From assembly GCF_014904745.1 (NCBI RefSeq), contig NZ_JACZCS010000044.1, positions 1 through 64,000 of the forward strand: DNA of 64,000 nucleotides, in the 5' to 3' direction. Below, piece after piece: positions 1 through 64,000 of the stretch. The DNA comes from Oricola nitratireducens. GTDB taxonomy: Bacteria; Pseudomonadota; Alphaproteobacteria; Rhizobiales; Rhizobiaceae. Each line of letters starts with the position of its first letter. The stretch's first letter is position 1. The position numbers and the translations under genes were made by a program. Below the pieces are notes generated by a model. The model was not told where the DNA came from. It saw only the letters and a list, made by a program, of their open reading frames with translations, and ran no database searches.

Positions 1-148
1 GCAGCTCGCGGTGCGCGAAGCCATCGAATACGCCGTCTACTCCCTGATCGTCGAGGGCGCCGAAAAGGGCCTGTGGTCATTCGCCGACGATGCCAAGGGC
101 GCTGAAGTCATGGCGAAGTTCCAGGCGAAACAGGGCGCAGTCATGTAG
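1..148 (+). CDS. CsgG/HfaB-family outer-membrane lipoprotein, C-terminal end only
   Basis: The open frame enters from the left edge and ends at TAG 146-148, leaving 48 residues. The tail reads AIEYAVYSLIVEGAEKGLW, which resembles the C-terminal helix of CsgG, where an alanine-isoleucine-glutamate helix is followed by a glycine-leucine-tryptophan turn. CsgG-family proteins form outer-membrane secretion channels for curli or anchor holdfast (HfaB). The body of the protein lies outside the window, so the family call rests on this tail alone. The gene converges on the aminotransferase gene, with 52 bases between the two stops. Confidence 0.6.
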   Translation, partial: QLAVREAIEYAVYSLIVEGAEKGLWSFADDAKGAEVMAKFQAKQGAVM

Positions 149-200
149 CCGGACACCGTTCGCGGCGCGGCACTCGCGGAGGGCCCGGACGCGAATATCG

Positions 201-1115
201 TCAGGTACAGGCGCGCTCGACGAGGTCCTCATAGAGGCCGCGCAGACGCTGCGTGACCGGGCCGTCGACGGCGGGCATTGGCTTGCGGTCGATTTCGGCG
301 ACCGGGGTGAGGCCCGCGAAGGTGCCGGTCAGGAAGGCCTCCTGCGCCGCGTGGACGTCGACCAGCGAGAAATTCCGCTCGTAAACCGGAATGGCGTTGG
401 CGCGGCAGAGGTCGATCACCTTCGCCCGCGTGATGCCGTTCATGCAGTAGTCGCCCGTCGAGGTCCAGACCTCGCCCTTGCGCACCACGAAGAAGTTGCA
501 GGCATTGGTGGTGTTGACGAAACCATGCGGGTCGAGCATCAGGCCCTCGTCGGCGCCGGCCTCCTCGGCCTGCAGACAGGCGATGACGCAATTGAGCTTG
601 GAGTGCGAGTTCAGTTTCGGGTCCTGGCTCATCGGCAGGCCGCGCACCTGCGGCACGGTGGCGAGCCGGACGCCAGCGCGGATGACGGGCGCGGGTTTCG
701 AATGCTCCATGATGATGACGACGGTCGGGCCGGAGCGCGACAGCGACGGATGCTGGAACGGCTTCACCTTGACGCCGCGCGTGATCATCAGGCGGGCATG
801 GACGTTGTCGGTCATGGCGTTGGCCGCCGCGGTCCCGTTCAGCGCGGCGAGAATGCCGGCGCGATCCATGCCGATATCGATGCCGACCGTGCGGCAGGCG
901 GCAAAGAGGCGGTCCAGATGGTCGTCGAGGAACACCCATTTGCCTCTGTGGAGCCGAAGCCCCTCCCACATGCCGTCGCCGAGCAGGAAGCCGGAATCAT
1001 AGACCGAGACGGTGGCCTCGGCGCGCGGCCTCAGTTCACCGTTCACCCAGATCAGGATATCGTCGTTGCGCGGATCGTGCTCGGCGTCGTGCGTCGTGGT
1101 CTTTTCGTTCTGCAT
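201..1115 (-). CDS. class IV aminotransferase (branched-chain / D-amino acid type)
   Basis: The protein is 304 residues, a normal size for PLP fold-type IV aminotransferases (IlvE, D-alanine aminotransferase, aminodeoxychorismate lyase). The N-terminal fold signature IWVNGELRPR is followed by SVYDSGFLLGDGMWEGLR. The Schiff-base lysine is probably K173 in SHSKLNCV, and the PLP-phosphate loop is near TNACNFF. Specificity cannot be read; branched-chain amino acids are a reasonable default. The start is the ATG at 1115. An in-frame start at 1184 would overlap the divergent gene's leader and add a non-homologous stretch. Only about 70 bases separate the gene from the divergent sulfotransferase-like gene, so both share a promoter region. 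Confidence 0.85.
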   Translation of the reverse strand: MQNEKTTTHDAEHDPRNDDILIWVNGELRPRAEATVSVYDSGFLLGDGMWEGLRLHRGKWVFLDDHLDRLFAACRTVGIDIGMDRAGILAALNGTAAANAMTDNVHARLMITRGVKVKPFQHPSLSRSGPTVVIIMEHSKPAPVIRAGVRLATVPQVRGLPMSQDPKLNSHSKLNCVIACLQAEEAGADEGLMLDPHGFVNTTNACNFFVVRKGEVWTSTGDYCMNGITRAKVIDLCRANAIPVYERNFSLVDVHAAQEAFLTGTFAGLTPVAEIDRKPMPAVDGPVTQRLRGLYEDLVERACT

Positions 1116-1186
1116 GCCGGCAATTGAAACCGCGCGCCCGGCAAGGTCAACTGCGACAAGGTTCAAAGCACAGGGAGACGTCACCG

Positions 1187-1924
1187 ATGGCGGATACGAA
1201 AATCATCGCGATGTGGTCGGGACCGCGCAACCTGTCGACCGCGATGATGCGCTCGTTCGGCAACCGGGCCGATTGCACGGCGATGGACGAACCGTTCTAT
1301 GCCGCCTATCTGGCGGCGACCGGGATCGACCATCCGATGCGCGACGCGGTGATCGCGGCCGGCGAGACCGACCCGGAGGCGGTGGCGCGGCAGTGCCTCG
1401 GCCCGTTTGCGACGCCGTGGTGCTACCAGAAACACATGCCGCATCACATGGTCGACGGCTTTCCGCTCGACTGGGCGGCCGGGGTGACGAATGTCTTCCT
1501 GATCCGCCATCCGCGCCGCGTGCTGGCGAGCTATGCCAGGAAGCACGAAAAGGTCAGCGAGGCCGATATCGGCTACCGGCGCATGCGCGCGGTCGACGCG
1601 GCGATCACCGAGATGCAGGGCGCGGCGCCGATCGTCGTCGCCTCGGAGGACATTCTCGCCGATCCGCAAGCCATGCTGGCAGCACTTTGCGGCGCGATCG
1701 GCATGAAGTTCGATCCGGCGATGCTGGCCTGGGAGGCCGGGCCGCGGCCGGAGGACGGCGTCTGGGGCCGGCACTGGTATGACGCGATCTGGAAATCGAC
1801 GGGGTTTCAGAAGCCGGAAAGCATGGTCCTGCCCGACCTGCCGGCCGATCTCGCGCGAATAGAGGCGGAGGCGCTGCCCGACTACGAGGCGATGGCGGCG
1901 CGGCGGTTGATGCCCAAGGGCTGA
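1187..1924 (+). CDS. sulfotransferase-like P-loop protein
   Basis: This 245-residue protein begins with MWSGPRNLSTAMMRSFGNR, a variant of the 5'-phosphosulfate-binding loop of PAPS sulfotransferases. FLIRHPRRVLASYARKHEKV is the 3'-phosphate-binding segment. The start is ATG 1187, behind a GGGAG ribosome-binding site about 10 bases upstream. No transmembrane segment or signal peptide is visible, so it should be cytoplasmic. The substrate is unknown. Its neighbour is a divergent class IV aminotransferase; from memory, plant BCAT-like proteins fuse these same two domains, which suggests a functional link. The activity is inferred from the fold only, and some members of this family may not transfer sulfate. 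Confidence 0.75.
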   Translation: MADTKIIAMWSGPRNLSTAMMRSFGNRADCTAMDEPFYAAYLAATGIDHPMRDAVIAAGETDPEAVARQCLGPFATPWCYQKHMPHHMVDGFPLDWAAGVTNVFLIRHPRRVLASYARKHEKVSEADIGYRRMRAVDAAITEMQGAAPIVVASEDILADPQAMLAALCGAIGMKFDPAMLAWEAGPRPEDGVWGRHWYDAIWKSTGFQKPESMVLPDLPADLARIEAEALPDYEAMAARRLMPKG

Positions 1925-1950
1925 AGGCGGCACAGCGGGGGAAGGTTGAT

Positions 1951-1975
1951 GCCCGCCGGAGAGGATCCGGCGGGC
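1951..1975. terminator. hairpin between convergent genes
   Basis: A perfect 9-bp inverted repeat (GCCCGCCGG / CCGGCGGGC) with a 7-base loop sits between the stop of the sulfotransferase-like gene (1924) and the stop of the convergent metallophosphoesterase-like gene (1987). There is no strong T-run on either strand, so it is a hairpin-type or Rho-assisted bidirectional terminator rather than a textbook intrinsic one. Confidence 0.6.
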
Positions 1976-1986
1976 ACCGTATGGCG

Positions 1987-3033
1987 TCAGTGCGTCAGGC
2001 CGACGGCGGCGTTGGCCTTGACGATCATCGGGTGGAAGGTGAAGACGTCCGGCGTCGCGGCATCGACGTCGACCTTGATCCAATGAACGTTGGGGCTGCC
2101 GAAGGTCTGGACGCGGGTGAAGTTGGGCAGCAGATGGGTCGCGTCGATCAACGGCTTGTCGATCTTGTAATAGTGCGTATCGCCATGGACGAGCACGACC
2201 TGGCCGTCGAAGGCCACGGTCTCGGCGATCATCGCGTCGAGGAAGGCGGCGTAGCCGTCCTTGCCGGGGAGACGGCTCTCGTCGTCATCCTCGGTTTCGG
2301 GGATGTCGAAGCCGAGGTCGCCCTGCACGACGATCATGACGCCCTTGTCGCCCTCGGCTTTCGCCTTTTCGAAGGATTCCTTCAGCCATGCGATGTTAGC
2401 GGCGTCGCGCTCGACATATTCGGCGTTGTCGGCGGCGCATTGCTCGGGCGTGCGCTCGCTCTTCTTGGCGCAAGCCTTGTCGCTGTTGACCTTGTTGTTG
2501 TTCGAGCCGGGCACGTTGAGACCGACGAACATGGCGCCGCCACGGGCATAGCGCATGTTCTCGACGAATTTCGCGCCGGGCCCGCCCTGGCGCTCGGGCG
2601 TGATCTTCTCGGCGCCGAAGCTTTCGGGCGAGGCGAACATCACCTTGCGCAGGTGGTCGAGGCGTTCGAGGTTGTCATAGCCGCCATTGTTGGTGCGGTG
2701 GCAATCGGTCCACTCATTGTCGCCGAGGATGTAGAAAACCGGCTTTGCCAAGCCGTTGAACATGTCCATCGCGTCCGTATAGATGTCGTCGGTGCATTTC
2801 GACGAGCCGTCCTTGATATCGCCGTCATAAAGCGAGAAGGCGATGTCGGAGGCGTTGATATCGGCGACGAGCGCCGGGATACGCGGCTGATCGTTCGACT
2901 TCGCGTAGGGCATGTCGCCCCAAAGTCCGACGGAATAGGTGTCCTGCGCCAATGCGGCGCCCGACATGGCGCACAGGGCGGCGGCGATCGAAAACGCGCG
3001 CACCGAAATGCGCGGCAGCGTTGCAAGCTTCAT
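1987..3033 (-). CDS. secreted metallophosphoesterase-like protein
   Basis: The protein is 348 residues with a signal peptide of about 30 residues ending ...GAALA-QD, so it is probably periplasmic. Calcineurin-like phosphoesterase motifs appear in altered form: LWGDMPY near the mature N-terminus, SLYDGDIKDG, YILGDNEWTDCHR in place of the usual GNHE/D block, and VLVHGDTHYYKIDKPL in place of GHxH. It may be a divergent enzyme. The start at 3033 (MKLATL) is preferred because GGAG lies 7 bases upstream; the ATG at 3045 has no ribosome-binding site. It is divergent from the marR gene. The substrate is unknown. Confidence 0.7.
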   Translation of the reverse strand: MKLATLPRISVRAFSIAAALCAMSGAALAQDTYSVGLWGDMPYAKSNDQPRIPALVADINASDIAFSLYDGDIKDGSSKCTDDIYTDAMDMFNGLAKPVFYILGDNEWTDCHRTNNGGYDNLERLDHLRKVMFASPESFGAEKITPERQGGPGAKFVENMRYARGGAMFVGLNVPGSNNNKVNSDKACAKKSERTPEQCAADNAEYVERDAANIAWLKESFEKAKAEGDKGVMIVVQGDLGFDIPETEDDDESRLPGKDGYAAFLDAMIAETVAFDGQVVLVHGDTHYYKIDKPLIDATHLLPNFTRVQTFGSPNVHWIKVDVDAATPDVFTFHPMIVKANAAVGLTH

Positions 3034-3140
3034 GATTGTCTCCATGGATATCGAGGATTCGACGAACGAAACCTATCCACCGCGCATGACAGCCAGTTGA
3101 CGGCGTAGACGCCGCATCAGGGAATTTCGCGTGAAACCGC

Positions 3141-3177
3141 TTGAAACATGAGCATGCTTATAATATATCGCGCTCAT
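3141..3177 (+). promoter_or_regulatory. marR-emrAB promoter with overlapping palindromes
   Basis: A TTGAAA box (3141-3146) lies 17 bases from TATATC (3164-3169), and a perfect TATAAT lies at 3159-3164. The palindrome AGCATGCT (3151-3158) and the inverted repeat ATGAGC (3148-3153) / GCTCAT (3172-3177) overlap it. MarR proteins commonly autorepress from such palindromes. No Shine-Dalgarno precedes ATG 3176, so the message may be leaderless or nearly so. The -10 assignment and the operator function are inferences. Confidence 0.45.
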
Positions 3178-3661
3178 GAAAACCGACGGAACCGAAAATT
3201 TAGGACTTTTGCTGCACGATGCGGCACGGCTGCTGCGCAAGCGCTTCGAGGCGCGCGGCAGCGTGTACGGACTGTCGTCGGCGCAGTGGCGGTTGCTGGT
3301 CCGTCTCGTCAAGGAAGAGAAGAAGGAGGGTGTGGCGCAGGCGCGTCTCGCCGAACTCCTCGAAATCGAACCAATCAGCGTCTCGCGCCTGATCGACAGG
3401 ATGGAGGACGGCGGCTGGGTGGAACGACGCCAGGCCGCCAGCGACCGGCGGGTACGCATGGTCTTCCCGACAGCCAAGGCGCGCGCCGCCTTCGACAAGG
3501 TAAAGAGCATGGCGGCGGAAGTCTACGAAGAAGCACTGGCCGGCCTGCCGCCGGAGGTGCGCAAGACGCTCGTTGCCGGGCTGCAAACGATATGTGACAA
3601 CCTTTCCGACGGCGAAAGCGCGTGCGGATCGACGACCAGGGAAACGGAAACCGCAGGATGA
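3176..3661 (+). CDS. MarR-family transcriptional regulator
   Basis: This 161-residue protein has a winged helix-turn-helix: LSSAQWRLLVRLVKEE, then the recognition segment EIEPISVSRLIDRMEDGGWVERR and the wing SDRRVRMVFPT. MarR proteins are dimeric repressors that release DNA when they bind small phenolic or hydrophobic molecules. The last bases overlap the start of the efflux adaptor gene (ATGA at 3658-3661), so marR-emrA-emrB are co-transcribed, the usual arrangement for self-regulated multidrug efflux. Palindromes around its promoter at 3148-3177 are the likely operator. Confidence 0.88.
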   Translation: MKTDGTENLGLLLHDAARLLRKRFEARGSVYGLSSAQWRLLVRLVKEEKKEGVAQARLAELLEIEPISVSRLIDRMEDGGWVERRQAASDRRVRMVFPTAKARAAFDKVKSMAAEVYEEALAGLPPEVRKTLVAGLQTICDNLSDGESACGSTTRETETAG

Positions 3662-4821
3662 ACGTGATCAGGAAACCCGAGCCGGCAGCCGAAAATTCCA
3701 ACATCAAGCTGGCAGAGGCGGCGAAGTCCGCCGGCGACGCGTGGGACCGGCAGGAAGCCGAGAAAAAGAAGACGCGCCTGCCGTCGCGCAAAATGCTGAT
3801 GATCGCCCTGCCGCTCGCGCTCGTCGTGGGCGGCTCCTATGTCTGGGTGACCGGCGGCCGTTACCAGGAAACCGAAAACGCCTATCTGCAGCAGCCGAAG
3901 GTGACGATCGCCTCGCAGGCCTCCGGGCGGATCATCGAAAGCCACGTCACCGACAACGGCTTCGTCCACAAGGGCGACGTGCTGTTCGTCGTCGATCCGG
4001 AACCTTACCGGATCGCGCTCGAACAGGCGAACGCGGCGCTGGCCGCCGCGCGGCTGAATGTCGGGCAGTTGCGCGCCGCCTACAGCCAGGCGCTGGCGCA
4101 GAAGCAGCTCGCCGCCAATGACGTCGCCTATTACGAGGGCGACCTGGAGCGCCAGAAGAAACTGGAAGGCAAGGGCATCGCGACGCGCGCCACGCTCGAC
4201 GAAACGATGCGCAACCTGACCAAGGCGCGCGACACGGAAGCCTCCGCCGACCAGGCCGTCACCGGCGCGCTCGCCGCGCTCGGCGGCAATCCCGACATCA
4301 AGACCGACGAGCACCCGTCCGTGCAGGCGGCGCTCGCGACGCGCGACAACGCGGCCTACCAGCTGGCGCAGACGACCGTCGTCGCGCCCGCCGACGGCGT
4401 GATCTCGCAGGCCTCCTCCTTCCAGGCCGGCCAGCTGATTGCCACCGGCACGCCGCTGTTTTCGCTGGTCGAGAGCGGCGACAGCTGGGTCGAGGCCAAT
4501 TTCAAGGAAACGCAGCTGACCCACATGAAGCCCGGCCAGGAAGCCGAAATCCGCTTCGACACCTTCCCCGGCCGGCCGGTGAAGGCGACGGTGGAGAGCA
4601 TCGGCGCGGGCACCGGAGCGGAGTTCTCGCTGATCCCGGCGCAGAACGCGACCGGCAACTGGGTCAAGGTCTCGCAGCGCATCCCGGTGCGCCTGAAGGT
4701 CGAGGACAAGAGCCTCGCCATGGCGCTTCGCACCGGCATGAGCGCGACCGTCGAGGTCGACACCGGCGTCAGCCGCGGCCTGCCTAATCTGTTCGGCTCG
4801 ACGGCGACCGCCGCCGAGTAA
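3658..4821 (+). CDS. emrA: EmrA-type membrane fusion protein (multidrug efflux)
   Basis: The protein is 387 residues with a short cytoplasmic N-terminus, one transmembrane helix (about 46-65) and a periplasmic HlyD-type body. The first half of the biotinyl-lipoyl-like domain includes the segment HVTDNGFVHKGDVLFVVD. An alanine-rich helical hairpin follows, then the second lipoyl half (VVAPADGVI) and a beta-barrel (SWVEANFKETQL). Such adaptors link an inner-membrane pump to an outer-membrane channel. The start codon overlaps the marR stop in ATGA. The gene is followed 16 bases later by its EmrB partner. No outer-membrane factor gene lies nearby. Substrates are not readable from sequence. Confidence 0.88.
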   Translation: MNVIRKPEPAAENSNIKLAEAAKSAGDAWDRQEAEKKKTRLPSRKMLMIALPLALVVGGSYVWVTGGRYQETENAYLQQPKVTIASQASGRIIESHVTDNGFVHKGDVLFVVDPEPYRIALEQANAALAAARLNVGQLRAAYSQALAQKQLAANDVAYYEGDLERQKKLEGKGIATRATLDETMRNLTKARDTEASADQAVTGALAALGGNPDIKTDEHPSVQAALATRDNAAYQLAQTTVVAPADGVISQASSFQAGQLIATGTPLFSLVESGDSWVEANFKETQLTHMKPGQEAEIRFDTFPGRPVKATVESIGAGTGAEFSLIPAQNATGNWVKVSQRIPVRLKVEDKSLAMALRTGMSATVEVDTGVSRGLPNLFGSTATAAE

Positions 4822-4837
4822 GCCGCGAAGCCGTCCC

Positions 4838-6373
4838 ATGCCCACGTCCGACGAGCACTTCAAGGAGGTTCCGCATCGCGGCCTGATCACCGGTTCGATC
4901 ATGCTCGGCACGATCATGCAGGTGCTCGACACCACGATCGCCAATGTCGCGCTGCCGTCGATGATGGGCGACCTCAGCGCGTCGCGGGATACCGTTACCT
5001 GGGTCCTCACCTCCTATATCGTCGCCGCCGCCATCATGACGCCGGTGACCGGCTGGCTGTCCGACCGGATCGGCAGGCGCGAGCTGTTCCTCACCTCGAT
5101 CGTCGGCTTCACCATCACCTCGATGGCCTGCGGGCTCGCCTGGAACATCGAGGTCATGGTGCTGTTCCGGCTGCTGCAGGGCCTGTTCGGCGCGGCGATC
5201 ATTCCGCTGTCGCAAACCTTCCTGCTCGACATCAACCCGAAGGAACGGCACGGCTCGGCGATGGCGATCTGGGGCGCCGGCATCATGGTCGCGCCGATCA
5301 TCGGACCGACGCTGGGCGGCTGGCTGACGGAATATTTCAGCTGGCGATGGGTGTTCTTCATCAACCTTCCCGTCGGCATCGTCGCATTCCTCGGCTCGGC
5401 GGCGTATCTGCCGAAAATCGCCATCAGGCTGCGCGGCTTCGATTTCTTCGGCTTCGCCATGCTGTCGCTCGGCGTCGGCGCCTTGCAGCTGATGCTCGAC
5501 CGGGGCGCCGAGGTGGACTGGTTCTCGGCGGTGGAAATCTGGATCGAACTCGGGCTCTGTCTGACCGGCTTCTGGGTATTCACGATCCATTTGCTCACCG
5601 CCGAGGACACCTTCATCGACGCGGCGATCTTCACCGACCGCAATTTCGTCACCGGGCTGATCTTCATCTTCGTCGTCGGCATCGTCCTGCTGGCGAGCCT
5701 CGCGCTGCTGCCGCCAATGCTGACGAATCTTTTCAACCACTCGACCGTCCTGACCGGGCTGGTGATGGCGCCGCGCGGCGTCGGCACGCTGATCTCGATG
5801 ATCATCGTCGGCCGGCTGGTGCGGATCATCGACGCACGCATTCTCGTCGTTGTCGGACTGCTGCTGACGGCATGGTCGCTGCACATGATGACCGGCTTCA
5901 CGCCGCAGATGGACGACAATCTGATCATCGTCTCCGGCGTCGTCCAGGGGCTCGGGCTGGGGCTCGTCTTCGTGCCGCTGTCGACGGTCGCCTTCGCGAC
6001 GCTGGCGCCGCAGTACCGCACCGACGGGACAAGCCTGTTCAGCCTGGTGCGCAATATCGGCTCGTCGATCGGCATCTCGATCGTCACCGTGATGCTGACG
6101 CACAACCTTCAGGTCAACCATGTTGAGTTGTCGACATTCATCTCGCCTTTCAATCCCGCGCTCGGCGCGATTTCTCCGGCGGCGCAGGCGGGCGACCCGA
6201 CGGCGCTTTCGATGATGGACCAACTCGTCAACCAGCAGGCGCTGATGATCGCCTATATCGACGACTTCCACCTGATGATGATCGTGACGCTCGCCGCCCT
6301 CCCGCTGGCGCTGCTGCTGCGCAAACCGCGCGCCGCGGCGGCAGGCGCCCCGGCCGTCGTGCATGCGGATTAA
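4838..6373 (+). CDS. emrB: EmrB/QacA-family (DHA2) MFS drug exporter
   Basis: The protein is 511 residues with about 14 predicted transmembrane helices, typical for the DHA2 proton-antiport family. LDTTIANVALPSMMGDL in helix 1 and GWLSDRIGRRELF (motif A) between helices 2 and 3 are both clear. It probably works with the preceding EmrA adaptor to move hydrophobic compounds out of the cell under control of the MarR repressor. An AAGGAG-like sequence lies inside the coding start, while the ATG at 4838 itself has only a weak ribosome-binding site. That is compatible with translational coupling to emrA, which ends 16 bases upstream. Confidence 0.9.
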   Translation: MPTSDEHFKEVPHRGLITGSIMLGTIMQVLDTTIANVALPSMMGDLSASRDTVTWVLTSYIVAAAIMTPVTGWLSDRIGRRELFLTSIVGFTITSMACGLAWNIEVMVLFRLLQGLFGAAIIPLSQTFLLDINPKERHGSAMAIWGAGIMVAPIIGPTLGGWLTEYFSWRWVFFINLPVGIVAFLGSAAYLPKIAIRLRGFDFFGFAMLSLGVGALQLMLDRGAEVDWFSAVEIWIELGLCLTGFWVFTIHLLTAEDTFIDAAIFTDRNFVTGLIFIFVVGIVLLASLALLPPMLTNLFNHSTVLTGLVMAPRGVGTLISMIIVGRLVRIIDARILVVVGLLLTAWSLHMMTGFTPQMDDNLIIVSGVVQGLGLGLVFVPLSTVAFATLAPQYRTDGTSLFSLVRNIGSSIGISIVTVMLTHNLQVNHVELSTFISPFNPALGAISPAAQAGDPTALSMMDQLVNQQALMIAYIDDFHLMMIVTLAALPLALLLRKPRAAAAGAPAVVHAD

Positions 6374-6386
6374 CTATTTGTAAGTT

Positions 6387-6412
6387 TTGACGGCGGTCAA
6401 TGGCGACCGCCG
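6387..6412. promoter_or_regulatory. FixK-like dyad overlapping a hairpin
   Basis: TTGAC-N4-GTCAA at 6387-6400 fits the FixK/FNR half-site pattern TTGA-N6-TCAA. It overlaps a perfect 8-bp stem (CGGCGGTC 6391-6398 / GACCGCCG 6405-6412). It lies after the emrB stop and 60 bases before the doxX start. It may be an emrAB terminator, a doxX control site, or chance; about one such 8-base match is expected per 64 kb. Confidence 0.3.
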
Positions 6413-6460
6413 AAGCATGCGCCAGTCTTCAGTCTTTAAAAACTCCAAAAGGAGAGAGAA

Positions 6461-6946
6461 ATGACCGACAAGACATCTGTGCGCAGTCTGCTTCTACTTC
6501 TGCGCCTCGCCATGGCGTGGGTGTTTCTCTACGCCGCATCCCACCAGGTATTCGCCGCCGATTTCTCGGTGACCGGTTTCCTGGATCACACCAAGACATT
6601 CCATGGGCTATTCGCGCATTTCACCGGTCCGGTGATCGCGCCCGTGATCAGCTTCTGCGTCGCCTACGGGCACCTGCTGATCGGCCTTTCCCTGCTCGCG
6701 GGGCTTTTGGTGCGGGTCAGCTCGATGTTCGGTATCGGGCTGATGATCCTGTACTGGATGGCCCATATGGACTTCCCCTATGTCAGCAATCCCAACAATT
6801 TCCTGCTCGACGAACATATCGTCTACGCGCTGGTTCTGGGCCTGATGATCGCGGCCCATGCCGGCCATATCGTGGGCCTCGACGGCTGGTTCGCACGGCG
6901 GGCCAGCGTCAAGGAACACCCATTGCTGCACTGGGCGACGGCCTGA
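6461..6946 (+). CDS. DoxX-family membrane protein
   Basis: This 161-residue protein has four hydrophobic helices. The first carries LLRLAMAWVFLYAASHQVF, and the third follows CVAYGHLLIGLSLLAGLLVRVSS, the usual DoxX pattern. DoxX proteins are small integral membrane proteins linked to quinol oxidases, thiosulfate oxidation and oxidative stress; their biochemistry is mostly unclear. A strong GGAGAG ribosome-binding site precedes the ATG. The gene stands alone between two exporter operons, with a possible FixK-type site 60 bases upstream. Specific function unknown. Confidence 0.8.
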   Translation: MTDKTSVRSLLLLLRLAMAWVFLYAASHQVFAADFSVTGFLDHTKTFHGLFAHFTGPVIAPVISFCVAYGHLLIGLSLLAGLLVRVSSMFGIGLMILYWMAHMDFPYVSNPNNFLLDEHIVYALVLGLMIAAHAGHIVGLDGWFARRASVKEHPLLHWATA

Positions 6947-7084
6947 CCGGCTGACGCTCTCCGGGAGCGCCGTCACCGTTTGCCGCAAACTCCGGCGGGG
7001 GCTCCCGCCTGAGTTCGCACGCGGACGCGGAGGGCATGACAAAACTTTAACTTGCACCGCTCCGCATCAGTACCCAACTTTGCG

Positions 7085-7098
7085 TTGACTGGAATCAA
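7085..7098. promoter_or_regulatory. possible FixK/FNR-type box upstream of the macA-like gene
   Basis: TTGAC-N4-ATCAA differs at one position from the FNR palindrome TTGAT-N4-ATCAA and fits the FixK pattern TTGA-N6-TCAA. It lies 66 bases before the ATG at 7165. The TTGAC could equally be a -35 box. Confidence 0.3.
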
Positions 7099-7164
7099 GG
7101 CGGAAGACGCCTTGCACGGGCAAACAGGCGCTCCCCAGCGACAAACGCAAGGACGAGGGAAACA

Positions 7165-8421
7165 ATGCCGGACAAGACCGAGATCGAAGCCATTGCGCGC
7201 AAGAGCCGCCGCCGCTCGCCCGCGATCTGGGTCGTCGCCATCGCGCTGGTCATCGCCGCCGCCGCCATCTGGTACTGGCAATCAAGCGGCAGCGATGCCG
7301 GCTCGGTGCGCTACACCACCTCGCCGGCCGGCCGCGCAAACATAACCGTGACCGTGACCGCGACCGGAACGATCGAGCCGGTCAACACGGTGGAAATCTC
7401 GAGCGAATTGTCCGGCACGGTGCGCGAGGTCGACGCCGACTACAACGACCTAGTCAAGAAAGGCGACGCGCTGGCCAAGCTCGACACCGACAAGCTGGAA
7501 GCCAATGTCGAGCACGCGCGCGCGACGCTGACCGCGCGCAATGCCAGCCTGATCGAGGCGCAGGTGACGCTGGACGAGAAGAAGGACGCCTATGAGCGTT
7601 CGCAGCGGCTCTCCGACCAGGGCATCTCCTCGCAGGAATCGCTGCTGACAACGCGAGCCGAATACCAGCGCGCCGTCGCGTCGCTGGACACGGCGAAAGC
7701 GAATATCAAGGTCGCGGAAGCCGACCTGAAGCTGGCGGAAACGGATCTCGACAAATCCGTCATCGATTCGCCGATCAACGGCATCGTTCTCGACCGGTCG
7801 GTGGAGGTCGGGCAGATCGTCGCCGCCTCGCTGTCCGCACCGGTCCTGTTCACGCTGGCCGAGGACCTGTCGCACATGAACCTGAAGGTCGATGTCGACG
7901 AGGCCGATATCGGCCAGGTGGCCGTCGGCAATGAGGCGCAATTTACCGTCGAGGCCTATCAGGACCGCTCTTTCGAGGCCGCGATCGTGCAGTTGCGCTT
8001 CGCGCCGGAGACCATCGACGGCGTGGTCACCTACAAGGCGATCCTCGATGTGGCGAACAAGGAATTGCTGCTCAGGCCCGGCATGACGGCGACGGCGGAA
8101 ATCACGGTCGCCAAACTGGACGATGTCCTCGCCGTGCCGAACGCGGCGCTGCGCTTCGCGCCGCCGGCCGAAACCCAGCAGGAGGAAAGCGGCGCGAGCG
8201 GCCTTCTCGGCATGCTGATGCCGCGCCGGACGAGTTCGACGAGCCGCATCCCGGCCGCCGCCGACGGCGCCGGCATGCGCTCGATCTGGGTGCTGCGCGA
8301 CGGCATCCCGGCAGAGGTCAAGGTGCGCACCGGCCGCACCGACGGATCGCGCACGCAGATCCTCGAGGGCGACCTGAAGGAAGGCGACGCCGTCATCACC
8401 GACATGGACACCGCGCAATGA
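7165..8421 (+). CDS. MacA-type periplasmic adaptor (HlyD family)
   Basis: The protein is 418 residues with a cytoplasmic basic N-terminus, one transmembrane helix (about 20-37) and a periplasmic adaptor body. VEISSELSGTVREVDADYNDLVKKGDALAKLD is split by a coiled-coil hairpin (about residues 110-190) from the second lipoyl half, VIDSPINGIVLDRSVEVGQIV. The beta-barrel and membrane-proximal domains follow. Its stop overlaps the start of the ABC ATPase gene by 4 bases, so the three genes 7165-10377 form one operon. MacAB systems export macrolides, peptides, lipoproteins or siderophores with an outer-membrane channel; no channel gene is present here, and the cargo is unknown. Confidence 0.87.
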   Translation: MPDKTEIEAIARKSRRRSPAIWVVAIALVIAAAAIWYWQSSGSDAGSVRYTTSPAGRANITVTVTATGTIEPVNTVEISSELSGTVREVDADYNDLVKKGDALAKLDTDKLEANVEHARATLTARNASLIEAQVTLDEKKDAYERSQRLSDQGISSQESLLTTRAEYQRAVASLDTAKANIKVAEADLKLAETDLDKSVIDSPINGIVLDRSVEVGQIVAASLSAPVLFTLAEDLSHMNLKVDVDEADIGQVAVGNEAQFTVEAYQDRSFEAAIVQLRFAPETIDGVVTYKAILDVANKELLLRPGMTATAEITVAKLDDVLAVPNAALRFAPPAETQQEESGASGLLGMLMPRRTSSTSRIPAAADGAGMRSIWVLRDGIPAEVKVRTGRTDGSRTQILEGDLKEGDAVITDMDTAQ

Positions 8422-9179
8422 CCGCGCCCGGCGCTACCGACGCGGCGGACAGGCAACCGGTCATCTCGCTTCGCGGCGTGACCCGCGTATATGGCGAGGG
8501 CGAGGCCGCGGTGCATGCGCTGCGCGGCATCGACCTCGACATCGCGCCCGGCGAGTTCGTCGCCATCATGGGTCCGAGCGGTTCCGGCAAGTCGACGGCG
8601 ATGAACATCATCGGCGCGCTCGACACGCCGACGGCGGGCACCTACCACTTCTCCGGCGCCGATGTCGGCGGCTTCGACCGCCACCAGCGGTCCATCCTGC
8701 GGCGCGACTATCTCGGCTTCGTGTTCCAGGGCTTCAACCTTCTGGCGCGCACCTCGGCGCTCGACAATGTCGAATTGCCGCTGATCTACAAGGGCGTTTC
8801 GCGGGCCGAGCGGCGCGCGCTGGCGAAAGCCATGCTGGAGCGGGTCGGACTCGGACGCCGCCTCGACAAGGAACCGTCGAAGCTTTCCGGCGGCGAACAG
8901 CAGCGCGTGGCGATCGCCCGCGCGATCGCATCCGAACCGGCCGTGCTGCTCGCCGACGAACCGACCGGCAATCTCGACACCGCGCGCAGCCAGGAGATCA
9001 TGGAGCTGATCGCGCGGCTCAACCGCGAGGAAGGCCTCACCGTCATCATGGTGACGCATGAGCCGGACATGGCCGAATATGCCGGCCGCATCGTCCACTT
9101 CAAGGACGGCCTGATCGAGCGCGACGGCATGAACGGAAACCCGCGCGCCCCTGCCCCGGAGACCGCCGATGTTCACTGA
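8418..9179 (+). CDS. MacB/LolD-type ABC transporter ATP-binding subunit
   Basis: This 253-residue ATPase has Walker A GPSGSGKST, Q-loop FVFQGFNLLARTSALDNV, signature LSGGEQQRVAIARA, Walker B VLLADEPTGNLD and switch histidine MVTHEPDMA. These are the features of the mechanotransmission (MacB/LolD/FtsE) group, which couples ATP hydrolysis to periplasmic movement rather than to transport through the membrane. It overlaps the adaptor gene by 4 bases and the permease gene by 11 bases. In Escherichia coli MacB the ATPase and permease are one chain; here they are two genes. Confidence 0.92.
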   Translation: MTAPGATDAADRQPVISLRGVTRVYGEGEAAVHALRGIDLDIAPGEFVAIMGPSGSGKSTAMNIIGALDTPTAGTYHFSGADVGGFDRHQRSILRRDYLGFVFQGFNLLARTSALDNVELPLIYKGVSRAERRALAKAMLERVGLGRRLDKEPSKLSGGEQQRVAIARAIASEPAVLLADEPTGNLDTARSQEIMELIARLNREEGLTVIMVTHEPDMAEYAGRIVHFKDGLIERDGMNGNPRAPAPETADVH

Positions 9180-10377
9180 AACCGTGCGGCAGGCCTTCCA
9201 GGCCATCATCCGTAACGCGATGCGGTCCTTCCTGACCATCCTCGGCGTCATCATCGGCGTCGCCGCCGTGATCACCATGGTGACGATCGGCCAAGGATCG
9301 ACCGACCAGATCGAGTCCGACGTCTCGAAACTGGGGACCAACCTGCTGATCGTGCGCCCGGGCGCCGGGATGGGGCCGCGCTCGTCGGGCCGGTCGGCGC
9401 CGCGCTTCACCCTCAAGGACGTGGAGGCGATCAAGGAACAAATTCCGGGCGTGATCGCGGCGACTCCCGCCAACACGTCGTCGATGACGGTGATCTACGG
9501 CAACGAGAACCACCAGGCGACCATCACCGGCGTCGATAACGACTTCCTGATCGCGCGCGACTGGAACGTGGCGCTGGGACGCGAATTCTACGAAAGCGAA
9601 CTGCGCGCGGGAACCGCCACCTGCATCCTGGGCGAAACCGTGCGCAAAGACCTGTTCGGCGCCGGCGACCCGGTCGGCGAAACGATCCGCATGGAGCAGA
9701 TTTCCTGCCGCGTGATCGGCGTTCTGGAAGCGAAAGGCGCGTCGAGCTTCGGCCAGGACCAGGACGACACGGTGCTGATCCCCATCCGCACCTTCCTGCG
9801 GCGGATCGCCGGCAACCAGGACATTTCGTCAATGTATGTGGCGGTGGAACCCGGCTACTCGACGGAAAAGGTGCAGTCGGCGATCGAACTGCTGCTGCGC
9901 GAGCGCCGCAGGATTTCCAGCGGCGAGGAAGACAATTTCTCCGTCATGGACACCAAGGAGATCACCTCCATGCTGACCGGCATCACAGCGGTGATGACCG
10001 GGCTGTTGTCGGCGGTGGCGGCGGTCAGCCTGCTCGTCGGCGGCATTGGCATCATGAACATCATGCTGGTCTCGGTGACCGAGCGTACCCGCGAGATCGG
10101 GATCCGGCTCGCCATCGGCGCGACGGAAACCCAGGTGCTGATGCAGTTCCTCGTCGAGGCGGTCGTGCTGTCGCTTCTCGGCGGGCTGATCGGCATCCTG
10201 CTCGGCCTCGGCTTCGGCTATATCGGTTCGATCTACATGAAGATCCCGTTCGCGCCGGACTGGACGACGACGTTCCTGGCCTTCGCCTTCTCGGCCTTCA
10301 TCGGCATCGTGTTCGGCTATTTTCCGGCACGGCGCGCCGCGCGGCTTGACCCGATCGAGGCGCTGCGGCACGAATAG
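9169..10377 (+). CDS. MacB/FtsX-type ABC transporter permease
   Basis: The protein is 402 residues in the MacB topology: an N-terminal helix (about 15-40, FLTILGVIIGVAAVITMVTI), a large periplasmic domain (about 45-270), then three C-terminal helices. SLLVGGIGIMNIMLVSVTERTREIGIRLAIGA is the highly conserved coupling segment of this family, and FPARRAARLDPIEALRHE is the usual C-terminus. It is the partner of the preceding ATPase and adaptor. The transported substrate cannot be predicted. Confidence 0.9.
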   Translation: MFTETVRQAFQAIIRNAMRSFLTILGVIIGVAAVITMVTIGQGSTDQIESDVSKLGTNLLIVRPGAGMGPRSSGRSAPRFTLKDVEAIKEQIPGVIAATPANTSSMTVIYGNENHQATITGVDNDFLIARDWNVALGREFYESELRAGTATCILGETVRKDLFGAGDPVGETIRMEQISCRVIGVLEAKGASSFGQDQDDTVLIPIRTFLRRIAGNQDISSMYVAVEPGYSTEKVQSAIELLLRERRRISSGEEDNFSVMDTKEITSMLTGITAVMTGLLSAVAAVSLLVGGIGIMNIMLVSVTERTREIGIRLAIGATETQVLMQFLVEAVVLSLLGGLIGILLGLGFGYIGSIYMKIPFAPDWTTTFLAFAFSAFIGIVFGYFPARRAARLDPIEALRHE

Positions 10378-10446
10378 CCGCAGCGCCGACAGACCGGACC
10401 CGGCCGCAGATTGCAGCGCCGGACCAGACAGCGAAAAGGTACTCCC

Positions 10447-10599
10447 ATGACACGCATCGCAAAGACCGCGATCATCCTCACCGCCCTGTTGTCGGTGACC
10501 GCCTGCGCAAACACGATCCGCGGTGTCGGCCGCGACACGGCGAATGTCGTCCAGGCGACGAAGACCGCCGGCTCGGACATCGCCAACGCCGCCGACTAG
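10447..10599 (+). CDS. entericidin-like small lipoprotein
   Basis: This is a 50-residue protein with an N-terminal signal (MTRIAKTAIILTALLS) and a lipobox VTAC; the lipidated cysteine is residue 20. The mature part (ANTIRGVGRDTANVVQATKTAG) follows the entericidin A/B pattern of a short amphipathic lipoprotein. It has an AAAAGG ribosome-binding site. Entericidins are linked to envelope stress and programmed lysis in enterobacteria, but in alphaproteobacteria the role is largely untested. It lies 69 bases after the ABC permease and 11 bases before the next gene. Confidence 0.8.
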   Translation: MTRIAKTAIILTALLSVTACANTIRGVGRDTANVVQATKTAGSDIANAAD

Positions 10600-10610
10600 G
10601 ACCCGGCGGG

Positions 10611-11846
10611 GTGGCCATCATCAGGTCGATCAGCGCGATACTGCTGCTCATCCTGACAAGCACGATCGCCGAGGCACACTTCGCCGAAGGCGTGAAGCTG
10701 CGCTCGATCGTTGTGACGCGCGACGCCGACGGCGGAACGAGTGCCTTCGTGCGTACGCCGCTGCCGCTGCTGTTTTCCGATCTTGTCACAAGGGCGCAGG
10801 CGGCGGGGACGCCGCTCGACAGCGAATTCATCCATGCGCAGGAGACGGCAACGGGCCCGGTCTACCATGTCTCGCTCGACGCGATCCGCGCGAACGAGGC
10901 GGCGTTCGCCAGGCGGCTGGAAAGCGCGTTTGCGTGGTCGCAAAAGGGCGATCCGGTGACGGCGGCGCTTGTTTCCTGGCGCATCCACGACGCCGAGCCG
11001 CGTACCGCCTTCAACAACGGGAAAAGCGCGCGGGCGGCACTGCAGGCGGATAACGCGGCGCAGGACCCGCTGTTCGGCGAGGCCTATGTCGACATGCGGC
11101 TGAAGCTCGCACTGCCCGCCGCCGGCGGCGCAATCCGGATCGCCTCGGCGCTGCCGCCCTTGCCGCTGCCCGACGGCGTCTCCATCGACAACCATATCGT
11201 CGACGCGCGCGGCGATGCACCGGTTTCCTACACCAGACCCGGCCAGCTGGAGGCGGCGGAGACGATCGACGGCTCGCTGGCGCATACGGTGCTCGAATTC
11301 GTGCGACAGGGCGTGCTGCACATCCTGCAGGGCATCGACCACGTCTTTCTCGTCGTCTGCCTGGCGCTCGGCGTCGGCGCGCGGACGCGGCTGTTGTGGA
11401 TCGTCACGGCGTTCACGCTCGGCCATTCGGCGACGCTGATCGCCACCTTCCTCGGCGCGACGCCGTCATGGCCGTGGTTCATTCCGGCCGTGGAAACGTC
11501 GATCGCGGCGACCGTGCTCTATGCGGCCGTCGCGGCGCTCAGGCGGCAGATGGATTCGATCGCGGTGATCGCGGGCGTCGGCCTGTTGCACGGGCTCGGC
11601 TTTTCCTTCGTGCTCGGCGAAATCCTCGGCCGCGACGCGCCGAACCTGATCCCGGCGCTTGCCTCCTTCAATGTCGGCATCGAGTTCGGGCAACTGGCGG
11701 TCATCGCCGCAACGCTTGCCGTCATGGCCGTGCTGATGCGGCTTTCGGCCGGCGCGACGCCGGTGCTGCGCAACGCGGCGCTGGCCGGCATCGCCGGCAT
11801 GTCGGCATGGTGGGTCGTCGAGCGGTCGGCCGCGCTGGTGGCCTGA
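10611..11846 (+). CDS. HupE/UreJ-family membrane protein
   Basis: The protein is 411 residues starting at GTG 10611, with AGGA 9 bases upstream. A signal peptide (to about residue 22, ...IAEAHFAEG) is followed by an extracytoplasmic domain of about 210 residues and then six hydrophobic helices. The signature HILQGIDHVFLVVCLALG starts near residue 237; HSATLIATFL and GLLHGLGFSFVLGE also fit the HupE/UreJ_2 group. HupE/UreJ proteins are tied to nickel or other metal uptake, but this long group with an N-terminal domain often lacks hydrogenase or urease neighbours, as here. The role in this genome is unknown. Confidence 0.8.
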   Translation: MAIIRSISAILLLILTSTIAEAHFAEGVKLRSIVVTRDADGGTSAFVRTPLPLLFSDLVTRAQAAGTPLDSEFIHAQETATGPVYHVSLDAIRANEAAFARRLESAFAWSQKGDPVTAALVSWRIHDAEPRTAFNNGKSARAALQADNAAQDPLFGEAYVDMRLKLALPAAGGAIRIASALPPLPLPDGVSIDNHIVDARGDAPVSYTRPGQLEAAETIDGSLAHTVLEFVRQGVLHILQGIDHVFLVVCLALGVGARTRLLWIVTAFTLGHSATLIATFLGATPSWPWFIPAVETSIAATVLYAAVAALRRQMDSIAVIAGVGLLHGLGFSFVLGEILGRDAPNLIPALASFNVGIEFGQLAVIAATLAVMAVLMRLSAGATPVLRNAALAGIAGMSAWWVVERSAALVA

Positions 11847-11852
11847 TCCGGC

Positions 11853-13442
11853 CTACAGCTTGAGATCGTTCACGACCTTTTCCTCCAGGGCCTTCGTCTC
11901 CGCATCCTCGCGCGCCAGGGCGGCGGCATATTCGCGGTTGATGCCGGTGCCGTCGAAGAAAGTCATGCGAATGGCGGAAACCTCGTTTCCCGTGCCTTCG
12001 AGGTCAAGCGTGTAGGCGACGGGGCAGCGCTCCGCCAGATCGGACATCCGGGCCAACGGGCCATCCGCGAACGCATCCGCCGAAAGCTTGCCGGACACCG
12101 GCCGTTCGTCAAACAGCCGGGCGAGCGCCGCGTCGCCGCTGTCACGGATATTGCAGTAGGCGCCAGACGAGATGATGCCCTGGCCCGAAGCCAGATGCGG
12201 GTAGGCGCCGCTCAGCTGCCCGGCGACGGCCGGGCGGGGAACCGGTGACTTGAAAACGATCTCGCGCTGAACCGCCCATACATCGCCGTCGTGGATCCAG
12301 GCGCGAATGGTCTCGGTCAGCGTGTCTGCCTCGCGCGCGCAGGAGAACCGGCCGCCGCCGTTCTCGCATCCCGAAAAACCGTTGTCGGCGACCGTCTGTT
12401 CCAGGGAGCCGCCGGACATCGCCAGCGTGATTCCGGAGATCAGCGGTTGCTTGTCCGGCGTCTCGTAGACAACCTTTGCAATCTCGGCGCCGAGATCGGC
12501 CGGCCGAGCGGGGCGGACGGTTTCCGGAGCGGGCGCGGCAAGCACGGGCAACTGCGTGCTGCCGGTGACCGGCGCCGCGGAAAGACCCGGCATGGGCTGT
12601 TCCCCTTCCTTCGGCTCCGGCGCTGCCGCGAGACCCGGCATCTGCCGTTCGGCCTGTTCCGGAGCAGCGGCAAGGCCGGGCATCTGCGGCGGTGGCGTTT
12701 CGGCGCCGCCCGAAGGCGCGGCGATCGTCGGAAAGGTCGTGCCGGAACCGCCTTGCGGCTGGGCCGATCCCAATTGCGGAAATCCGCCGCCGGGAGCGGC
12801 TTTAGCCGTGTCCGACGTTCCAAGCTGCGGGAATGCGGACGGGGCGCCGCCTTGCGCGGCGGGCGCCGTCCCGCCCAGCGCAGGGAAGCCCGACGGTTGT
12901 TGTCCGGCCGAGCCGTTCGCGCCCATGGCGGGAAAACCTCCCGCGGACGCCGAGGCACCGGGAGCGGCCTGCCCCGAGAGTGACGGGAAAGCCGGCGCGG
13001 GGCCGACCGCGACGCCGCCGCCCGCGGCAAAGCCGTCACCCGTACCGCCGCCACCGGTCTGGGCATAGAGGATCGATATCTCCTCCGCGGAAATCCTGCC
13101 GTCGGGATTTCGGCCAATGCTGGCCTGGAATCGCGCAATCGCGGTACGGGTCCGGCGTCCGTACACGCCATCGGCGACGCCGGCATCAAAGCCGAGCAAA
13201 TTGAGCCGGCGCTGCACCTCCCGGCGCAGTTCGCGCGCCTCGGCCGCCTTGGCGGCCTGCGCGCTGCCGATATACTGCTGACGGCGCGGCGGCGGTTGAT
13301 TGTTCCTCTGCATCTCGTTGAGGATGATCGCGCCGCCAAGGCCCATCAAACCGCGAACCACCCTGTCATCAGCCGCCGCCGGCGCGACGACGACGCTCGC
13401 CAGCAGGCATCCGGCGACAGTTCTCGAAATTGTCTTCTTCAT
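11853..13442 (-). CDS. secreted peptidoglycan-binding-domain protein with Pro/Gly/Ala-rich linker
   Basis: The protein is 529 residues. A signal peptide of about 24 residues ends VAPAAA-DD. A PG_binding_1 fold lies at about 72-125 (REVQRRLNLLGFDAGVADGVYG, then RTRTAIARFQ). Residues about 130-310 are low complexity with repeated FPxLG and four MPGL units. The C-terminal domain (about 320-529) has no family I recognise; it contains six or more cysteines, possibly disulfide-bonded. The start overlaps the preceding gene's stop by 4 bases, so the two secreted proteins are co-expressed. A cell-wall-anchored role is likely from the PG-binding domain, with the linker spanning the periplasm. The function of the C-terminal domain is unknown. 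Confidence 0.75.
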   Translation of the reverse strand: MKKTISRTVAGCLLASVVVAPAAADDRVVRGLMGLGGAIILNEMQRNNQPPPRRQQYIGSAQAAKAAEARELRREVQRRLNLLGFDAGVADGVYGRRTRTAIARFQASIGRNPDGRISAEEISILYAQTGGGGTGDGFAAGGGVAVGPAPAFPSLSGQAAPGASASAGGFPAMGANGSAGQQPSGFPALGGTAPAAQGGAPSAFPQLGTSDTAKAAPGGGFPQLGSAQPQGGSGTTFPTIAAPSGGAETPPPQMPGLAAAPEQAERQMPGLAAAPEPKEGEQPMPGLSAAPVTGSTQLPVLAAPAPETVRPARPADLGAEIAKVVYETPDKQPLISGITLAMSGGSLEQTVADNGFSGCENGGGRFSCAREADTLTETIRAWIHDGDVWAVQREIVFKSPVPRPAVAGQLSGAYPHLASGQGIISSGAYCNIRDSGDAALARLFDERPVSGKLSADAFADGPLARMSDLAERCPVAYTLDLEGTGNEVSAIRMTFFDGTGINREYAAALAREDAETKALEEKVVNDLKL

Positions 13443-14449
13443 CCGCCCTGCGACCTCCTTTGCGCTATCGAGATCAGCCAGTTGGCGGTCGCCACGTCGC
13501 TATCAGCAGCAAATGACGAGATCACGTTGCTGAGTTGAGCATGGCTGACCGCCATATTCTCTATCAGGGTCACGCAGGAATTCGGGAACGGCTGGTAGAT
13601 CAGACGACCGTCCTTTGCCTGCTTGCCGACATTCACACCGCGAAACTCCTGCACCGTCCCGAGGAGATAGGAGAGGTAATCGAAGGACGGCTTGTAGGAC
13701 GGAGCGGCATAGGTAATGAAATCGCACATGATGGACCGCCGGCGGCTGACCTCGGCACTGTCGTGGCGGCGCAGAACCGTGCTGCCCAGGACGATGACCA
13801 GCATGTCGAGAAAGTTCTGGTCGTTCAGGCTGAGATAGTTTCCGGGCAGGTTCAGGCCGCCGCCGGAAATATAGCTGTCCCGGTAGTTGGCCAGTTCCTG
13901 CAGCGGGTAGGTCTCGTCTCCCAGGATCAGCCCGTTGCCGGCGAACCAGTTCAGGTCGTTCAACGAATAGTAGCTGCCCAGCCGCACGATGAGCGGAACG
14001 GTCGCCGGAACGATGTCGGGCACACGCTGATTGAGATCCAATCCGCGCTCCACGAACCACGCCGCGTAGTTCGGCCGGATGCCGGACATCACGGTCGTGG
14101 ACATCACGCACTTGCTCTCGTGGTTGTTGCCACAGAAGAAGACGCGGTTCATGTCGATCGGGTTGATCTGTGAAAGGTAATCGTAGATCTGCCGGATCTT
14201 CGGGAAATTGGCGTCGAAGTCCCGCGAATATTTCTGGGTCAGGGCGTCATAGAATATCTGCGACGTATCGATCTGCTCCTTCTTCAGAATCCCGTTCTGA
14301 ATATAGAAGCTGGCGCTATCGAACTGCCCATCCTTGACGAAATTCTCGAACGCGACCAAGGGATCGTTTTGCGCGCGACCTGGAACAGACGCGGCAAGCA
14401 ACGCGGCAACAACGAGCGCACAACGCGCCAGTATAGGGACAATACGCAT
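13439..14449 (-). CDS. secreted protein of unknown function
   Basis: The protein is 336 residues with a clear signal peptide (about 1-26, ending PGRA-QN). The mature part is rich in Tyr, Asn and Asp and has Cys pairs (FFCGNNHESKC, then C in SIMCDF and NSCVTL). Helical segments with regular spacing (FENFVKDGQFDSASFYIQNG, AAWFVERGLDLNQ, NDLNWFAGNGL) hint at ankyrin- or Sel1-like helical repeats, but no canonical repeat is clear. It is the first gene of a two-gene unit with the peptidoglycan-binding protein (4-base ATGA overlap). I do not recognise a family; a periplasmic partner of the downstream protein is an inference. Confidence 0.7.
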   Translation of the reverse strand: MRIVPILARCALVVAALLAASVPGRAQNDPLVAFENFVKDGQFDSASFYIQNGILKKEQIDTSQIFYDALTQKYSRDFDANFPKIRQIYDYLSQINPIDMNRVFFCGNNHESKCVMSTTVMSGIRPNYAAWFVERGLDLNQRVPDIVPATVPLIVRLGSYYSLNDLNWFAGNGLILGDETYPLQELANYRDSYISGGGLNLPGNYLSLNDQNFLDMLVIVLGSTVLRRHDSAEVSRRRSIMCDFITYAAPSYKPSFDYLSYLLGTVQEFRGVNVGKQAKDGRLIYQPFPNSCVTLIENMAVSHAQLSNVISSFAADSDVATANWLISIAQRRSQGG

Positions 14450-14876
14450 AACTTCCCCATCCCACCAGATTTAGCCCTTTTTCATTAAACATTCAGCAAT
14501 CGGCAAGCGCAAGTCTCAACACTGTTGTGTTACGTGATAGGCTTGATACGATCAGACTCTGTTACAAATACCGAACCGGCCGAATCCTTCCGGGATATTT
14601 TCATGACGCGGGCTTGGTCTATCCCGCGCGCCGCCGGACAGGTCCCGCATACATGCGGCCGTCCGGCCAATCCCATCACCGATCCATTGCTGCGCGACAT
14701 CGATTGTGCGCTGCAGAATCCTTGTGAAATCCGCCGAATCAGCGGATGATGCCCAATATTCGGGCAGGACGGGCCGAAGCCTAAAATACAGCGTCGTATA
14801 TTGTTGCCTCGCGCCGCATGGAGAAACAGGAAACGCATGAGGTCGGGCAAGCAAAGCACCTAGCCCGGAGGCCCTT
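14450..14876. other. 427-bp intergenic region, no gene supported
   Basis: This lies between divergent secreted-protein genes and should hold both promoters. The part nearest 14450-14580 is AT-rich and includes an inverted AACAC/GTGTT pair around 14518-14534. Open frames of 60-110 codons exist on both strands, but they overlap each other, lack ribosome-binding sites and show no recognisable product. No RNA gene was recognised. Confidence 0.5.
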
Positions 14877-15278
14877 ATGCGCCCACGACATCACCGCCCG
14901 CCCGGCAACAGCACCGGACAATTCGTCTCCATCGCACAGCCAGAACGCGGATCCGCCCACAAGGCCGCCCGCTTCGCCGCCGCCTCGGCAGGCGTTGCGC
15001 TGGCCCTGACCGGCGCGACCACCGCCCGCGCTCATGAAGCGCCGTCGGGCTGGATGTATCCCTACGAGTGCTGCTCGGGCTACGACTGCCGCCCGGTTTC
15101 GTCGAAATGGATCAAGGAAAGCGGCGGCGCCTTCATCATACCGACGACGGGCGAAGCCGTGCCCTATTCCGACAAGCGCATAAGGACTTCGCCGGACGGC
15201 GAGTTCCATTGGTGTTCGGTGGCCGGCTCCGACGACGGCAAGACGATCTGCCTGTTCGTGCCGCAGCGCATGTTCTGA
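14877..15278 (+). CDS. small secreted Cys-rich protein of unknown function
   Basis: The protein is 133 residues. A twin-charged N-terminus and hydrophobic stretch (AARFAAASAGVALALTGATTARAH) form a long signal peptide. The mature part has a Trp-Tyr-Pro-Cys-Cys block (GWMYPYECCSGYDC), SPDGEFHWC and a final Cys-Leu (ICLFVPQRMF). This pattern resembles a conserved, uncharacterised alphaproteobacterial periplasmic family; the five cysteines suggest disulfides. GGAGG precedes the ATG by 6 bases. No neighbour gives a function. Confidence 0.7.
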   Translation: MRPRHHRPPGNSTGQFVSIAQPERGSAHKAARFAAASAGVALALTGATTARAHEAPSGWMYPYECCSGYDCRPVSSKWIKESGGAFIIPTTGEAVPYSDKRIRTSPDGEFHWCSVAGSDDGKTICLFVPQRMF

Positions 15279-15451
15279 GCGGACCGGCGGCCCGTTTTGG
15301 AGCACCGCGATGTCGAACGGTACCGGTTCGAAACAGCGCCTACGAATTGTTTACCACGTTCATAGTCCCGTAAGGGAATGTGTCGGCGATTCAGTTCTTG
15401 TTTGCCCAAGCGCGCTATCCCGGACGGGCAGATCAATTCCGGGGCGGCAAC

Positions 15452-16276
15452 ATGCGCTATCTCAATATCCTCGCGCTGGCGATTTCCTTCGCCATGGCAG
15501 CCACTGTCAGTGCGGCCTTCGCCGATGGCTGGCACGTGGACCGCGTTACTCTTCCGGCGGTGTACACGACCGACGGCAAGACCTGGGCTCCAGTCCGGCA
15601 GGGAATGAACGTGCCGAACGCATCATGGATCAATACCGGCGATCACGGGCGCGTGCTGTTGCGCCGTGACACGGACACCATGTTCATCGGTCCATACTCG
15701 CTCGTCGCGACAGTGGAGAGAGGCACCGACGCCAGACCTGTGTCAGACGTGCGGCAACCGTTCGGCGCCGTGACGATCGACCTTCGCAAACGCGGCTACG
15801 ACCAGATGAAGGTCACGACCCCATACATGGCAGCCATCGTCAAGGGCACGCAATTCACGGTTACCGCCCGGCGCCAGCATTCGACGCTCGGGGTCAATCG
15901 CGGACTTGTCGAGGTCACGGACCGTCTTAGCGGCGCGGTTGCCGCGGTCGGTCTCGGCGGCAAGGCCGAGGTCGATGCCGCCAATTCCTCCTTCAGCCTG
16001 AGCGGCGCCAACACGTCCATGACCGCGACGGCCACCGCCCAGTCGAAAGCCAAGGGCAACGCTTACGGCCTTTCCAAGAGCAAGACCAGCAGCGTTGGCA
16101 GTTCAAAGGGAAAAGGCGCCTCTAACGGCAAGGGCAATTCCGGTGGAAACGGCAAGGGCAATTCCGGCAGCAACGGAAACGGGAACTCCGGCGGCAATGG
16201 CAACGGCAATTCCGGCGGCGACGGGCACTCCAACGGGAACGGGAACGGGAACGGGAACGGGAACGGGAAAAAGTAA
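15452..16276 (+). CDS. secreted FecR-domain protein with C-terminal Asn-Gly/Ser repeats
   Basis: The protein is 274 residues with a signal peptide of about 25 residues (to AFADG). A FecR-like beta domain spans about 30-190: ASWINTGDHGRVLLRRDTD, then VTTPYMAAIVKGTQFTV and VEVTDRLSG, the usual FecR pattern. The last 65 residues are a flexible tail of Lys-Gly, Asn-Ser-Gly-Gly and Asn-Gly repeats. The start at 15452 is preferred over 15380 because the signal peptide begins there and a GGGGCGG-type site precedes it. Many free-standing FecR proteins act outside iron uptake. Here the gene precedes a CHASE2 receptor by 55 bases, as FecR-CHASE2 pairs often do, so a sensor-partner role is an inference. 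Confidence 0.82.
   Translation: MRYLNILALAISFAMAATVSAAFADGWHVDRVTLPAVYTTDGKTWAPVRQGMNVPNASWINTGDHGRVLLRRDTDTMFIGPYSLVATVERGTDARPVSDVRQPFGAVTIDLRKRGYDQMKVTTPYMAAIVKGTQFTVTARRQHSTLGVNRGLVEVTDRLSGAVAAVGLGGKAEVDAANSSFSLSGANTSMTATATAQSKAKGNAYGLSKSKTSSVGSSKGKGASNGKGNSGGNGKGNSGSNGNGNSGGNGNGNSGGDGHSNGNGNGNGNGNGKK
16232..16267 (+). repeat. six tandem AACGGG hexanucleotides
   Basis: Six exact copies of AACGGG encode (Asn-Gly)6 at the end of the FecR-like protein. Each unit is two codons, so gain or loss keeps the frame and changes only tail length. Confidence 0.95.
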
Positions 16277-16331
16277 TTGACCGACCCGAGCCGTTCAACA
16301 AACGCCGACCCACTCGCGTGAACCAGTTGTC

Positions 16332-19148
16332 ATGATCCGGATCATCGACCAGCGACGAACCATCGTGAGCGCGGGAATTCTCGCGCTCATTCTGCTTGCC
16401 CAGGTCGCATCGCTGTTCGGACCGCTCGACCGTTTCCTCGCCGACAAGCGCTTCCTTTTCGCCGACCGCCCCGCGTCCGGGGAGGTCGTTTTCGTCGCGA
16501 TCGACAAGAAAAGCCTGGATGCCGTCGGCGTCTGGCCCTGGCCGCGCAGCGTGCATGCGCGGATCACGGACCGGTTGCACCAACTCGGCGCGGGCGAAAT
16601 CTATTTCGATATCGACTTCTCCACGCCGTCCGATCCAACCGACGACGAAGCCTTCGCCGCTGCCATCGAAAGAGCGCAGGGCAGCGTGACGTTGCCGGTC
16701 TTCCTGCAATATCCGGATGCGGCGTCAACACAGCGCAAAGCAACCGTCACCGCCCCGATCGACATGCTGGCGCGCAACGCATGGCTCGCCACGGTGAACA
16801 TCCATCCCAACAGCGACGGCAAGGTCCGATCGTTCCCGACGGGGCAGGTCGCGGGATCCGAATTCATCCCGTCCGTCCCGGCGGCCATCGCCGGACAGAA
16901 TGCCGGGACTGAAAAGGCAATCCGGATCGATTTCGGCATCGATCCGGCGACTGTGCCGGTCGTCAGCGTATCCGATCTCCTGAACGACAAGGCCGACCCC
17001 GGACTGTTCGAGGGAAAGAAAGTGGTCGTCGGGGCCTATGCGACGGAGTTGCGAGATTTCTACCCTGTACCCAAGCAGGGCTACATTGCGGGCGCGATGA
17101 TCCAGATTCTGGCCGCGGAAACGCTGATCGCCGGCCGCGACCTGCTCCCGGTCGGCGGCATGCCCGTCGCCGCAGTCACACTCGCGTTCCTGATCCTGGT
17201 GCTGGCCGGCCTGCGGACGCGAAGCCCGCTCGGGGGCGCCGCCACGCTGGTGGCGATTTCGGCGATCGCGGAAGCACTTGCGACATTCGCCTATGTCCGG
17301 TTCGGACTGCTGGTGCCGACCGCCTTCATCCATGTCGCCACGCTGACCGCGCTGGGCCTTCGATCCGCCGCCATGTCGGATTTTTTCCGAAGGCTGCTGC
17401 GGGAAGCGACCAGGGAGGCCCGGCATATGCGGCAGGTCCTGCAACAGGTCGTCAGCGAGAATTTCGATGCGATCGTCGTCATCGACGAGGACGGCCGCGC
17501 GCTGCAGACCAGCAACGCGGCCGGCGCGATATTCGACCTCGCACCCTTCGACGCGCAATCCGACGTGCCCGCGTCGAGCTTTCTGCCGGAGGAACTGTGC
17601 GCGGAGATCGAGACCGCCCTTAGCGCTGTGCGCGACGGCATGCGGCATGAGCCGGAAATGAAAACGACGCAGCTTCCGGCGGAAGACGGCGGCACCCGCT
17701 CAATCGAATACACAATCGGCATTTCTGTGCTGGACGATGACCGGAAGAAAAAGAGCGGCGAGCGCCGGCTGGTCGCCTGCCTGACGGCGCGCGACATCAC
17801 GCAGCGGCTTTCCGACCAGCGGAAACTGCAATGGTTGTCGGATTGCGACGACATGACCAATGTCTGGCGCCGCCACGCCTTCCTCCGCATCGCCGGCTCG
17901 ACGATCAGGGAGACGGGCGCGGGTCAGGGTTTCGCAATCGTCGCGATCAATCTGCACCGCTTCAAGACCATCAATATCGCGCTCGGACGCGAAACCGGGA
18001 ACATGGTGCTGGGCGAAGTCGCGCAGCGACTGCAGGATGCCGATGCCCGCGTCCGCGCCGTCGCACGGCTCGGCGGCGATACATTCGCGGTATTGCTCGA
18101 CGGCATAGCGGACGAGGCTGCGGCACATGCGGCGGCCGAGTGCATCGTCGGCGTCATCAAGGCGCCCTACCGGATCAAGCGCGCAACGGCGCAGGTTGGC
18201 GTGAAGGCCGGTGTCGTCTTGCACGACCCGGCGATAGACGCCGCGGAAACCACAGGACACCTGCTCGAGCGCGCCGAGATGGCGCTTGACGAGGCGCGCA
18301 TCGCCAGGGGGACGGAAATCGTATTCTTCGACGAGACGCTGGCCAATCAGCGCAAGCGCGCCCGCATCATCGAGCGCGACCTCTGGGGCGCGCTGGACCG
18401 GGACGAACTGACACTGCACTACCAGGTGCAGATGGGCCTGAAGGACGGCACGCCGCGCGGCGCCGAGGCGCTGATCCGGTGGCATCATCCGCTGCTCGGC
18501 GCGGTCTCGCCCGTGGAATTCGTCGCCATCGCCGAGGCCAACGGATTGATCACCGCGCTCGGGCGCTGGGCGATGTTCACGGCCTGCAAGGAAGCGGCGA
18601 ACTGGCCGGAAGCCCTGTCGGTCTCGGTGAATGTCGCTCCGCAGCAACTCGCCAATGACGCAATCATCGCAGACGTGAAAACCGCGCTGGCGCACTCCGG
18701 CCTCGACCCGGCGCGCCTGACGATCGAGCTGGTGGAAAGCGAATTGCTGGAAACAGACGAGTCGACGCTGGCGCGGATCAGGGCCCTGAAGGCTTTGGGC
18801 GTGTCGCTGTCGCTCGACGATTTCGGCACCGGCTATTCCGGCATCGCCTATCTCGCGCAACTGCCGTTCGACGAGATCAAGCTCGACAAGCAGTTCACCC
18901 GCGACCTGACGACCAATCCCGAAACGCAGGGGATCCTGCGCTCGGTGACCGTGCTCGCCGAGACCTTCAAGATGACCATCGTGTGCGAAGGCGTCGAAAC
19001 GCGCGAACAAGAGACGTTCCTGCGGCTGATCGGCTGCCAGGAAGGTCAGGGCTATCTCTATTCGAAACCCCTCGATGCCGCAGACTTCCGCCGGCTTGCC
19101 GACGAGTTGCTGCAAGACGGACAGCGCGGGCTGGCCGCGTCCGCCTGA
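16332..19148 (+). CDS. CHASE2-PAS-GGDEF-EAL membrane protein, probable c-di-GMP phosphodiesterase
   Basis: The protein is 938 residues. Helix 1 (about 14-33) leads into a periplasmic CHASE2 sensor (to about 260, with VVFVAIDKKSLDAVGVWPWPR), then three helices (about 265-345), a PAS-like segment (370-490), GGDEF (505-660) and EAL (680-925). The GGDEF signature at 18072-18086 reads GGDTF, replacing the catalytic Glu with Thr (residue 584), so cyclase activity is unlikely. The EAL domain looks intact: EALIRW (E712), VNVAPQQL, ELVESELL, DDFGTGYSG, KLDKQF and CEGVET. The net prediction is c-di-GMP breakdown tuned by the CHASE2 signal and perhaps by GTP binding to the degenerate GGDEF. It lies 55 bases after the FecR-like gene. 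Confidence 0.9.
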   Translation: MIRIIDQRRTIVSAGILALILLAQVASLFGPLDRFLADKRFLFADRPASGEVVFVAIDKKSLDAVGVWPWPRSVHARITDRLHQLGAGEIYFDIDFSTPSDPTDDEAFAAAIERAQGSVTLPVFLQYPDAASTQRKATVTAPIDMLARNAWLATVNIHPNSDGKVRSFPTGQVAGSEFIPSVPAAIAGQNAGTEKAIRIDFGIDPATVPVVSVSDLLNDKADPGLFEGKKVVVGAYATELRDFYPVPKQGYIAGAMIQILAAETLIAGRDLLPVGGMPVAAVTLAFLILVLAGLRTRSPLGGAATLVAISAIAEALATFAYVRFGLLVPTAFIHVATLTALGLRSAAMSDFFRRLLREATREARHMRQVLQQVVSENFDAIVVIDEDGRALQTSNAAGAIFDLAPFDAQSDVPASSFLPEELCAEIETALSAVRDGMRHEPEMKTTQLPAEDGGTRSIEYTIGISVLDDDRKKKSGERRLVACLTARDITQRLSDQRKLQWLSDCDDMTNVWRRHAFLRIAGSTIRETGAGQGFAIVAINLHRFKTINIALGRETGNMVLGEVAQRLQDADARVRAVARLGGDTFAVLLDGIADEAAAHAAAECIVGVIKAPYRIKRATAQVGVKAGVVLHDPAIDAAETTGHLLERAEMALDEARIARGTEIVFFDETLANQRKRARIIERDLWGALDRDELTLHYQVQMGLKDGTPRGAEALIRWHHPLLGAVSPVEFVAIAEANGLITALGRWAMFTACKEAANWPEALSVSVNVAPQQLANDAIIADVKTALAHSGLDPARLTIELVESELLETDESTLARIRALKALGVSLSLDDFGTGYSGIAYLAQLPFDEIKLDKQFTRDLTTNPETQGILRSVTVLAETFKMTIVCEGVETREQETFLRLIGCQEGQGYLYSKPLDAADFRRLADELLQDGQRGLAASA

Positions 19149-19159
19149 CGAACAGCCTC

Positions 19160-20353
19160 CTACGGCTCCTCGGGCGCGTCCGGCCTTGCGAGCAGCAGGA
19201 AGCCGGCGAGGCCGACGCCGGTGAAGGCCGCGCCGCCAAGGAAGGTCGCGGACGGCCCGACCCATTCCCACAACGCGCCGGCCGTCAGGCTGGCGGCGAG
19301 AAGCGCGATGCCGGTGACGAGATTGAAGACACCGAAGGCGGTGCCGCGCGAGGTTTCCGGCGCGGTTTCGGCGACAAGGGCAGCGAGCAAACCCTGCGTC
19401 ATGCCCATGTGGAGCCCCCAGAGCGCGACACCCGCCATCGCGGTCCAGACATCGGGGGCGAAGGCGAGAACCAGATCGGCGGCGATCAGAACGGCGAAGC
19501 CGGCGGCAAGGATGGCCCGCTTGTCGAACCGGTCGGACAGGGCGCCAAAGGGATAGGCCGTCAGCGAATAGACGACATTCATGACGATCAGGACCAGCGG
19601 AACCAGCGCGACCGGCAGTCCCCTGCCCTCGACGCGCAGCACCAGAAAGGCTTCCGAGAAACGGGCGAGCGTCAGCACGGTGCCGACGGCGACGACGCCC
19701 CAGAACAGGCCGCCCAGCGCCTCGAGTTCCGTCGCGCGCAAGGGAAAGCGCGGCGTGCGGCCATTCGGCTTGCGTTCCGGCTCGCGCACGAAGACGATCA
19801 GGATCGTCACGGCGATCGCGCCGGGGATCAGCGCGACCCAGAAGACAGAGCGGAAGTCGCCGGCGAACAGCGCCATCAGGCCGATCGCCAGCAAGGGTCC
19901 CAGAAAGGCGCCGACGGTGTCGAGCGACTGGCGCAGGCCGTAGGCGGCGCCGCGCAGGTCGGGCGTGGTCAGGTCGCCGACAAGCGCATCGCGCGGGGCG
20001 CCGCGCACGCCCTTGCCGACACGGTCGGAAAAGCGGGCGAACATCACCCAGTCCGGCGACGGCGCGAGCGCGAAGAGCGGCTTGGAGGCCGCGCCGAGGC
20101 CGTAGCCGAGGACAGTCAAAAGCTTGCGCGCGCCGATGCGATCGCTGAGCCAGCCGGAAAACAGCTTGGAGATCGAGGCGGTCGCCTCGCCGATCCCCTC
20201 GATCAGGCCGACGGTGACGGTGCTTGCGCCAAGCACGGAGACCAGGAAGACCGGCAGCAGCGCGTGGATCATCTCCGACGAGATGTCCATGAACAGGCTG
20301 ACGAAGCCGAGCGCCCAAATGCTGCGCGGCAGCCTGGAAATCGTCATCGCCAC
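19160..20353 (-). CDS. MFS transporter
   Basis: The protein is 397 residues with about 12 hydrophobic helices. Features include SGWLSDRIGARK (motif A) and RVGKGVRGAPRDALVGD, a loop shared by a proteobacterial MFS group of unknown substrate. The GTG at 20353 is the best start: AAGGAG is 6 bases upstream. The ATG two codons later is also possible, while an ATG much further upstream would add a non-hydrophobic, unrelated leader. It is the last of three minus-strand genes (CapA-like, YbhB, MFS) but is spaced 46 bases from YbhB. No specificity can be assigned. Confidence 0.85.
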   Translation of the reverse strand: MAMTISRLPRSIWALGFVSLFMDISSEMIHALLPVFLVSVLGASTVTVGLIEGIGEATASISKLFSGWLSDRIGARKLLTVLGYGLGAASKPLFALAPSPDWVMFARFSDRVGKGVRGAPRDALVGDLTTPDLRGAAYGLRQSLDTVGAFLGPLLAIGLMALFAGDFRSVFWVALIPGAIAVTILIVFVREPERKPNGRTPRFPLRATELEALGGLFWGVVAVGTVLTLARFSEAFLVLRVEGRGLPVALVPLVLIVMNVVYSLTAYPFGALSDRFDKRAILAAGFAVLIAADLVLAFAPDVWTAMAGVALWGLHMGMTQGLLAALVAETAPETSRGTAFGVFNLVTGIALLAASLTAGALWEWVGPSATFLGGAAFTGVGLAGFLLLARPDAPEEP

Positions 20354-20399
20354 GTTTATCTCCTTCGCATAGCCGGCAAGCCCATCGCGACCGGCGAGA

Positions 20400-20867
20400 T
20401 CACCTTTCGAACAAGGCGACGAGTTCTGCAATGGCGAGCATGTGCCTTCCGGCCGCCGCCGCGACCTCGCGGCACGACGCGGAGGCGGGAAGACCGAGAC
20501 TGGCGACATCGAGGGCGACCAGCCGGAAGTGATAGTGATGAATGCCATGGCCCTTCGGCGGGCACGGGCCGCCATAGCCCGGGTTGCCGAAATCGTTCAC
20601 GGCCTGACGCAACCCGCCGGGGAGGTCCGGCATCGGCGGCAGCGCTTCGGGAAGCCCCGACATGTCAGGCGGAATGTCGAAGACGGCCCAGTGATGGAAC
20701 GTGCCCGACGGGGCATCCGGATCGTGACAGACAAGCGCGAGGCTCTTCGTGCCCTGCGGCGCGTCGGCCCACCGGAACGGCGGCGACACGTTCTCCCCGG
20801 TGCAGGCATAACGGACGGGAACGGCATCGCCGTCCCGAAAGGCGGAACTCGTCAGCGAAAATGCCAT
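20400..20867 (-). CDS. YbhB/YbcL-family (PEBP, Raf-kinase-inhibitor-like) protein
   Basis: This 155-residue protein has all PEBP hallmarks: YACTGENVSPPFRW, LVCHDPDAPSGTFHHWAVFDIP, GYGGPCPPKGHGIHHYHFRLVALD. These residues form the anion-binding pocket. There is no signal peptide, so it is cytoplasmic. The start at 20867 has AGGAGG 8 bases upstream. The bacterial role of PEBP proteins is poorly understood. Confidence 0.9.
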   Translation of the reverse strand: MAFSLTSSAFRDGDAVPVRYACTGENVSPPFRWADAPQGTKSLALVCHDPDAPSGTFHHWAVFDIPPDMSGLPEALPPMPDLPGGLRQAVNDFGNPGYGGPCPPKGHGIHHYHFRLVALDVASLGLPASASCREVAAAAGRHMLAIAELVALFER

Positions 20868-20946
20868 ATCGGCGCCTCCTCGCGGTTTTTCGCATTTATA
20901 GGTGTCAGCGGAGCGCCCCGCGTTGACATGCGACAATGGGCGAACA

Positions 20947-22038
20947 TCACAATATCAGCGCCAGCGTTTCCGCGCCGGTCAGTCCGACGCGATGGCCGAA
21001 ACGGCGGCATTGGCGGTCGAGCGTATCTGCGAGCCATCGGGCGCCCTCGCCGCGCAGGCGCTCCAGGCGGAACTTGCGCAGCCGGAAAGGCACCATCTCC
21101 AGGCCGCGCAGGCGGCGCGCCGCGCGATCGTAATCGACGAACCAGGCAAGTGTCAGGTTCGGGCGGAAGGCTTCGTGTCCGCCGATGCCCTCGTAATCGT
21201 TGATCAGGTCGCCGCAGCCGTAAAGCACCGGCCGGCCCGCATGGACCTCGATCGCCATCGGGTGATGCGAGGAATGGCCGTGGACGATATCGACACCAGC
21301 CTCATCGATCAGCGCATGGGCGAAGCGGCGGTGCTCATCCGGGATGTCATAGCCCCAGTTCGGGCCCCAGTGGATCGAGGCGACGACAGCGTCGCCGGGC
21401 CGCCGCCAGGCGTGGATGTCCTCGGAAATGCGGCGAAAGGCGGCGTCGTCGAAGTCCGGCAGAAGATTGACGCCGGGACGGTCCGGCAAGGCCGCCCAAG
21501 ACCGCGGCACACCGCTCGACGGCGCGCCGAAGCCGAAGACAAGGATACGCCCGCCCGACGTATCGAGAATGGCGGGCTGAGCGGCGAGCGCCGAATCCCG
21601 ACCCGCCCCCGCCGCCGCGACGCCGACGGCCTTGAGCGTTGCGAGAGTGTCGATCATGCCCTGCAGGCCCCAGTCGCCGAGATGATTGTTGGCGAGGACG
21701 CAGCAATCGATGCCGGCGGCGGTGATGCAGCCGGTATTGCCGGGATGCATGCGGTAGTTGATGCCCTTCGGCTCCGGTGTCCCGCGGGCAGTGATGGCGG
21801 TTTCGAGATTGATGATCCGGGCATCGGGATCGCGGCGCTCGATCTCGGCCAGCGCATCGCCCCAGACATAGCGCCAGGAGACTTTTTCGGGGATCGCGCC
21901 GGAGGCCTTTTCGGCGATGGCGACATAGTCGCGGGCGGATCTGACATAGTCCTCGTGCAGCGCCGGGTCGCCCGGATGCGGCAGGATCTGGTCGATCCCG
22001 CGCCCGGTCATCACGTCACCGCTCAAAAACAGCTTCAT
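20947..22038 (-). CDS. CapA-family metallophosphoesterase-like protein
   Basis: The protein is 363 residues without a signal peptide or membrane anchor. CapA/PgsA motifs include SGDVMTGRGID at the N-terminus, NLETAITARG, VLANNHLGDWG, SIHWGPNWGYDIP and HGHSSHHPMAIE; the Asp, Asn and His residues match the metal sites of calcineurin-like enzymes. CapA is needed for poly-gamma-glutamate capsule export in Bacillus, but the capB/capC ligase genes are absent here and this version is cytoplasmic, so a capsule role is doubtful. It is divergent from the archease-rtcB unit. Confidence 0.82.
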   Translation of the reverse strand: MKLFLSGDVMTGRGIDQILPHPGDPALHEDYVRSARDYVAIAEKASGAIPEKVSWRYVWGDALAEIERRDPDARIINLETAITARGTPEPKGINYRMHPGNTGCITAAGIDCCVLANNHLGDWGLQGMIDTLATLKAVGVAAAGAGRDSALAAQPAILDTSGGRILVFGFGAPSSGVPRSWAALPDRPGVNLLPDFDDAAFRRISEDIHAWRRPGDAVVASIHWGPNWGYDIPDEHRRFAHALIDEAGVDIVHGHSSHHPMAIEVHAGRPVLYGCGDLINDYEGIGGHEAFRPNLTLAWFVDYDRAARRLRGLEMVPFRLRKFRLERLRGEGARWLADTLDRQCRRFGHRVGLTGAETLALIL

Positions 22039-22149
22039 CGTCTCCGTCCGTCCCGCATGCCGACCGCCTCTTGATACGCATCAATGCGCGGCGCGGCCCG
22101 CCGGTCTTGACTGTAACATCTGATGGCGCGGCGAACAGGGAGGAGCGAG

Positions 22150-22587
22150 ATGGCGAAGACGTCACTCGCCGAGGCGTGCTGGGAGCATTTTCCGCATGGC
22201 GCCGATATCGGCGTGCGCGGCCATGGGGCGACGATGGCCGAAGCCTTCGAAGCAGCGGCGCTTGCCGCGACGGCGGTGCTGACGCCGCCGGAAGGAGTGC
22301 GGGCGGAGAGAAGCGTCGCCATCGACGTGACGGGCGCGGACCCGGAACTGCTGCTGGTCAATTTTCTCAACGCCATCGTCTACGAGATGGCGGCGGAACG
22401 GATGATCTTCGCGCGGTTTCACGTGCGCATCGACGGGCTGCGCCTGACCGGCGAGGCTCGCGGAGAGACGATCGACCGGATGCGGCACGAACCGGCCGTC
22501 GAGATCAAGGGAGCAACGCTGACGATGGCGAAGGTCGCCGAGGAGCGGCCGGGCGAATGGATCGCGCAATGCGTCGTCGACGTCTGA
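22150..22587 (+). CDS. archease (RtcB activator)
   Basis: This 145-residue protein has archease features: WEHFPHGADIGVRGHG near the N-terminus (His and Asp of the metal site), a middle LLVNFLNAIVYEM helix and EIKGATLTMAKV, ending CVVDV. Archease helps RtcB form its guanylated intermediate and broadens NTP use. A GGGAGGAG ribosome-binding site precedes ATG 22150. RtcB follows 16 bases downstream, so they form a two-gene operon. Confidence 0.9.
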   Translation: MAKTSLAEACWEHFPHGADIGVRGHGATMAEAFEAAALAATAVLTPPEGVRAERSVAIDVTGADPELLLVNFLNAIVYEMAAERMIFARFHVRIDGLRLTGEARGETIDRMRHEPAVEIKGATLTMAKVAEERPGEWIAQCVVDV

Positions 22588-22603
22588 GACGAGGAGGACA
22601 GGC

Positions 22604-24034
22604 ATGGATCCGGGACGGCTAACCCAGGCCGGCGCGTGCGAATGGCATATCGAGCCGACCGGCAAGATGAACGTGCCCGCGGTGCTCTATGCCGACGAAG
22701 AGCTGATCCGCGGCATGGACGACAAGGTCTTCGAGCAGGCCTCGAACGTGGCGATGCTGCCGGGGATCGTGCGCGCCTCCTATGCCATGCCGGACGCGCA
22801 TTGGGGCTACGGCTTCCCAATCGGCGGCGTGGCGGCCTTCGATGCCGCGGCGGGCGGTGTGGTCTCGGGGGGCGGCGTCGGTTTCGACATATCCTGCGGT
22901 GTGCGCAGCATGCTGACCAATATCGACGCGGACCGCATTCGCGCGCATCAGCGCGAACTGGCCGATGCGCTGTTCGAGAAAGTGCCGGCGGGAGTCGGCT
23001 CGACCAGCGCCATCCACCTGACCGACGAGGGTCTCGACGAGATGCTCGCCGGCGGCGCGGAATGGGCCGTGCGATCAGGCTGGGGCGAGATGCGCGATCT
23101 CGACCGCATCGAGGAGCGCGGACGGATGCGTGGCGGCAATCCCGGCTACATCTCGCCACGGGCTCACAAGCGCCAGCGCCACGAAATGGGCACGCTCGGT
23201 TCCGGCAACCACTATCTGGAAGTCCAGCAGGTCACCGAAATCCACGACGCGGAGGCGGCGCGCGGTTTCGGCCTTTCGCCGGAGCACATCGTGGTCACGA
23301 TCCATTGCGGTTCGCGCGGGCTCGGCCACCAGATCGGGACGGAGTTCCTCGCCGAGATGGCCGCGGAGGCGCCGAAGCAGGGCATCGATCTGCCGGAGCG
23401 GGAACTGGCCTGCGCGCGGCTCGATTCCGACCTCGGCAAGCGCTATCTCGGCGCGATGTGGGCGGGGATCAACTGCGCGCTCGCCAACCGGGAGATCATC
23501 GGCCATTTCGCGCGCGAGGTCTTCGCGCAGGTCTTTCCCGACGCCGAGCTAGACCTGCTCTACGATGTCTCGCACAATACCTGCAAAATCGAGTGGCACG
23601 CGGTCGACGGAGTGGAAAAGGACCTGTTCATCCACCGCAAGGGCGCGACACGCGCCTTCGGACCGGGCCATGACGACCTGCCCGCCGCGCTAAAACCGTT
23701 CGGCCAACCGGTGCTGATCGGCGGTTCGATGGGCACCGGCTCACACATTCTCGCCGGCACGGCGACGAGCGAGGCGAAAGCGTTCTCGTCGGCCTGCCAC
23801 GGTGCGGGACGCAGGATGAGCCGTCACCAGGCGCTGAAGAACTGGAAGGGCCGGCAGGTTGTGGACGACCTTGCGGAACGGGGCATCATCGTGCGCAGCC
23901 ACACATCGCGCGGTATCGCCGAGGAGGCGCCGGGCGCATACAAGGATGTCGACGCGGTGGTCGACGCTGCGGAGAAAGCAGGGCTGGCCCGCAAGGTGGC
24001 GCGGCTGGTTCCGCTAATCTGCATCAAGGGCTGA
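22604..24034 (+). CDS. rtcB: RNA-splicing ligase RtcB
   Basis: The protein is 476 residues. RtcB joins 2',3'-cyclic phosphate or 3'-phosphate RNA ends to 5'-OH ends using Mn and GTP. Visible active-site pieces: PDAHWGYGFPIGGVAAF, the metal-binding Cys in DISCGVRSML, GSGNHYLEV, HCGSRGLGHQIG, and HGAGRRMSR with the guanylated histidine. All look intact. Its neighbour archease marks this as the archease-dependent type. No rtcA or rtcR gene is seen in the window, so regulation differs from the Escherichia coli rtc operon. Confidence 0.95.
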   Translation: MDPGRLTQAGACEWHIEPTGKMNVPAVLYADEELIRGMDDKVFEQASNVAMLPGIVRASYAMPDAHWGYGFPIGGVAAFDAAAGGVVSGGGVGFDISCGVRSMLTNIDADRIRAHQRELADALFEKVPAGVGSTSAIHLTDEGLDEMLAGGAEWAVRSGWGEMRDLDRIEERGRMRGGNPGYISPRAHKRQRHEMGTLGSGNHYLEVQQVTEIHDAEAARGFGLSPEHIVVTIHCGSRGLGHQIGTEFLAEMAAEAPKQGIDLPERELACARLDSDLGKRYLGAMWAGINCALANREIIGHFAREVFAQVFPDAELDLLYDVSHNTCKIEWHAVDGVEKDLFIHRKGATRAFGPGHDDLPAALKPFGQPVLIGGSMGTGSHILAGTATSEAKAFSSACHGAGRRMSRHQALKNWKGRQVVDDLAERGIIVRSHTSRGIAEEAPGAYKDVDAVVDAAEKAGLARKVARLVPLICIKG

Positions 24035-24115
24035 CTTTACCGGAGCACGCTTTTCGGTTTTGCTGGCGCAGCGTCACACATGCGGCGCGAACCACATCAA
24101 ACCGGGACGCCCGCC

Positions 24116-27100
24116 ATGCCGCTTTCCCCCTCGCAGCGCCTCGCCCGCCTCAAGGAACGCCTGTCGGAACTGGGCTGGTGGCGCGAGCGCGAGCAGGCGC
24201 CGGTCACCGGCTGGACCTTCGACGGCGAGCCGATCGAGACCGGCGCGCCATGGCCGCGGCATGACGGGGTCGTGAAATTTGCCGCGGAGGCAGAGGTTCC
24301 CGCCGACTGGCCGCTCGCCGAGACGCGGCTGATCCTCGATCTCGGCGGCGAGAGCCTCGTCACCCTGATATATCCGGAAGGCGAGCCGGCTTCCTACGGG
24401 CTCGATCCCAACCACCAGGAATTCAGGCTCCGCGACGGCCGTGTCACGATCCATGCCGAGAGCGTCGCGCGCCTGCCCTTCGGCCAACCGGTGCGCGCGC
24501 CCCGCCTCAACGCCGCGCGGCTCGCCCGGATCGACCTGCCGGTGCATCGCCTGCACCTACTGCTGAAGCAGGTCGCCGAAGCGATCGAGGCGCTGGGCGA
24601 ACACGAGGCCGTGCCGCACCTGATGGAGGCCGGCGAGACGGCGCTGCGCAGCCTGCACTGGCCGTCGGACACGGAAAACTACGTCGCGCGCACGGCGCCG
24701 TCGCGCAGACAGCAGACGATCTGGCAATTGCCGGAGCTGAAAGACGATCCCGACGGGTTGGACGACAATGCACGGGCAAGCGTGGCGCGGGCGCATGACA
24801 CGCTCGTCGCGACGCTTGCCGGATTGAGAGAACGCTTTCCGCCGCAAGGCAAGGTGGCGCTGACCGGCCACGCGCATATCGATCTCGCCTGGCTGTGGCC
24901 GTGGGACGAGACGCGGCGCAAGATCCGCCGCACCTTCCACACGGCGCTGGCGCTTCTGGACTCCTCGCCCGATTTCACCTTCAACCAGTCGACGGCGGCC
25001 TATTACGCGCAGCTGGAGGAGGACGATCCGGCGCTGTTCGAAAAGGTCAGGGTGCAAGCCAGGCGGGGCCGCTGGGAAACCGTCGGCGGCATGTGGGTCG
25101 AGCCCGACACCAACATGCCGACGGGCGAGAGCCTGGCGCGGCAGATACTCTACGGGCAACGCTATTTCGAGAAACATTTCGGCGTGCGGCACACGGTCTG
25201 CTGGTTGCCCGACTGTTTCGGCTTCTCCGGCGCGCTGCCGCAACTGCTGAAGCAGGGCGGCATCGAGCATTTCTTCACGATCAAGCCCAACTGGTCGGAA
25301 ACGAACACGTTTCCGCACGACCTGTTCTGGTGGGAGGGCATCGACGGCTCGCGGGTCCTCGCGCACATGTTCGACAATCCGATGGAAGGCTATAACGGTT
25401 TCGTGCGGCCGGACTGCATCGTGCCGACATGGAAGAATTTCCGCGGCAAGACGCGCCACGACGAGACGCTGCTGGCGGTCGGCCATGGCGACGGCGGCGG
25501 CGGCGTGACGCCGGAAATGGTGGAGCGCGAGGTCCAGCTGCGCGGCTTTCCCGCCCTGCCGGAAGCGCGATGGGGCCGCATCGACGACTTCTTCGAACGG
25601 GCGCGCGACGGCGAGCCGGTGCGCGGCTACCCGGTCTGGTCGGGCGAGATCTATCTGGAACTGCATCGCGCGACGCTGACGACGCAAAGCGCGGTCAAGC
25701 GCAAGCACCGCAGGGCCGAGCGGGCGCTGATCACGGCGGAAACCCTCGCCGGTTACGCGGCGCTGATGGGCGCGGACCAGCCGATGAATCTCGAACCGGG
25801 ATGGCGGATCGTCCTGAAGAACGAGTTCCACGACATCCTGCCCGGCTCCGGCGTCGCCGAAACGGCAAGGGATGCCGAAGCCGAACTCGACAAGGTGATT
25901 CATCTCGGCCAGACCGCCCAGAAGGCCGCGATGTCGGCAATCACCACGCATCTGCCTAAGGGCGACATCGCCAATGCGCATGTCGTCGCCAATCCGTCGG
26001 CAGCGCCGCGGCCGCTCGACGTGGCTCTGGCGAACGGGCACCGATACGCGACCGCCGACACGGTTCCGGCGTTTGGCGTCATGGTGTTCGACGCGGATTT
26101 TCCGATGCCGGCACCCGGCCTCAACGTCACCGCCAACACGCTGGAAAACGCCGCGCTGAAGGCGGTGATCGGCGCCGACGGCACGGTGACGAGCCTGATC
26201 CACAAGGAGACCGGACGCGAGGCGCTTGCCGGGCGCGGCAACCAGCTATGGGCCTATCCGGCGGACAAACCGCGCGCCTGGGATGCTTGGGACATCGAGG
26301 AAGACTACGCGGAAGGCGGCGAAGAGGTGACGGAGGTCCGCTCGATCGAAATCGCCGAGGGAGGGCCGCATCACGGTGCGATCCGCGTCATCAAGAGATG
26401 GCGGCACTCGACGATCAGCCAGACCTATTCGCTTGCGGCGAACGGCAGGCGGCTCGACATCCGGACCGAAATCGACTGGCACGACCGGCGGGTGCTGCTG
26501 CGCACGGTCAATCCGGTCGCGGTCTTCGCGCGCGAGGCAACATTCGAATGCGCCCTGGGCGTGGCGATACGGGCGACGCATGCCAATACTTCGTGGGAGG
26601 CGGCGCAGTTCGAGGTTCCGGGGCACCGGTTCTGCGACCTGTCGGAGCCGGGCTTCGGCGTGGCGCTGCTCAATGACGCGAAATACGGCTACAGCGCCAA
26701 GGGCAACGTTCTGGGACTCAGTCTGGTGCGCGGCCCGATCTGGCCGGACCCTCTCGCCGACGAGGGACAGCAGGAGTTCACCTATGCGCTCTATCCGCAT
26801 GGCGGCGACTGGCACACGGGCGGCGTGCGCGAGGAAGCCGAATGGCTGAACCAACCGCTGGTCATCCACAAGGCGTCAGGGCTTGCCGAGCACAGCGCGT
26901 CGCTGATAGGAACCGACGGCATTCGCGCGGCGCTGTCGGCGCTCAAGCCGGCCGAGGACGGCAAGGGGCTGATCCTGCGTGTCTACGAGCCGGCCGGCGG
27001 GCGCGGCGACTTCTCGGTCTTGCTGCCGGAAGGCTGGGCGGCGAGCGGCGCGCTCAATCTGATGGAAGAGCCGATGGAGCGCGACCGCCCCTTCGACCTG

Positions 27101-27142
27101 ATGCCGTTCGAGTTGCGCAGCTGGCGGCTGACGCGGAGCTGA
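24116..27142 (+). CDS. alpha-mannosidase, glycoside hydrolase family 38
   Basis: The protein is 1008 residues, the usual length for cytoplasmic bacterial GH38 enzymes, with no signal peptide. An N-terminal beta domain (about 1-240) is followed by the catalytic barrel: GHAHIDLAWLWPWDE (Zn ligands H and D) from about 250, and WLPDCFGFSG with the likely nucleophile D366. Middle and C-terminal beta-sandwich domains fill the rest (about 640-1000). It hydrolyses terminal alpha-mannose residues from oligosaccharides. The start at 24116 is chosen over 24080 for its better fit to the family. The gene stands alone, with no sugar transporter beside it. Confidence 0.9.
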   Translation: MPLSPSQRLARLKERLSELGWWREREQAPVTGWTFDGEPIETGAPWPRHDGVVKFAAEAEVPADWPLAETRLILDLGGESLVTLIYPEGEPASYGLDPNHQEFRLRDGRVTIHAESVARLPFGQPVRAPRLNAARLARIDLPVHRLHLLLKQVAEAIEALGEHEAVPHLMEAGETALRSLHWPSDTENYVARTAPSRRQQTIWQLPELKDDPDGLDDNARASVARAHDTLVATLAGLRERFPPQGKVALTGHAHIDLAWLWPWDETRRKIRRTFHTALALLDSSPDFTFNQSTAAYYAQLEEDDPALFEKVRVQARRGRWETVGGMWVEPDTNMPTGESLARQILYGQRYFEKHFGVRHTVCWLPDCFGFSGALPQLLKQGGIEHFFTIKPNWSETNTFPHDLFWWEGIDGSRVLAHMFDNPMEGYNGFVRPDCIVPTWKNFRGKTRHDETLLAVGHGDGGGGVTPEMVEREVQLRGFPALPEARWGRIDDFFERARDGEPVRGYPVWSGEIYLELHRATLTTQSAVKRKHRRAERALITAETLAGYAALMGADQPMNLEPGWRIVLKNEFHDILPGSGVAETARDAEAELDKVIHLGQTAQKAAMSAITTHLPKGDIANAHVVANPSAAPRPLDVALANGHRYATADTVPAFGVMVFDADFPMPAPGLNVTANTLENAALKAVIGADGTVTSLIHKETGREALAGRGNQLWAYPADKPRAWDAWDIEEDYAEGGEEVTEVRSIEIAEGGPHHGAIRVIKRWRHSTISQTYSLAANGRRLDIRTEIDWHDRRVLLRTVNPVAVFAREATFECALGVAIRATHANTSWEAAQFEVPGHRFCDLSEPGFGVALLNDAKYGYSAKGNVLGLSLVRGPIWPDPLADEGQQEFTYALYPHGGDWHTGGVREEAEWLNQPLVIHKASGLAEHSASLIGTDGIRAALSALKPAEDGKGLILRVYEPAGGRGDFSVLLPEGWAASGALNLMEEPMERDRPFDLMPFELRSWRLTRS

Positions 27143-27155
27143 CACGCAATAAGAA

Positions 27156-27181
27156 GCGGGCGGCCCCGAAGGACCGCCCGC
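27156..27181. terminator. hairpin between GH38 and pilin genes
   Basis: The stem GCGGGCGG (27156-27163) / CCGCCCGC (27174-27181) with a 10-base loop lies between the GH38 stop and the convergent pilin stop. There is no T-run, so the terminator is probably bidirectional and not strictly intrinsic. Confidence 0.55.
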
Positions 27182-27211
27182 CTCGAACTTTCACGGCGCA
27201 TATTGCGGCCC

Positions 27212-27376
27212 TTAGAGGCCGGTACCGATCTGGCTGCCGATATAATCGAATTTCTGATTAATGGCCGTGCCGACCGTCGTTGCGCCCGTGATGATTGCAA
27301 CGGCAATGAGGGCAGCGATCAGGCCATATTCAATGGCTGTCGCACCCGACTCGTCTTTCAAAAACCGTACAAACAT
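27212..27376 (-). CDS. Flp/Fap-type pilin
   Basis: This is a 54-residue protein. MFVRFLKDESGATAIEYGLI holds the class IVb prepilin site: cleavage after Gly, then the conserved Glu and Tyr of the ATAIEYGLI block. The hydrophobic helix AALIAVAIITGATTVGTAI follows, ending at Leu before TAA. The length and layout match Flp pilins used for adhesion through Tad pili. No tad/cpa assembly genes lie in the window, so this copy is an orphan served by a distant locus, or unused. Confidence 0.9.
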   Translation of the reverse strand: MFVRFLKDESGATAIEYGLIAALIAVAIITGATTVGTAINQKFDYIGSQIGTGL

Positions 27377-27532
27377 GCCGCGCTCCTAAGTATTGTTTCC
27401 CAGCTATGCCGCCGGCAAATGCTTATTGTTTTTCATGCCGGAATTTCTGAAGCATAGTCTGCACGTCTTAGTTCCCGCTTAAGGAAGACGGTTGCCAAAC
27501 CCTGAACGCGAAAAGACGGATTCAACCGGATT

Positions 27533-28339
27533 TCAGGGCTCCCGAACGGCTTTTCCCGGCTGTTTCTTCATGTCGCCCCAGACCACCTGCTTGTAGTCGA
27601 AACCGTATGTCAGCGTCGGCTTGACGATCTCGAAATAGGGCGAGAGGTCGAAGTCGCGCGGCGTGAACAGCGAGTGGTGGCGGATATGCAGGATCTCGGC
27701 GCGCGAATAATCGGAGGCGGCGCCGGCGCGGCCGGGCGCCAGCGTGATTTCCGGCAGGATCGGATAACGGATCTCCTGAAACGCCTGGGCGATCAGCGTG
27801 GAGCAGATGGCGCGCGTCGGATCGCCGGATCCGAACTGGATCATGCGGCGGCGCCAGCGCACCGGGACAGGCGGCGCGGGAAAGAAATAGCGCAACATGT
27901 CGAGGATGTTCTTGTTGTCGTATTTCAGGCCGATGCGGGAGATCATGAAATCGACCACCGCCTGGCGGTCCTGCGGGGTGAGGCCGGAGGCGCGGCAGAT
28001 GCGGGTGTTGTAGCTGGCGTATTTATCCAGCGGCACGGCCTCGCAGCCGGTGCCGAGATTGACCTCGATCAGCCGTTTCGCCCTGCCGTCGCCGTCCGCC
28101 GCCTCGAGCGCGTCGCCGACATAGAGGGCGGCATGGCTCCAGGTCGACTGGGTCAGATACTTGATCGCGGCGGAAATCCTGCGGTTGCCCTCGACGAGCA
28201 GGATGTCGGCCGGAAGCAGCGTGCGGTAGAGGGTTTCGGGATCGGAAGGCGTGTAGGGCCGGTAACCGGAGGATTCGGCCTGAAGCCGGCCCGCCATCCA
28301 GCGTCCGATGCGGTCGAGTGTCGTGTCTTTCGTTTCCAT
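27533..28339 (-). CDS. YiiX/YebB-like permuted NlpC/P60 cysteine hydrolase
   Basis: The protein is 268 residues. ADILLVEGNRRISAAIKYLTQSTWSHAALYVGD places the catalytic His (WSHAAL) before the Cys (RAICSTLIAQAFQ), the circularly permuted order of the YiiX/LRAT group. These enzymes act on amide or lipid-ester bonds. No signal peptide is visible, unlike lipoprotein members of the family. The ATG at 28339 is preferred to a TTG 27 bases upstream; neither has a good ribosome-binding site. The substrate is unknown. Confidence 0.75.
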   Translation of the reverse strand: METKDTTLDRIGRWMAGRLQAESSGYRPYTPSDPETLYRTLLPADILLVEGNRRISAAIKYLTQSTWSHAALYVGDALEAADGDGRAKRLIEVNLGTGCEAVPLDKYASYNTRICRASGLTPQDRQAVVDFMISRIGLKYDNKNILDMLRYFFPAPPVPVRWRRRMIQFGSGDPTRAICSTLIAQAFQEIRYPILPEITLAPGRAGAASDYSRAEILHIRHHSLFTPRDFDLSPYFEIVKPTLTYGFDYKQVVWGDMKKQPGKAVREP

Positions 28340-28441
28340 CGCGCGCCCGTGTCGAAATCCCGGCAAAGGTCACAGGAAGAGCGCGGATTTTCAAGCCGCA
28401 GGGAGCCGAATTGACAGCATCGTGCGGAGGGTGTGAAGGCT

Positions 28442-29353
28442 CTATATGCCGGCGGCTTCGCGATAGAGCGCGGCGATGCGGCTGCGGACCATGTCGCCAT
28501 CATCGCGCAGAAGGTTCTTCACGATCACGCCCACCTCGTCGTGCAGCCGCTCCGACTGCGCCTTCATCGCCACGCGCAGCATGGCAATCTCGGCTGGGCT
28601 GCCGATCGTCTCGGGCTCGGCGGCGATCAGTGCGTCGAGGGCGGCGAGATCGTGGTCGTCGCCAAGCGCCTCGCCCGCCCGGTCGGCGATCTCGGCGCGC
28701 GCCGCCATTTCGCCGGGCCAGACCGGACGCAGCAGCAGGACATGCATCCAGTGATACTTGATGCGTTTCCTGAGATCGTGCCAGTCGGCGGGTTCGCCCG
28801 TCTTCCGGGCCGTTTCCAGCGCCCTGACCGCGCGGGCGTAGTTCTTCGCCGCGCCGCCGGCGACGACGGCGACCGCCTTGTCCGGCTTGTCGGGCAGCGA
28901 AAGCTCGTCCAGCGCCGCGATCCCCTGCTTGCAGCCGGAGATCGCGGCCAGGATGCTGGCTGAAAGGTCGGTTTCCGCCGTCGCGATATGATCGCGGCGC
29001 GCCGCCAGGCGGTCGCGGATGGCGTCGAGCACCGTGCGCACCTCTTCCGAGGTCTCGTCGGCGACCAGGCGGTTCAGGGCCTCGACCAGCGCGGTTGCGT
29101 CGCGCACGGCCGACAAGGTCCTCGCGATATCGCGGATGCGGGCGTTTTCGCGGGCGCAGAATTCCGGCGCGGCGTCGCGCACCAACCGCAACAGGCCGCG
29201 CAGGCGCTTGAAGCATTTGCGCGCGTCGTGAACCGCCTCGTCGCGCCCGCCGCGCTCGTGATAGAGGATGTCGATCGCCTTTTCGTATTGCGCCCGCGCG
29301 ATGCGAACCGCTTCGCGGGTCAGCGGCTTTCCGGGCCGGATCCTGTAGCTCAT
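28442..29353 (-). CDS. CHAD-domain protein
   Basis: The protein is 303 residues, almost all one CHAD domain: two helical bundles with conserved His and basic residues (AVHDARKCFKRLRGLLRLVR; DWHDLRKRIKYHWMHVLLLR). CHAD domains bind inorganic polyphosphate through these positive patches. The first codon overlaps the end of the CYTH gene by 4 bases (29350-29353), so the two are translated together. The domain pair is commonly one fused chain (ygiF-like); here it is split. Confidence 0.88.
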   Translation of the reverse strand: MSYRIRPGKPLTREAVRIARAQYEKAIDILYHERGGRDEAVHDARKCFKRLRGLLRLVRDAAPEFCARENARIRDIARTLSAVRDATALVEALNRLVADETSEEVRTVLDAIRDRLAARRDHIATAETDLSASILAAISGCKQGIAALDELSLPDKPDKAVAVVAGGAAKNYARAVRALETARKTGEPADWHDLRKRIKYHWMHVLLLRPVWPGEMAARAEIADRAGEALGDDHDLAALDALIAAEPETIGSPAEIAMLRVAMKAQSERLHDEVGVIVKNLLRDDGDMVRSRIAALYREAAGI

Positions 29354-29826
29354 GGGCGCGCTTCCGCCGGCAGGCCATGGATTGCCAGCGTGGCATTCGA
29401 CCAGGCGCTGTCGCCCGTCACCTCGCGGCCGAGCCAGTCGGGCAGGGTCGGGGTGTCGGTCTCGGACTGCATTTCGACTTCGGCGATCACCAGCCCCGCA
29501 AGGGCGCCCTCATAGGCGTCGATCTCCCAGACGAATCCGTCCAGCGAAATCGTGTAGCGGGTCTTTTCGACCAACCGGCCGCGGCTTGCCTCGACCATCC
29601 GGCGGGCGTCATCGAGGGGAACCGGATATTCGAACTCGTCGCGCGACATCCGCGACAGGCCGAATTTCACCGTCAGCCGGGCATGCCTGTTGTCATAAAT
29701 GCGGACCCTGACCGAGGTGTCGCCGTCGAGGGCGACATAGGCCTGGAGAATATGCCGGGTTGTTTCCGGCGCTTCGCGCCAGCCGTCGCCTTCAACCAGG
29801 AACTTGCGTTCGATTTCCAGGGCCAT
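29350..29826 (-). CDS. CYTH-domain triphosphatase
   Basis: This 158-residue protein starts MALEIERKFLV, the ExExK motif that defines CYTH (triphosphate tunnel) proteins. VRVRIYDNRHARLTVKFG, YTISLDGFVWEIDAYEG and IAEVEM supply the remaining charged tunnel residues. Bacterial CYTH enzymes hydrolyse inorganic triphosphate or act on polyphosphate. GAAGGA lies about 7 bases before ATG 29826. It is co-translated with the CHAD gene, implying joint polyphosphate handling. Confidence 0.9.
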   Translation of the reverse strand: MALEIERKFLVEGDGWREAPETTRHILQAYVALDGDTSVRVRIYDNRHARLTVKFGLSRMSRDEFEYPVPLDDARRMVEASRGRLVEKTRYTISLDGFVWEIDAYEGALAGLVIAEVEMQSETDTPTLPDWLGREVTGDSAWSNATLAIHGLPAEARP

Positions 29827-29914
29827 AAGACATCCTTCTCCGAAAGGGCGAATCTTTGCAACTTCGGGCAAGTGTGGCGTTCCGTCGCTTGACTGGCGGC
29901 GGCCTCCGATTAAG

Positions 29915-29931
29915 TTTAGAACAATTCTAAA
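29915..29931. promoter_or_regulatory. Irr operator (iron control element, ICE)
   Basis: TTTAGAA-N3-TTCTAAA is a perfect 7-bp dyad matching the ICE consensus bound by Irr in rhizobia. It sits 16 bases before the mbfA start, and mbfA is a known Irr-repressed gene in Agrobacterium and Bradyrhizobium. Irr is expected to repress mbfA under iron starvation. Confidence 0.85.
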
Positions 29932-29947
29932 AAATGGATTCCCTCAC

Positions 29948-30931
29948 ATGCTTCATCGCTTTTTCCCTTCCACGCGGCGCGACTTCAAGTCCCTTTCGGA
30001 ACAGGAAATCCTGGCGCTCGCCATTTCGTCGGAAGAGGACGACGCGCGCATTTATCTCGCCTATGCCGACGGGCTGCGCGACGACTATCCGAACTCGGCA
30101 AAAATGTTCGAGGAAATGGCGGAAGAGGAGAGCGTCCATCGCGCACGGCTGATCGAATTGCACAAGAAGCGCTTCGGCGACCGCATCCCGCTGATCCGGC
30201 GCGAGCATGTGCGCGGATATTACGAGCGCAAGCCGGACTGGCTGGTGCGTCCGCTCGGACTTGAAAAGGTGCGCGCGCAGGCGGCCGAGATGGAAGCGCA
30301 GGCGCACCGGTTCTACCTGAGCGCGGCGCAGCAAAGTGGAGACGCCGACACGCGCAAGCTGCTCGGCGAACTGGCGATTGCAGAGGCCGGCCACCAGGCG
30401 ACCGCGGAGCGGCTCGAACAAAAGCACGTGCCCGCGGATGTGCGCGAGGAGGAGGGCCAGCGCGAACGGCGCCAGTTCATCCTGACCTACGTCCAGCCCG
30501 GCCTTGCGGGCCTGATGGACGGTTCGGTGTCGACGCTGGCGCCGATCTTCGCGACGGCATTCGCGACCCAGGACACCTGGACCACGTTCCTGATCGGGCT
30601 CTCGGCGTCGGTCGGCGCCGGTATTTCGATGGGATTCACGGAAGCGGCGCATGACGACGGCAAGATTTCCGGCCGCGGCTCGCCGGTCGCGCGCGGCTTC
30701 GCATCCGGCATCATGACGGCGCTCGGCGGTCTCGGCCATGCCCTGCCCTATCTGATCCCGCATTTCTGGACCGCGACCACCATCGCGGCCATCGTGGTCG
30801 TCGTGGAATTGTTCGCGATCACCTGGATCCAGAACCGGTTCATGGACACGCCGTGGATGCGCGCGGCGATGCAGGTCATCCTGGGCGGCAGCCTCGTCTT
30901 CGCCGCCGGCATCCTGATCGGCAACGCCTAG
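29948..30931 (+). CDS. mbfA: membrane-bound ferritin-like iron exporter MbfA
   Basis: The protein is 327 residues. The N-terminal half is a ferritin-like (erythrin) domain with di-iron ligands in EEMAEEESVHRARLIE and LAIAEAGHQATAERLE. The C-terminal half is a vacuolar-iron-transporter (VIT1/CCC1) membrane domain from about residue 190 (VQPGLAGLMDGSVSTLAPIFATAF). MbfA exports iron and protects against iron and peroxide stress in rhizobia. An ICE operator lies directly upstream. The start at 29948 fits the family N-terminus (MLHRFFPSTRRDFKSLSEQE). Confidence 0.93.
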   Translation: MLHRFFPSTRRDFKSLSEQEILALAISSEEDDARIYLAYADGLRDDYPNSAKMFEEMAEEESVHRARLIELHKKRFGDRIPLIRREHVRGYYERKPDWLVRPLGLEKVRAQAAEMEAQAHRFYLSAAQQSGDADTRKLLGELAIAEAGHQATAERLEQKHVPADVREEEGQRERRQFILTYVQPGLAGLMDGSVSTLAPIFATAFATQDTWTTFLIGLSASVGAGISMGFTEAAHDDGKISGRGSPVARGFASGIMTALGGLGHALPYLIPHFWTATTIAAIVVVVELFAITWIQNRFMDTPWMRAAMQVILGGSLVFAAGILIGNA

Positions 30932-30996
30932 GGGGAGCGCCTCACCTTCGCCGTAAAGCCGGGCTCAATTCCGCCTCGCAACGGGAGACGGTCACA

Positions 30997-31719
30997 ATGA
31001 GCATACGCACGGCACTCGGCGGCCTCGGATTTGTCGCGCAGGTCGCGGCGATCGTTTTCATCACGAAGTCCTTCGCCTTCGCGCAGGTCTACATTCCGTC
31101 TGAGAGCATGGTGCCGACGCTGGAAGTGGGCGATCGTCTTATCACCGACAAGACGGCCTATGGCTGGTCGCGCCACTCGCTGCTCGTCGATCCGCATGTT
31201 TCGTTTCCCGGCAAGGAAGGCCGCCTGTTCGGGCGCCTGCCGAAACGCGGCGACGTCGTGACCTTCACCCATCCGCGCACCGGCGAGACCCTGATCAAGC
31301 GCGTCATCGGCCTTCCCGGCGACCGGATCGCAATGAAGAACGGACGGCTGATCATCAATGGGAAAACCGTCGAACGGGATTTCAAGGGCGACTATTCCTA
31401 CCGCCAGTACAGGGGCGGATCGGTCGCCGTACGGCGCTATGACGAACACCTTCCCGGCGGCGAGGTTCACGAGATCATCGAACAGACCGACCACGGCTAT
31501 GCCGACAACATGGCGGAGGTGACCGTGCCGCCGGGGCATATCTTTTTCATGGGCGACAATCGCGACAACTCGGCCGACAGCCGTTTTGCCGAACTCGGTT
31601 TCGTGCCGGAGGAAAATATCCAGGGCCAGGCGCGCCTGATCACCTATTCGCTGCATGATTGCCGGCCGGAACCCGGTCTGGCTTGCGCGCCGCGCCGCTT
31701 TCTCAGCCCCATCGACTGA
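30997..31719 (+). CDS. lepB: signal peptidase I
   Basis: The protein is 240 residues with one N-terminal membrane helix (about 8-28) and the catalytic dyad Ser37 (in PSESMVPTLEVGD) and Lys101 (in LIKRVIGLPGDR). The box E segment is MGDNRDNSADSR. It removes signal peptides from exported proteins on the outer face of the inner membrane. It stands 65 bases after mbfA. The usual rnc/recO-type neighbours of the housekeeping lepB are absent, so this may be a second copy in the genome. Confidence 0.92.
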   Translation: MSIRTALGGLGFVAQVAAIVFITKSFAFAQVYIPSESMVPTLEVGDRLITDKTAYGWSRHSLLVDPHVSFPGKEGRLFGRLPKRGDVVTFTHPRTGETLIKRVIGLPGDRIAMKNGRLIINGKTVERDFKGDYSYRQYRGGSVAVRRYDEHLPGGEVHEIIEQTDHGYADNMAEVTVPPGHIFFMGDNRDNSADSRFAELGFVPEENIQGQARLITYSLHDCRPEPGLACAPRRFLSPID

Positions 31720-31914
31720 TCCGGTTCAACCGGTCCCGCGGCGCGGGTAATCGCGCATAAACCATGACGGCAGAAATGCCGTTCGGCATGGCCCGCTGCG
31801 ACGAAAAGACCCGAATTGCGCGCAACGCGTTCATGCGGGATTCATATAGTACATGTTATATATGTTCAGGAAGGGACCGGAGGCGGAAGCCCTCCATTTC
31901 AGGAACCAGGACAA
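31720..31914. other. AT-rich intergenic stretch after lepB
   Basis: The left part (31720-31760) holds short nested dyads (CCGGTT/AACCGG and CCGCG/CGCGG) that may terminate lepB. The segment around 31840-31865 is strikingly AT-rich for this genome and could be a promoter for the small open frame that follows. No RNA gene was recognised. Confidence 0.4.
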
Positions 31915-32046
31915 ATGGCCCTCATCAGGACATTCGGAAACAGGCTGACGACGATCCGCAATTTCATCTGGCCGGACTATCGGCCGGAACGATATTACAT
32001 GCGCGGACCGGGGCCGGCCTGCGCTCGCCGGCATCCGCACGGCTGA
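31915..32046 (+). CDS. possible 43-residue small basic protein
   Basis: The open frame begins MALIRTFGNRLTTIRNFIWP and ends after a Pro/His/Arg-rich tail. It has AGGA about 9 bases before its ATG and an AT-rich promoter-like region about 50 bases further upstream. The composition (net positive, with a Trp/Tyr-rich middle) is not unlike short DUF1127-type proteins, one of which lies next door. No homologue is recognised and chance is possible. Confidence 0.3.
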   Translation: MALIRTFGNRLTTIRNFIWPDYRPERYYMRGPGPACARRHPHG

Positions 32047-32127
32047 TCGTTCGATCGCGAACGCGGCAGATCGGGCTCTGCCCGACTTGCGCGTGCGCTG
32101 ACCGCCGATGACCGGCTGCCTGCCCCT

Positions 32128-32400
32128 CTAACACCACGGATCATGCGGCATCTTTCTTTCGTCCAGCCAGGGGAAGGATTTGTGCCAGGGAAAAGACTTC
32201 CTGACCTCACGTTTCGCCTGCCGGGGCGAGACGCCGATGTCGCGCAATTGCCAGTCGGCGAGATCGGACAGGTGACGGCGCGACCTGCGCTTTCGACGCC
32301 AGAGGCGCAGCCAGTGGACAATCCGCGCCGTTATCTGCGCGCGGCGGGGCAGAACACCGCGCCTGCGGGACATGGCGGACCGGACAGCAGAATCGGACAT
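32128..32400 (-). CDS. DUF1127 (YjiS-like) small protein
   Basis: This 90-residue protein has the DUF1127 core RHLSDLADWQLRDIGVSPRQ preceded by an Arg/Trp-rich helix (LRLWRRKRRSRR) and followed by KSFPWHKSFPW. Short DUF1127 proteins in alphaproteobacteria bind RNA or affect phosphate and RNA metabolism in the few cases studied. The N-terminal 40 residues extend beyond the usual 45-50, so a start further inside is possible. It faces the 43-residue open frame across 81 bases. Confidence 0.75.
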   Translation of the reverse strand: MSDSAVRSAMSRRRGVLPRRAQITARIVHWLRLWRRKRRSRRHLSDLADWQLRDIGVSPRQAKREVRKSFPWHKSFPWLDERKMPHDPWC

Positions 32401-32512
32401 GGGAGGGCTCCGTCGGCAAGCGTTTCGGTTGCCGGACGCTAGGCTGTCCGTTGGCAGCGACGTTTCGATCGCGATGGAAGCATCAGCGGAAAAATTGCGC
32501 TAATTTCTCTCC

Positions 32513-33208
32513 ATGACGCTGACAACCGACATCTCCGGCCCCAACATCGCCCGTCTGGCCGCGCTTCTGGCCGATCCGGCGCGCGCGCAAGTCATGCTGG
32601 CGCTGATGGACGGGCGGGCGTTGACGGCAGGCGAACTGGCGCAGGCGGGCGGGGTCAGCCCGCAGACCGCAAGCTCGCATCTTTCCAAGCTGATCGACGG
32701 CGGCCTGCTGGCGGTCGCCAGCCAGGGGCGGCACCGTTATTACAGGATCAGCGGCCCGGACGCCGCCCACCTGGTCGAGACGCTGAGCGTCTTGTCGGAG
32801 GAAGAGCCGACGGCGCGGATCCGGACCGGCCCGCGCGACGCGAAGCTACGCACAGCCCGGATCTGCTACGACCATCTCGCCGGATCGATGGGCGTGCGGC
32901 TTCTCGACGGGCTGCTCGCGAATGGCGCGCTCGCCGGCGACGATAGCAATGTCCGCCTGACGGCAAAGGGCGAGCAGGTGTTTTCGGACTTCGGCGTCGA
33001 TCTCGGCGCGCTGAAGCGCAAGAAGCGCCCGCTTTGCCGCGCCTGCCTCGACTGGTCGGAGCGCCGGCCGCATCTGGCCGGAAGCATCGGCGCGGCGCTG
33101 CTGGACCGGTTTCTCGACGAAGGCTGGATCCGGCGCGAGAAAGGCTCGCGGACGCTGATTGTCTCGACGGAAGGCCTGCGGCGATACGAAGGGCTTGTCA
33201 GGCGGTAA
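32513..33208 (+). CDS. ArsR-family winged-helix regulator with extended C-terminus
   Basis: The protein is 231 residues. The N-terminal 100 residues are an ArsR-type winged helix: LLADPARAQVMLALMDGRALTAGELAQ, then GGVSPQTASSHLSKLIDGGLL and the wing GRHRYYRI. The C-terminal 120 residues form a second domain typical of a longer ArsR subgroup, with Cys in RPLCRACLDWSERRPHLAG. The usual metal-binding CxC in the recognition helix is missing, so this is probably not an arsenic or metal sensor; the C-terminal Cys pair may respond to redox or a ligand. No Shine-Dalgarno precedes ATG 32513. The target is unknown. Confidence 0.82.
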   Translation: MTLTTDISGPNIARLAALLADPARAQVMLALMDGRALTAGELAQAGGVSPQTASSHLSKLIDGGLLAVASQGRHRYYRISGPDAAHLVETLSVLSEEEPTARIRTGPRDAKLRTARICYDHLAGSMGVRLLDGLLANGALAGDDSNVRLTAKGEQVFSDFGVDLGALKRKKRPLCRACLDWSERRPHLAGSIGAALLDRFLDEGWIRREKGSRTLIVSTEGLRRYEGLVRR

Positions 33209-33214
33209 TGCCGC

Positions 33215-33811
33215 CTATTTGACGGAGCCGACGACGGTCTGGTCGGGCATCTCGATCGACACCCAGTGGCCTGCGTGAACCTCGGACTGGCGCTTCAGAT
33301 AGGTATAGGGCGTATCTTTCCACAGCATGACCTTGCTGGTCAGGTTGTCGAGGATGAAGTCGCCCTTGTCGGTGCGCACGGTCAGGACGGCGTGGCCCTC
33401 CCCGTCGGGCTTGCGCACGACGGTGATCAGCAGGTCGGATGGCGACAGGCCCTCATTCATGAGGAGCTCGCGCTTCAACAGGACGTAGTCCTCGCAGTCG
33501 CCGGCTCGGTCCGGGAACGTCCAGACCTCCTCCTTGCCATAGATGGAAAGATCGCTCTTCGGCTCGATCACCATGTTGACGGTGGCGTTGATGTTGAGGA
33601 TTTCATTCCAGTTGGCTGGATTGAGCTTCAGCGGCGCGTGGCTTCCCTTGATCGGGTTGCACTCGTCGCGATAGACGCGGCAGAAGTCGTAATGACCGAT
33701 CGGCTGGGAGGTGAGACCACCGGTGATCATGCGACCGGCCGCACTGGCCGGACCGGGCGAAACGGCAGAAATCATTGCTGCCATGGCGAAAGCCGACACA
33801 AACCGAACCAC
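33215..33811 (-). CDS. bacterial transglutaminase-like cysteine proteinase (BTLCP)
   Basis: The protein is 198 residues with a signal peptide (to about residue 25, PASA-AG). The catalytic triad is readable: C106 in AGDCEDYVLLKR, H140 in GEGHAVLTVRT, D155 in FILDNL. Such periplasmic BTLCP/DUF920 proteins pair with surface-adhesin and c-di-GMP systems in some bacteria (LapG-like), but here no partner is adjacent. A full CtrA box 32 bases upstream suggests cell-cycle control. The gene converges on the ArsR gene with 6 bases between the stops. Confidence 0.88.
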   Translation of the reverse strand: MVRFVSAFAMAAMISAVSPGPASAAGRMITGGLTSQPIGHYDFCRVYRDECNPIKGSHAPLKLNPANWNEILNINATVNMVIEPKSDLSIYGKEEVWTFPDRAGDCEDYVLLKRELLMNEGLSPSDLLITVVRKPDGEGHAVLTVRTDKGDFILDNLTSKVMLWKDTPYTYLKRQSEVHAGHWVSIEMPDQTVVGSVK

Positions 33812-33842
33812 CCGGAACTCCCCTCAACGCATACCCACAAGG

Positions 33843-33858
33843 TTAACGAAAGGTTAAC
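33843..33858. promoter_or_regulatory. CtrA binding site
   Basis: TTAA-N7-TTAAC matches the full CtrA recognition sequence on both strands. It lies 32-47 bases upstream of the BTLCP start codon at 33811, the expected promoter zone. Confidence 0.6.
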
Positions 33859-33960
33859 CGGCAACTCGGATTTGCACAACGGGAGGAAACGCAAAGCTCA
33901 CAGTATGGTTACCGTGGAGCGCGACAGGATGTGGAAAACAGGACGGGCGCCGCGCGAGAC

Positions 33961-34050
33961 GTTCATCGTTTCACGGAATCGATGAACGCCTCCAACTGTT
34001 TGATTTCACGCGATTCCGGACGGAAAACCGGTTTCCGCTTTTCCCGGATT
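33961..34050. repeat. rhizobial REP-like element with flanking hairpin
   Basis: The sequence from about 34001 (TGATTTCACGCGATTCCGGA) continues into nested dyads CGGAAA (34021-34026) / TTTCCG (34032-34037) around the palindrome AAACCGGTTT. From memory, closely similar segments recur in intergenic regions of many Rhizobiales genomes. A separate hairpin GTTCATCG (33961-33968) / CGATGAAC (33980-33987) precedes it. It sits between phaZ and the BTLCP promoter. Only one copy was noticed in this window. Confidence 0.5.
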
Positions 34051-34102
34051 TGCTCCGAGAGCGCCCGTCCCCGAATAATCCGTCAATGACGGGTCGAATG
34101 CG

Positions 34103-35368
34103 TCAGGCCGCGTCGGTTCGCTTGCCCGAGCTGGCCGCGAAACGCGAGCGGGCGCGCATGAAATCGAGCATGCGCGGCGCGATCTCGGTGCGGAAGCGCG
34201 AGCCGTTAAAGACGCCGTAATGGCCGACGCGCGGCTGTTCGTAATGCATCTTCATCGCATCGGGAATGGACGAGCACAAAGCATGGGCGGACTTCGTCTG
34301 GCCCCGCCCGGTGATGTCATCGTTCTCGCCCTCGATGGTCAGCATCGCGACGCGGCGGATCGCCGCCGGATCGACCGGCTCGCCGCGATGCGTCATGGTC
34401 CCGTTCGCAAGGGCGTGCTTGATGAAGACGACGTCGACCGTCTGGAGATAGAACTCGGCGGTCAGGTCCATGACGGCGAGATACTCGTCATAGAAATCGC
34501 GGTGCTTCTCGGCGGAATCGCCGTCGTCGCGCACCAGATGCATGAAGAAATCCTTCTGCGCGATCAGGTGGCGGTCGAGGTTCATCGACATGAAGCCGGT
34601 CAGTTGCAGGAAGCCCGGATAGACGTTGCGCATGAAGCCCGGATTGGGGAACGGCACCTGCATGATGGCGTTCTTCTCGAACCACTCGATGTCCTTTTCC
34701 TCGACGAGGCGGTTCACGGCGGTCGGGTTGCAGCGGGTGTCGATCGGGCCACCCATCAGCGTCATCGACAGAGGCACGTTGGGATCGTCGCGGCCCTCCA
34801 TCAGGGCGACGGCGGCAAGTACCGGCACCGAGGGCTGGCAGACGCCGACGATATGGGTCTCGGGGCCGAGCAGATGCAGCATCTCGACCACGTAGTCGAT
34901 ATAGTCGTCGAGATCGAAACTGCCGTCCGCGAGCGGCACGCTGCGCGCATCGATCCAGTCGGTAATGTACACATCGGCATCCGGCAGCAGACGCTCGACC
35001 GTGCCGCGCAGCAGCGTCGCATAGTGGCCGGACATCGGCGCGACAAGAAGGACCTTGGGATCCTGGGGGCGCGGTTCGGAAAGCCGGCGCTGGAAATGAA
35101 TCAGATTGCAAAACGGCTTGGACCAGACGATCGTTTCGTCGACGTCGACGGTTTTGCCGTCGATCTCGGTCTGCGGCAGTTCGAAGGCCGGTTTGCCGTA
35201 ACGGCGCGTGGTACGCTCGAAAACCTCGCACCAGGCGGCTGCCGTGCGGCCCGCCCTGGTCATCGAAATCGGGTTCAGCGGATTGCGGTAAAACAGGCGC
35301 GTGGCGTCCACCGCGGCCCGCCATGGCTGCATCAGCGCGTGGTTCATTTCATAGAGATGGTAGAACAT
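34103..35368 (-). CDS. phaZ: intracellular poly(3-hydroxybutyrate) depolymerase
   Basis: The protein is 421 residues, the usual length for PhaZ of the Rhizobiales/Ralstonia intracellular type. The nucleophile is a Cys (C177 in VGVCQPSVP) in a lipase-box-like turn, as in this PhaZ type. Other conserved parts are MFYHLYEMNHALMQPWRAA at the N-terminus, and MLTIEGENDDI and HYGVFNGSRFR near the C-terminus (catalytic Asp and His region). It mobilises stored PHB. The start at 35368 fits the family and has AAGGCAGG upstream. A PhaR-like site and a large dyad lie upstream. Confidence 0.92.
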   Translation of the reverse strand: MFYHLYEMNHALMQPWRAAVDATRLFYRNPLNPISMTRAGRTAAAWCEVFERTTRRYGKPAFELPQTEIDGKTVDVDETIVWSKPFCNLIHFQRRLSEPRPQDPKVLLVAPMSGHYATLLRGTVERLLPDADVYITDWIDARSVPLADGSFDLDDYIDYVVEMLHLLGPETHIVGVCQPSVPVLAAVALMEGRDDPNVPLSMTLMGGPIDTRCNPTAVNRLVEEKDIEWFEKNAIMQVPFPNPGFMRNVYPGFLQLTGFMSMNLDRHLIAQKDFFMHLVRDDGDSAEKHRDFYDEYLAVMDLTAEFYLQTVDVVFIKHALANGTMTHRGEPVDPAAIRRVAMLTIEGENDDITGRGQTKSAHALCSSIPDAMKMHYEQPRVGHYGVFNGSRFRTEIAPRMLDFMRARSRFAASSGKRTDAA

Positions 35369-35449
35369 CGCCTGCCTGCCTTTCTGTCCGGGCCGGCAAA
35401 CCGACGCGGCACGCATTCTCTGCGGACGGAAAAGTTAACATGTATAGTG

Positions 35450-35493
35450 TGCAATGCAACATGTTCCGTACGTATACACTACGGAAGTTGCAT
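35450..35493. promoter_or_regulatory. PhaR-like site and large inverted repeat upstream of phaZ
   Basis: TGCAATGCA (35450-35458) fits the TGCRNYGCA core reported for PhaR of Bradyrhizobium. It overlaps an interrupted 14-bp dyad: ATGCAAC (35454-35460) plus TTCCGTA (35464-35470) pairs with TACGGAA (35480-35486) plus GTTGCAT (35487-35493), with a 3-base bulge and a 9-base loop. The region is AT-rich against the local background and lies 82-125 bases before the phaZ start. Confidence 0.55.
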
Positions 35494-35511
35494 AAAAGAT
35501 TCGCCGCATAT

Positions 35512-36027
35512 TCACAATTTGCGGATCATCAACACCCTGTCGCCGATTTCGGCCCCGGCGGGCACTTCCAGTTCGAATTGCCTGCAGATCGCTTCCGGAA
35601 CGGCAGCCGGATCGACGGCGAGAAAGCCCCGGCGGGCGTAAAAAGGCGCGTTGAAGGGCACGTCGCGGAATGTCGACAGCCCGATAGCGGTGTGAAACGC
35701 CCGTCCGGCGCGCTCGATGATGGCGTTCAGGAGCGCCGTTCCGATGCCGCGGCGCATGACATCCGGCTCCACCGACAATTCCTTGAGCCAGTATATGCCG
35801 CCGATCTCGCCGGCGACGGCGAATCCGAGCAGGCGGTCATCGCCGTCAGCGGCCACGACGGCGGTGTTGGACGACACGAAATCGGCGAAATCGTCACGGG
35901 ACGACGGCGTTTCGGCGACCTCGGGAAATCCGTGCCTTGAGAACAGCTTCGCGGCCCGCGCCTCCAGCGCATGCAGGCCGGGCAGGTCGTCCGCCTTCAG
36001 TTCGCGGACGAGGAACCCGCGCGGCAA
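35512..36027 (-). CDS. GNAT-family N-acetyltransferase
   Basis: This 171-residue protein has the acetyl-CoA-binding motif A (VEPDVMRRGIGTALLNAII) and beta4/beta5 segments (GFAVAGEIGGIYWLKELSV; NAPFYARRGFLAVD). The substrate is not predictable. The gene lies 11 bases after the DUF1330 gene and continues the minus-strand run that begins at dnaK. Confidence 0.85.
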   Translation of the reverse strand: MPRGFLVRELKADDLPGLHALEARAAKLFSRHGFPEVAETPSSRDDFADFVSSNTAVVAADGDDRLLGFAVAGEIGGIYWLKELSVEPDVMRRGIGTALLNAIIERAGRAFHTAIGLSTFRDVPFNAPFYARRGFLAVDPAAVPEAICRQFELEVPAGAEIGDRVLMIRKL

Positions 36028-36038
36028 GCGCGGCGCAA

Positions 36039-36332
36039 TCAGGCTTCGACGCCCTCGACGACGATCAGTTCGCCGTCGGCGATCTCCTGGCGGATCTTGC
36101 GCGCGGCGGCATAGGCCGGCGAATTGTAGCAGGCGAGCGCCTTTTCGAAGCTTTCGAACTCGACCACGACATTGCGCGGCCGACCCTCGCCCTCGACAGC
36201 GTCACATTTGCCGCCGCGTACGAGGAATTTCGCGCCATACTCCTTGTAGGCCGGCATCGCCGTGGCGACGTAATCCTTGTAACGCTCGGGATCGTGCACG
36301 GTGACGCGGCCGATCCAGTATCCCTTTGCCAT
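36039..36332 (-). CDS. DUF1330 protein
   Basis: This 97-residue protein has the DUF1330 pattern: GYWIGRVTVHDPERYKDYVATAMP at the N-terminus, RGGKCDAVEGEGRPRNVVVEFES in the middle, and CYNSPAYAAARKIRQEIADGELIVVEG near the C-terminus. DUF1330 proteins have a dimeric alpha/beta-barrel (ferredoxin-like) fold; the function is unknown. It lies 24 bases after pyrF. Confidence 0.85.
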   Translation of the reverse strand: MAKGYWIGRVTVHDPERYKDYVATAMPAYKEYGAKFLVRGGKCDAVEGEGRPRNVVVEFESFEKALACYNSPAYAAARKIRQEIADGELIVVEGVEA

Positions 36333-36356
36333 GATGTCCTCCGTCAGGCTTCGCCC

Positions 36357-37058
36357 TCAGCGGGCGGATTCGATTTCTTCGAGAATTGCGAGCGCTGCTT
36401 CCCTGCGGTCCGGGGCGGCGACGATGGGGCGGCCAACAACGAGGTGGCTGGCGCCGGCGGCAATCGCGTCGGCAGGCGTGACGACACGCTTCTGGTCGCC
36501 GGCGGCGGCGCCCGCAGGCCGGATGCCCGGCGTGACGACGGCGAGATCCGGGCCGACGATGTCGCGCACCGCCTCGGCCTCGGCCGCCGAGCAGACGATG
36601 CCGCCCATGCCGGTTTTCGCCGCCTGGCGGGCGCGCTTGAGAACCAGCGTCGTGGCGGTGTCGTGGTAACCGGCGTTCGACAGGTCGGTGTCGTCCATCG
36701 AGGTCAGCACGGTAACACCGAGCAGACACAGGCCGGAGCCCGCGGCGGCCTCGACGGCGGCGGCCATCGCCTTGGGATAGGCGTGGATGGTCAGCATCGA
36801 AACGCCGGAGCGGGCGATCGCCTCGACGCCCTTGGCGACGGTGTTGTCGATGTCGAGCAGTTTCATGTCGAGGAAGACGCGTTTTCCCGCGCGCACCAGC
36901 TCGTCAGCGAGGTGCAGGCCGCCGGCGAAGGCGAGCTGGTAGCCGATCTTGTAGAAGCCGGCGGCGTCGCCGAGATTTTCGACGATCGCAGCCGCCTCGA
37001 GCACGGTCGGGACATCGAGCGCGACGATGAGCTGATCACTGGCGGTGCGGTTGGTCAT
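36357..37058 (-). CDS. pyrF: orotidine 5'-phosphate decarboxylase
   Basis: The protein is 233 residues, the standard PyrF length. The active-site signature [14 protein letters not shown] carries the Asp-Lys-Asp array, and VTPGIRP is the phosphate-binding loop. It converts OMP to UMP in pyrimidine synthesis. The start at 37058 overlaps the stop of the upstream gene (ATGA). The frame stays open further upstream, but that part is out of phase with the true upstream gene and is not expressed protein. Confidence 0.95.
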
Positions 37059-37642
37059 AACAGTCCCTGCCATTCTTCCACGGTGGTCCAATCGCACAGC
37101 AAACGGCGGCTCACAAGATCGAAGGCGAAGAGATTGCCGCCGCCGGGTGGCTGATCCTCGCCGCGTGCGATCACGCGGCCGCCGAGACGGCATTTCAGCA
37201 GCGTTCCGACGGCGCCGTGGCCAACGAACAGCAGCGGAACCGAGGGATCGTGGGTGTCGAGGACCTTTCCGACCGCGGCAACGATTCGCGCCTGCGCGTC
37301 GACCGCGCGCTCCCAGCCGCGAAAACTCAGGTCCGGCGCGGCGAAGAACCGGTCGGCCGCCGCCTCGAATTCCGTCGGCGGCAGGAAGCCGGTCGCCGCG
37401 CGATCGTTCTCGCCCATGGCATCGACGATTTCGACCGGAACGCCGGCGGCAGCGCCAAGAATCACGGCGGTTTCGCGCGCCTTGGCCTCGGCACTCGACA
37501 CGATACGGCCGATCCCGGCGATCCAGGGCGCATCGCACACCGCCTCGATCCGGGCCCTGCCCTTGCCGCTGAGACTCCAGTCCGGCACCGGTTTCGCCGG
37601 ATCTATCCCGACCTGCGGATGGGTGAGGTAGACAGCGTACAC
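37055..37642 (-). CDS. histidine-phosphatase-superfamily protein with altered active-site motif
   Basis: The protein is 195 residues. The phosphoglycerate-mutase-like fold is suggested by [33 protein letters not shown] and [10 protein letters not shown] (second His). The first catalytic motif, normally RHG, reads THP (H8 kept, Arg replaced by Thr), so the phosphate pocket is altered. It may be a weak or non-catalytic member. It is translationally coupled to pyrF by a 4-base overlap. The substrate is unknown. Confidence 0.75.
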
Positions 37643-37646
37643 TGCG

Positions 37647-38231
37647 TCAGCGCCCGCGGCCGGGCGTGCAATATTCGATCAGCGCCTTGCAGGTCCTGTC
37701 GAGCATCGCCACCTGGCGCTCTTCCGTCGGCATGCCGTCTTCGCCAAAGGCCGAGGCCGCGCCGAAGATCGACACCTGCTCGGAGACGACCTGGGTTCCG
37801 ACATTCATCATGACGGCGCGCAGGTGATAGAGGCAGCGGATGCCGCCGAGACGGCCGTCGGACGCGGCGCCGAGCGCCACCGTCAGCCCGGCAAAGGCCC
37901 GGATGCGGTGCTGGCGGTCATGGTCGACCAGGCTGACCCAGTCGATGGTGTTCTTGACCAGCGGCGGGATGGAGGCGTTGTATTCCGGGCTAGCGATGAA
38001 CAGCGCGTCATGGGCCTCCAGGAGGCGCGCCAGCTTCAGCGCGTTTTCGGGAATGCCCTCGTCTTTCCTGAGATTTTCGTCGACAAGCGGCAGCGGATAA
38101 TCGGCGAGATCGATCAGCGTGACGTCCGCTTCCATCAGCGCCAGCGTCTTGGCGGCCGCCTGGGCCAGTTGCCGGTTGAAGGAGCCGATGCGGATCGATC
38201 CGGCGAAGACGAGGATTTTCGGTGTCTGCAC
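37647..38231 (-). CDS. NADPH-dependent FMN reductase
   Basis: This 194-residue protein has the flavodoxin-like start ILVFAGSIRIGSFNRQLA and FIASPEYNASIPPLVKNTIDWVS, the FMN-phosphate and isoalloxazine loops of the NADPH-dependent FMN/quinone reductase (ChrR/ArsH-like) family. The GTG at 38231 has GGAG about 8 bases upstream and starts at the expected point. A GTG 30 bases earlier is an alternative. It reduces flavins or quinones in the cytoplasm. It lies 4 bases from the histidine-phosphatase-like gene. Confidence 0.85.
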   Translation of the reverse strand: MQTPKILVFAGSIRIGSFNRQLAQAAAKTLALMEADVTLIDLADYPLPLVDENLRKDEGIPENALKLARLLEAHDALFIASPEYNASIPPLVKNTIDWVSLVDHDRQHRIRAFAGLTVALGAASDGRLGGIRCLYHLRAVMMNVGTQVVSEQVSIFGAASAFGEDGMPTEERQVAMLDRTCKALIEYCTPGRGR

Positions 38232-38321
38232 TGGTCCCGCTCCGTTGAAGCTACGCGCCACCCGGAAGCCGGGCGCTTTCCCGGCGGCCGAACGGTATTC
38301 CAGCCGGCAACCGCAACGGCG

Positions 38322-38972
38322 TCAAACCTTGCGGCGATAGACCCAGACGCGGGCGGGCGGCAGGTTGCGGAATATCCACGAAGAGCGCGTGACGGCAAAT
38401 TCCCGCTCGTCGACGGGAACCGGCGGCAGAATGCCGTAGGAAAATTGCACGAATGGCCGCCCCGGCGCCACGGCGTCCATGGCCGCGTTGAACAGTTCAA
38501 AACGCTTTTCCTTCGGGAAATTGAGCAGCGGCAGGCCGGAAATCACGCAGTCGAAACGGTTCGGCGCGTCCGTCTTGAAGGCGGCATCGAGCGCGGCCTG
38601 AAAATTGAAGGCATCGCCCTGCAGGAAATGCGCGCCGGGAAATTTTTCCTGGAGATGGCGGCAAAAAGGGGCCGAATATTCGATCGCATAGAGGCGGTCC
38701 GCCGGCAGGCCGGTGTTGAAGATCGCCTCGGTGATCGCGCCGGTGCCGGGGCCAAGTTCGAGGACCGGCAGGCCGGAGGCCGTATCGATATTGGACGCGA
38801 TCAGCCGGGCCGTTTCCTGATGCGTCGGCGCAATTGCCCCGACCGCACGCGGCGCTCTGATGACGGTTCCGAGAAATTTGACCTGATCGACAAATCGCGC
38901 CTTGATCACCGTCTTCCGGGACAGTTTCACCGGTTTGGGTTGCAGGGCGGGTGGATAGCCGTCAGTCGCCAA
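38322..38972 (-). CDS. pmtA: phospholipid N-methyltransferase (PmtA type)
   Basis: The protein is 216 residues with SAM-binding motif [17 protein letters not shown], motif [16 protein letters not shown] and [17 protein letters not shown]. These match rhizobial PmtA, which methylates phosphatidylethanolamine to make phosphatidylcholine. The start is TTG 38972, inside the last codons of dnaJ, with AAGGAA 10 bases upstream. A position directly after dnaJ agrees with the gene order I recall in other Rhizobiales. An rRNA-adenine methyltransferase-like function is the alternative. Confidence 0.8.
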
Positions 38973-40092
38973 GGTCGAAAAATTCCTTCATGCGGGTGAA
39001 GAACCCCGTGGACTGCGGATTGTTTTCCGTCGCCGAGATAGAGTCAAACTCCTGAAGCAGTTCGCGCTGGCGTTTCGACAGGTTTTGTGGCGTTTCCACG
39101 GTAATCTGGATGTAGAGGTCGCCCATCTGGGCCTGGCGCAACACCGGCATGCCCTTGCCCTTGAGGCGGAACTGGCGGCCGGACTGGGTGCCTTCCGGCA
39201 CCTTCACGCGCGCATAGGCGCCGTCCATGGTCGCGACCTCGAACTGGCCGCCGAGCGCGGCCTTGGTCATCGAAATCGGCACCTTGCAGTAAAGATCGGA
39301 GCCGTCGCGCTGGAAAAACTCGTGCGGCTTGACGGAAATGAAGATGTAGAGATCACCCGCCGGACCGCCGCGGAAACCGGCCTCGCCCTCGCCGGCGAGA
39401 CGGATGCGGGTGCCGTCCTCGATGCCGGCCGGAATGTTGACCGAGAGCGAGCGCTCCTGGATGACACGGCCCTCGCCGTGGCAGTTGGTGCAGGGGTCCT
39501 CGATCGTCTGGCCGCGGCCGTTACAGGCCGGACAGGTACGTTCGATGGAGAAGAAACCGGAAGCGGCGCGGACGCGCCCCGCTCCGCCGCAGGTCGAGCA
39601 GGTGACCGGCTCGGAGCCCGGCGTGGCGCCGGAGCCGGAGCAGACCTCGCAGGTGATCGACGACGGCACGCGGACCTGCGCCGTCTTGCCGGCATAGGCT
39701 TCCTCGAGCGTGATTTCCATATTGTAGCGCAGATCCGCGCCACGTTCGCGGCCACCGCCCCTGCGGGAGCGTCCGCCGCCCATCATCTCGCCGAAGATAT
39801 CCTCGAAAATGTCGGAAAAACCGCCGGCCGCGCCAAATCCCGCGCCCGCGCCGCCCATGCCGCCATTCTCGAAGGCGGCGTGGCCGAAACGGTCGTAGGC
39901 CGCGCGTTTCTGCGGGTCCTTCAGGGTCTCGTAGGCCTCGTTGACTTCCTTGAATTTCGCTTCCGCGTTCTCGTCGCCCGGATTGCGATCCGGGTGGAAC
40001 TGCATGGCAAGCTTGCGGTAGGCGCTTTTCAGCGCCTTTTCATCCGCCTCGCGCGAGACCCCGAGCGTTTCGTAAAAATCGGCCTTGGCCAT
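38962..40092 (-). CDS. dnaJ: chaperone DnaJ
   Basis: The protein is 376 residues. It has a J domain with HPD ([11 protein letters not shown]) at about 31-38, a Gly/Phe-rich linker, four CxxCxGxG zinc repeats ([32 protein letters not shown]), then the substrate-binding C-terminal domains. It stimulates the ATPase of DnaK and delivers unfolded clients. It lies 72 bases after dnaK and overlaps pmtA by 11 bases. Confidence 0.97.
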
Positions 40093-40164
40093 GGTCTGCC
40101 GCTATCCCCTCAACGGAATGTCCTCCCGCGCCGGGCGCGGGAGGAACTGGCTTTCATCGCCGGA

Positions 40165-42096
40165 TCAGGCAGATTTCTTCTGGTCGTCATCGTCGTCGAT
40201 TTCCTCGAAATCGGCATCGACAACGTCGTCGTCCTTGGCCGCGTCGGAGGCGGCGTCAGCCTCGGCGGCGGCCTCTTCCTCGGCCTGCTGGGCCTCGTAC
40301 ATGGCCTGGCCAAGCTTCATGGCGGCCTCCGAGAGCGTCTGCGTCCTGGCCGTGATGGCCTCGGCGTCCGGCGTCTCGGCACCAACGGCTTCCTTCAGGT
40401 CGGCGATCCCGTCCTCGATGGCCTTGCGGTCCTCGTCGGAAATCTTGTCGCCATAATCCTTGAGAGACTTCTCGGTGGTGTCGATCAGGCTCTCGGCATG
40501 GTTCTTGGCCTCGACGGCGGCGCGGCGCGCCTTGTCGGTCTCGGCATTGGCCTCGGCGTCCTTGACCATCTTCTCGATCTCGTCGTCGGACAGGCCGCCC
40601 GATGCCTGGATGCGGATCTGGTGCTCCTTGCCGGTGCCCTTGTCCTTGGCCGAGACATTGACGATGCCGTTGGCGTCGATATCGAAGGTGACCTCGATCT
40701 GCGGCACGCCACGCGGCGCCGGCGGAATGCCGACGAGATCGAACTGGCCGAGAATCTTGTTGTCGGCCGCCATTTCACGCTCACCCTGGAAAACCCGGAT
40801 CGTCACCGCGTTCTGGTTGTCCTCGGCCGTCGAGAAGGTCTGGCCCTTCTTGGTCGGGATCGTCGTGTTGCGGTCGATCAGGCGGGTGAACACGCCGCCG
40901 AGCGTCTCGATGCCGAGCGACAGCGGCGTGACGTCGAGCAGCAGCACGTCCTTGACGTCGCCCTGCAGGACGCCGGCCTGGATGGCGGCGCCGAGCGCGA
41001 CGACCTCATCCGGGTTCACGCCCTTGTGCGGGTCCTTGCCGAAGAACTGCTTGACGACTTCCTGAACCTTGGGCATGCGTGTCATGCCGCCGACGAGGAC
41101 GACCTCGTCGATTTCGCCGGCCTTCATGCCCGCGTCCTTGAGCGCTGCCTTCATCGGTTCGATGGTGCGGTTGACGAGATCCTCGACGAGGCTCTCGAAC
41201 TTGGCGCGCGTCAGCTTCAGCGTCAGGTGCTTCGGACCAGACGCGTCGGCGGTGATGAAGGGCAGGTTGATCTCGGTCTGGGTCGAGGACGACAGCTCGA
41301 TCTTCGCCTTTTCAGACGCCTCCTTGAGGCGCTGCAGGGCGAGCTTGTCGTTCTTCAGGTCGATGCCCTGGTCCTTCTTGAACTCGGTCGCGAGATAGTC
41401 GACCAGGCGCATGTCGAAGTCTTCGCCGCCGAGGAAGGTGTCGCCGTTGGTCGACTTCACCTCGAAGACGCCGTCGCCGATCTCGAGGACGGAAACGTCG
41501 AAGGTGCCGCCGCCAAGGTCGTAGACGGCGATGGTCTTGCCTTCGTTCTTGTCGAGACCGTAGGCGAGCGCGGCAGCGGTCGGCTCGTTGATGATGCGCA
41601 GGACTTCAAGCCCGGCGATCTTGCCGGCGTCCTTGGTGGCCTGACGCTGGGCGTCGTTGAAATATGCGGGAACGGTGATGACGGCCTGTTCGACCTTCTC
41701 GCCGAGATATGCCTCGGCGGTTTCCTTCATCTTCTGAAGGACCATGGCGGAGATCTGCGACGGCGAATATTTGTCGCCGGAGACTTCAACCCACGCGTCG
41801 CCATTGCCGCCCTCGACGATCTTGTAGGGCACCATCTTCTTGTCTTTTTCGACGGTGGGATCGGAGTAGCGGCGGCCGATCAGGCGCTTGACGGCAAACA
41901 GGGTGCCTTCCGGGTTGGTGACCGCCTGGCGCTTGGCCGGCTGGCCGACGAGGCGTTCGCCATCATCGGAAAATGCCACCATGGACGGCGTGGTGCGCGC
42001 GCCTTCGGAATTCTCGATGACCTTGGCGTCCTTGCCGTCCATGACGGCGACGCAGGAGTTGGTCGTTCCAAGGTCGATACCAATAACTTTTGCCAT
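40165..42096 (-). CDS. dnaK: chaperone DnaK (Hsp70)
   Basis: The protein is 643 residues. It starts [20 protein letters not shown]. Also visible are [29 protein letters not shown] and [13 protein letters not shown] of the nucleotide domain, then the linker and substrate domain ([14 protein letters not shown]) and an acidic lid/tail ending DDDQKKSA. It is the full-length housekeeping Hsp70. An AGGAG ribosome-binding site precedes it, and an RpoH-type promoter lies about 110 bases upstream. Confidence 0.98.
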
Positions 42097-42206
42097 TTTA
42101 TTACCTCTCCTAAGCAGACCGCCCGGACCCGTTCCGGCATTCCATCAGCGGTCCCTGTTTCCGGATTTACTTTCGTCGCCGCAGGACATGCGTCGGCGTT
42201 GCGGCG

Positions 42207-42236
42207 TATATAAGAAGCGGATTTTGCGCCTGCAAG
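42207..42236 (-). promoter_or_regulatory. RpoH (sigma-32) promoter of dnaK
   Basis: On the minus strand CTTG (42233-42236) is followed after 18 bases by CTTATATA (42207-42214). This fits the alphaproteobacterial RpoH pattern CTTG-N17/18-CYTAT. Transcription would start near 42200, giving a dnaK leader of about 100 bases. Confidence 0.7.
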
Positions 42237-42389
42237 ACTGCAAGCCGCGCGAAAATCGACGCTTTCACCGGAAAGTTCCACAGTTCGGGGCCACGGCCCG
42301 CCATCCGCCGCACCGTGAGGTTCGGGCAAGGTCATGCCGCCATGATGGGTTTCCCACCCTATCCGCAGGAGCAGACCCGTACCAAAACG

Positions 42390-44471
42390 ATGACCGTCCA
42401 GTTTTCTTCCGTCGACCAGGCCTTGCGCAAAGCCAAAATCCTGACCAGGAAGGGCACCCTCGGCGAGGCGCAGGCAGCCTATCGGTGGGTGCTCGAAAAT
42501 TTCCCGAACAACAAGCGCGCCATCGACGGGCTGGCTGCGCTGCACGTGCCGCAGGCCCGCCCGAAGGCGCAAGCGCTGACGCAGGAAGAGGCGAACGGCC
42601 TTCTGGCGCTGTACAATCAGGGGCAATTCGGCGACGCGCTCACTCAGGCCAACAGGCTGGTCGCCCGGCATCCGAACGTGCCGTCCCTGCATCACCTGCA
42701 GGGCGCGATCCTGGCCGCGCTCGGCGAGACGCAGCAGGCGATCGGGGCCTATCGCCGGGCCGTCGCGCTCAGGCCGGAATTTCCGGAAGCGCTGATGCAT
42801 CTCGGCGACGCGCTGAACGCGACCGGCCAGCCGGGAGAAGCGGTGCCAGTGCTGCAGAACGCCGTGGCGCAGAAGCCGGACTTCACCGAAGCGCACAACG
42901 CGCTCGGCAACGCGCTAACGGCGCTCGGGCGGTTCGAGGACGCGGCGACGCATTACCGCCGCGCGATCCGGATCGACCCCGGCTGCGCAGCCGCGCACAA
43001 CAATCTCGGCACAGCCCTGAACGGGCTCGGCGACGCGCAAGGCGCAGTGGAGAGCTACCGCGCCGCCATCGCAGCAAATCCCGATTTCGCCGGGGCGCAC
43101 AGCAATCTCGGGCTGGCCCTGACCACGCTCGGGCAGGCAACGGAAGGCGAGACAAGCTGCCGGACGGCGGTCGGCCTCGCGCCGGACAACGCGCAGGCGC
43201 ATGTGAACCTCGCGCGTGCGCTCGACGCGCGCGGCGAACACGACGCGGCGATCGAGAGCCTGGAAACCGCCATCGGCCTTGCTCCGAAGCACCTCGGCGC
43301 ACACAACAATTTGCTGGATATCCTCGACCGGCTGAACCGGGTCGATGCGTTCCGCGCGGCGCTGCAACGGGCGCGCGCGGCCGTCGGCGAAGCCGATCCG
43401 CGGATCTTGTACCGGATCGCGCAGCTTGCCGCGCGCGACAAGGATCAGGCGACGGCGCGGCTGTATCTCGAAAAGATACCCGAAGACGGCCATTCGCCGG
43501 CGATGACGGAAGGGCGGCTGACGCTGCTCGGCAAGAGTTGCGACAAGCTCGGCGACGCCGAGGCCGCGTTCCGGGCTTTCGCGGCGGCCAACGATTTCGT
43601 CGCGTCCCAGCCGGCGGCGCGCCAGTGCGATCCCGTCCGCTACCGGCACGACATCGAAGCGCTGACGGCGTCGTTTGCCGCGGTCAGCGAAAAGCCCTGG
43701 CAGGACGAACCGTCGAAAGGCCGGTCGTCACCGGCATTCCTCGTCGGCTTTCCGCGCTCCGGCACGACGCTGCTCGACACGATCCTGCGCAGCCACCCGG
43801 ATATCGCGGTCGTCGAGGAAATGCCGATGGTCGCGCGGATGAAGGGCCTGATCGGCGGCGCCGCCGGCTGCGACCGGCTGGAAGCGATGACGCGTGATGA
43901 AATCCGCACGCTGCGCGAGGCCTATTTCGCGGAACTCGACAAGCATACGGGCGACGGGGAGCGAACCGTCATCGACAAGCTGCCGCTGAACATCATTTCC
44001 GCGGGGCTGATCCACCGCGTCTTCCCGGACGCGAAATTCATCATGGCGCTGCGCCATCCCTGCGACTGCGTGCTGAGCTGCTACATGCAGAGCTTCCGGC
44101 TGAACGACGCGATGGCCAATTTCCTCGACCTGGAATCGAGCGCGACGCTTTACGACCGCGTGATGCGGCTGTGGTCGGCCTATCGCAACGTGCTGCCGCT
44201 GGACGTGCAGGAAGTGCGCTACGAGGAACTGATCGGCGATCTCGAAGCCACGGCGAGGCCGGTGCTGGCGTTCCTCGGCCTCGAATGGAACGACGCGCTG
44301 CTCAATTACCGCGAGACCGCGCTGGCACGCGGCCACATCAACACACCGAGCTACAATCAGGTTACCGAAAAACTCCACCGGCAGGCTGCCGGGCGCTGGG
44401 AAAACTACCGCGCGCAACTCGAACCGGTCTATCCGCTGCTCGACTCCTGGGCCAGGACGTGGGGCTACTGA
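42390..44471 (+). CDS. TPR-repeat protein with C-terminal sulfotransferase domain
   Basis: The protein is 693 residues. Tetratricopeptide repeats fill about 10-400, many with the pattern A-x-x-x-x-x-G-x-A (AHNALGNALTALGRFEDAATHYRRAI is one). A sulfotransferase domain follows: GFPRSGTTLLDTIL near 453 (5'-phosphosulfate loop) and MALRHPCDCVLSCYMQSF (3'-phosphate loop). This fused type is widespread in alphaproteobacteria and resembles tyrosylprotein-sulfotransferase-like proteins; the acceptor is unknown. There is no signal peptide. The start at 42390 matches that of the truncated paralogue downstream; ATGs at 42315-42345 would add an unrelated leader. It is divergent from dnaK. Confidence 0.85.
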   Translation: MTVQFSSVDQALRKAKILTRKGTLGEAQAAYRWVLENFPNNKRAIDGLAALHVPQARPKAQALTQEEANGLLALYNQGQFGDALTQANRLVARHPNVPSLHHLQGAILAALGETQQAIGAYRRAVALRPEFPEALMHLGDALNATGQPGEAVPVLQNAVAQKPDFTEAHNALGNALTALGRFEDAATHYRRAIRIDPGCAAAHNNLGTALNGLGDAQGAVESYRAAIAANPDFAGAHSNLGLALTTLGQATEGETSCRTAVGLAPDNAQAHVNLARALDARGEHDAAIESLETAIGLAPKHLGAHNNLLDILDRLNRVDAFRAALQRARAAVGEADPRILYRIAQLAARDKDQATARLYLEKIPEDGHSPAMTEGRLTLLGKSCDKLGDAEAAFRAFAAANDFVASQPAARQCDPVRYRHDIEALTASFAAVSEKPWQDEPSKGRSSPAFLVGFPRSGTTLLDTILRSHPDIAVVEEMPMVARMKGLIGGAAGCDRLEAMTRDEIRTLREAYFAELDKHTGDGERTVIDKLPLNIISAGLIHRVFPDAKFIMALRHPCDCVLSCYMQSFRLNDAMANFLDLESSATLYDRVMRLWSAYRNVLPLDVQEVRYEELIGDLEATARPVLAFLGLEWNDALLNYRETALARGHINTPSYNQVTEKLHRQAAGRWENYRAQLEPVYPLLDSWARTWGY

Positions 44472-44473
44472 GC

Positions 44474-44713
44474 ATGGCGGCGACGCTCTCGGTGGACCAG
44501 GCGCTGCGCAAGGCGAAGTCGTTTGCCCGAAAGGGCGCGGCCGGCGAGGCGGAAAGGCTTTATCGCTCGGTGCTGGACCGGTTTCCCGACAACAAGCGCA
44601 TGGTGACCACCGCGAGTTCGGCGCAGGTGCGCGAGAAGCTCCATTCCGGCAGATCTAAAGCCTGGCGGAAATACGAGAACCATCTCGGCCCGCTGATCGA
44701 GGGACTGGGATGA
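44474..44713 (+). CDS. truncated copy of the TPR-sulfotransferase N-terminus
   Basis: This 79-residue product begins 2 bases after the stop of the TPR-sulfotransferase. Its first 40 residues (SVDQALRKAKSFARKGAAGE...) align with the N-terminus of the full protein (SVDQALRKAKILTRKGTLGE...), with matching LYRSVL / AYRWVL and FPDNKR / FPNNKR. The remainder diverges and ends with a short basic helix (GRSKAWRKYENHLGP). It may be a relic of a tandem duplication or a real small TPR partner. No ribosome-binding site is obvious, but coupling to the upstream stop is possible. Confidence 0.55.
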   Translation: MAATLSVDQALRKAKSFARKGAAGEAERLYRSVLDRFPDNKRMVTTASSAQVREKLHSGRSKAWRKYENHLGPLIEGLG

Positions 44714-44720
44714 GCCACCT

Positions 44721-45437
44721 TCAGAACAGGATCTGAAGCCGCGCCGTGCCCCAGAGAATGTGCCAGACAAGGTAGTAGACTATGCGGAAGGCAAAGGCGG
44801 TCACGAAGCCATAACGGCGATAGAGTACCAGCAGCACGATGCTGAACAGCGTCAGATGCGCGAGCATGAAGATCTCGAGCGCCACGACCGACCCGGTGCC
44901 GAATATCCCGGACGCCTGAAAGACCGGCTCGACGAGCGCGGCGACCCCGATCGCCACCCACACGATCCGGCCTGACGGCCTGGCGCCGGTCACGAGACGC
45001 GCGGCCAGGAGGACGAGCGAAAGCGGCACGAGGTGAAACGCGGTCTCGGCCACGTAGCCCATCAACGGATAGAACAGGAATGCCTGCGGCGGCGCGACAT
45101 TTATGCCGGGCGGGAATTTCCATGTCAGGTCGGCGATGACCGTCGGGACCGCGAGGACCGGCGCGGCAAGGGCGGCGACGACGAAACCCCGGTGCAGGGT
45201 TCCGGCGCGCAGCGGGTGGAACGCATCCAACGCGCGCAACGCGATGTGCGCGACCGCCGCGACGGCCACGACGATCAGCGTTGCCGTCACCGGCGGGATC
45301 GGGCCGAAAAAATTGGCGAAGGGGACGGCGGGATCGCCGGCCAGCGCCGCTGCCGCGACGACGGCGCAGATCGAAAACACCGCGATGACGACAAGGTCCA
45401 GACGATTGCGCGATGTGGGTTCCAACGAGGCGCTCAT
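44721..45437 (-). CDS. integral membrane protein of unknown function
   Basis: The protein is 238 residues with seven or so hydrophobic helices. Notable polar positions inside the membrane part are GYVAETAFHLVPL and YYLVWHILWGTARL, where Glu and His residues recur. The arrangement is reminiscent of CPBP/Abi proteases, but the diagnostic EExxxR and HxxxN/B motifs are not present, so I do not assign the family. It lies between the truncated TPR gene (convergent) and the penicillin-binding protein gene. Confidence 0.65.
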   Translation of the reverse strand: MSASLEPTSRNRLDLVVIAVFSICAVVAAAALAGDPAVPFANFFGPIPPVTATLIVVAVAAVAHIALRALDAFHPLRAGTLHRGFVVAALAAPVLAVPTVIADLTWKFPPGINVAPPQAFLFYPLMGYVAETAFHLVPLSLVLLAARLVTGARPSGRIVWVAIGVAALVEPVFQASGIFGTGSVVALEIFMLAHLTLFSIVLLVLYRRYGFVTAFAFRIVYYLVWHILWGTARLQILF

Positions 45438-45485
45438 GCGCGAAGGGTAAGCGAAGTGCGGTGGCGCGCCAACGCGTCCATGGCT

Positions 45486-47759
45486 TTACCGCCCCAGCAG
45501 GATTTCCAGCACCGTCTTGCCGCCGCCGCCCGAATCCTGGCCGACACCGACCTTCGGGCGCGGGACGCCGGTCGAGGATGTCGTGGTGCCGTCTGGCTTG
45601 GGCGGGAAGAGATTGCGCGAGACAGCCGTGCCGTTTGCCGCCCTGCCCTGGTTGCCGCCAGCGACGGCCTCCGCAGGACGCGTTACGGGGATGTTCCTCG
45701 GACGGGCAACCGGGGTCGCGACCCTGCCGGTGGTGCCGGGCAACGGCGCGACGGGCACGCCCTCATGCGCCTTTTCCATGAAGGCCTTCCAGGCCCGTGC
45801 GGGCAACGAGCCGCCGGTGACATGATTGGTCGGCGAACCGTCGTCGTTGCCGAACCAGACGCCGGTGGTGAGATTGGCGGTGTAGCCGATGAACCATGCG
45901 TCGCGCGATCTCTGGCTGGTGCCGGTCTTGCCGGCGGCCGGACGATCGATCATGGCGGCGCGGGCGGTCCCGTCGGTCAGGGTCTTTTCCATCATCCGGT
46001 TCATCTCGCCGGCGATCTGCGGCGAGATCGCGCGGCTCATATTGTCGGCGGTCTGCTCGTAGAGGACCTTGCCCTTGAGCGTCGTCACGCGCTTGATGAT
46101 GTAAGGCCTGGCCCGGTAGCCGCCATTGGCGAAGGGCACATAGGCCGAGGTCAACTCCATCAGCGTGACCTCGGAGGTGCCGAGTGCCAGCGAGGCGTTG
46201 GGCTCGAGATCGGAGACGATGCCCATGCGGTGCGCGGTCTCGACGACGTTCTTCGCGCCCGTCTCCATGATGAGCTGCGCGGCAACCGAGTTCAGCGATT
46301 TCGACAGCGCCGTCTCCAGCGTCACCGGGCCGTAATACTTGCCGCCGTAATTGTCCGGCGTCCACTTGCCGATCTTGACCGGCGCGTCGTTGCGCACCGA
46401 ATCCGGCGTGCGGCCCTGCTCCAGCGCCGTCACATAGACGAAGGGTTTGAAGGCGGAACCGGGCTGGCGTTTGGCCTCGGTGGATCGGTCGAATTGCGAG
46501 TTGGCGTAGTCGTAGCCACCGACCATGGCGCGCACGGCGCCGGTGTTGTCGATGGAGACGAGCGCGCCCTGGCCGACATGGCGCTTCTCGCCTTCCTTGG
46601 CGATCAGGTCGTGGATGGCGTTTTCGGCGAATTTCTGCAGCACGAGATCGACCGTGGTATCGACGATGACGTCCTGGCGGACCTCGCCGATCAGCGAGGG
46701 CAGTTCCTCCATCACGGCGTCGGCGACATAATGTTGCGACCCGGTCCAGAAGGCAGCTGCGCGCTTGGCCGGATGCGAGATCGCGGCGGTCATCTCGCTG
46801 TCGGAAACGAGGCCCTGCTCGCGCATCGCGGCGAGGACGACCTGGGCGCGCTCCTCGGCCAGTTTCGGATTGCGCGCCGGCGACAGGCGCGACGGCGCCT
46901 TGAGGAGACCGGCGAGAAGCGCCGCCTCGGGCAGCGTCACGTCGCGCGCGCTCTTGTTGAAATAGCGCCGGGAAGCCGCTTCGACACCATAGGCGCCGGA
47001 GCCGAAATAGACCCGGTTGAGATACATCTCGAGGATCTGATCCTTGGTGTATTCGTGCTCCAGCCAGAGCGCGAGCAGCACCTCCTGGACCTTGCGGCCG
47101 ATGGTGCGGTCGGCGGTCAGGAACAGGTTCTTGGCCAATTGCTGGGTTAGCGTCGAGCCGCCCTGGACGAGGTGGCCCGCCATGACGTTGGTGACCATGG
47201 CGCGGGCAAGACCAATCGGATCGACGCCGAAATGCGAATAGAAGCGGCGGTCCTCAATGGCGATGACGGCCTCGGGGATATAAGGCGACATCTGGTGAAT
47301 GCCGAGCGCCTCACCGCCGGTGGCGCCGCGATTGGCGATCAGCGAGCCGTCGACGGCAACGATCTTGACGTTGGGCGGCCGGTCGGGGATCGCCCAGGTC
47401 GTCGCCGACGGCAACTGCGCGCCGTACCAGACGACGATGCCGGCGACGGCGATGCCGCCCCAGATGCCGAAAATGAATGTCCAGTAGACGAGGCCGCCGA
47501 AAAGGCCCGCCAGACCGCGGCCGCCACCGCGACCGCGCCGCGCCTTCCTGCGGGACGTGGCCGGTTTGTGGCGCTCGCCCTTGGCCGATTTCCTTGCCGT
47601 TCCTTTGGCCGTTCCTTTGGCCGCGCCCTTGGCTGCGCGCTTGCGCGGTGGCGCGGCGCGATCATCGTCGGTGACCGACAGCCCGCCCGAACGGCGCGAA
47701 CGCGGCGCGTCGTCGAAACGCGGTTCGACGCGGGTTTTTGGGCGTTTTCGGCTGGCCAT
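45486..47759 (-). CDS. class A penicillin-binding protein (PBP1A/mrcA type)
   Basis: The protein is 757 residues. A long basic cytoplasmic tail with AKG repeats (about 40-70) precedes one transmembrane helix (about 90-112). The glycosyltransferase-51 domain has EDRRFYSHFGVD, with the catalytic Glu, and GGSTLTQQLAKNLFL. The transpeptidase domain has SAFK (active-site Ser in RQPGSAFKPF), SLN (SxN) and KTGT. It polymerises and cross-links peptidoglycan. A Pro/Thr-rich C-terminal tail ends the protein. The ATG at 47759 is preferred to a TTG at 47798. Confidence 0.93.
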   Translation of the reverse strand: MASRKRPKTRVEPRFDDAPRSRRSGGLSVTDDDRAAPPRKRAAKGAAKGTAKGTARKSAKGERHKPATSRRKARRGRGGGRGLAGLFGGLVYWTFIFGIWGGIAVAGIVVWYGAQLPSATTWAIPDRPPNVKIVAVDGSLIANRGATGGEALGIHQMSPYIPEAVIAIEDRRFYSHFGVDPIGLARAMVTNVMAGHLVQGGSTLTQQLAKNLFLTADRTIGRKVQEVLLALWLEHEYTKDQILEMYLNRVYFGSGAYGVEAASRRYFNKSARDVTLPEAALLAGLLKAPSRLSPARNPKLAEERAQVVLAAMREQGLVSDSEMTAAISHPAKRAAAFWTGSQHYVADAVMEELPSLIGEVRQDVIVDTTVDLVLQKFAENAIHDLIAKEGEKRHVGQGALVSIDNTGAVRAMVGGYDYANSQFDRSTEAKRQPGSAFKPFVYVTALEQGRTPDSVRNDAPVKIGKWTPDNYGGKYYGPVTLETALSKSLNSVAAQLIMETGAKNVVETAHRMGIVSDLEPNASLALGTSEVTLMELTSAYVPFANGGYRARPYIIKRVTTLKGKVLYEQTADNMSRAISPQIAGEMNRMMEKTLTDGTARAAMIDRPAAGKTGTSQRSRDAWFIGYTANLTTGVWFGNDDGSPTNHVTGGSLPARAWKAFMEKAHEGVPVAPLPGTTGRVATPVARPRNIPVTRPAEAVAGGNQGRAANGTAVSRNLFPPKPDGTTTSSTGVPRPKVGVGQDSGGGGKTVLEILLGR

Positions 47760-47943
47760 GGGCGATTTCGGTCCGTTACTCGTGCCGTCAGACGGCAACT
47801 GGACTGTAAATGCGGCGATTTAAGGCGCCGTAAACAACCGGTGAACGAAAACGGTCAAATTGCGACCTGAAGGCGGACCCGCCGCCGCCGTGACAGCGCA
47901 TGCCATGAAAGATGCCCGGATAAGTTGAATTTCGGCGCGAAGC

Positions 47944-47957
47944 TTGATCGATATCAA
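47944..47957. promoter_or_regulatory. FNR/FixK binding site
   Basis: TTGAT-N4-ATCAA is an exact FNR/FnrN/FixK palindrome (10 of 10 fixed bases). It is centred about 75 bases before the ATG of the ferric-reductase-like gene. A centre at -41.5 would place transcription start near 47992, a normal arrangement for activation under low oxygen. Roughly 0.06 exact matches are expected by chance in 64 kb. Confidence 0.75.
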
Positions 47958-48025
47958 TGAAGTCCGGAAGACCGGCCGGATAGCTGAGAAACTGAGGGGT
48001 AACGGGTAAATCCGAAGGAATTCAC

Positions 48026-49381
48026 ATGCAAAATATCCGCCGAACCCTGATCGGCCTCCTCGCGCTGCTCACAATCCTCTGGCTCATTGCAGAACCTTCC
48101 ATCTTTCAGCCGGCGAACTTCTTCGCGCTGCGCGCGATGATGATGCAGTACAGCGGCATCATCGCGATGGGCGCCATGAGCGTGGCGATGATCCTGGCGC
48201 TGCGCCCGCGCTGGCCGGAACGCTGGTTCGGCGGCCTCGACAAGATGTACCGCCTGCACAAATGGCTGGGCATCACCGGGCTGATCGTGGCCGTGATCCA
48301 CTGGCTGTGGAGCCAGGGCGCCAAGTGGGGGGTGGGCTTCGGCTGGATCGCGCGTCCGACACGCGGGGCGCGCCCGGCAATCGAAAATCCGGTCGAGGCC
48401 TTCTTCGCGACCCAACGGGGAACGGCGGAAGGCCTCGGGGAATGGGCCTTCTATGCGGCGGTCATCCTGATCGCCCTCGCGCTGATCAAGTATTTTCCCT
48501 ACCACTATTTCTACAAGACGCACCGCCTACTGGCCGTCGCGTATCTGGTGCTTGCATATCACAGCGTGGTCCTGACGAGCTTCGACTACTGGACATCGCC
48601 GATCGGCGCGGTCATGGCCGTGCTGCTCGCTTACGGAACATGGGCCGCCGTCGTGGTGCTGATCCGGCGGGTGGGCGTCACCCGGCAGGTTCGCGGCACG
48701 ATCGCCTCGACCCAGTATTATCCGGGCGTGAAAGTCCTTGAGACCGAGATCGAGGTCCCGCATGGCTGGCCGGGCCACAAACCGGGCCAGTTCGCCTTCG
48801 CGACGTCGGATCTCTCGGAAGGAGCGCATCCCTACACGATCGCGTCCGGCTGGAACGACAAGGATCCGCGCATCACCTTCATCACCAAGGAATTGGGCGA
48901 TCACACCAGCCGCCTGCGCGAGAAGCTTCACGCGGGGCAGGCCATGAAGATCGAAGGACCTTACGGCTGCTTCACCTTCGATGACGACCGTCCGCACCAG
49001 ATCTGGATCGGCGGCGGAATCGGCATCACGCCGTTCGTCGCCCACATGAAACACATCGCGCTGCAGAGCGGCGCCGGAAAGCCCGGCTCGAACGCGAAGA
49101 CGGCCGATCTGTTTCACACCACGATGGATGTCGACGAGGAAGCGCTCCGCAAACTGGCGGCCGACGCATCGGAGGCAAAGGTGCGGCTTCACGTTCTCAT
49201 CGACGAGCGCGACGGACGTCTGACCGGCGACCGCATCCGCGCCAAAGTGCCGAACTGGCGCGAAGCCAGCATCTGGTTCTGCGGCCCGTCCGGTTTCGGC
49301 GAAGCGCTGCGCAAGGATTTCGAGGCACAGGGGTTCGACGTTGCGAAGCACTTCCACCAGGAACTGTTCGCCATGCGCTGA
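48026..49381 (+). CDS. ferric-reductase-like transmembrane flavoprotein
   Basis: The protein is 451 residues. The N-terminal six-helix heme domain (about 5-215) has paired His for two hemes: HKWLG and VIHWLW, KTHRLL and LAYHS. A ferredoxin-NADP reductase-like part follows: FAD-binding region with HPYTIAS (variant of RxYS), EGPYGCF, the NAD(P)-binding GGGIGITPFVA and a C-terminal CGPSGFG. It moves electrons from NAD(P)H across the membrane to a periplasmic acceptor such as ferric iron, quinone or oxygen. The FNR box upstream suggests induction at low oxygen. It has GAAGGA about 8 bases before ATG. The acceptor is unknown. Confidence 0.85.
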   Translation: MQNIRRTLIGLLALLTILWLIAEPSIFQPANFFALRAMMMQYSGIIAMGAMSVAMILALRPRWPERWFGGLDKMYRLHKWLGITGLIVAVIHWLWSQGAKWGVGFGWIARPTRGARPAIENPVEAFFATQRGTAEGLGEWAFYAAVILIALALIKYFPYHYFYKTHRLLAVAYLVLAYHSVVLTSFDYWTSPIGAVMAVLLAYGTWAAVVVLIRRVGVTRQVRGTIASTQYYPGVKVLETEIEVPHGWPGHKPGQFAFATSDLSEGAHPYTIASGWNDKDPRITFITKELGDHTSRLREKLHAGQAMKIEGPYGCFTFDDDRPHQIWIGGGIGITPFVAHMKHIALQSGAGKPGSNAKTADLFHTTMDVDEEALRKLAADASEAKVRLHVLIDERDGRLTGDRIRAKVPNWREASIWFCGPSGFGEALRKDFEAQGFDVAKHFHQELFAMR

Positions 49382-49446
49382 ACAGCGCCGCGGCCGCACA
49401 GACCCGGGCGGCCGGGATCAATCGACCGCGAGGATCATGTTGCCGA

Positions 49447-49468
49447 CGACGGGATAAATTTCCCGTCG
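49447..49468. terminator. hairpin between convergent genes
   Basis: A perfect 8-bp stem (CGACGGGA / TCCCGTCG) with a 6-base AT loop lies between the flavoprotein stop (49381) and the stop of the dehydrogenase gene (49528). Neither strand has a long T-run. Confidence 0.55.
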
Positions 49469-49527
49469 CCAGCGCTTGCCGGTTCGCAGGCGGCCCCTGC
49501 ATCTCGAATGCTGCGACGTAGCGGCCA

Positions 49528-50463
49528 TCAGGCCTTTCTTTCGGAGTCGTGCGTTACCTCCCATGGCGCCACCCAATCGCCGGCGACACGCAATTCGACC
49601 CCTGCATCGTCCTCGATCAGGCGGCAGACCGACATCTCACCCGCGTCAACGCCGTAACGCTCGCCGGATTCCGTGAAACGGGCATGGCAGGCATCAGTCA
49701 ATTCCGACCGCGTGCCGGTCTGGTTCATCAACTCCTCGATCAGACCGAGATCCTTCAGGCACAGCTTGAGCGGGAAGGAAGGATCGTAGTGTCCGGCAAA
49801 GATCGACGGGACATCGTGCTGCATCACGAAACTGTCGGCGGCGCCGCCCTTCATGACCTGCCACCAGACCTCCGGCTCCAGGCCGGCCTTCTTCGCACAG
49901 ACCATGGCCTCGCCGATCGCCGCGGCATGGATTTTCCAGAGCTGGTTATTGACCAGCTTGGCGACATACCCATTACCGTATTTGCCGACCTTGCGCAGTT
50001 CGCCCATCGCCTCGATGACCGGCCGCGCCTGCTCGACATGGGCATCCTCGCCGCCGACGAACATCGGCATGTCGCCACGGATGGCCGCATCGACCGAGCC
50101 CGTCACCGGTGCGTCCACCGGCCTGCCGCCCCGGGCGACGAAATCCTTTATCATTTCGCGCATGAAGGACGGTGACGAGGTCGTCAGGTCGATCCAGAGC
50201 TTGTCGCCGCAATCGCCATGGATCAGACCGTTTTCACCCTTCAACACCTGTTCGAGGTGCGGCGGGCCGAAGACCATCGAGACGACGCAATCGACCCGGT
50301 CGATCATTTCGCGGGGGCTGTCGACCCAAATGGCGCCCATCTCTTCCAGAGGCGCGCCCGCCTCGCGGCGAAGGTCATGGACGCAGAGATCGAATCCCGC
50401 GCGGCGAATATTGCGGGCAGCATTGCCGCCCATGGTGCCGAGGCCGATAAATCCGACTTTCAT
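49528..50463 (-). CDS. 3-hydroxyisobutyrate-dehydrogenase-family NAD(P)-dependent oxidoreductase
   Basis: This 311-residue protein begins MKVGFIGLGTMGGNAARN, the Rossmann NAD(P) signature of beta-hydroxyacid dehydrogenases. DAPVTGSVDAA is the substrate loop, and the catalytic Lys lies in AKLVNNQLWK. Substrates in this family include 3-hydroxyisobutyrate, tartronate semialdehyde and related acids. AAGGGAG precedes the ATG at 50463. It is divergent from a LysR regulator 101 bases away, which likely controls it in response to the enzyme's substrate. Confidence 0.88.
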   Translation of the reverse strand: MKVGFIGLGTMGGNAARNIRRAGFDLCVHDLRREAGAPLEEMGAIWVDSPREMIDRVDCVVSMVFGPPHLEQVLKGENGLIHGDCGDKLWIDLTTSSPSFMREMIKDFVARGGRPVDAPVTGSVDAAIRGDMPMFVGGEDAHVEQARPVIEAMGELRKVGKYGNGYVAKLVNNQLWKIHAAAIGEAMVCAKKAGLEPEVWWQVMKGGAADSFVMQHDVPSIFAGHYDPSFPLKLCLKDLGLIEELMNQTGTRSELTDACHARFTESGERYGVDAGEMSVCRLIEDDAGVELRVAGDWVAPWEVTHDSERKA

Positions 50464-50564
50464 ACGCCGCTCCCTTCGCCAATCGGGGCACAGGATAAAC
50501 GACAGGCCAGACATTGCTAAAACGAGATTGATCAATATGAATTATTAAAGATATCTATGCTGCC
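50464..50564. promoter_or_regulatory. divergent promoter region, dehydrogenase/LysR
   Basis: This 101-base region holds an AT-rich segment (50525-50560) and the palindrome ATTGATCAAT (50527-50536), a plausible LysR-type binding site. No Shine-Dalgarno is visible before the LysR ATG at 50565. Confidence 0.4.
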
Positions 50565-51413
50565 ATGATCGATGTCGACACCAAGCTGCTGCGCTCCTTC
50601 CTCGCCGTATCCGGCGAAGGCAGTTTCTCGAAAGCCGCGGACTGGCTGGGCTGTTCCCAGGCCACAATGTCGCTGCGCATCAAAATGCTGGAGAGGCAGG
50701 TCGGGGCGGTGCTGTTCGAGCGCGGCTATCACCGGGTGACGCTGACACAAGTCGGCCGGGACCTTCTCCCGCAGGCGCGCGCGATCATCGACCTGCACGA
50801 CCGCATGATCGACCAGCTACGGCACCAGAAAGTGGCGGGAAGCGTGCGGCTCGGGATCGCGGAAGACTACGCGGTGCCGATGCTTCCGCAACTGCTCACT
50901 CGCCTGCGCAAGACATACGAGGCAATCGAGCTGAACATCGTCTGCGAATTGAGCGCCCGGCTTCGCCAGCGCATCGACGCGCGCAGCCTCGACATCGCGA
51001 TCGTCACGACGGAAGAGCCAGTGCCGGGCGCCACGATCCTCGCCGAGCCGAAGCTGCAATGGGTCGCGGCCCCCGACTTCGTCCTGCCCGAGAGGCAGGA
51101 CCTGCCGATCGCCTTCTATCCGGAGGGCTGCGCATTCCGGAAGGCGGCGACTGCCACGCTGGCCAAGAATGGCGTGCGCTACAGAGAGGCACTCAGCAGC
51201 GTCAGTGGACAGGTGATCCAGAGCGCCGTCGTTTCAGGCCTGAGTGTTACCATCATGGCCGATGGCACGATCCCGCCGGGCTTGCGCGTCCTGACAGCCG
51301 GGCTGCCGCCGCTTCCGAAGACCTGTATCCAGATTCTGCGGCGTGCCGGCGCCATCCCGGAAGCCGTGAAGCTCGTTTCGATGCAGATCGCCCGCCTCTA
51401 CGGCCACCAATAG
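50565..51413 (+). CDS. LysR-family transcriptional regulator
   Basis: The protein is 282 residues. The N-terminal winged helix (about 4-62: LLRSFLAVSGEGSFSKAADWLGCSQATMSLRIKMLE) is the LysR type, followed by the substrate-binding domain (about 88-275). The first part of the sensor domain has VRLGIAEDYAVPMLPQLLTRL. It most likely controls the divergent dehydrogenase gene. The inducer is unknown. The gene converges on the dipeptidase gene with 23 bases between the stops. Confidence 0.88.
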   Translation: MIDVDTKLLRSFLAVSGEGSFSKAADWLGCSQATMSLRIKMLERQVGAVLFERGYHRVTLTQVGRDLLPQARAIIDLHDRMIDQLRHQKVAGSVRLGIAEDYAVPMLPQLLTRLRKTYEAIELNIVCELSARLRQRIDARSLDIAIVTTEEPVPGATILAEPKLQWVAAPDFVLPERQDLPIAFYPEGCAFRKAATATLAKNGVRYREALSSVSGQVIQSAVVSGLSVTIMADGTIPPGLRVLTAGLPPLPKTCIQILRRAGAIPEAVKLVSMQIARLYGHQ

Positions 51414-51436
51414 GCACAAGACAGGCGCTGGCCCGG

Positions 51437-52846
51437 TTATCTCGCCGCCAGCGCCGCCAGGATGCGCGCCCAGGAGCGCTGGCCCTTGTGGAAGCTTTTC
51501 AGCGCGTATTTCTCGTTCGGCGAATGCAGCCGGTCGTCGGCGAGGCCGAAACCGACCAAGACGGAATCCATGCCGAGCAGCGACTGGAAGTCGCCGGCGA
51601 CGGGGATCGAGCCGCCCATGCCGATCATCAGCGCCGGATTGGGCCATTCGTCGGACAGGGCCGTGCGGGTTTTCTGTAGAACCGGCGAATCGAAGGGCAG
51701 CTGGATGCCGGGCGAGCCGCCATGCTCCTCGAAGGTGACGGAACAGTCTGCCGGGATGCGGGCCTTGACGAAGTCGCGGAAATTGGCGCGGATCGCCTCG
51801 GGATCCTGCTTGCCGACGAGCCGGAAGGAGACCTTCGCCGACGCCCTGGCCGGGATCACCGTCTTGAAGCCGTCGCCGGTGTAGCCGCCGGTGATGCCGT
51901 TGACCTCGGCGGTCGGCCGCGCCCAGGTCAGTTCGAGCACCGACCGGTCCTTTTCGCCGGAAGGGATCGAGAGACCGATATCCTTCAGGAAGCTGTCGGC
52001 GGTGCGGCCGAGGCCCTCCCACTGGCGCAGGATGTCAGCGGGCGTTTCCTCGACGCCGTCGTAGAAATGCGGAACCGTGACGGCACCATTGTCGTCATGC
52101 AGATCGGCGAGAATCTTCGCGAGAATGTGGATCGGATTGGCCGCCGCGCCGCCGTAGAAACCCGAATGCAGATCGCGACTGGCGGCCTGCACGGTGATCT
52201 CCTCGCCGACGAGACCGCGCAGGCTGGTCGAAATGGCCGGCGTTTCGGAATCCCACATCGCCGTGTCGCAGATCAGGGCGAAATCGGCCTTCAGTTCCTC
52301 GGCATTGGCCTGGAGGAACGGGATCAGCGACGGCGACCCGGATTCCTCCTCGCCCTCGAACAGGATGGTGATCCGGCAGGGCAGTTCGCCATTAACCTCC
52401 TTGAAGGCGCGGCAGGCCTCGACGAAGGTCATCAGTTGGCCCTTGTCGTCGGCGGTTCCGCGTCCGGTGATGATCTTGGAGCCGTCCGGCGCGTCCTTGA
52501 CCGAGGGCTCGAAGGGATCGGTTTCCCATAGTTCGATCGGGTCGACCGGCTGGACGTCGTAATGGCCGTAGAACAGCACATGCGGGGCGTTCGCCGACGG
52601 GCCGTCGTGATGGGCGACGACCATCGGGTGGCCGGGCGTATCGCGCACGGAGGCCTGGAAGCCGATATCCTCCAGCTCGGCAACGAGCCATTCCGCCGCC
52701 TCGCGGCACTTGCCGGCATAAGCGGGGTCGGTCGAGATCGAGGGGATGCGTACCAATTCGAAGACGCGCATCAGGCTGTCGGCCAGATTCTCGTCGATTC
52801 GGTTGAGGACGGGCGTAAGGGCATCGCCGGCGTTTCCGGTCAGCAT
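51437..52846 (-). CDS. M20-family dipeptidase (PepV/carnosinase-like)
   Basis: The protein is 469 residues. M20 metallopeptidase features are GHYDVQPVDP (zinc His-Asp), GTADDKGQLM (bridging Asp), FEGEEESGSPS (catalytic Glu pair) and DLHSGFYGG. The best match is the M20 dipeptidase group that cleaves Xaa-Xaa dipeptides. It acts in the cytoplasm. The ATG at 52846 has GGAGG 8 bases upstream and is preferred to the ATG at 52861. A structured element ending in a T-run lies about 90 bases before the start and may regulate it. Confidence 0.9.
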   Translation of the reverse strand: MLTGNAGDALTPVLNRIDENLADSLMRVFELVRIPSISTDPAYAGKCREAAEWLVAELEDIGFQASVRDTPGHPMVVAHHDGPSANAPHVLFYGHYDVQPVDPIELWETDPFEPSVKDAPDGSKIITGRGTADDKGQLMTFVEACRAFKEVNGELPCRITILFEGEEESGSPSLIPFLQANAEELKADFALICDTAMWDSETPAISTSLRGLVGEEITVQAASRDLHSGFYGGAAANPIHILAKILADLHDDNGAVTVPHFYDGVEETPADILRQWEGLGRTADSFLKDIGLSIPSGEKDRSVLELTWARPTAEVNGITGGYTGDGFKTVIPARASAKVSFRLVGKQDPEAIRANFRDFVKARIPADCSVTFEEHGGSPGIQLPFDSPVLQKTRTALSDEWPNPALMIGMGGSIPVAGDFQSLLGMDSVLVGFGLADDRLHSPNEKYALKSFHKGQRSWARILAALAAR

Positions 52847-53379
52847 AGATGAAGCCTCCATTGGGAATCGGGGTCGATTCCTGCGCGCTCCAATGCGTGA
52901 TGTAAAGGGAGGAAAACGGGTTCCGGCTAGGCACCAAAAATAATCGCCGCCGTGCGGATAACCACACGGCGGCGATGCGAAAAGGTCCTAAAAGTGGCAG
53001 CCTGGAGAGGGGGGTTAGGCTGCCACCTGTCCGGATCGGCGGGGGACGGGCCTTAGCCGGACATCGGCGCAATATGCCGATTAACCATTTCTCACATATG
53101 AGTGTGGCATAAAATGGGCAGGGCGGCGCATCACATTGCAACCGTTAACTCTGCGTGACGAATCCGCCCGAGCGCCTTGCTTTTCCCCGCAATAGCAACG
53201 ATTTTTCAGCGCAGAGGCGTTATTGTCGCCGCAATTGCGGCATTACAGCATGCAAAAACATGTGAGCACGGACGGCTTGATTTCGCTTGTGAAAATTCGA
53301 CCGGGGACGTTTCAAGTAACGGATACGAAATCGGGCGCGCAATCATCGTGCCGCAGCGGCGAAAGTTCGGGGGACTGAT
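52847..53379. other. 533-bp non-coding region with structured element
   Basis: Between the divergent dipeptidase and GlmS-like genes there is no supported coding sequence. It holds the structured element at 52935-53030, a third dyad TGTCCGG (53029-53035) / CCGGACA (53057-53063), and AT-rich stretches around 53080-53115 and 53145-53155 that could be promoters. The right part (53230-53379) should contain the promoter of the GlmS-like gene. Confidence 0.6.
52935..53030 (-). ncRNA. candidate small RNA or regulatory leader with two hairpins and T-run
   Basis: Read on the minus strand: a 10-bp perfect stem (53027-53018 / 53004-52995) with a C-rich 13-base loop, a short spacer, then a 12-bp perfect stem (52976-52965 / 52954-52943) with a 10-base loop, followed by TTATTTTT. 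The last part is a textbook intrinsic terminator on the minus strand. With no gene upstream of it on that strand, the transcript is either an independent small RNA or the attenuated leader of the dipeptidase gene. The 5' end is unknown; the start given is the first strong stem. No known family was recognised. Confidence 0.6.
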
Positions 53380-56300
53380 ATGTGTGGCATCGCGGGATTC
53401 GTAACCGGCGACTTCGGACGAAGCCAGGCCGAAACCGGGTGGCTTGGCGCGCTCTCGGCGCAGGTGACCGCCATGCCCGAAGGGCTTGATGCGGTCGACA
53501 CGCTGCAAAAAGCCGTCGAGATGCTGGAGAAGCGGTTCGCCGACCTGATGTCGTTTGCCACCGGGACGGCGGTCGCCTTCGACGGCGATTTCCGCGCCAG
53601 GGTGATCGCGCTCGCCGACGCCTTCAGGGCGCAGACAGCGACGCTGACCGAACTGTCGAAGAAGGGCCGCACCGACCTCGACCCGCTGATCGAGAGCCTG
53701 CGCGACTATGAATGGCAGATCCGCGAGGAACTCGTTGCGCAGACGGACGAGGCGGTCTCTTTGATGCCGGGCGAGATGAACTCGCTCGACGGCAACGCGA
53801 TGAAGGTGGCGCTCGCCGCCGAACATGTGCTCCGGGCGAATGACCGGCTGGAAGTGCGCGGGCGCGATTCGGCGGGCATCGCCATCCATATCCTGATTCC
53901 GGAAGGGGCGCTCGACGCGTTGCCGGACGACCTGAAGTCCGACTTCGACGCGCGGCGCGCGACGCTGCATGCCGGCCATCTTTCGGTTTATCTGCACGAG
54001 AACGGCGGCGGCAACCGGACGCTGACCTTCGTCTACAAGACGGCCAATCTCGTCGGCCGGCTCGGCGACAACGGCGCCGCGCTGCGCGAGGCGATCCGCG
54101 GCGACCGGCTGTTGTGGGCGCTGGCAGGCGAAGCGAAACGGGCAAGCGTGCTGTCGCACACGCGCTGGGCGTCGCACGGCGTCATCTCGGTAGCCAACTG
54201 CCACCCGCACAATCCGTCGCTGAAACAGGATGAAACGAGCCAGACCGGCATCTCGCTGGGGGCCATGTATGCGCTGAACGGCGATGTCGACAACCATGTC
54301 GAACTGCTCGCCGAACTGGTGACCAACCGGCAGATGGCCATCGATCCGGCAATCACCACCGACGCCAAGATCATTCCGATCGCGCATCGCAGCGCGGGCG
54401 CCGATGCGGGCGACCTGCTCGACCGGTTCCGCACGGCGGTGCGCCGCCTCGACGGGTCGATCGCGGTGGGCAGCATCGACCCGAGCCAGCCGGGCGAAGC
54501 CTTTCTCGCGCAAAAAGGTTCCGGACAGGGCCTGCATGCCGCGCGGCTCGCCGACGGCTGGATGTTTGCCTCCGAGGTCTACGGGCTGTGCAACGTGGCG
54601 CGCTCGTCGTTCAACCTGGCGCGCTCGATCGCCGGAGGATCGGTGATCCGGCTTTCCGGCAATGCCGACGAACCGGAAATGCGCGGCGTCGCCGACGGCA
54701 CGGCCGTCGCCGTAAAGCCCGAGCCGATCCAGATCTTCGCACGCGACATCTATCGCGGCGCATTCGATTTCTATCTCGAAAAGGAAATCCATGACGGGCC
54801 GGAAAGCGTCGCCAAGACGTTGCGCGGACGCTACCGCCGCTCCGGCGGCCTGATCGCCTTCGACGATTTGCCGACCGATATCTGGGCGTCGATGCGCAAG
54901 GCGGTCGCGCGCGGCGTGTCGCGCGTCTACGTGATCGGCCAGGGCACCGCCGGCGTCGCCGCCGTGGGCATCGCGCATCTGATCGAGCGGGCGCTCGGCC
55001 GCGACACGCGGCTTTCCGTTCCGGTGCTGGCGCTGCGCTCGTCGGAAATGTCGGCCGAGATCGACGCCTACGACTTCCGCAACGCGCTGGTGATCGCTGT
55101 GTCGCAATCGGGCACGACGACCGACACCAACCGCGCCGTCGACCTGGCGCGCGAACGCGGCGCGACCATCCACGCCATCGTCAACCGGCGCAATTCCGAC
55201 CTGGTGCGCAAGGCGGATTCGGTGCTGTTCACCTCGGACGGGCGCGACGTGGAAATGTCCGTCGCCTCGACCAAAGCCTTCTATTCGCAGTTGACCGCCG
55301 GCAAGCTGACGGCGCTGTTCCTCGCCGATGCGCTCAACACGATGACCGATGTCGAGATCGCCTACGAGATGGGGGAACTGGAACGGCTACCGGGGCTGAT
55401 CGACCAAGTACTGGGCAAGGAAGAGCAGATCGCGGAATGCGCCAACACATTTGCGCCGCAGGCGCGCTACTGGGCGGTGACCGGCTCAGGCGTCAACCAC
55501 ATCGCGGCGCTGGAAATCCGCATCAAATTGTCGGAGCTCTGCTACAAGTCGATCCCGGTCGACTACACCGAGGACAAGAAACATATCGACCTGTCGACCG
55601 AGCCGCTGACGCTGGTCGTCGCCAACGACCTGCCCGGCGATCTCGTCGGCGACGTGGTCAAGGAAGTCGCGATCTTCAAGGCGCATAACGGCAAGCCGAT
55701 CGTCTTCGCCACCGAGGGCGCGGACGCCGATGCCTTTTCGGAATATGCCGAGCGGGTGATCGCGCTGCCGAAGATCGGCGGCGACCTCGCCTTCGTTCTG
55801 GCGACGGTGGCCGGCCACATTTTCGGCTTCCACGCGGCGCGCGCCATCGACCGGGCGGCGCAACTGCTGAAGACGATTCTCGCCGATCTCGGTCATGTCG
55901 CCATGGGGGACCCGGGCGCGGATACCGGCGCGCTGCTTGAAAAGCTCGATGCCTTCATCGACGAGGGCGCGGCCGGCGCCTTCAATTCGGGTCTCGGCGC
56001 CAGCGACCTCGCCACGCTGGCGAAGCTCGGCCGCAATCTCGGTCGCGCCAAGGATGCGGCGACGGCACGCGAAGTCGCCGGATCCGCGCTCGGCGCGGTG
56101 CGCCACATCTTCGAGGAAACGTCGCGGCCGATCGACACGATCCGCCACCAGGCCAAGACCGTCACCGTCGGCACCAGCCGCCCGGAAGACGCACTGTCGC
56201 CGGCGATCCGCGACAACCTGGCGGCGCTCGGCATTTCCGACTCGCGCCTGACCTTCGACAACCGCAAGATACTGGCCGCGATCTCTCGGCTTATCGACGA

Positions 56301-56763
56301 GATCGAGTGGACGGCGCTGCTGCAGGTCTCGCAGGGCAAGGACGGGCCGCGCGTTCAGCTTTCGGGCGCCGCGCCCTCGCCGGCGCTTTCGGCCTATGGC
56401 AGCCCTTGCAAGCCGCTCGGCGTGCTCGGCTCGACGCTCGACGACCACACGCTGCATGCCGGATTCCTCGGCGAGGCGGAGGTGATCGCGGTGCCGGTCA
56501 ACAACGCTTCCTATTCCGAGGTCGACGGGCTGGTGTGCTTCGCGGTCAAGCTGCAGGCGCATGCCTCGCGCGAACAGAAGACGGCGGCGATGCAGGCGCT
56601 CGGCACGTACAAGCCGGTGCTGCGCGAATGGGAACAGAGCTTCGGCGAGGACGCCGCGGCCGCGCTGGCGCGCCAGATCTCGCGCGAAAAGCCGGAAAAC
56701 GTGGTCTTCCGCCCGAAGGTTTTCGATCCCGCGCTCAGCCAGGACGAACGACAGAGCGCGTGA
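53380..56763 (+). CDS. oversized GlmS-like protein (glutamine amidotransferase plus two SIS domains, with insertion and C-terminal extension)
   Basis: The protein is 1127 residues, against about 610 for GlmS. It begins MCGIAGF with the class II amidotransferase Cys2. About 145 residues of helical sequence then separate this strand from RGRDSAGIAI, a distance of about 25 in GlmS. HTRWASHG (260-267), NGD (300-302) and D328 complete the glutaminase site. SIS domain 1 has VIGQGTAGV and SQSGTTTDT (575-583); SIS 2 has TGSGVNHIAALE and EDKKHIDL (731-738), matching the isomerase His loop. The GlmS C-tail lysine motif appears as AKTVTV (K926) but is followed by about 200 more residues. It is therefore a probable amide-transferring sugar-phosphate or related isomerase with an unknown acceptor. 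GGGGGA precedes the ATG. It is the first gene after the structured RNA. Confidence 0.85.
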   Translation: MCGIAGFVTGDFGRSQAETGWLGALSAQVTAMPEGLDAVDTLQKAVEMLEKRFADLMSFATGTAVAFDGDFRARVIALADAFRAQTATLTELSKKGRTDLDPLIESLRDYEWQIREELVAQTDEAVSLMPGEMNSLDGNAMKVALAAEHVLRANDRLEVRGRDSAGIAIHILIPEGALDALPDDLKSDFDARRATLHAGHLSVYLHENGGGNRTLTFVYKTANLVGRLGDNGAALREAIRGDRLLWALAGEAKRASVLSHTRWASHGVISVANCHPHNPSLKQDETSQTGISLGAMYALNGDVDNHVELLAELVTNRQMAIDPAITTDAKIIPIAHRSAGADAGDLLDRFRTAVRRLDGSIAVGSIDPSQPGEAFLAQKGSGQGLHAARLADGWMFASEVYGLCNVARSSFNLARSIAGGSVIRLSGNADEPEMRGVADGTAVAVKPEPIQIFARDIYRGAFDFYLEKEIHDGPESVAKTLRGRYRRSGGLIAFDDLPTDIWASMRKAVARGVSRVYVIGQGTAGVAAVGIAHLIERALGRDTRLSVPVLALRSSEMSAEIDAYDFRNALVIAVSQSGTTTDTNRAVDLARERGATIHAIVNRRNSDLVRKADSVLFTSDGRDVEMSVASTKAFYSQLTAGKLTALFLADALNTMTDVEIAYEMGELERLPGLIDQVLGKEEQIAECANTFAPQARYWAVTGSGVNHIAALEIRIKLSELCYKSIPVDYTEDKKHIDLSTEPLTLVVANDLPGDLVGDVVKEVAIFKAHNGKPIVFATEGADADAFSEYAERVIALPKIGGDLAFVLATVAGHIFGFHAARAIDRAAQLLKTILADLGHVAMGDPGADTGALLEKLDAFIDEGAAGAFNSGLGASDLATLAKLGRNLGRAKDAATAREVAGSALGAVRHIFEETSRPIDTIRHQAKTVTVGTSRPEDALSPAIRDNLAALGISDSRLTFDNRKILAAISRLIDEIEWTALLQVSQGKDGPRVQLSGAAPSPALSAYGSPCKPLGVLGSTLDDHTLHAGFLGEAEVIAVPVNNASYSEVDGLVCFAVKLQAHASREQKTAAMQALGTYKPVLREWEQSFGEDAAAALARQISREKPENVVFRPKVFDPALSQDERQSA

Positions 56764-56788
56764 GAACAGCGATCGCCGGTCCTGTCCG

Positions 56789-57637
56789 TCAAAACGGACG
56801 GAAGGCGACCGTGTAGAGACGTCCCGAAAACTGCCGGCAAAGGTCCTCGATCACGTCTCCGATCGTCGGATGTTTCAGTACGCCAATGGTTCTTGAGATA
56901 TTGTACTCGCTCCTGCGGACCGTCATATCCGTCAAGATCGTCGGCACGGTGGCGGCCAGCGGATAGCCGGCCTCGAAGTGGATGGCCTTCAGGCCTTCGC
57001 GCGTCGGACCATATGCGGCAACCCCGTGCGGGCTGACGGCGAAGAACCGTAATTCGGCTTCGGGATTGTTCGCGAACGCGAGTTCGGAAAGCTGAATAGA
57101 GGTTGCGACATCGGCAAGGCTGGGAAGCGCAAACGCGACCGGCAACAATTCATGCCGAGGGATCTCGGCGGCGGGATAATCCAGCGGCAGTATCCCGTAC
57201 TCCCAACCGGCAGCCGCATAATATGTCTCCGGATGAAAGTGATAGATGTGGACAACCGTGTAGGTCTCGACGATGTGTTCCAGATAATCCGCGTCGACCT
57301 CGACCTCGGAATCGTCTGGCAGGGCCAGCTCATGGAAACCGACCTCGATCCAGGTTTCGATATCGGGGATGTAAGCCCATTGCTCTTCGAAACTGGACCG
57401 GCGGACGAGGCTCGCGATCTGCGTAATACCCGCTTCCTCACCCGTCCTGACCACGGTGCGGACTTCATTCGCGCTGTTGGTTTCCAGTGCCGGCAGTTCG
57501 CGATACGGCTTCTCGGATGGCGGGAGGTTCAAAGCGACCAGGTCGTCATGTTTCTGCGCGGATGCGACAGCGATTGCCCCTCCTAACACTAGAGCAGCGA
57601 CAATGGGGAGCCTTCCCGCTGTGTTTCCGCCGATCAT
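56789..57637 (-). CDS. secreted protein of unknown function with JAMM-like motif
   Basis: The protein is 282 residues with a signal peptide (about 1-27, AVASA-QK). A segment VVHIYHFHPETYY (H133, H135) followed by LPSLADVATS (S173, D176) resembles the His-x-His ... Ser-x-x-Asp order of JAMM/MPN metalloproteases, but the spacing is about 38 residues instead of about 10, and the upstream Glu is uncertain. The N- and C-terminal thirds are not recognised. It converges on the GlmS-like gene and is divergent from the 1016-residue gene. A periplasmic location follows from the signal; catalytic activity is only a suggestion. Confidence 0.6.
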   Translation of the reverse strand: MIGGNTAGRLPIVAALVLGGAIAVASAQKHDDLVALNLPPSEKPYRELPALETNSANEVRTVVRTGEEAGITQIASLVRRSSFEEQWAYIPDIETWIEVGFHELALPDDSEVEVDADYLEHIVETYTVVHIYHFHPETYYAAAGWEYGILPLDYPAAEIPRHELLPVAFALPSLADVATSIQLSELAFANNPEAELRFFAVSPHGVAAYGPTREGLKAIHFEAGYPLAATVPTILTDMTVRRSEYNISRTIGVLKHPTIGDVIEDLCRQFSGRLYTVAFRPF

Positions 57638-57927
57638 CCCTGCTCTTCGCCGGTTTTTTTACCTAGTGTAGGCTTTTAACAACAAGCCGGCCATTCGAGG
57701 CCTGCCACAGTCGTTACAGCAGGGCAATCGCCTGAATTGATTCCCACCCGTTCAGACTTCGTTAACCTCAAGTTATTGCAAAGAAATACAAGTTGAGGCG
57801 AACCCCGCCTCCTTTCCTTGACATCGCGCAAAAAGCGGTTCGAGTATGATTACCCTACGTCAACTAAAATCACAAAAACAAAAGAGGCGTGCACGGAGAG
57901 CCGGTAAACTGATCAGGGAGCGGCGCG
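57638..57927. promoter_or_regulatory. 290-bp divergent promoter region, AT-rich
   Basis: The region is clearly richer in A and T than its surroundings, especially 57755-57900. It contains TTAA-N7-TTAT (57762-57776), one base short of a CtrA box. Likely promoters for the secreted protein (minus) and the 1016-residue protein (plus, with AGGGAG before ATG 57928). No gene seen. Confidence 0.4.
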
Positions 57928-60900
57928 ATGAACGAGACGCATGACCAATACATGGCCGCGGATGCGTCCATCTTCGAGTCGATTCCGCGCCGCGCCGATA
58001 TTCTGGGCGGAGCCAACACCGGCAACACCGCGTTGGCGACCCGGCTGGAGATGAACCTGCCGGGAAGCCTCGCCGACGCGCCACCGACGCTGGCGTTCGA
58101 CCGGGTGCGCGAGGTCGACCTGCCCTGGGCCGCGCTGATCGAGGCGATGGGCCGCCACAAGGACGGGGCGATGACCGGCACGGCGCCGCTGCGGTCCTAT
58201 TTCGAACGGTCATGGTGGGACGGAGACCGCCCGAAACCCGCCGCGGAAGACCTGCAAAAACTGGTCGACGACGGATTGATCACGATCCTGCCCGGATCCG
58301 GCGACAACGCCGCGACCTTCTTCAGCTACGGCGAAGTCACCGAGGACGACAAGACCGTGCCGAAAGGCGAGCCGGTCACCGCGGGCATCGTCCTCCGGCA
58401 CGGCGTCTCGGGACGCCACTACCTGATCGAGACGACGGAGGAGGACGGCAAGGCAGGGGATGTCGCGACGCCAGAGGGCTATGCCGATTTCTGGGAGAAC
58501 CGGGCCGAGGCCGCAACGATGGTCTTCGCGTCGGAAGCCGACGTCGCCGACAGCCAGACCCGGTTCGAGGAACTGGATCTGCGCGCAATCTTTATCGAGC
58601 GCCGCTTTCGCGAATTGAAGATCATGCAGGAAGTCGTGACGGCGGCGAGCGCGAAGGCGGCCGGCGCGTTGGACGGCATTCTCGAACAGGGGGCCGGCCC
58701 GGACCTCAATTTCGAGGCGATGGACGCCGTGCAGGCGCGCTATGTCAGCATCCGCCTCGGACCGTACAGGATCCGGCGGAGCCTGCTGCAGTTGAAGCGG
58801 CAGGCGGCGCAGATGGGCTATCTGCTTTTTCTCGGCGACGAGCCGGACATGAGGGTGACCACGCCGGCCACGGAAAGCGAACCGGCCGTCTACGGGATGA
58901 GCGTCAAGTTTCCCGATGGCGAAGACAAGGACGTGGTGGCGGGCGAGCTCTACACGACGTTCAAGCGGGCATGCGCCTACACGGTGACGCACGAGAAATC
59001 GATCGTTCGCAATATCGGCGAGAGCATCGTCTACGGCTTCAAGCGGCTGTTCGGCGGCAAGACCGAGAAGCGGACGACGACCTATACGGAAACCAGGTCC
59101 AAGATCGTCAAGGACTACCAGAAGGTCGACACGCTGACGGACCCGCTCAGCAAACGGGTACTGGAAATTCGCTCGCAAGGCCGGGAAGTGTTCGTCTTCA
59201 ACGAAACGCCGGCGGGCTACCTGACGGATGACGGCATGTCGCTCGCCGGTGTGATGACGCGGTGCGACCTTGACGAGGATTACCGGCGCAAATGCGTGGC
59301 GATGCTGCCGGTCTACGAACAGGGCTTTTCCATCGAACGCCCCGTCGTCGCCTACAACATCTTCGAGCGGCCCTTGCCCGGCATCCTGCCGAGCCGGCTG
59401 CCGCGCCTCTTCATCGAGGAGGCGCTCAGCTACCGCACCGCATGGAAGGGAACCGAGCTCGGCGAACTGGTGAACGCGATCAACCTCGCGCCGGGCGAGG
59501 AGCGCGAAATCAGCATCACCCAATCCTTCCAGGAGGAGCGTGCAAGCAGCGAGACGCGCACCTCGGTCAGCGAGCTCAATTCCTCGTCGACCACCGACAT
59601 GGCGACCGAGATGGAAACGATCGCGCGCACGGAAAACGAGTTCAGCGCCCATGCGGAAGGAAGCCAGGAGGCATCGGCCGGAGGCCCGCTCGGCGGCGCG
59701 ATCACCGGATCGGTGTCATCGAAATTCAGTTACGGTGCGTCCGACACGCTGAAGAGCTTCAACCAGTCGATGAACAAGGTGGCCAAGAAGGCGGCGACCT
59801 CGATCAGCAAGAAGGCCCGGCTCGACGTCAGCACCACGAGCAGCACGACGACGACCGTGTCGACCAGCGACAGCACGGTCATCAGGATGTCGAACATCAA
59901 CAAGGGCCGGACGCTGAACCTGATGTTCTACCGGGTCTACAACCGCTATGCTACGGGGCTGTTCGTCGAGACTATCAGCTTCGGGGTGACGTCGGGCGTG
60001 GAGCTGATCGCGGGCAGCGGCGTCTACGAGACCCGCACCTTCCGGCCGGACCGGATCGGCGAGATGCTCGACATGTTCAAGCGCACGCCGTTGCCGTTCA
60101 ACAACGCGCCGTCAGCGATGGCGCAGTACCAGAGCACGATCCTCGACACGGTCCTGCGGCAACTGGAAATGGAATATCTGGCTGCTCCGGCGCAAGACGG
60201 CGCGGGCGAAGAGGACGCGGCGGCCTGGGGCAATGGCGATACCGGGCCGCTCAGCGCCTTGAAGGCGCCGGAAACGCTCGGCGGGTCCAGCAATGTCGTG
60301 AAGATGGCAAGCCACCTGGCGGAAACGATCTTCGGGCCGGCGCGCGCCGCGCCCGCGGCGAAAAAGGGCCTCATGAGCGCCGCGCCGGTCGACCAGGCGG
60401 CCCTCGACAAACGGATCGCACAGGTCGAAGCCGGCCTGCAGGAGATCGAACTGGCGTCGGCGCCGCTCGGCGGCGACACGGGCAAAGGCTCGGACCTGCT
60501 GATCGCATCCGGCGGCCTCTATCTCGACGCGCTCGTCGGATCGCGCCCGAGCACCGAGCCCTATTCCGAAGAGATGCGGGCGCAGGAAGTCCGCAAGAGC
60601 GCGGCAGAAGTCGTGCGGGCGGAGGCCGAGGCGCAATATTCGCTCGCCCAGGCGCGCCGAATCGCCCGCATGCCGGCGGGCGGCAATCCTGCCGGCAACC
60701 TGCTGACCGGCGTTCATGTGCTGGAGGAGCCGGGGCTAAACCTGCTGACGCTGGGCTTCCTGCTGCCATTGCCGAGCGGACAATGGGTCGTCTGCGTCGA
60801 CGGCGAACCGGTGACCGACGGGGAGATCCCGCAGGATCAGTTGCAGCGCACGAGCGTCGTCCTGAAACTGTCGCGCCGGCCACCGCATCGCAAGCCGGAC

Positions 60901-60978
60901 TGGGCGAAGGCCCCGGACCTGATGCGGCGGGTGACCGTGCGCAACACGCAAACGCAGGACGAGATCGCGCCGGTCTGA
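57928..60978 (+). CDS. large protein of unknown function (1016 residues)
   Basis: No signal peptide or membrane helix is visible, so it is probably cytoplasmic or exported by a dedicated route. Residues 1-250 are acidic alpha/beta sequence. About 265-530 include basic patches (KRLFGGKTEKRTTTYTETRS near 372-391) and APGEEREISITQSFQEERA (521-539). From about 535 to 660 it is Ser/Thr-rich with SSTTTTVSTSDSTV, flanked by Lys-rich NKVAKKAATSISKKA; this could be a long coiled or fibrous stalk. RTLNLMFYRVYNRYATGLFVE (661-681) then starts a more ordered region, and residues 860-1016 contain charged helical segments and a C-terminal VVLKLSRRPPHRKPDW. I do not recognise a family. It is a single-gene unit next to the aldehyde dehydrogenase operon but convergent with it. 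A structural or surface-associated role is only a guess. Confidence 0.7.
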   Translation: MNETHDQYMAADASIFESIPRRADILGGANTGNTALATRLEMNLPGSLADAPPTLAFDRVREVDLPWAALIEAMGRHKDGAMTGTAPLRSYFERSWWDGDRPKPAAEDLQKLVDDGLITILPGSGDNAATFFSYGEVTEDDKTVPKGEPVTAGIVLRHGVSGRHYLIETTEEDGKAGDVATPEGYADFWENRAEAATMVFASEADVADSQTRFEELDLRAIFIERRFRELKIMQEVVTAASAKAAGALDGILEQGAGPDLNFEAMDAVQARYVSIRLGPYRIRRSLLQLKRQAAQMGYLLFLGDEPDMRVTTPATESEPAVYGMSVKFPDGEDKDVVAGELYTTFKRACAYTVTHEKSIVRNIGESIVYGFKRLFGGKTEKRTTTYTETRSKIVKDYQKVDTLTDPLSKRVLEIRSQGREVFVFNETPAGYLTDDGMSLAGVMTRCDLDEDYRRKCVAMLPVYEQGFSIERPVVAYNIFERPLPGILPSRLPRLFIEEALSYRTAWKGTELGELVNAINLAPGEEREISITQSFQEERASSETRTSVSELNSSSTTDMATEMETIARTENEFSAHAEGSQEASAGGPLGGAITGSVSSKFSYGASDTLKSFNQSMNKVAKKAATSISKKARLDVSTTSSTTTTVSTSDSTVIRMSNINKGRTLNLMFYRVYNRYATGLFVETISFGVTSGVELIAGSGVYETRTFRPDRIGEMLDMFKRTPLPFNNAPSAMAQYQSTILDTVLRQLEMEYLAAPAQDGAGEEDAAAWGNGDTGPLSALKAPETLGGSSNVVKMASHLAETIFGPARAAPAAKKGLMSAAPVDQAALDKRIAQVEAGLQEIELASAPLGGDTGKGSDLLIASGGLYLDALVGSRPSTEPYSEEMRAQEVRKSAAEVVRAEAEAQYSLAQARRIARMPAGGNPAGNLLTGVHVLEEPGLNLLTLGFLLPLPSGQWVVCVDGEPVTDGEIPQDQLQRTSVVLKLSRRPPHRKPDWAKAPDLMRRVTVRNTQTQDEIAPV

Positions 60979-61023
60979 CGTTCCGGAAAGACCGGGCGCC
61001 GGAAGATGTACGATTTCACCCGC

Positions 61024-61395
61024 TCAGGCGGCGCCTTCGAGAAGAACACGTTCTTCCGCCGTGAAAACGCGGGCGCGGGCGAGAAAGCGCTTCTCGCGTC
61101 CGTTGTCGAGCGAGAACATCCCGCCTCTCCCGGGTACGACATCGAGAATGAGTTGCGTGTATTTCCAGACCTCGAATTGCGGGCCTGAAATATAGACGGG
61201 AACGCCGTCGACCTCCCCGAGTTTCACGTCTCCGCTTCCGATATGGAAATCGGACGCGGGATAGCACATCGGCGAGGATCCGTTGCAGCAACCGCCGGAC
61301 TGATGAAAGAGGATGTCGGGATGGTCCCGCCGGATTTCGGCGATCAGGGCGCGCGCGGCGTCGGTCGCCTCGACGCGATTCGGCTGCTCGGTCAT
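61024..61395 (-). CDS. DUF779 protein
   Basis: This 123-residue protein has the DUF779 signature HQSGGCCNGSSPMCYP (Cys-rich, probably metal-binding) and FEVWKYTQLILDVVPGRGGMFSLD. DUF779 genes usually sit directly after aldehyde dehydrogenase genes, as here (66 bases downstream, same strand). An accessory role in alcohol or aldehyde oxidation is inferred from this conserved pairing; the biochemistry is unknown. Confidence 0.88.
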   Translation of the reverse strand: MTEQPNRVEATDAARALIAEIRRDHPDILFHQSGGCCNGSSPMCYPASDFHIGSGDVKLGEVDGVPVYISGPQFEVWKYTQLILDVVPGRGGMFSLDNGREKRFLARARVFTAEERVLLEGAA

Positions 61396-61418
61396 GGCAC
61401 CCTCCGTTCGGTGGATGG

Positions 61419-61440
61419 CGGGGCCTCTTTCGAGGCCCCG
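61419..61440 (-). promoter_or_regulatory. intercistronic hairpin between aldehyde dehydrogenase and DUF779
   Basis: A perfect 9-bp stem (CGGGGCCTC / GAGGCCCCG) with a TTTC loop stands between the two co-oriented genes. It has no following T-run on the minus strand, so it is more likely an mRNA stabiliser or processing element setting the ratio of the two products than a terminator. Confidence 0.5.
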
Positions 61441-61460
61441 TGCTTCCTGGGAGGAAGCAA

Positions 61461-62984
61461 TCAGAAGAAGCCGAGCTTGTTCGGATTGTAGCTGACCAGC
61501 ATGTTCTTGGTCTGCTGATAGTGGTCGAGCATCATCTTGTGGGTCTCGCGTCCGATGCCCGACTGCTTGTAGCCGCCGAACGCCGCGTGCGCCGGATAGG
61601 CGTGGTAATTGTTGACCCAGACCCGGCCGGCCTGAATGGCCCGGCCGAAGCGGTAGCAGGTGTTCTGGTCGCGCGACCAGACGCCGGCGCCGAGGCCGTA
61701 AAGCGTGTCGTTGGCGATCGAGAGCGCCTCGTCCTCGTCCTTGAATGTGGTCACCGAAACGACCGGGCCGAAGATCTCCTCCTGGAAGATGCGCATCTTG
61801 TTGTTGCCGCGAAAGATTGTCGGCTTGATGTAGTAGCCGCCCGACAACTCGCCGCCCAGATCGGCCTCGCCGCCGCCGGTCAGCACCTCGGCGCCTTCCT
61901 GGCGGCCGATGTCGAGATAGGAGAGGATTTTCTCCTTCTGCTCCTCGGAAGCCTGCGCGCCCATCATCGTCCCCGCAGCGCGGGGGTCGCCCATGACGAT
62001 GGCCTCGGTGCGCCGGATCGCGCGCTCGATGAAGGCGTCATAGATATCTTCGTGGATCAGCGCGCGCGACGGACAGGTACAGACCTCGCCCTGATTGAGC
62101 GCGAACATGACAAATCCCTCGATCGCCTTGTCGAGAAAGGCGTCGTCCTCGCGCATCACGTCCTTGTGGAAGATGTTCGGCGACTTGCCGCCCAGTTCCA
62201 GCGTGACCGGGATCAGGTTTTCGGTCGCGTATTGCATGATCAGCCGGCCGGTGGTCGTCTCGCCGGTAAAGGCGATCTTGGCGATGCGCGGCGAGGACGC
62301 CAGCGGCTTGCCCGCTTCGATTCCGAACCCGTTGACGATGTTCAGGACGCCGGCAGGCAGCACGTCGGCGATCAGTTCGGCGAAGACCATGATCGCTGCA
62401 GGCGTCTGCTCCGCGGGCTTGAGGACCACGCAATTGCCGGCGGCCAGCGCGGGCGCGAGCTTCCACACCGCCATCAGAAGCGGGAAGTTCCAGGGAATGA
62501 TCTGGCCGACCACACCCAGCGGCTCGTGAAAGTGATAGGCGACCGTGTCGTCGTCGAGTTCGCTCATCGTGCCTTCCTGGGCACGCAGGACACCGGCGAA
62601 ATAGCGGAAATGATCGACTGCCAGCGGCAGGTCGGCGGCCATGGTCTCGCGGATCGCCTTGCCATTGTCCCAAGTCTCGCAAGTTGCGAGATGGTCGAGA
62701 TTGGCCTCCATGATGTCGGCGATCTTGAGCAGCGCCTGGGCCCGCTCGGTCGGCGAGGTCCTGCCCCAGGCATCCCTGGCGGCGTGCGCGGCGTCGAGCG
62801 CGAGATTGATGTCATCGGCATCGGAGCGCGCGATCTCGCAGATCACCTGGCCGGTGATCGGCGTCGTGTTCTCGAAATAGCGGCCGTTGACCGGCGCGAC
62901 GAATTTGCCGCCAATAAAATTTTCGTAGCGCGACTTGAAGGGCGAAACGAACTGGCCCGCTTCGGGGCTGGTCATGACATTCAT
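61461..62984 (-). CDS. NAD-dependent aldehyde dehydrogenase (AldA/ExaC type)
   Basis: The protein is 507 residues. Active-site residues are Cys302 in [13 protein letters not shown] (with a second Cys at 304) and Glu263 in [31 protein letters not shown] and FTGETTTG form the NAD-binding region. The GEVCTCPSR block is typical of the ExaC/AcoD acetaldehyde-dehydrogenase group, which works in ethanol or other alcohol oxidation. AGGAGGAG precedes the ATG at 62984. A 9-bp inverted repeat upstream (63082-63105) is a likely regulator site, and the Fis-type regulator gene lies close by. Confidence 0.93.
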
Positions 62985-63081
62985 GGATATACTCCTCCTG
63001 GAACCGGACCGTTCCGGTGTGCCGGTCCATATGCAGGAGGTGACGCAGCTGCGCATCCGGCGCCGGAAAAGCGGCGCTCGG

Positions 63082-63105
63082 AACTGTCTCGCTGCTGAGA
63101 CAGTT
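63082..63105. promoter_or_regulatory. probable operator upstream of the aldehyde dehydrogenase operon
   Basis: AACTGTCTC-N6-GAGACAGTT is a perfect 9-bp dyad 98 bases upstream of the aldehyde dehydrogenase start. TGTC-N-GACA dyads are typical of AcoR/MimR-type activators that control alcohol and ketone catabolism. The Fis-type regulator encoded at 63598-64000 is the natural candidate. Confidence 0.6.
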
Positions 63106-63151
63106 CGACGAAGAAACAGGAGAACGCCCGCTGTCAACGGCCCCGCAGATG

Positions 63152-63454
63152 TCAGTTCATGCGCTCAACGACGACTTCGCCGGAGGCCGGATCGGTCACG
63201 CCGAGGCCTCCGCCGAGATCCTCGAGACGGTCCCTGAACTCGTCCAGCGTCGCGATCATCGCCGGGCGCGCTGCGGCCAGCGCGTCCATTCCGGTCCATT
63301 CGCCGACGATGAAATATTCGCGTTCGCCGGTCTTGACCACGCGGAGCGTCTTCAATCCGGGCATTTCCGCGAGGGCGCGGCTGCGGTGAAGATCGAGATA
63401 GGCATCCTCTTCGCCGGGTTTCACTTTCATGCGTACGATGTTGTATGCCGTCAT
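63152..63454 (-). CDS. ABM-type (dimeric alpha/beta-barrel) small protein
   Basis: This 100-residue protein, [20 protein letters not shown] at its start, has the antibiotic-biosynthesis-monooxygenase-like ferredoxin fold: [19 protein letters not shown] in the middle and a final strand ending [18 protein letters not shown] lies 2-10 bases before ATG 63454. It is the upstream neighbour of the aldehyde dehydrogenase on the same strand, separated by the operator region. Function unknown; a role in handling or detoxifying small carbonyls is only suggested by position. Confidence 0.75.
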
Positions 63455-63597
63455 GGCTTCCTCCCTGCATTCCGCCAATCGTGCCGCCGGCGGTGAACAT
63501 GACCGACAACGCGCCGGGCGCTTATGTCGCGGAGCGGCGCCGGCGTGATCCGGCGTCCTTGCAGGATACCACGCCGGCCTGGAGCTGTCGCGCTACA

Positions 63598-64000
63598 TTA
63601 CGCTAGGGAATGTCGTCGAGCCTCGCCGCGGGACAGGCCGCGGCGGCGCTGTTGGAGCGCGGAACGTTTCATCCGGCGATAAAGCGTCGCGCGTGCGATG
63701 CCGAGCGCGCGCGCCGCCTCCGAGAGGTTCCCGTCGGCACGCGCGATGGCACGCACGAGAGCCGCGCGCTCCGCCTTCTCGAAGCCGGTCGGCCCATCCG
63801 GCCTGCCCAGCAGATCCGAAGCCGGCCGCGGCCGGATCGTCTCGTCCGTTCCGAGCCCGAACACACGGCGCGCGGCGCGCGTGGCACCAATCACGAGGTC
63901 GTCCTGGTCGACGGCGAGAAGGACGGCGCCATCGGCGTCCCGGTCCGGCGCGACGATTATGCGCGCGTCGGTAAACGAGGCCCGGAAATGATCCGTCTCG
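63598..64000 (-). CDS. Fis-type helix-turn-helix regulator, C-terminal part (runs off the right edge)
   Basis: The frame is open to the right edge, giving 133 residues. They contain a sensor-tail motif (FTDARIIVAPDRDADGAVLLAVDQDDL, then VIGATRAARRVFG) followed directly by a Fis-type helix-turn-helix: ALVRAIARADGNLSEAARAL and IARATLYRRMKRSAL. This is the end of an AcoR-like regulator. In the usual sigma-54 activator a central AAA+ domain lies between these two parts; here they are joined with no room for it, so the protein belongs to the short GAF-HTH form and should not activate sigma-54 promoters. It probably controls the adjacent aldehyde dehydrogenase operon. Confidence 0.82.
   Translation of the reverse strand, partial: ETDHFRASFTDARIIVAPDRDADGAVLLAVDQDDLVIGATRAARRVFGLGTDETIRPRPASDLLGRPDGPTGFEKAERAALVRAIARADGNLSEAARALGIARATLYRRMKRSALQQRRRGLSRGEARRHSLA

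Follow-up and report, generated by a model that had tools for sequence, protein, structure and literature searches.

The window analysed here, a stretch of 64,000 nucleotides from Oricola nitratireducens, carries on its forward strand (+) an open reading frame (53380..56763; 1127 residues and a stop) whose product resembles GlmS, the enzyme with which amino sugar synthesis for the cell wall begins, at nearly twice the canonical length (1127 versus 608 residues). Is this protein an additional enzyme of another pathway, or the glucosamine-6-phosphate synthase of the cell, and what might its extra segments do? The best explanation overall, to which we assign a probability of roughly 0.87, is that it represents the sole, putatively tail-regulated glucosamine-6-phosphate synthase, that it belongs to a distinct long clade and that the canonical 608-residue GlmS has been displaced. 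An additional enzyme of unspecified pathway appears unlikely.

The preliminary description of a GlmS-like protein is borne out: all five glutaminase and isomerase signatures are located in the translation (Cys2; HTRWASHG, 260-267; NGD, 300-302; EDKKHIDL, 731-738; AKTVTV, 925-930). Pfam profiles recover a glutaminase domain followed by an SIS isomerase domain (GATase_6, 30.8 bits for a cut-off of 27; SIS, 67.5 bits for a cut-off of 25), and the best PDB matches, in both sequence and fold searches, are GlmS and GFAT structures. Relative to GlmS, four extra segments can be delimited (residues 12-140, 173-250, 823-914 and the 193 residues that follow the C-tail); their boundaries, like that of the C-tail (915-934), are our own, drawn from the alignment to E. 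coli GlmS. In that alignment, the glutaminase domain begins with a strand (residues 1-11; 53380..53412) that bears the nucleophile Cys2. Insert 1 (residues 12-140, 129 aa; 53413..53799) is predicted to be helical, D109 and W112 being invariant in 36 rows. The alignments place the VRGRDSAG motif of the glutaminase domain in residues 141-172 (53800..53895), upstream of insert 2 (residues 173-250; 53896..54129), which lies within the amidotransferase domain, aligns in part with E. coli GlmS and includes a conserved FVYKxANLIGRLGDN stretch. The remaining glutaminase domain (residues 251-450; 54130..54729), assigned by Pfam and alignment, holds HTRWASHG, NGD and Asp328, and the isomerase domain (SIS; residues 451-822; 54730..55845) holds SQSGTTTDT, VASTKAF, K716, E719 and H735. 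Insert 3 (residues 823-914; 55846..56121), composed of predicted helices, connects the last isomerase helix to the C-tail (residues 915-934; 56122..56181), where K926 aligns as the equivalent of E. coli Lys603. The C-terminal extension (residues 935-1127; 56182..56760) is an alpha/beta region predicted to fold independently. The roughly 120 extra residues reported earlier in the amidotransferase domain correspond to insert 1 and the roughly 200 beyond the lysine motif to this extension; insert 2, and insert 3 ahead of the tail, had been missed.

A chance reading frame, or a misjoined or fusion artefact, is ruled out by 39 homologous loci, 35 of which yield proteins of 1115-1248 residues aligned over their length. 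The main alignment comprises 36 rows (P0001 and 35 of the 39), L019, L043, L047 and L050 being excluded as truncated or broken; L047 (Salidesulfovibrio) carries an in-frame interruption. The alignment of the C-terminal extension has 37 rows, with L019 and L043 restored and L047, L049 and L050 absent. A search of plasmid records gave 322 matches, in none of which a single place spanned 80% of the query; of the ten listed, which matched over 60-68%, nine are annotated glmS.

AlphaFold predicts the extra segments to be folded, around a core that matches E. coli GlmS (2j6h, E 2.7e-28, rmsd 5.0; TM 0.77 by target length and 0.44 by query length). In ten rows compared, the C-tail 915-934 shows 75-100% identity. 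Sequence searches with the C-terminal extension recovered no significant relative: two PDB matches only (E 0.58 and 0.85) and, in a Pfam scan of 37 members, neither a GAF family at E 0.1 nor any other family at a significant level. The best Pfam match (PT-VENN, 0.0044, in 7 of 37 members) was taken as chance. Of the Foldseek matches, 5 among the first 14 and 8 among the 50 listed have GAF in their titles, and 3e0y and the methionine sulfoxide reductases, also among the first 14, are GAF folds as well. These matches are weak: probability reaches 0.98 but the best E is 1.8e-3, and the first four ranks superpose poorly (TM by query 0.31-0.35, rmsd 10-14).

The extension looks like a separate, weakly GAF-like domain, which makes a regulatory role plausible on the predicted models. 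This retains half of the earlier proposal of a new regulatory or acceptor-binding domain; a different acceptor or pathway found no support. The strongest competitor, somewhat short of even odds and directed at the regulatory half of our reading only, is a glucosamine-6-phosphate synthase whose extras are passive structure contributing stability or oligomer contacts. The weak GAF resemblance favours it, as does the rapid sequence drift of the extension (12-50% identity in the ten rows). Against it, the length of the extras is kept across distant relatives (91-100% coverage in the same comparison), pN/pS is below 1 in every extra segment, including insert 1, the least constrained part (0.47-0.58), and the C-terminal domain is predicted to fold alone (pLDDT 92.5) with G1014, G1028 and P1039 invariant in the 36-row alignment; all these features are nevertheless compatible with a passive role too.

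At its catalytic positions the long protein agrees with GlmS. In a residue-by-residue comparison of 16 long and 17 canonical rows with the E. coli enzyme, all 16 long rows keep the equivalents of Cys1, Arg73, Trp74, Asn98, Gly99, Asp123, Thr302, Ser347, Gln348, Ser349, Thr352, Ser401, Lys485, Glu488, His504 and Lys603. They also share two substitutions, Thr76 to Ser and Ser303 to Ala, at positions which we take to be near the glutamine and phosphate sites; the latter occurs in 1 of the 17 canonical rows, and the His77 position is variable. The long protein falls far below the cut-off of the GlmS equivalog model TIGR01135 (215 bits, and 208 in the genome search, for a cut-off of 418), and in its isomerase core canonical GlmS is no nearer to the long form (28.5% identity) than to the isomerase-only paralogues (28.1%); both points count against the main reading. 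A tree was built from 25 of the 36 long rows, 17 canonical and 10 isomerase-only rows, after removal of four duplicate canonical rows. The long proteins form a single clade (support 100/100, compared with 100/100 for the isomerase-only and 89/94 for the canonical rows) on a stem so long (5.26) that the root position is unsure; the tree tool also warned of long branches meeting, including isomerase-only with long rows. The long protein does not belong with the stand-alone SIS isomerases and deaminases: it has GATase_6, and the two clades are separate.

The possibility of a normal glmS elsewhere in the Oricola genome, raised in the preliminary description, was pursued: this draft assembly (66 contigs, 99.99% complete) gave no match above the glmS cut-off, the best being the long gene itself. 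The absence of another glmS is thus half of what that description had set against its own reading, the other half being normal glucosamine-6-phosphate production by this protein. GlmM and GlmU are present above cut-off. No NagB was detected, the sole PF01182 match being 6-phosphogluconolactonase. Besides the long protein, three SIS proteins were found, which resemble KpsF/KdsD, an RpiR-type regulator and GmhA. In 8 of the 12 relatives fetched, glmS lies between glmU and recG; in Oricola the ends of these two frames share 4 bases on one contig. Four same-genus relatives (L012-L015, assigned by matching contig positions) likewise have no glmS above cut-off. The long gene occurs in 6 of 6 genomes of the genus and in none of 145 others in the one genome set searched, and canonical glmS in 283 of 297 genomes sampled from the order. 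Neither form was found at the thresholds used in 13 other genomes of the order sample, nor in 5 of 119 sampled Acidimicrobiia, so that a missing glmS is not in itself proof of replacement.

More widely, 37 of the 39 genomes holding long homologues have no glmS above cut-off and two carry both forms. Among the 119 Acidimicrobiia, the long form occurs in 48 and the canonical one in 66, with no genome carrying both (Fisher p 5e-28, in a test that treats related genomes as independent). The two forms also share a locus: the long gene follows rplM-rpsI-glmM in the 10 Acidimicrobiia long loci examined, and canonical glmS does so in 7 of 10, the other 3 having no glmM neighbour. The earlier statement that gene context gives no pathway holds for the window, where a transglycosylase and transpeptidase domain protein 5.6 kb upstream and an adjoining M20 peptidase say little and were dropped as pathway clues; it does not extend to these relatives, which place the gene after glmM. 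In Rhizobium lemnae, the long gene adjoins a PF01182 gene with a ParB-type gene nearby, and a side role there is possible.

That Rhizobium arrangement, the two substitutions near the presumed glutamine and phosphate sites and the two genomes with both forms could point to a paralogue that serves a special polysaccharide by aminating another keto sugar phosphate, with glucosamine-6-phosphate coming from elsewhere. This is improbable, and was rejected as the main reading because neither a second GlmS nor NagB was detected in the Oricola genome and because the two forms did not occur together in the sampled Acidimicrobiia, where they share the locus beside glmM; the GlmS-like catalytic residues also speak against the different acceptor or pathway suggested earlier. 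A canonical glmS present in Oricola but missed by the draft assembly is more improbable still, in view of the completeness estimate and the four relatives, and is rejected because recG and glmU abut where relatives carry glmS. Given the genome content, the glmU-recG junction, the kept residues and the Acidimicrobiia exclusion and shared locus, the long protein is very probably a glucosamine-6-phosphate synthase, still putative, that displaced the canonical one; its reaction, the displacement as a historical event and its regulation are inferred rather than computed.

In ordinary GlmS, the C-tail is a free mobile end that seals the ammonia channel. By homology, Cys2 of the long protein would free ammonia from glutamine, the ammonia would move to the isomerase domain, and fructose-6-phosphate would there be converted to glucosamine-6-phosphate, for GlmM and GlmU, by K716, E719 and H735 together with K926 of the C-tail. 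In the long protein the C-tail is an internal linker between the helical insert 3 and the possibly GAF-like C-terminal domain, and we propose that this domain putatively regulates it: the flanking domains may set tail closing and thereby gate ammonia transfer, with a small molecule as the most likely signal. Known controls of GlmS and GFAT are of the riboswitch, small-RNA and UDP-GlcNAc types. A bolder and rather doubtful extension is a second, anciently separated GlmS class with a built-in sensor, in which a GAF-like domain reads a metabolite and pulls directly on a tail clamped at both ends to gate channelling, replacing those controls; this class would have passed from phylum to phylum and taken the place of the normal enzyme on more than one occasion.

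Genomes carrying the long form may appear to lack the GlmS step because this form misses the curated GlmS cut-off; the long form seemingly carries that step, and fills the gap in 48 of the 119 sampled Acidimicrobiia. The Oricola glmU-recG junction offers a clean example in which a presumably essential gene seems to have been displaced, and the internal tail, being tied to extra domains, provides a natural test of tail control over channelling. Among the matches listed by a literature search, titles and abstract openings do not describe a long or displaced GlmS.

Several known systems resemble the long form in part. The stand-alone isomerase paralogues of the tree, which we take to be NagB-II/AgaS-like, are matched by the GlmS model in its isomerase part but show no glutaminase domain over the stretch so matched, and form a separate clade. 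GAF sensor domains resemble the C-terminal extension only, through their titles among the top Foldseek matches, but differ in the low TM-scores, high rmsd and lack of a sequence-level match. Canonical GlmS (TIGR01135; E. coli, 2j6h) has the two domains in identical order, the equivalents of Cys1, Lys485, Glu488, His504 and Lys603 and the operon position seen in Acidimicrobiia. It differs in its isomerase core, 28.5% identical on average to that of the long form (28.1% to isomerase-only paralogues), and in its C-tail, which is C-terminal, whereas the long form, below the family cut-off, has three inserts, an internal C-tail and then a domain of 193 residues. Eukaryotic GFAT (human GFAT-1 and GFAT-2) is likewise a GlmS-type enzyme carrying an extra segment, and such segments have been tied to regulation (PMC7948480, PMC8041777). 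In the human enzymes, the additional stretch has about 46 residues and is regarded as a loop without structure (PMC7948480), and the GFAT-1 C-tail, residues 670-681, is the C-terminus (PMC8041777), whereas the extras of the long form are predicted to be folded and its tail is internal.

The open reading frame at window positions 53380-56763 (+) encodes 1127 residues and starts with MCGIAG. Its product matches the SIS (67.5 bits) and GATase_6 (30.8 bits) Pfam profiles, each above cut-off. GlmS models are its best matches, yet the scores fall far under their cut-offs (PRK00331, 230 bits versus 381; TIGR01135, 215 bits versus 418), and among PDB sequences it matches E. coli GlmS and human GFAT-1 best. 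The adjoining gene (56789-57637, -) encodes a 282-residue protein whose N-terminus looks signal-like when read from the sequence. Neither this protein nor the 1016-residue product of 57928-60978 (+) matches a Pfam family at 1e-3.

Alignment with E. coli GlmS delimits four extra segments: insert 1 (residues 12-140) after the first strand, insert 2 (173-250, partly alignable) before the HTRWASHG motif, insert 3 (823-914) linking the last isomerase helix to the C-tail, and a C-extension (935-1127) after the C-tail. The preliminary description had recognized the first and last of these and did not name the two others. The equivalents of Cys1, Arg26, Gly27, Asp29, Ser30, Arg73, Trp74, His86, Asn98, Gly99, Asp123, Thr302, Ser347, Gln348, Ser349, Thr352, Val399, Ser401, Lys485, Glu488, His504, Ala602, Lys603 and Val605 match E. 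coli in 16 of 16 aligned long sequences. Thr76 is replaced by Ser and Ser303 by Ala in all 16, while His77 is variable. PMC7948480 describes Lys485 and Glu488 as key isomerase-site residues, and the ammonia channel as being formed by Trp74 and the C-tail. By homology, the long form probably carries out the GlmS reaction.

The extra segments are retained and not debris, judging from their pN/pS values and from the length they keep despite falling identity. Between the window protein and four relatives of its genus, pN/pS is 0.14-0.23 for the isomerase core, 0.47-0.58 for insert 1, 0.42-0.50 for insert 2, 0.20-0.40 for insert 3 and 0.26-0.44 for the C-extension. In a comparison with ten more distant relatives, including Desulfomonile and Acidimicrobiia, the segments keep 91-100% of their length; identity drops to 12-50% in the C-extension and 13-43% in insert 1, and remains 75-100% in the C-tail.

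An AlphaFold model of the monomer without substrate, built from a 36-row alignment, has a mean pLDDT of 84. Averaged over ten residues, pLDDT in the inserts and C-extension lies between 67 and 96, except in the blocks beside the C-tail and at the final few positions. Confidence is low at 729-736, around the residue serving the partner subunit in GlmS, and at 918-935 (C-tail); modelling a monomer without substrate may account for both. The first Foldseek match of the full model in the PDB is E. coli GlmS (2j6h, E 2.7e-28, TM by target 0.77, rmsd 5.0). Modelled alone, the C-extension reaches a pLDDT of 92.5, and its PDB matches are weak (best E 1.8e-3, none with E <= 0.001). Within the first 14 matches, titles naming GAF occur at ranks 2, 3, 4, 7 and 14, and such titles make up 8 of the 50 listed. 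GAF folds are also present in 3e0y and in the methionine sulfoxide reductases; the others listed are LOV, IclR, a sporulation-kinase sensor and unrelated proteins. The first four superpose poorly (TM by query 0.31-0.35, rmsd 10-14), and a sequence scan of 37 members found no GAF match in this segment. The C-extension may at most be called weakly GAF-like.

In the long form both ends of the C-tail are tied covalently, the start to a helical insert and the end to the C-terminal domain. We propose that these two elements control when the tail closes and thereby seals the ammonia channel. A passive, structural role of the extra segments is a serious alternative, though one we hold with some doubt.

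The long gene seems to be the only glmS of its genome, which is 99.99% complete. A TIGR01135 search finds nothing over cut-off there, and an over-cut-off match in 14 of 14 control genomes. Canonical glmS is present in 283 of 297 genomes sampled from the order (248 of the 254 of good quality). The Oricola genome is one of the 14 without it and the only one of the 297 with the long protein; the 13 others (e.g. G042, G085, G093, G314) have, at the thresholds used, neither canonical glmS (1e-120) nor the long form. Some of these 13 are incomplete, some 97-99% complete, and several measure 0.9-1.4 Mb. Among 151 near relatives, all 6 members of the genus have the long protein and the 145 others lack it; across the phylum it occurs in 3 of 378 sampled genomes. 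GlmM and GlmU are both present in the Oricola genome, each over cut-off. Its single PF01182 match is 6-phosphogluconolactonase (TIGR01198 over cut-off). Its four SIS matches comprise the long gene, a KpsF/KdsD-like protein (above the TIGR00393 cut-off), an apparent RpiR-type regulator (best HexR, under cut-off) and a GmhA-like protein (193.9 versus 209.5 bits). The glmS, PF01182 and SIS searches thus show no glucosamine-6-phosphate source besides the long gene.

Twelve glmS loci of relatives were chosen and fetched for comparison. The order glmU-glmS-recG occurs in 8, with 0.8-3.9 kb from glmS to recG; glmU adjoins glmS in 9 and recG is present in 9. Two loci (L130, L136) have neither, and each of these genomes carries two glmS copies. 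The Oricola genome retains mfd, recG and glmU (typed), and the ends of its recG and glmU frames overlap by 4 bases (7274-7277 of locus L129), which leaves no room for glmS. The long gene lies on a different contig. We infer that this junction is a scar at the former glmS site.

Long homologues were found at 39 loci, many of them in MAGs. Their holders are Oricola, Ahrensia, Roseitalea and kin, Aquimixticola, Rhizobium lemnae, Magnetococcales, Niveispirillum, Nitrospirillum, Azospirillum, Desulfomonile and further desulfobacterial records, and Microthrix and further actinobacterial records. This patchy spread suggests transfer between phyla. No glmS over cut-off accompanies the long form in 37 of the 39 genomes, the exceptions being Rhizobium lemnae and one Desulfomonile MAG; among the 19 records without MAG in the title, only Rhizobium lemnae has both. 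There, a PF01182 (NagB/phosphogluconolactonase-type) gene precedes the long gene (L026:5457-14591), TPR, nucleotidyltransferase and APH-type genes follow, and a ParB-type gene lies near; this stretch is perhaps a mobile sugar cluster. The Salidesulfovibrio brasiliensis homologue (L047:10001-12818) has an in-frame interruption, and its genome shows two partial long-type matches, whose open frames measure 839 and 680 aa. Relatives in Oricola, Ahrensia and Roseitalea share a neighbour family; its member at L014:13389-15677 combines a mannose-1-phosphate guanylyltransferase-like part with one resembling mannose isomerase/N-acylglucosamine 2-epimerase.

In 119 sampled Acidimicrobiia, 48 genomes have the long form (G802, G853 and G858 only as contig-end pieces), 66 the canonical form and none both. 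The p value of 5e-28 overstates this exclusion because the genomes are not independent; the overlap is zero. By subtraction, five (G812, G815, G835, G851, G870) have neither, and are possibly incomplete or hold a third form. Here the two genes occupy the same slot. Each of 10 long loci fetched from the best-scoring of the 48 has rplM, rpsI and glmM upstream in the same orientation; the distance to glmM is at most 360 bases in 9 and 2.5 kb in one. Downstream, acpS occurs in 9 (at 2.5 kb in one of these) and nnrE in 9. At 10 of the 66 canonical loci, rplM, rpsI and glmM lie upstream in 7 (glmM within 750 bases), acpS downstream in 5 and nnrE in 6; two have none of the five genes. NCBIfam typing identifies glmM in L039-L041, rplM and rpsI in L039 and L040, acpS in L040 and L041, and an nnrE-type protein in L039, L040 and L042.

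A tree built on the isomerase core separates 25 long, 17 canonical and 10 isomerase-only sequences into these three groups. The long proteins form a single clade (support 100/100, stem of 5.26 changes per column); support for the canonical group is 89/94. Mean core identity is 62.5% within the long group, 28.5% between long and canonical, 28.1% between canonical and isomerase-only and 20.8% between long and isomerase-only. In this tree the long form appears as a separate lineage and not a recent elongation of a local GlmS, an appearance that fast change along the stem or a misplaced root may also produce.

Among the matches listed, the titles and abstract openings of openly licensed literature contain no description of this form. 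The long form probably displaced a gene that one would expect to be essential. What is new in it is the architecture; GlmS-type chemistry is already known.
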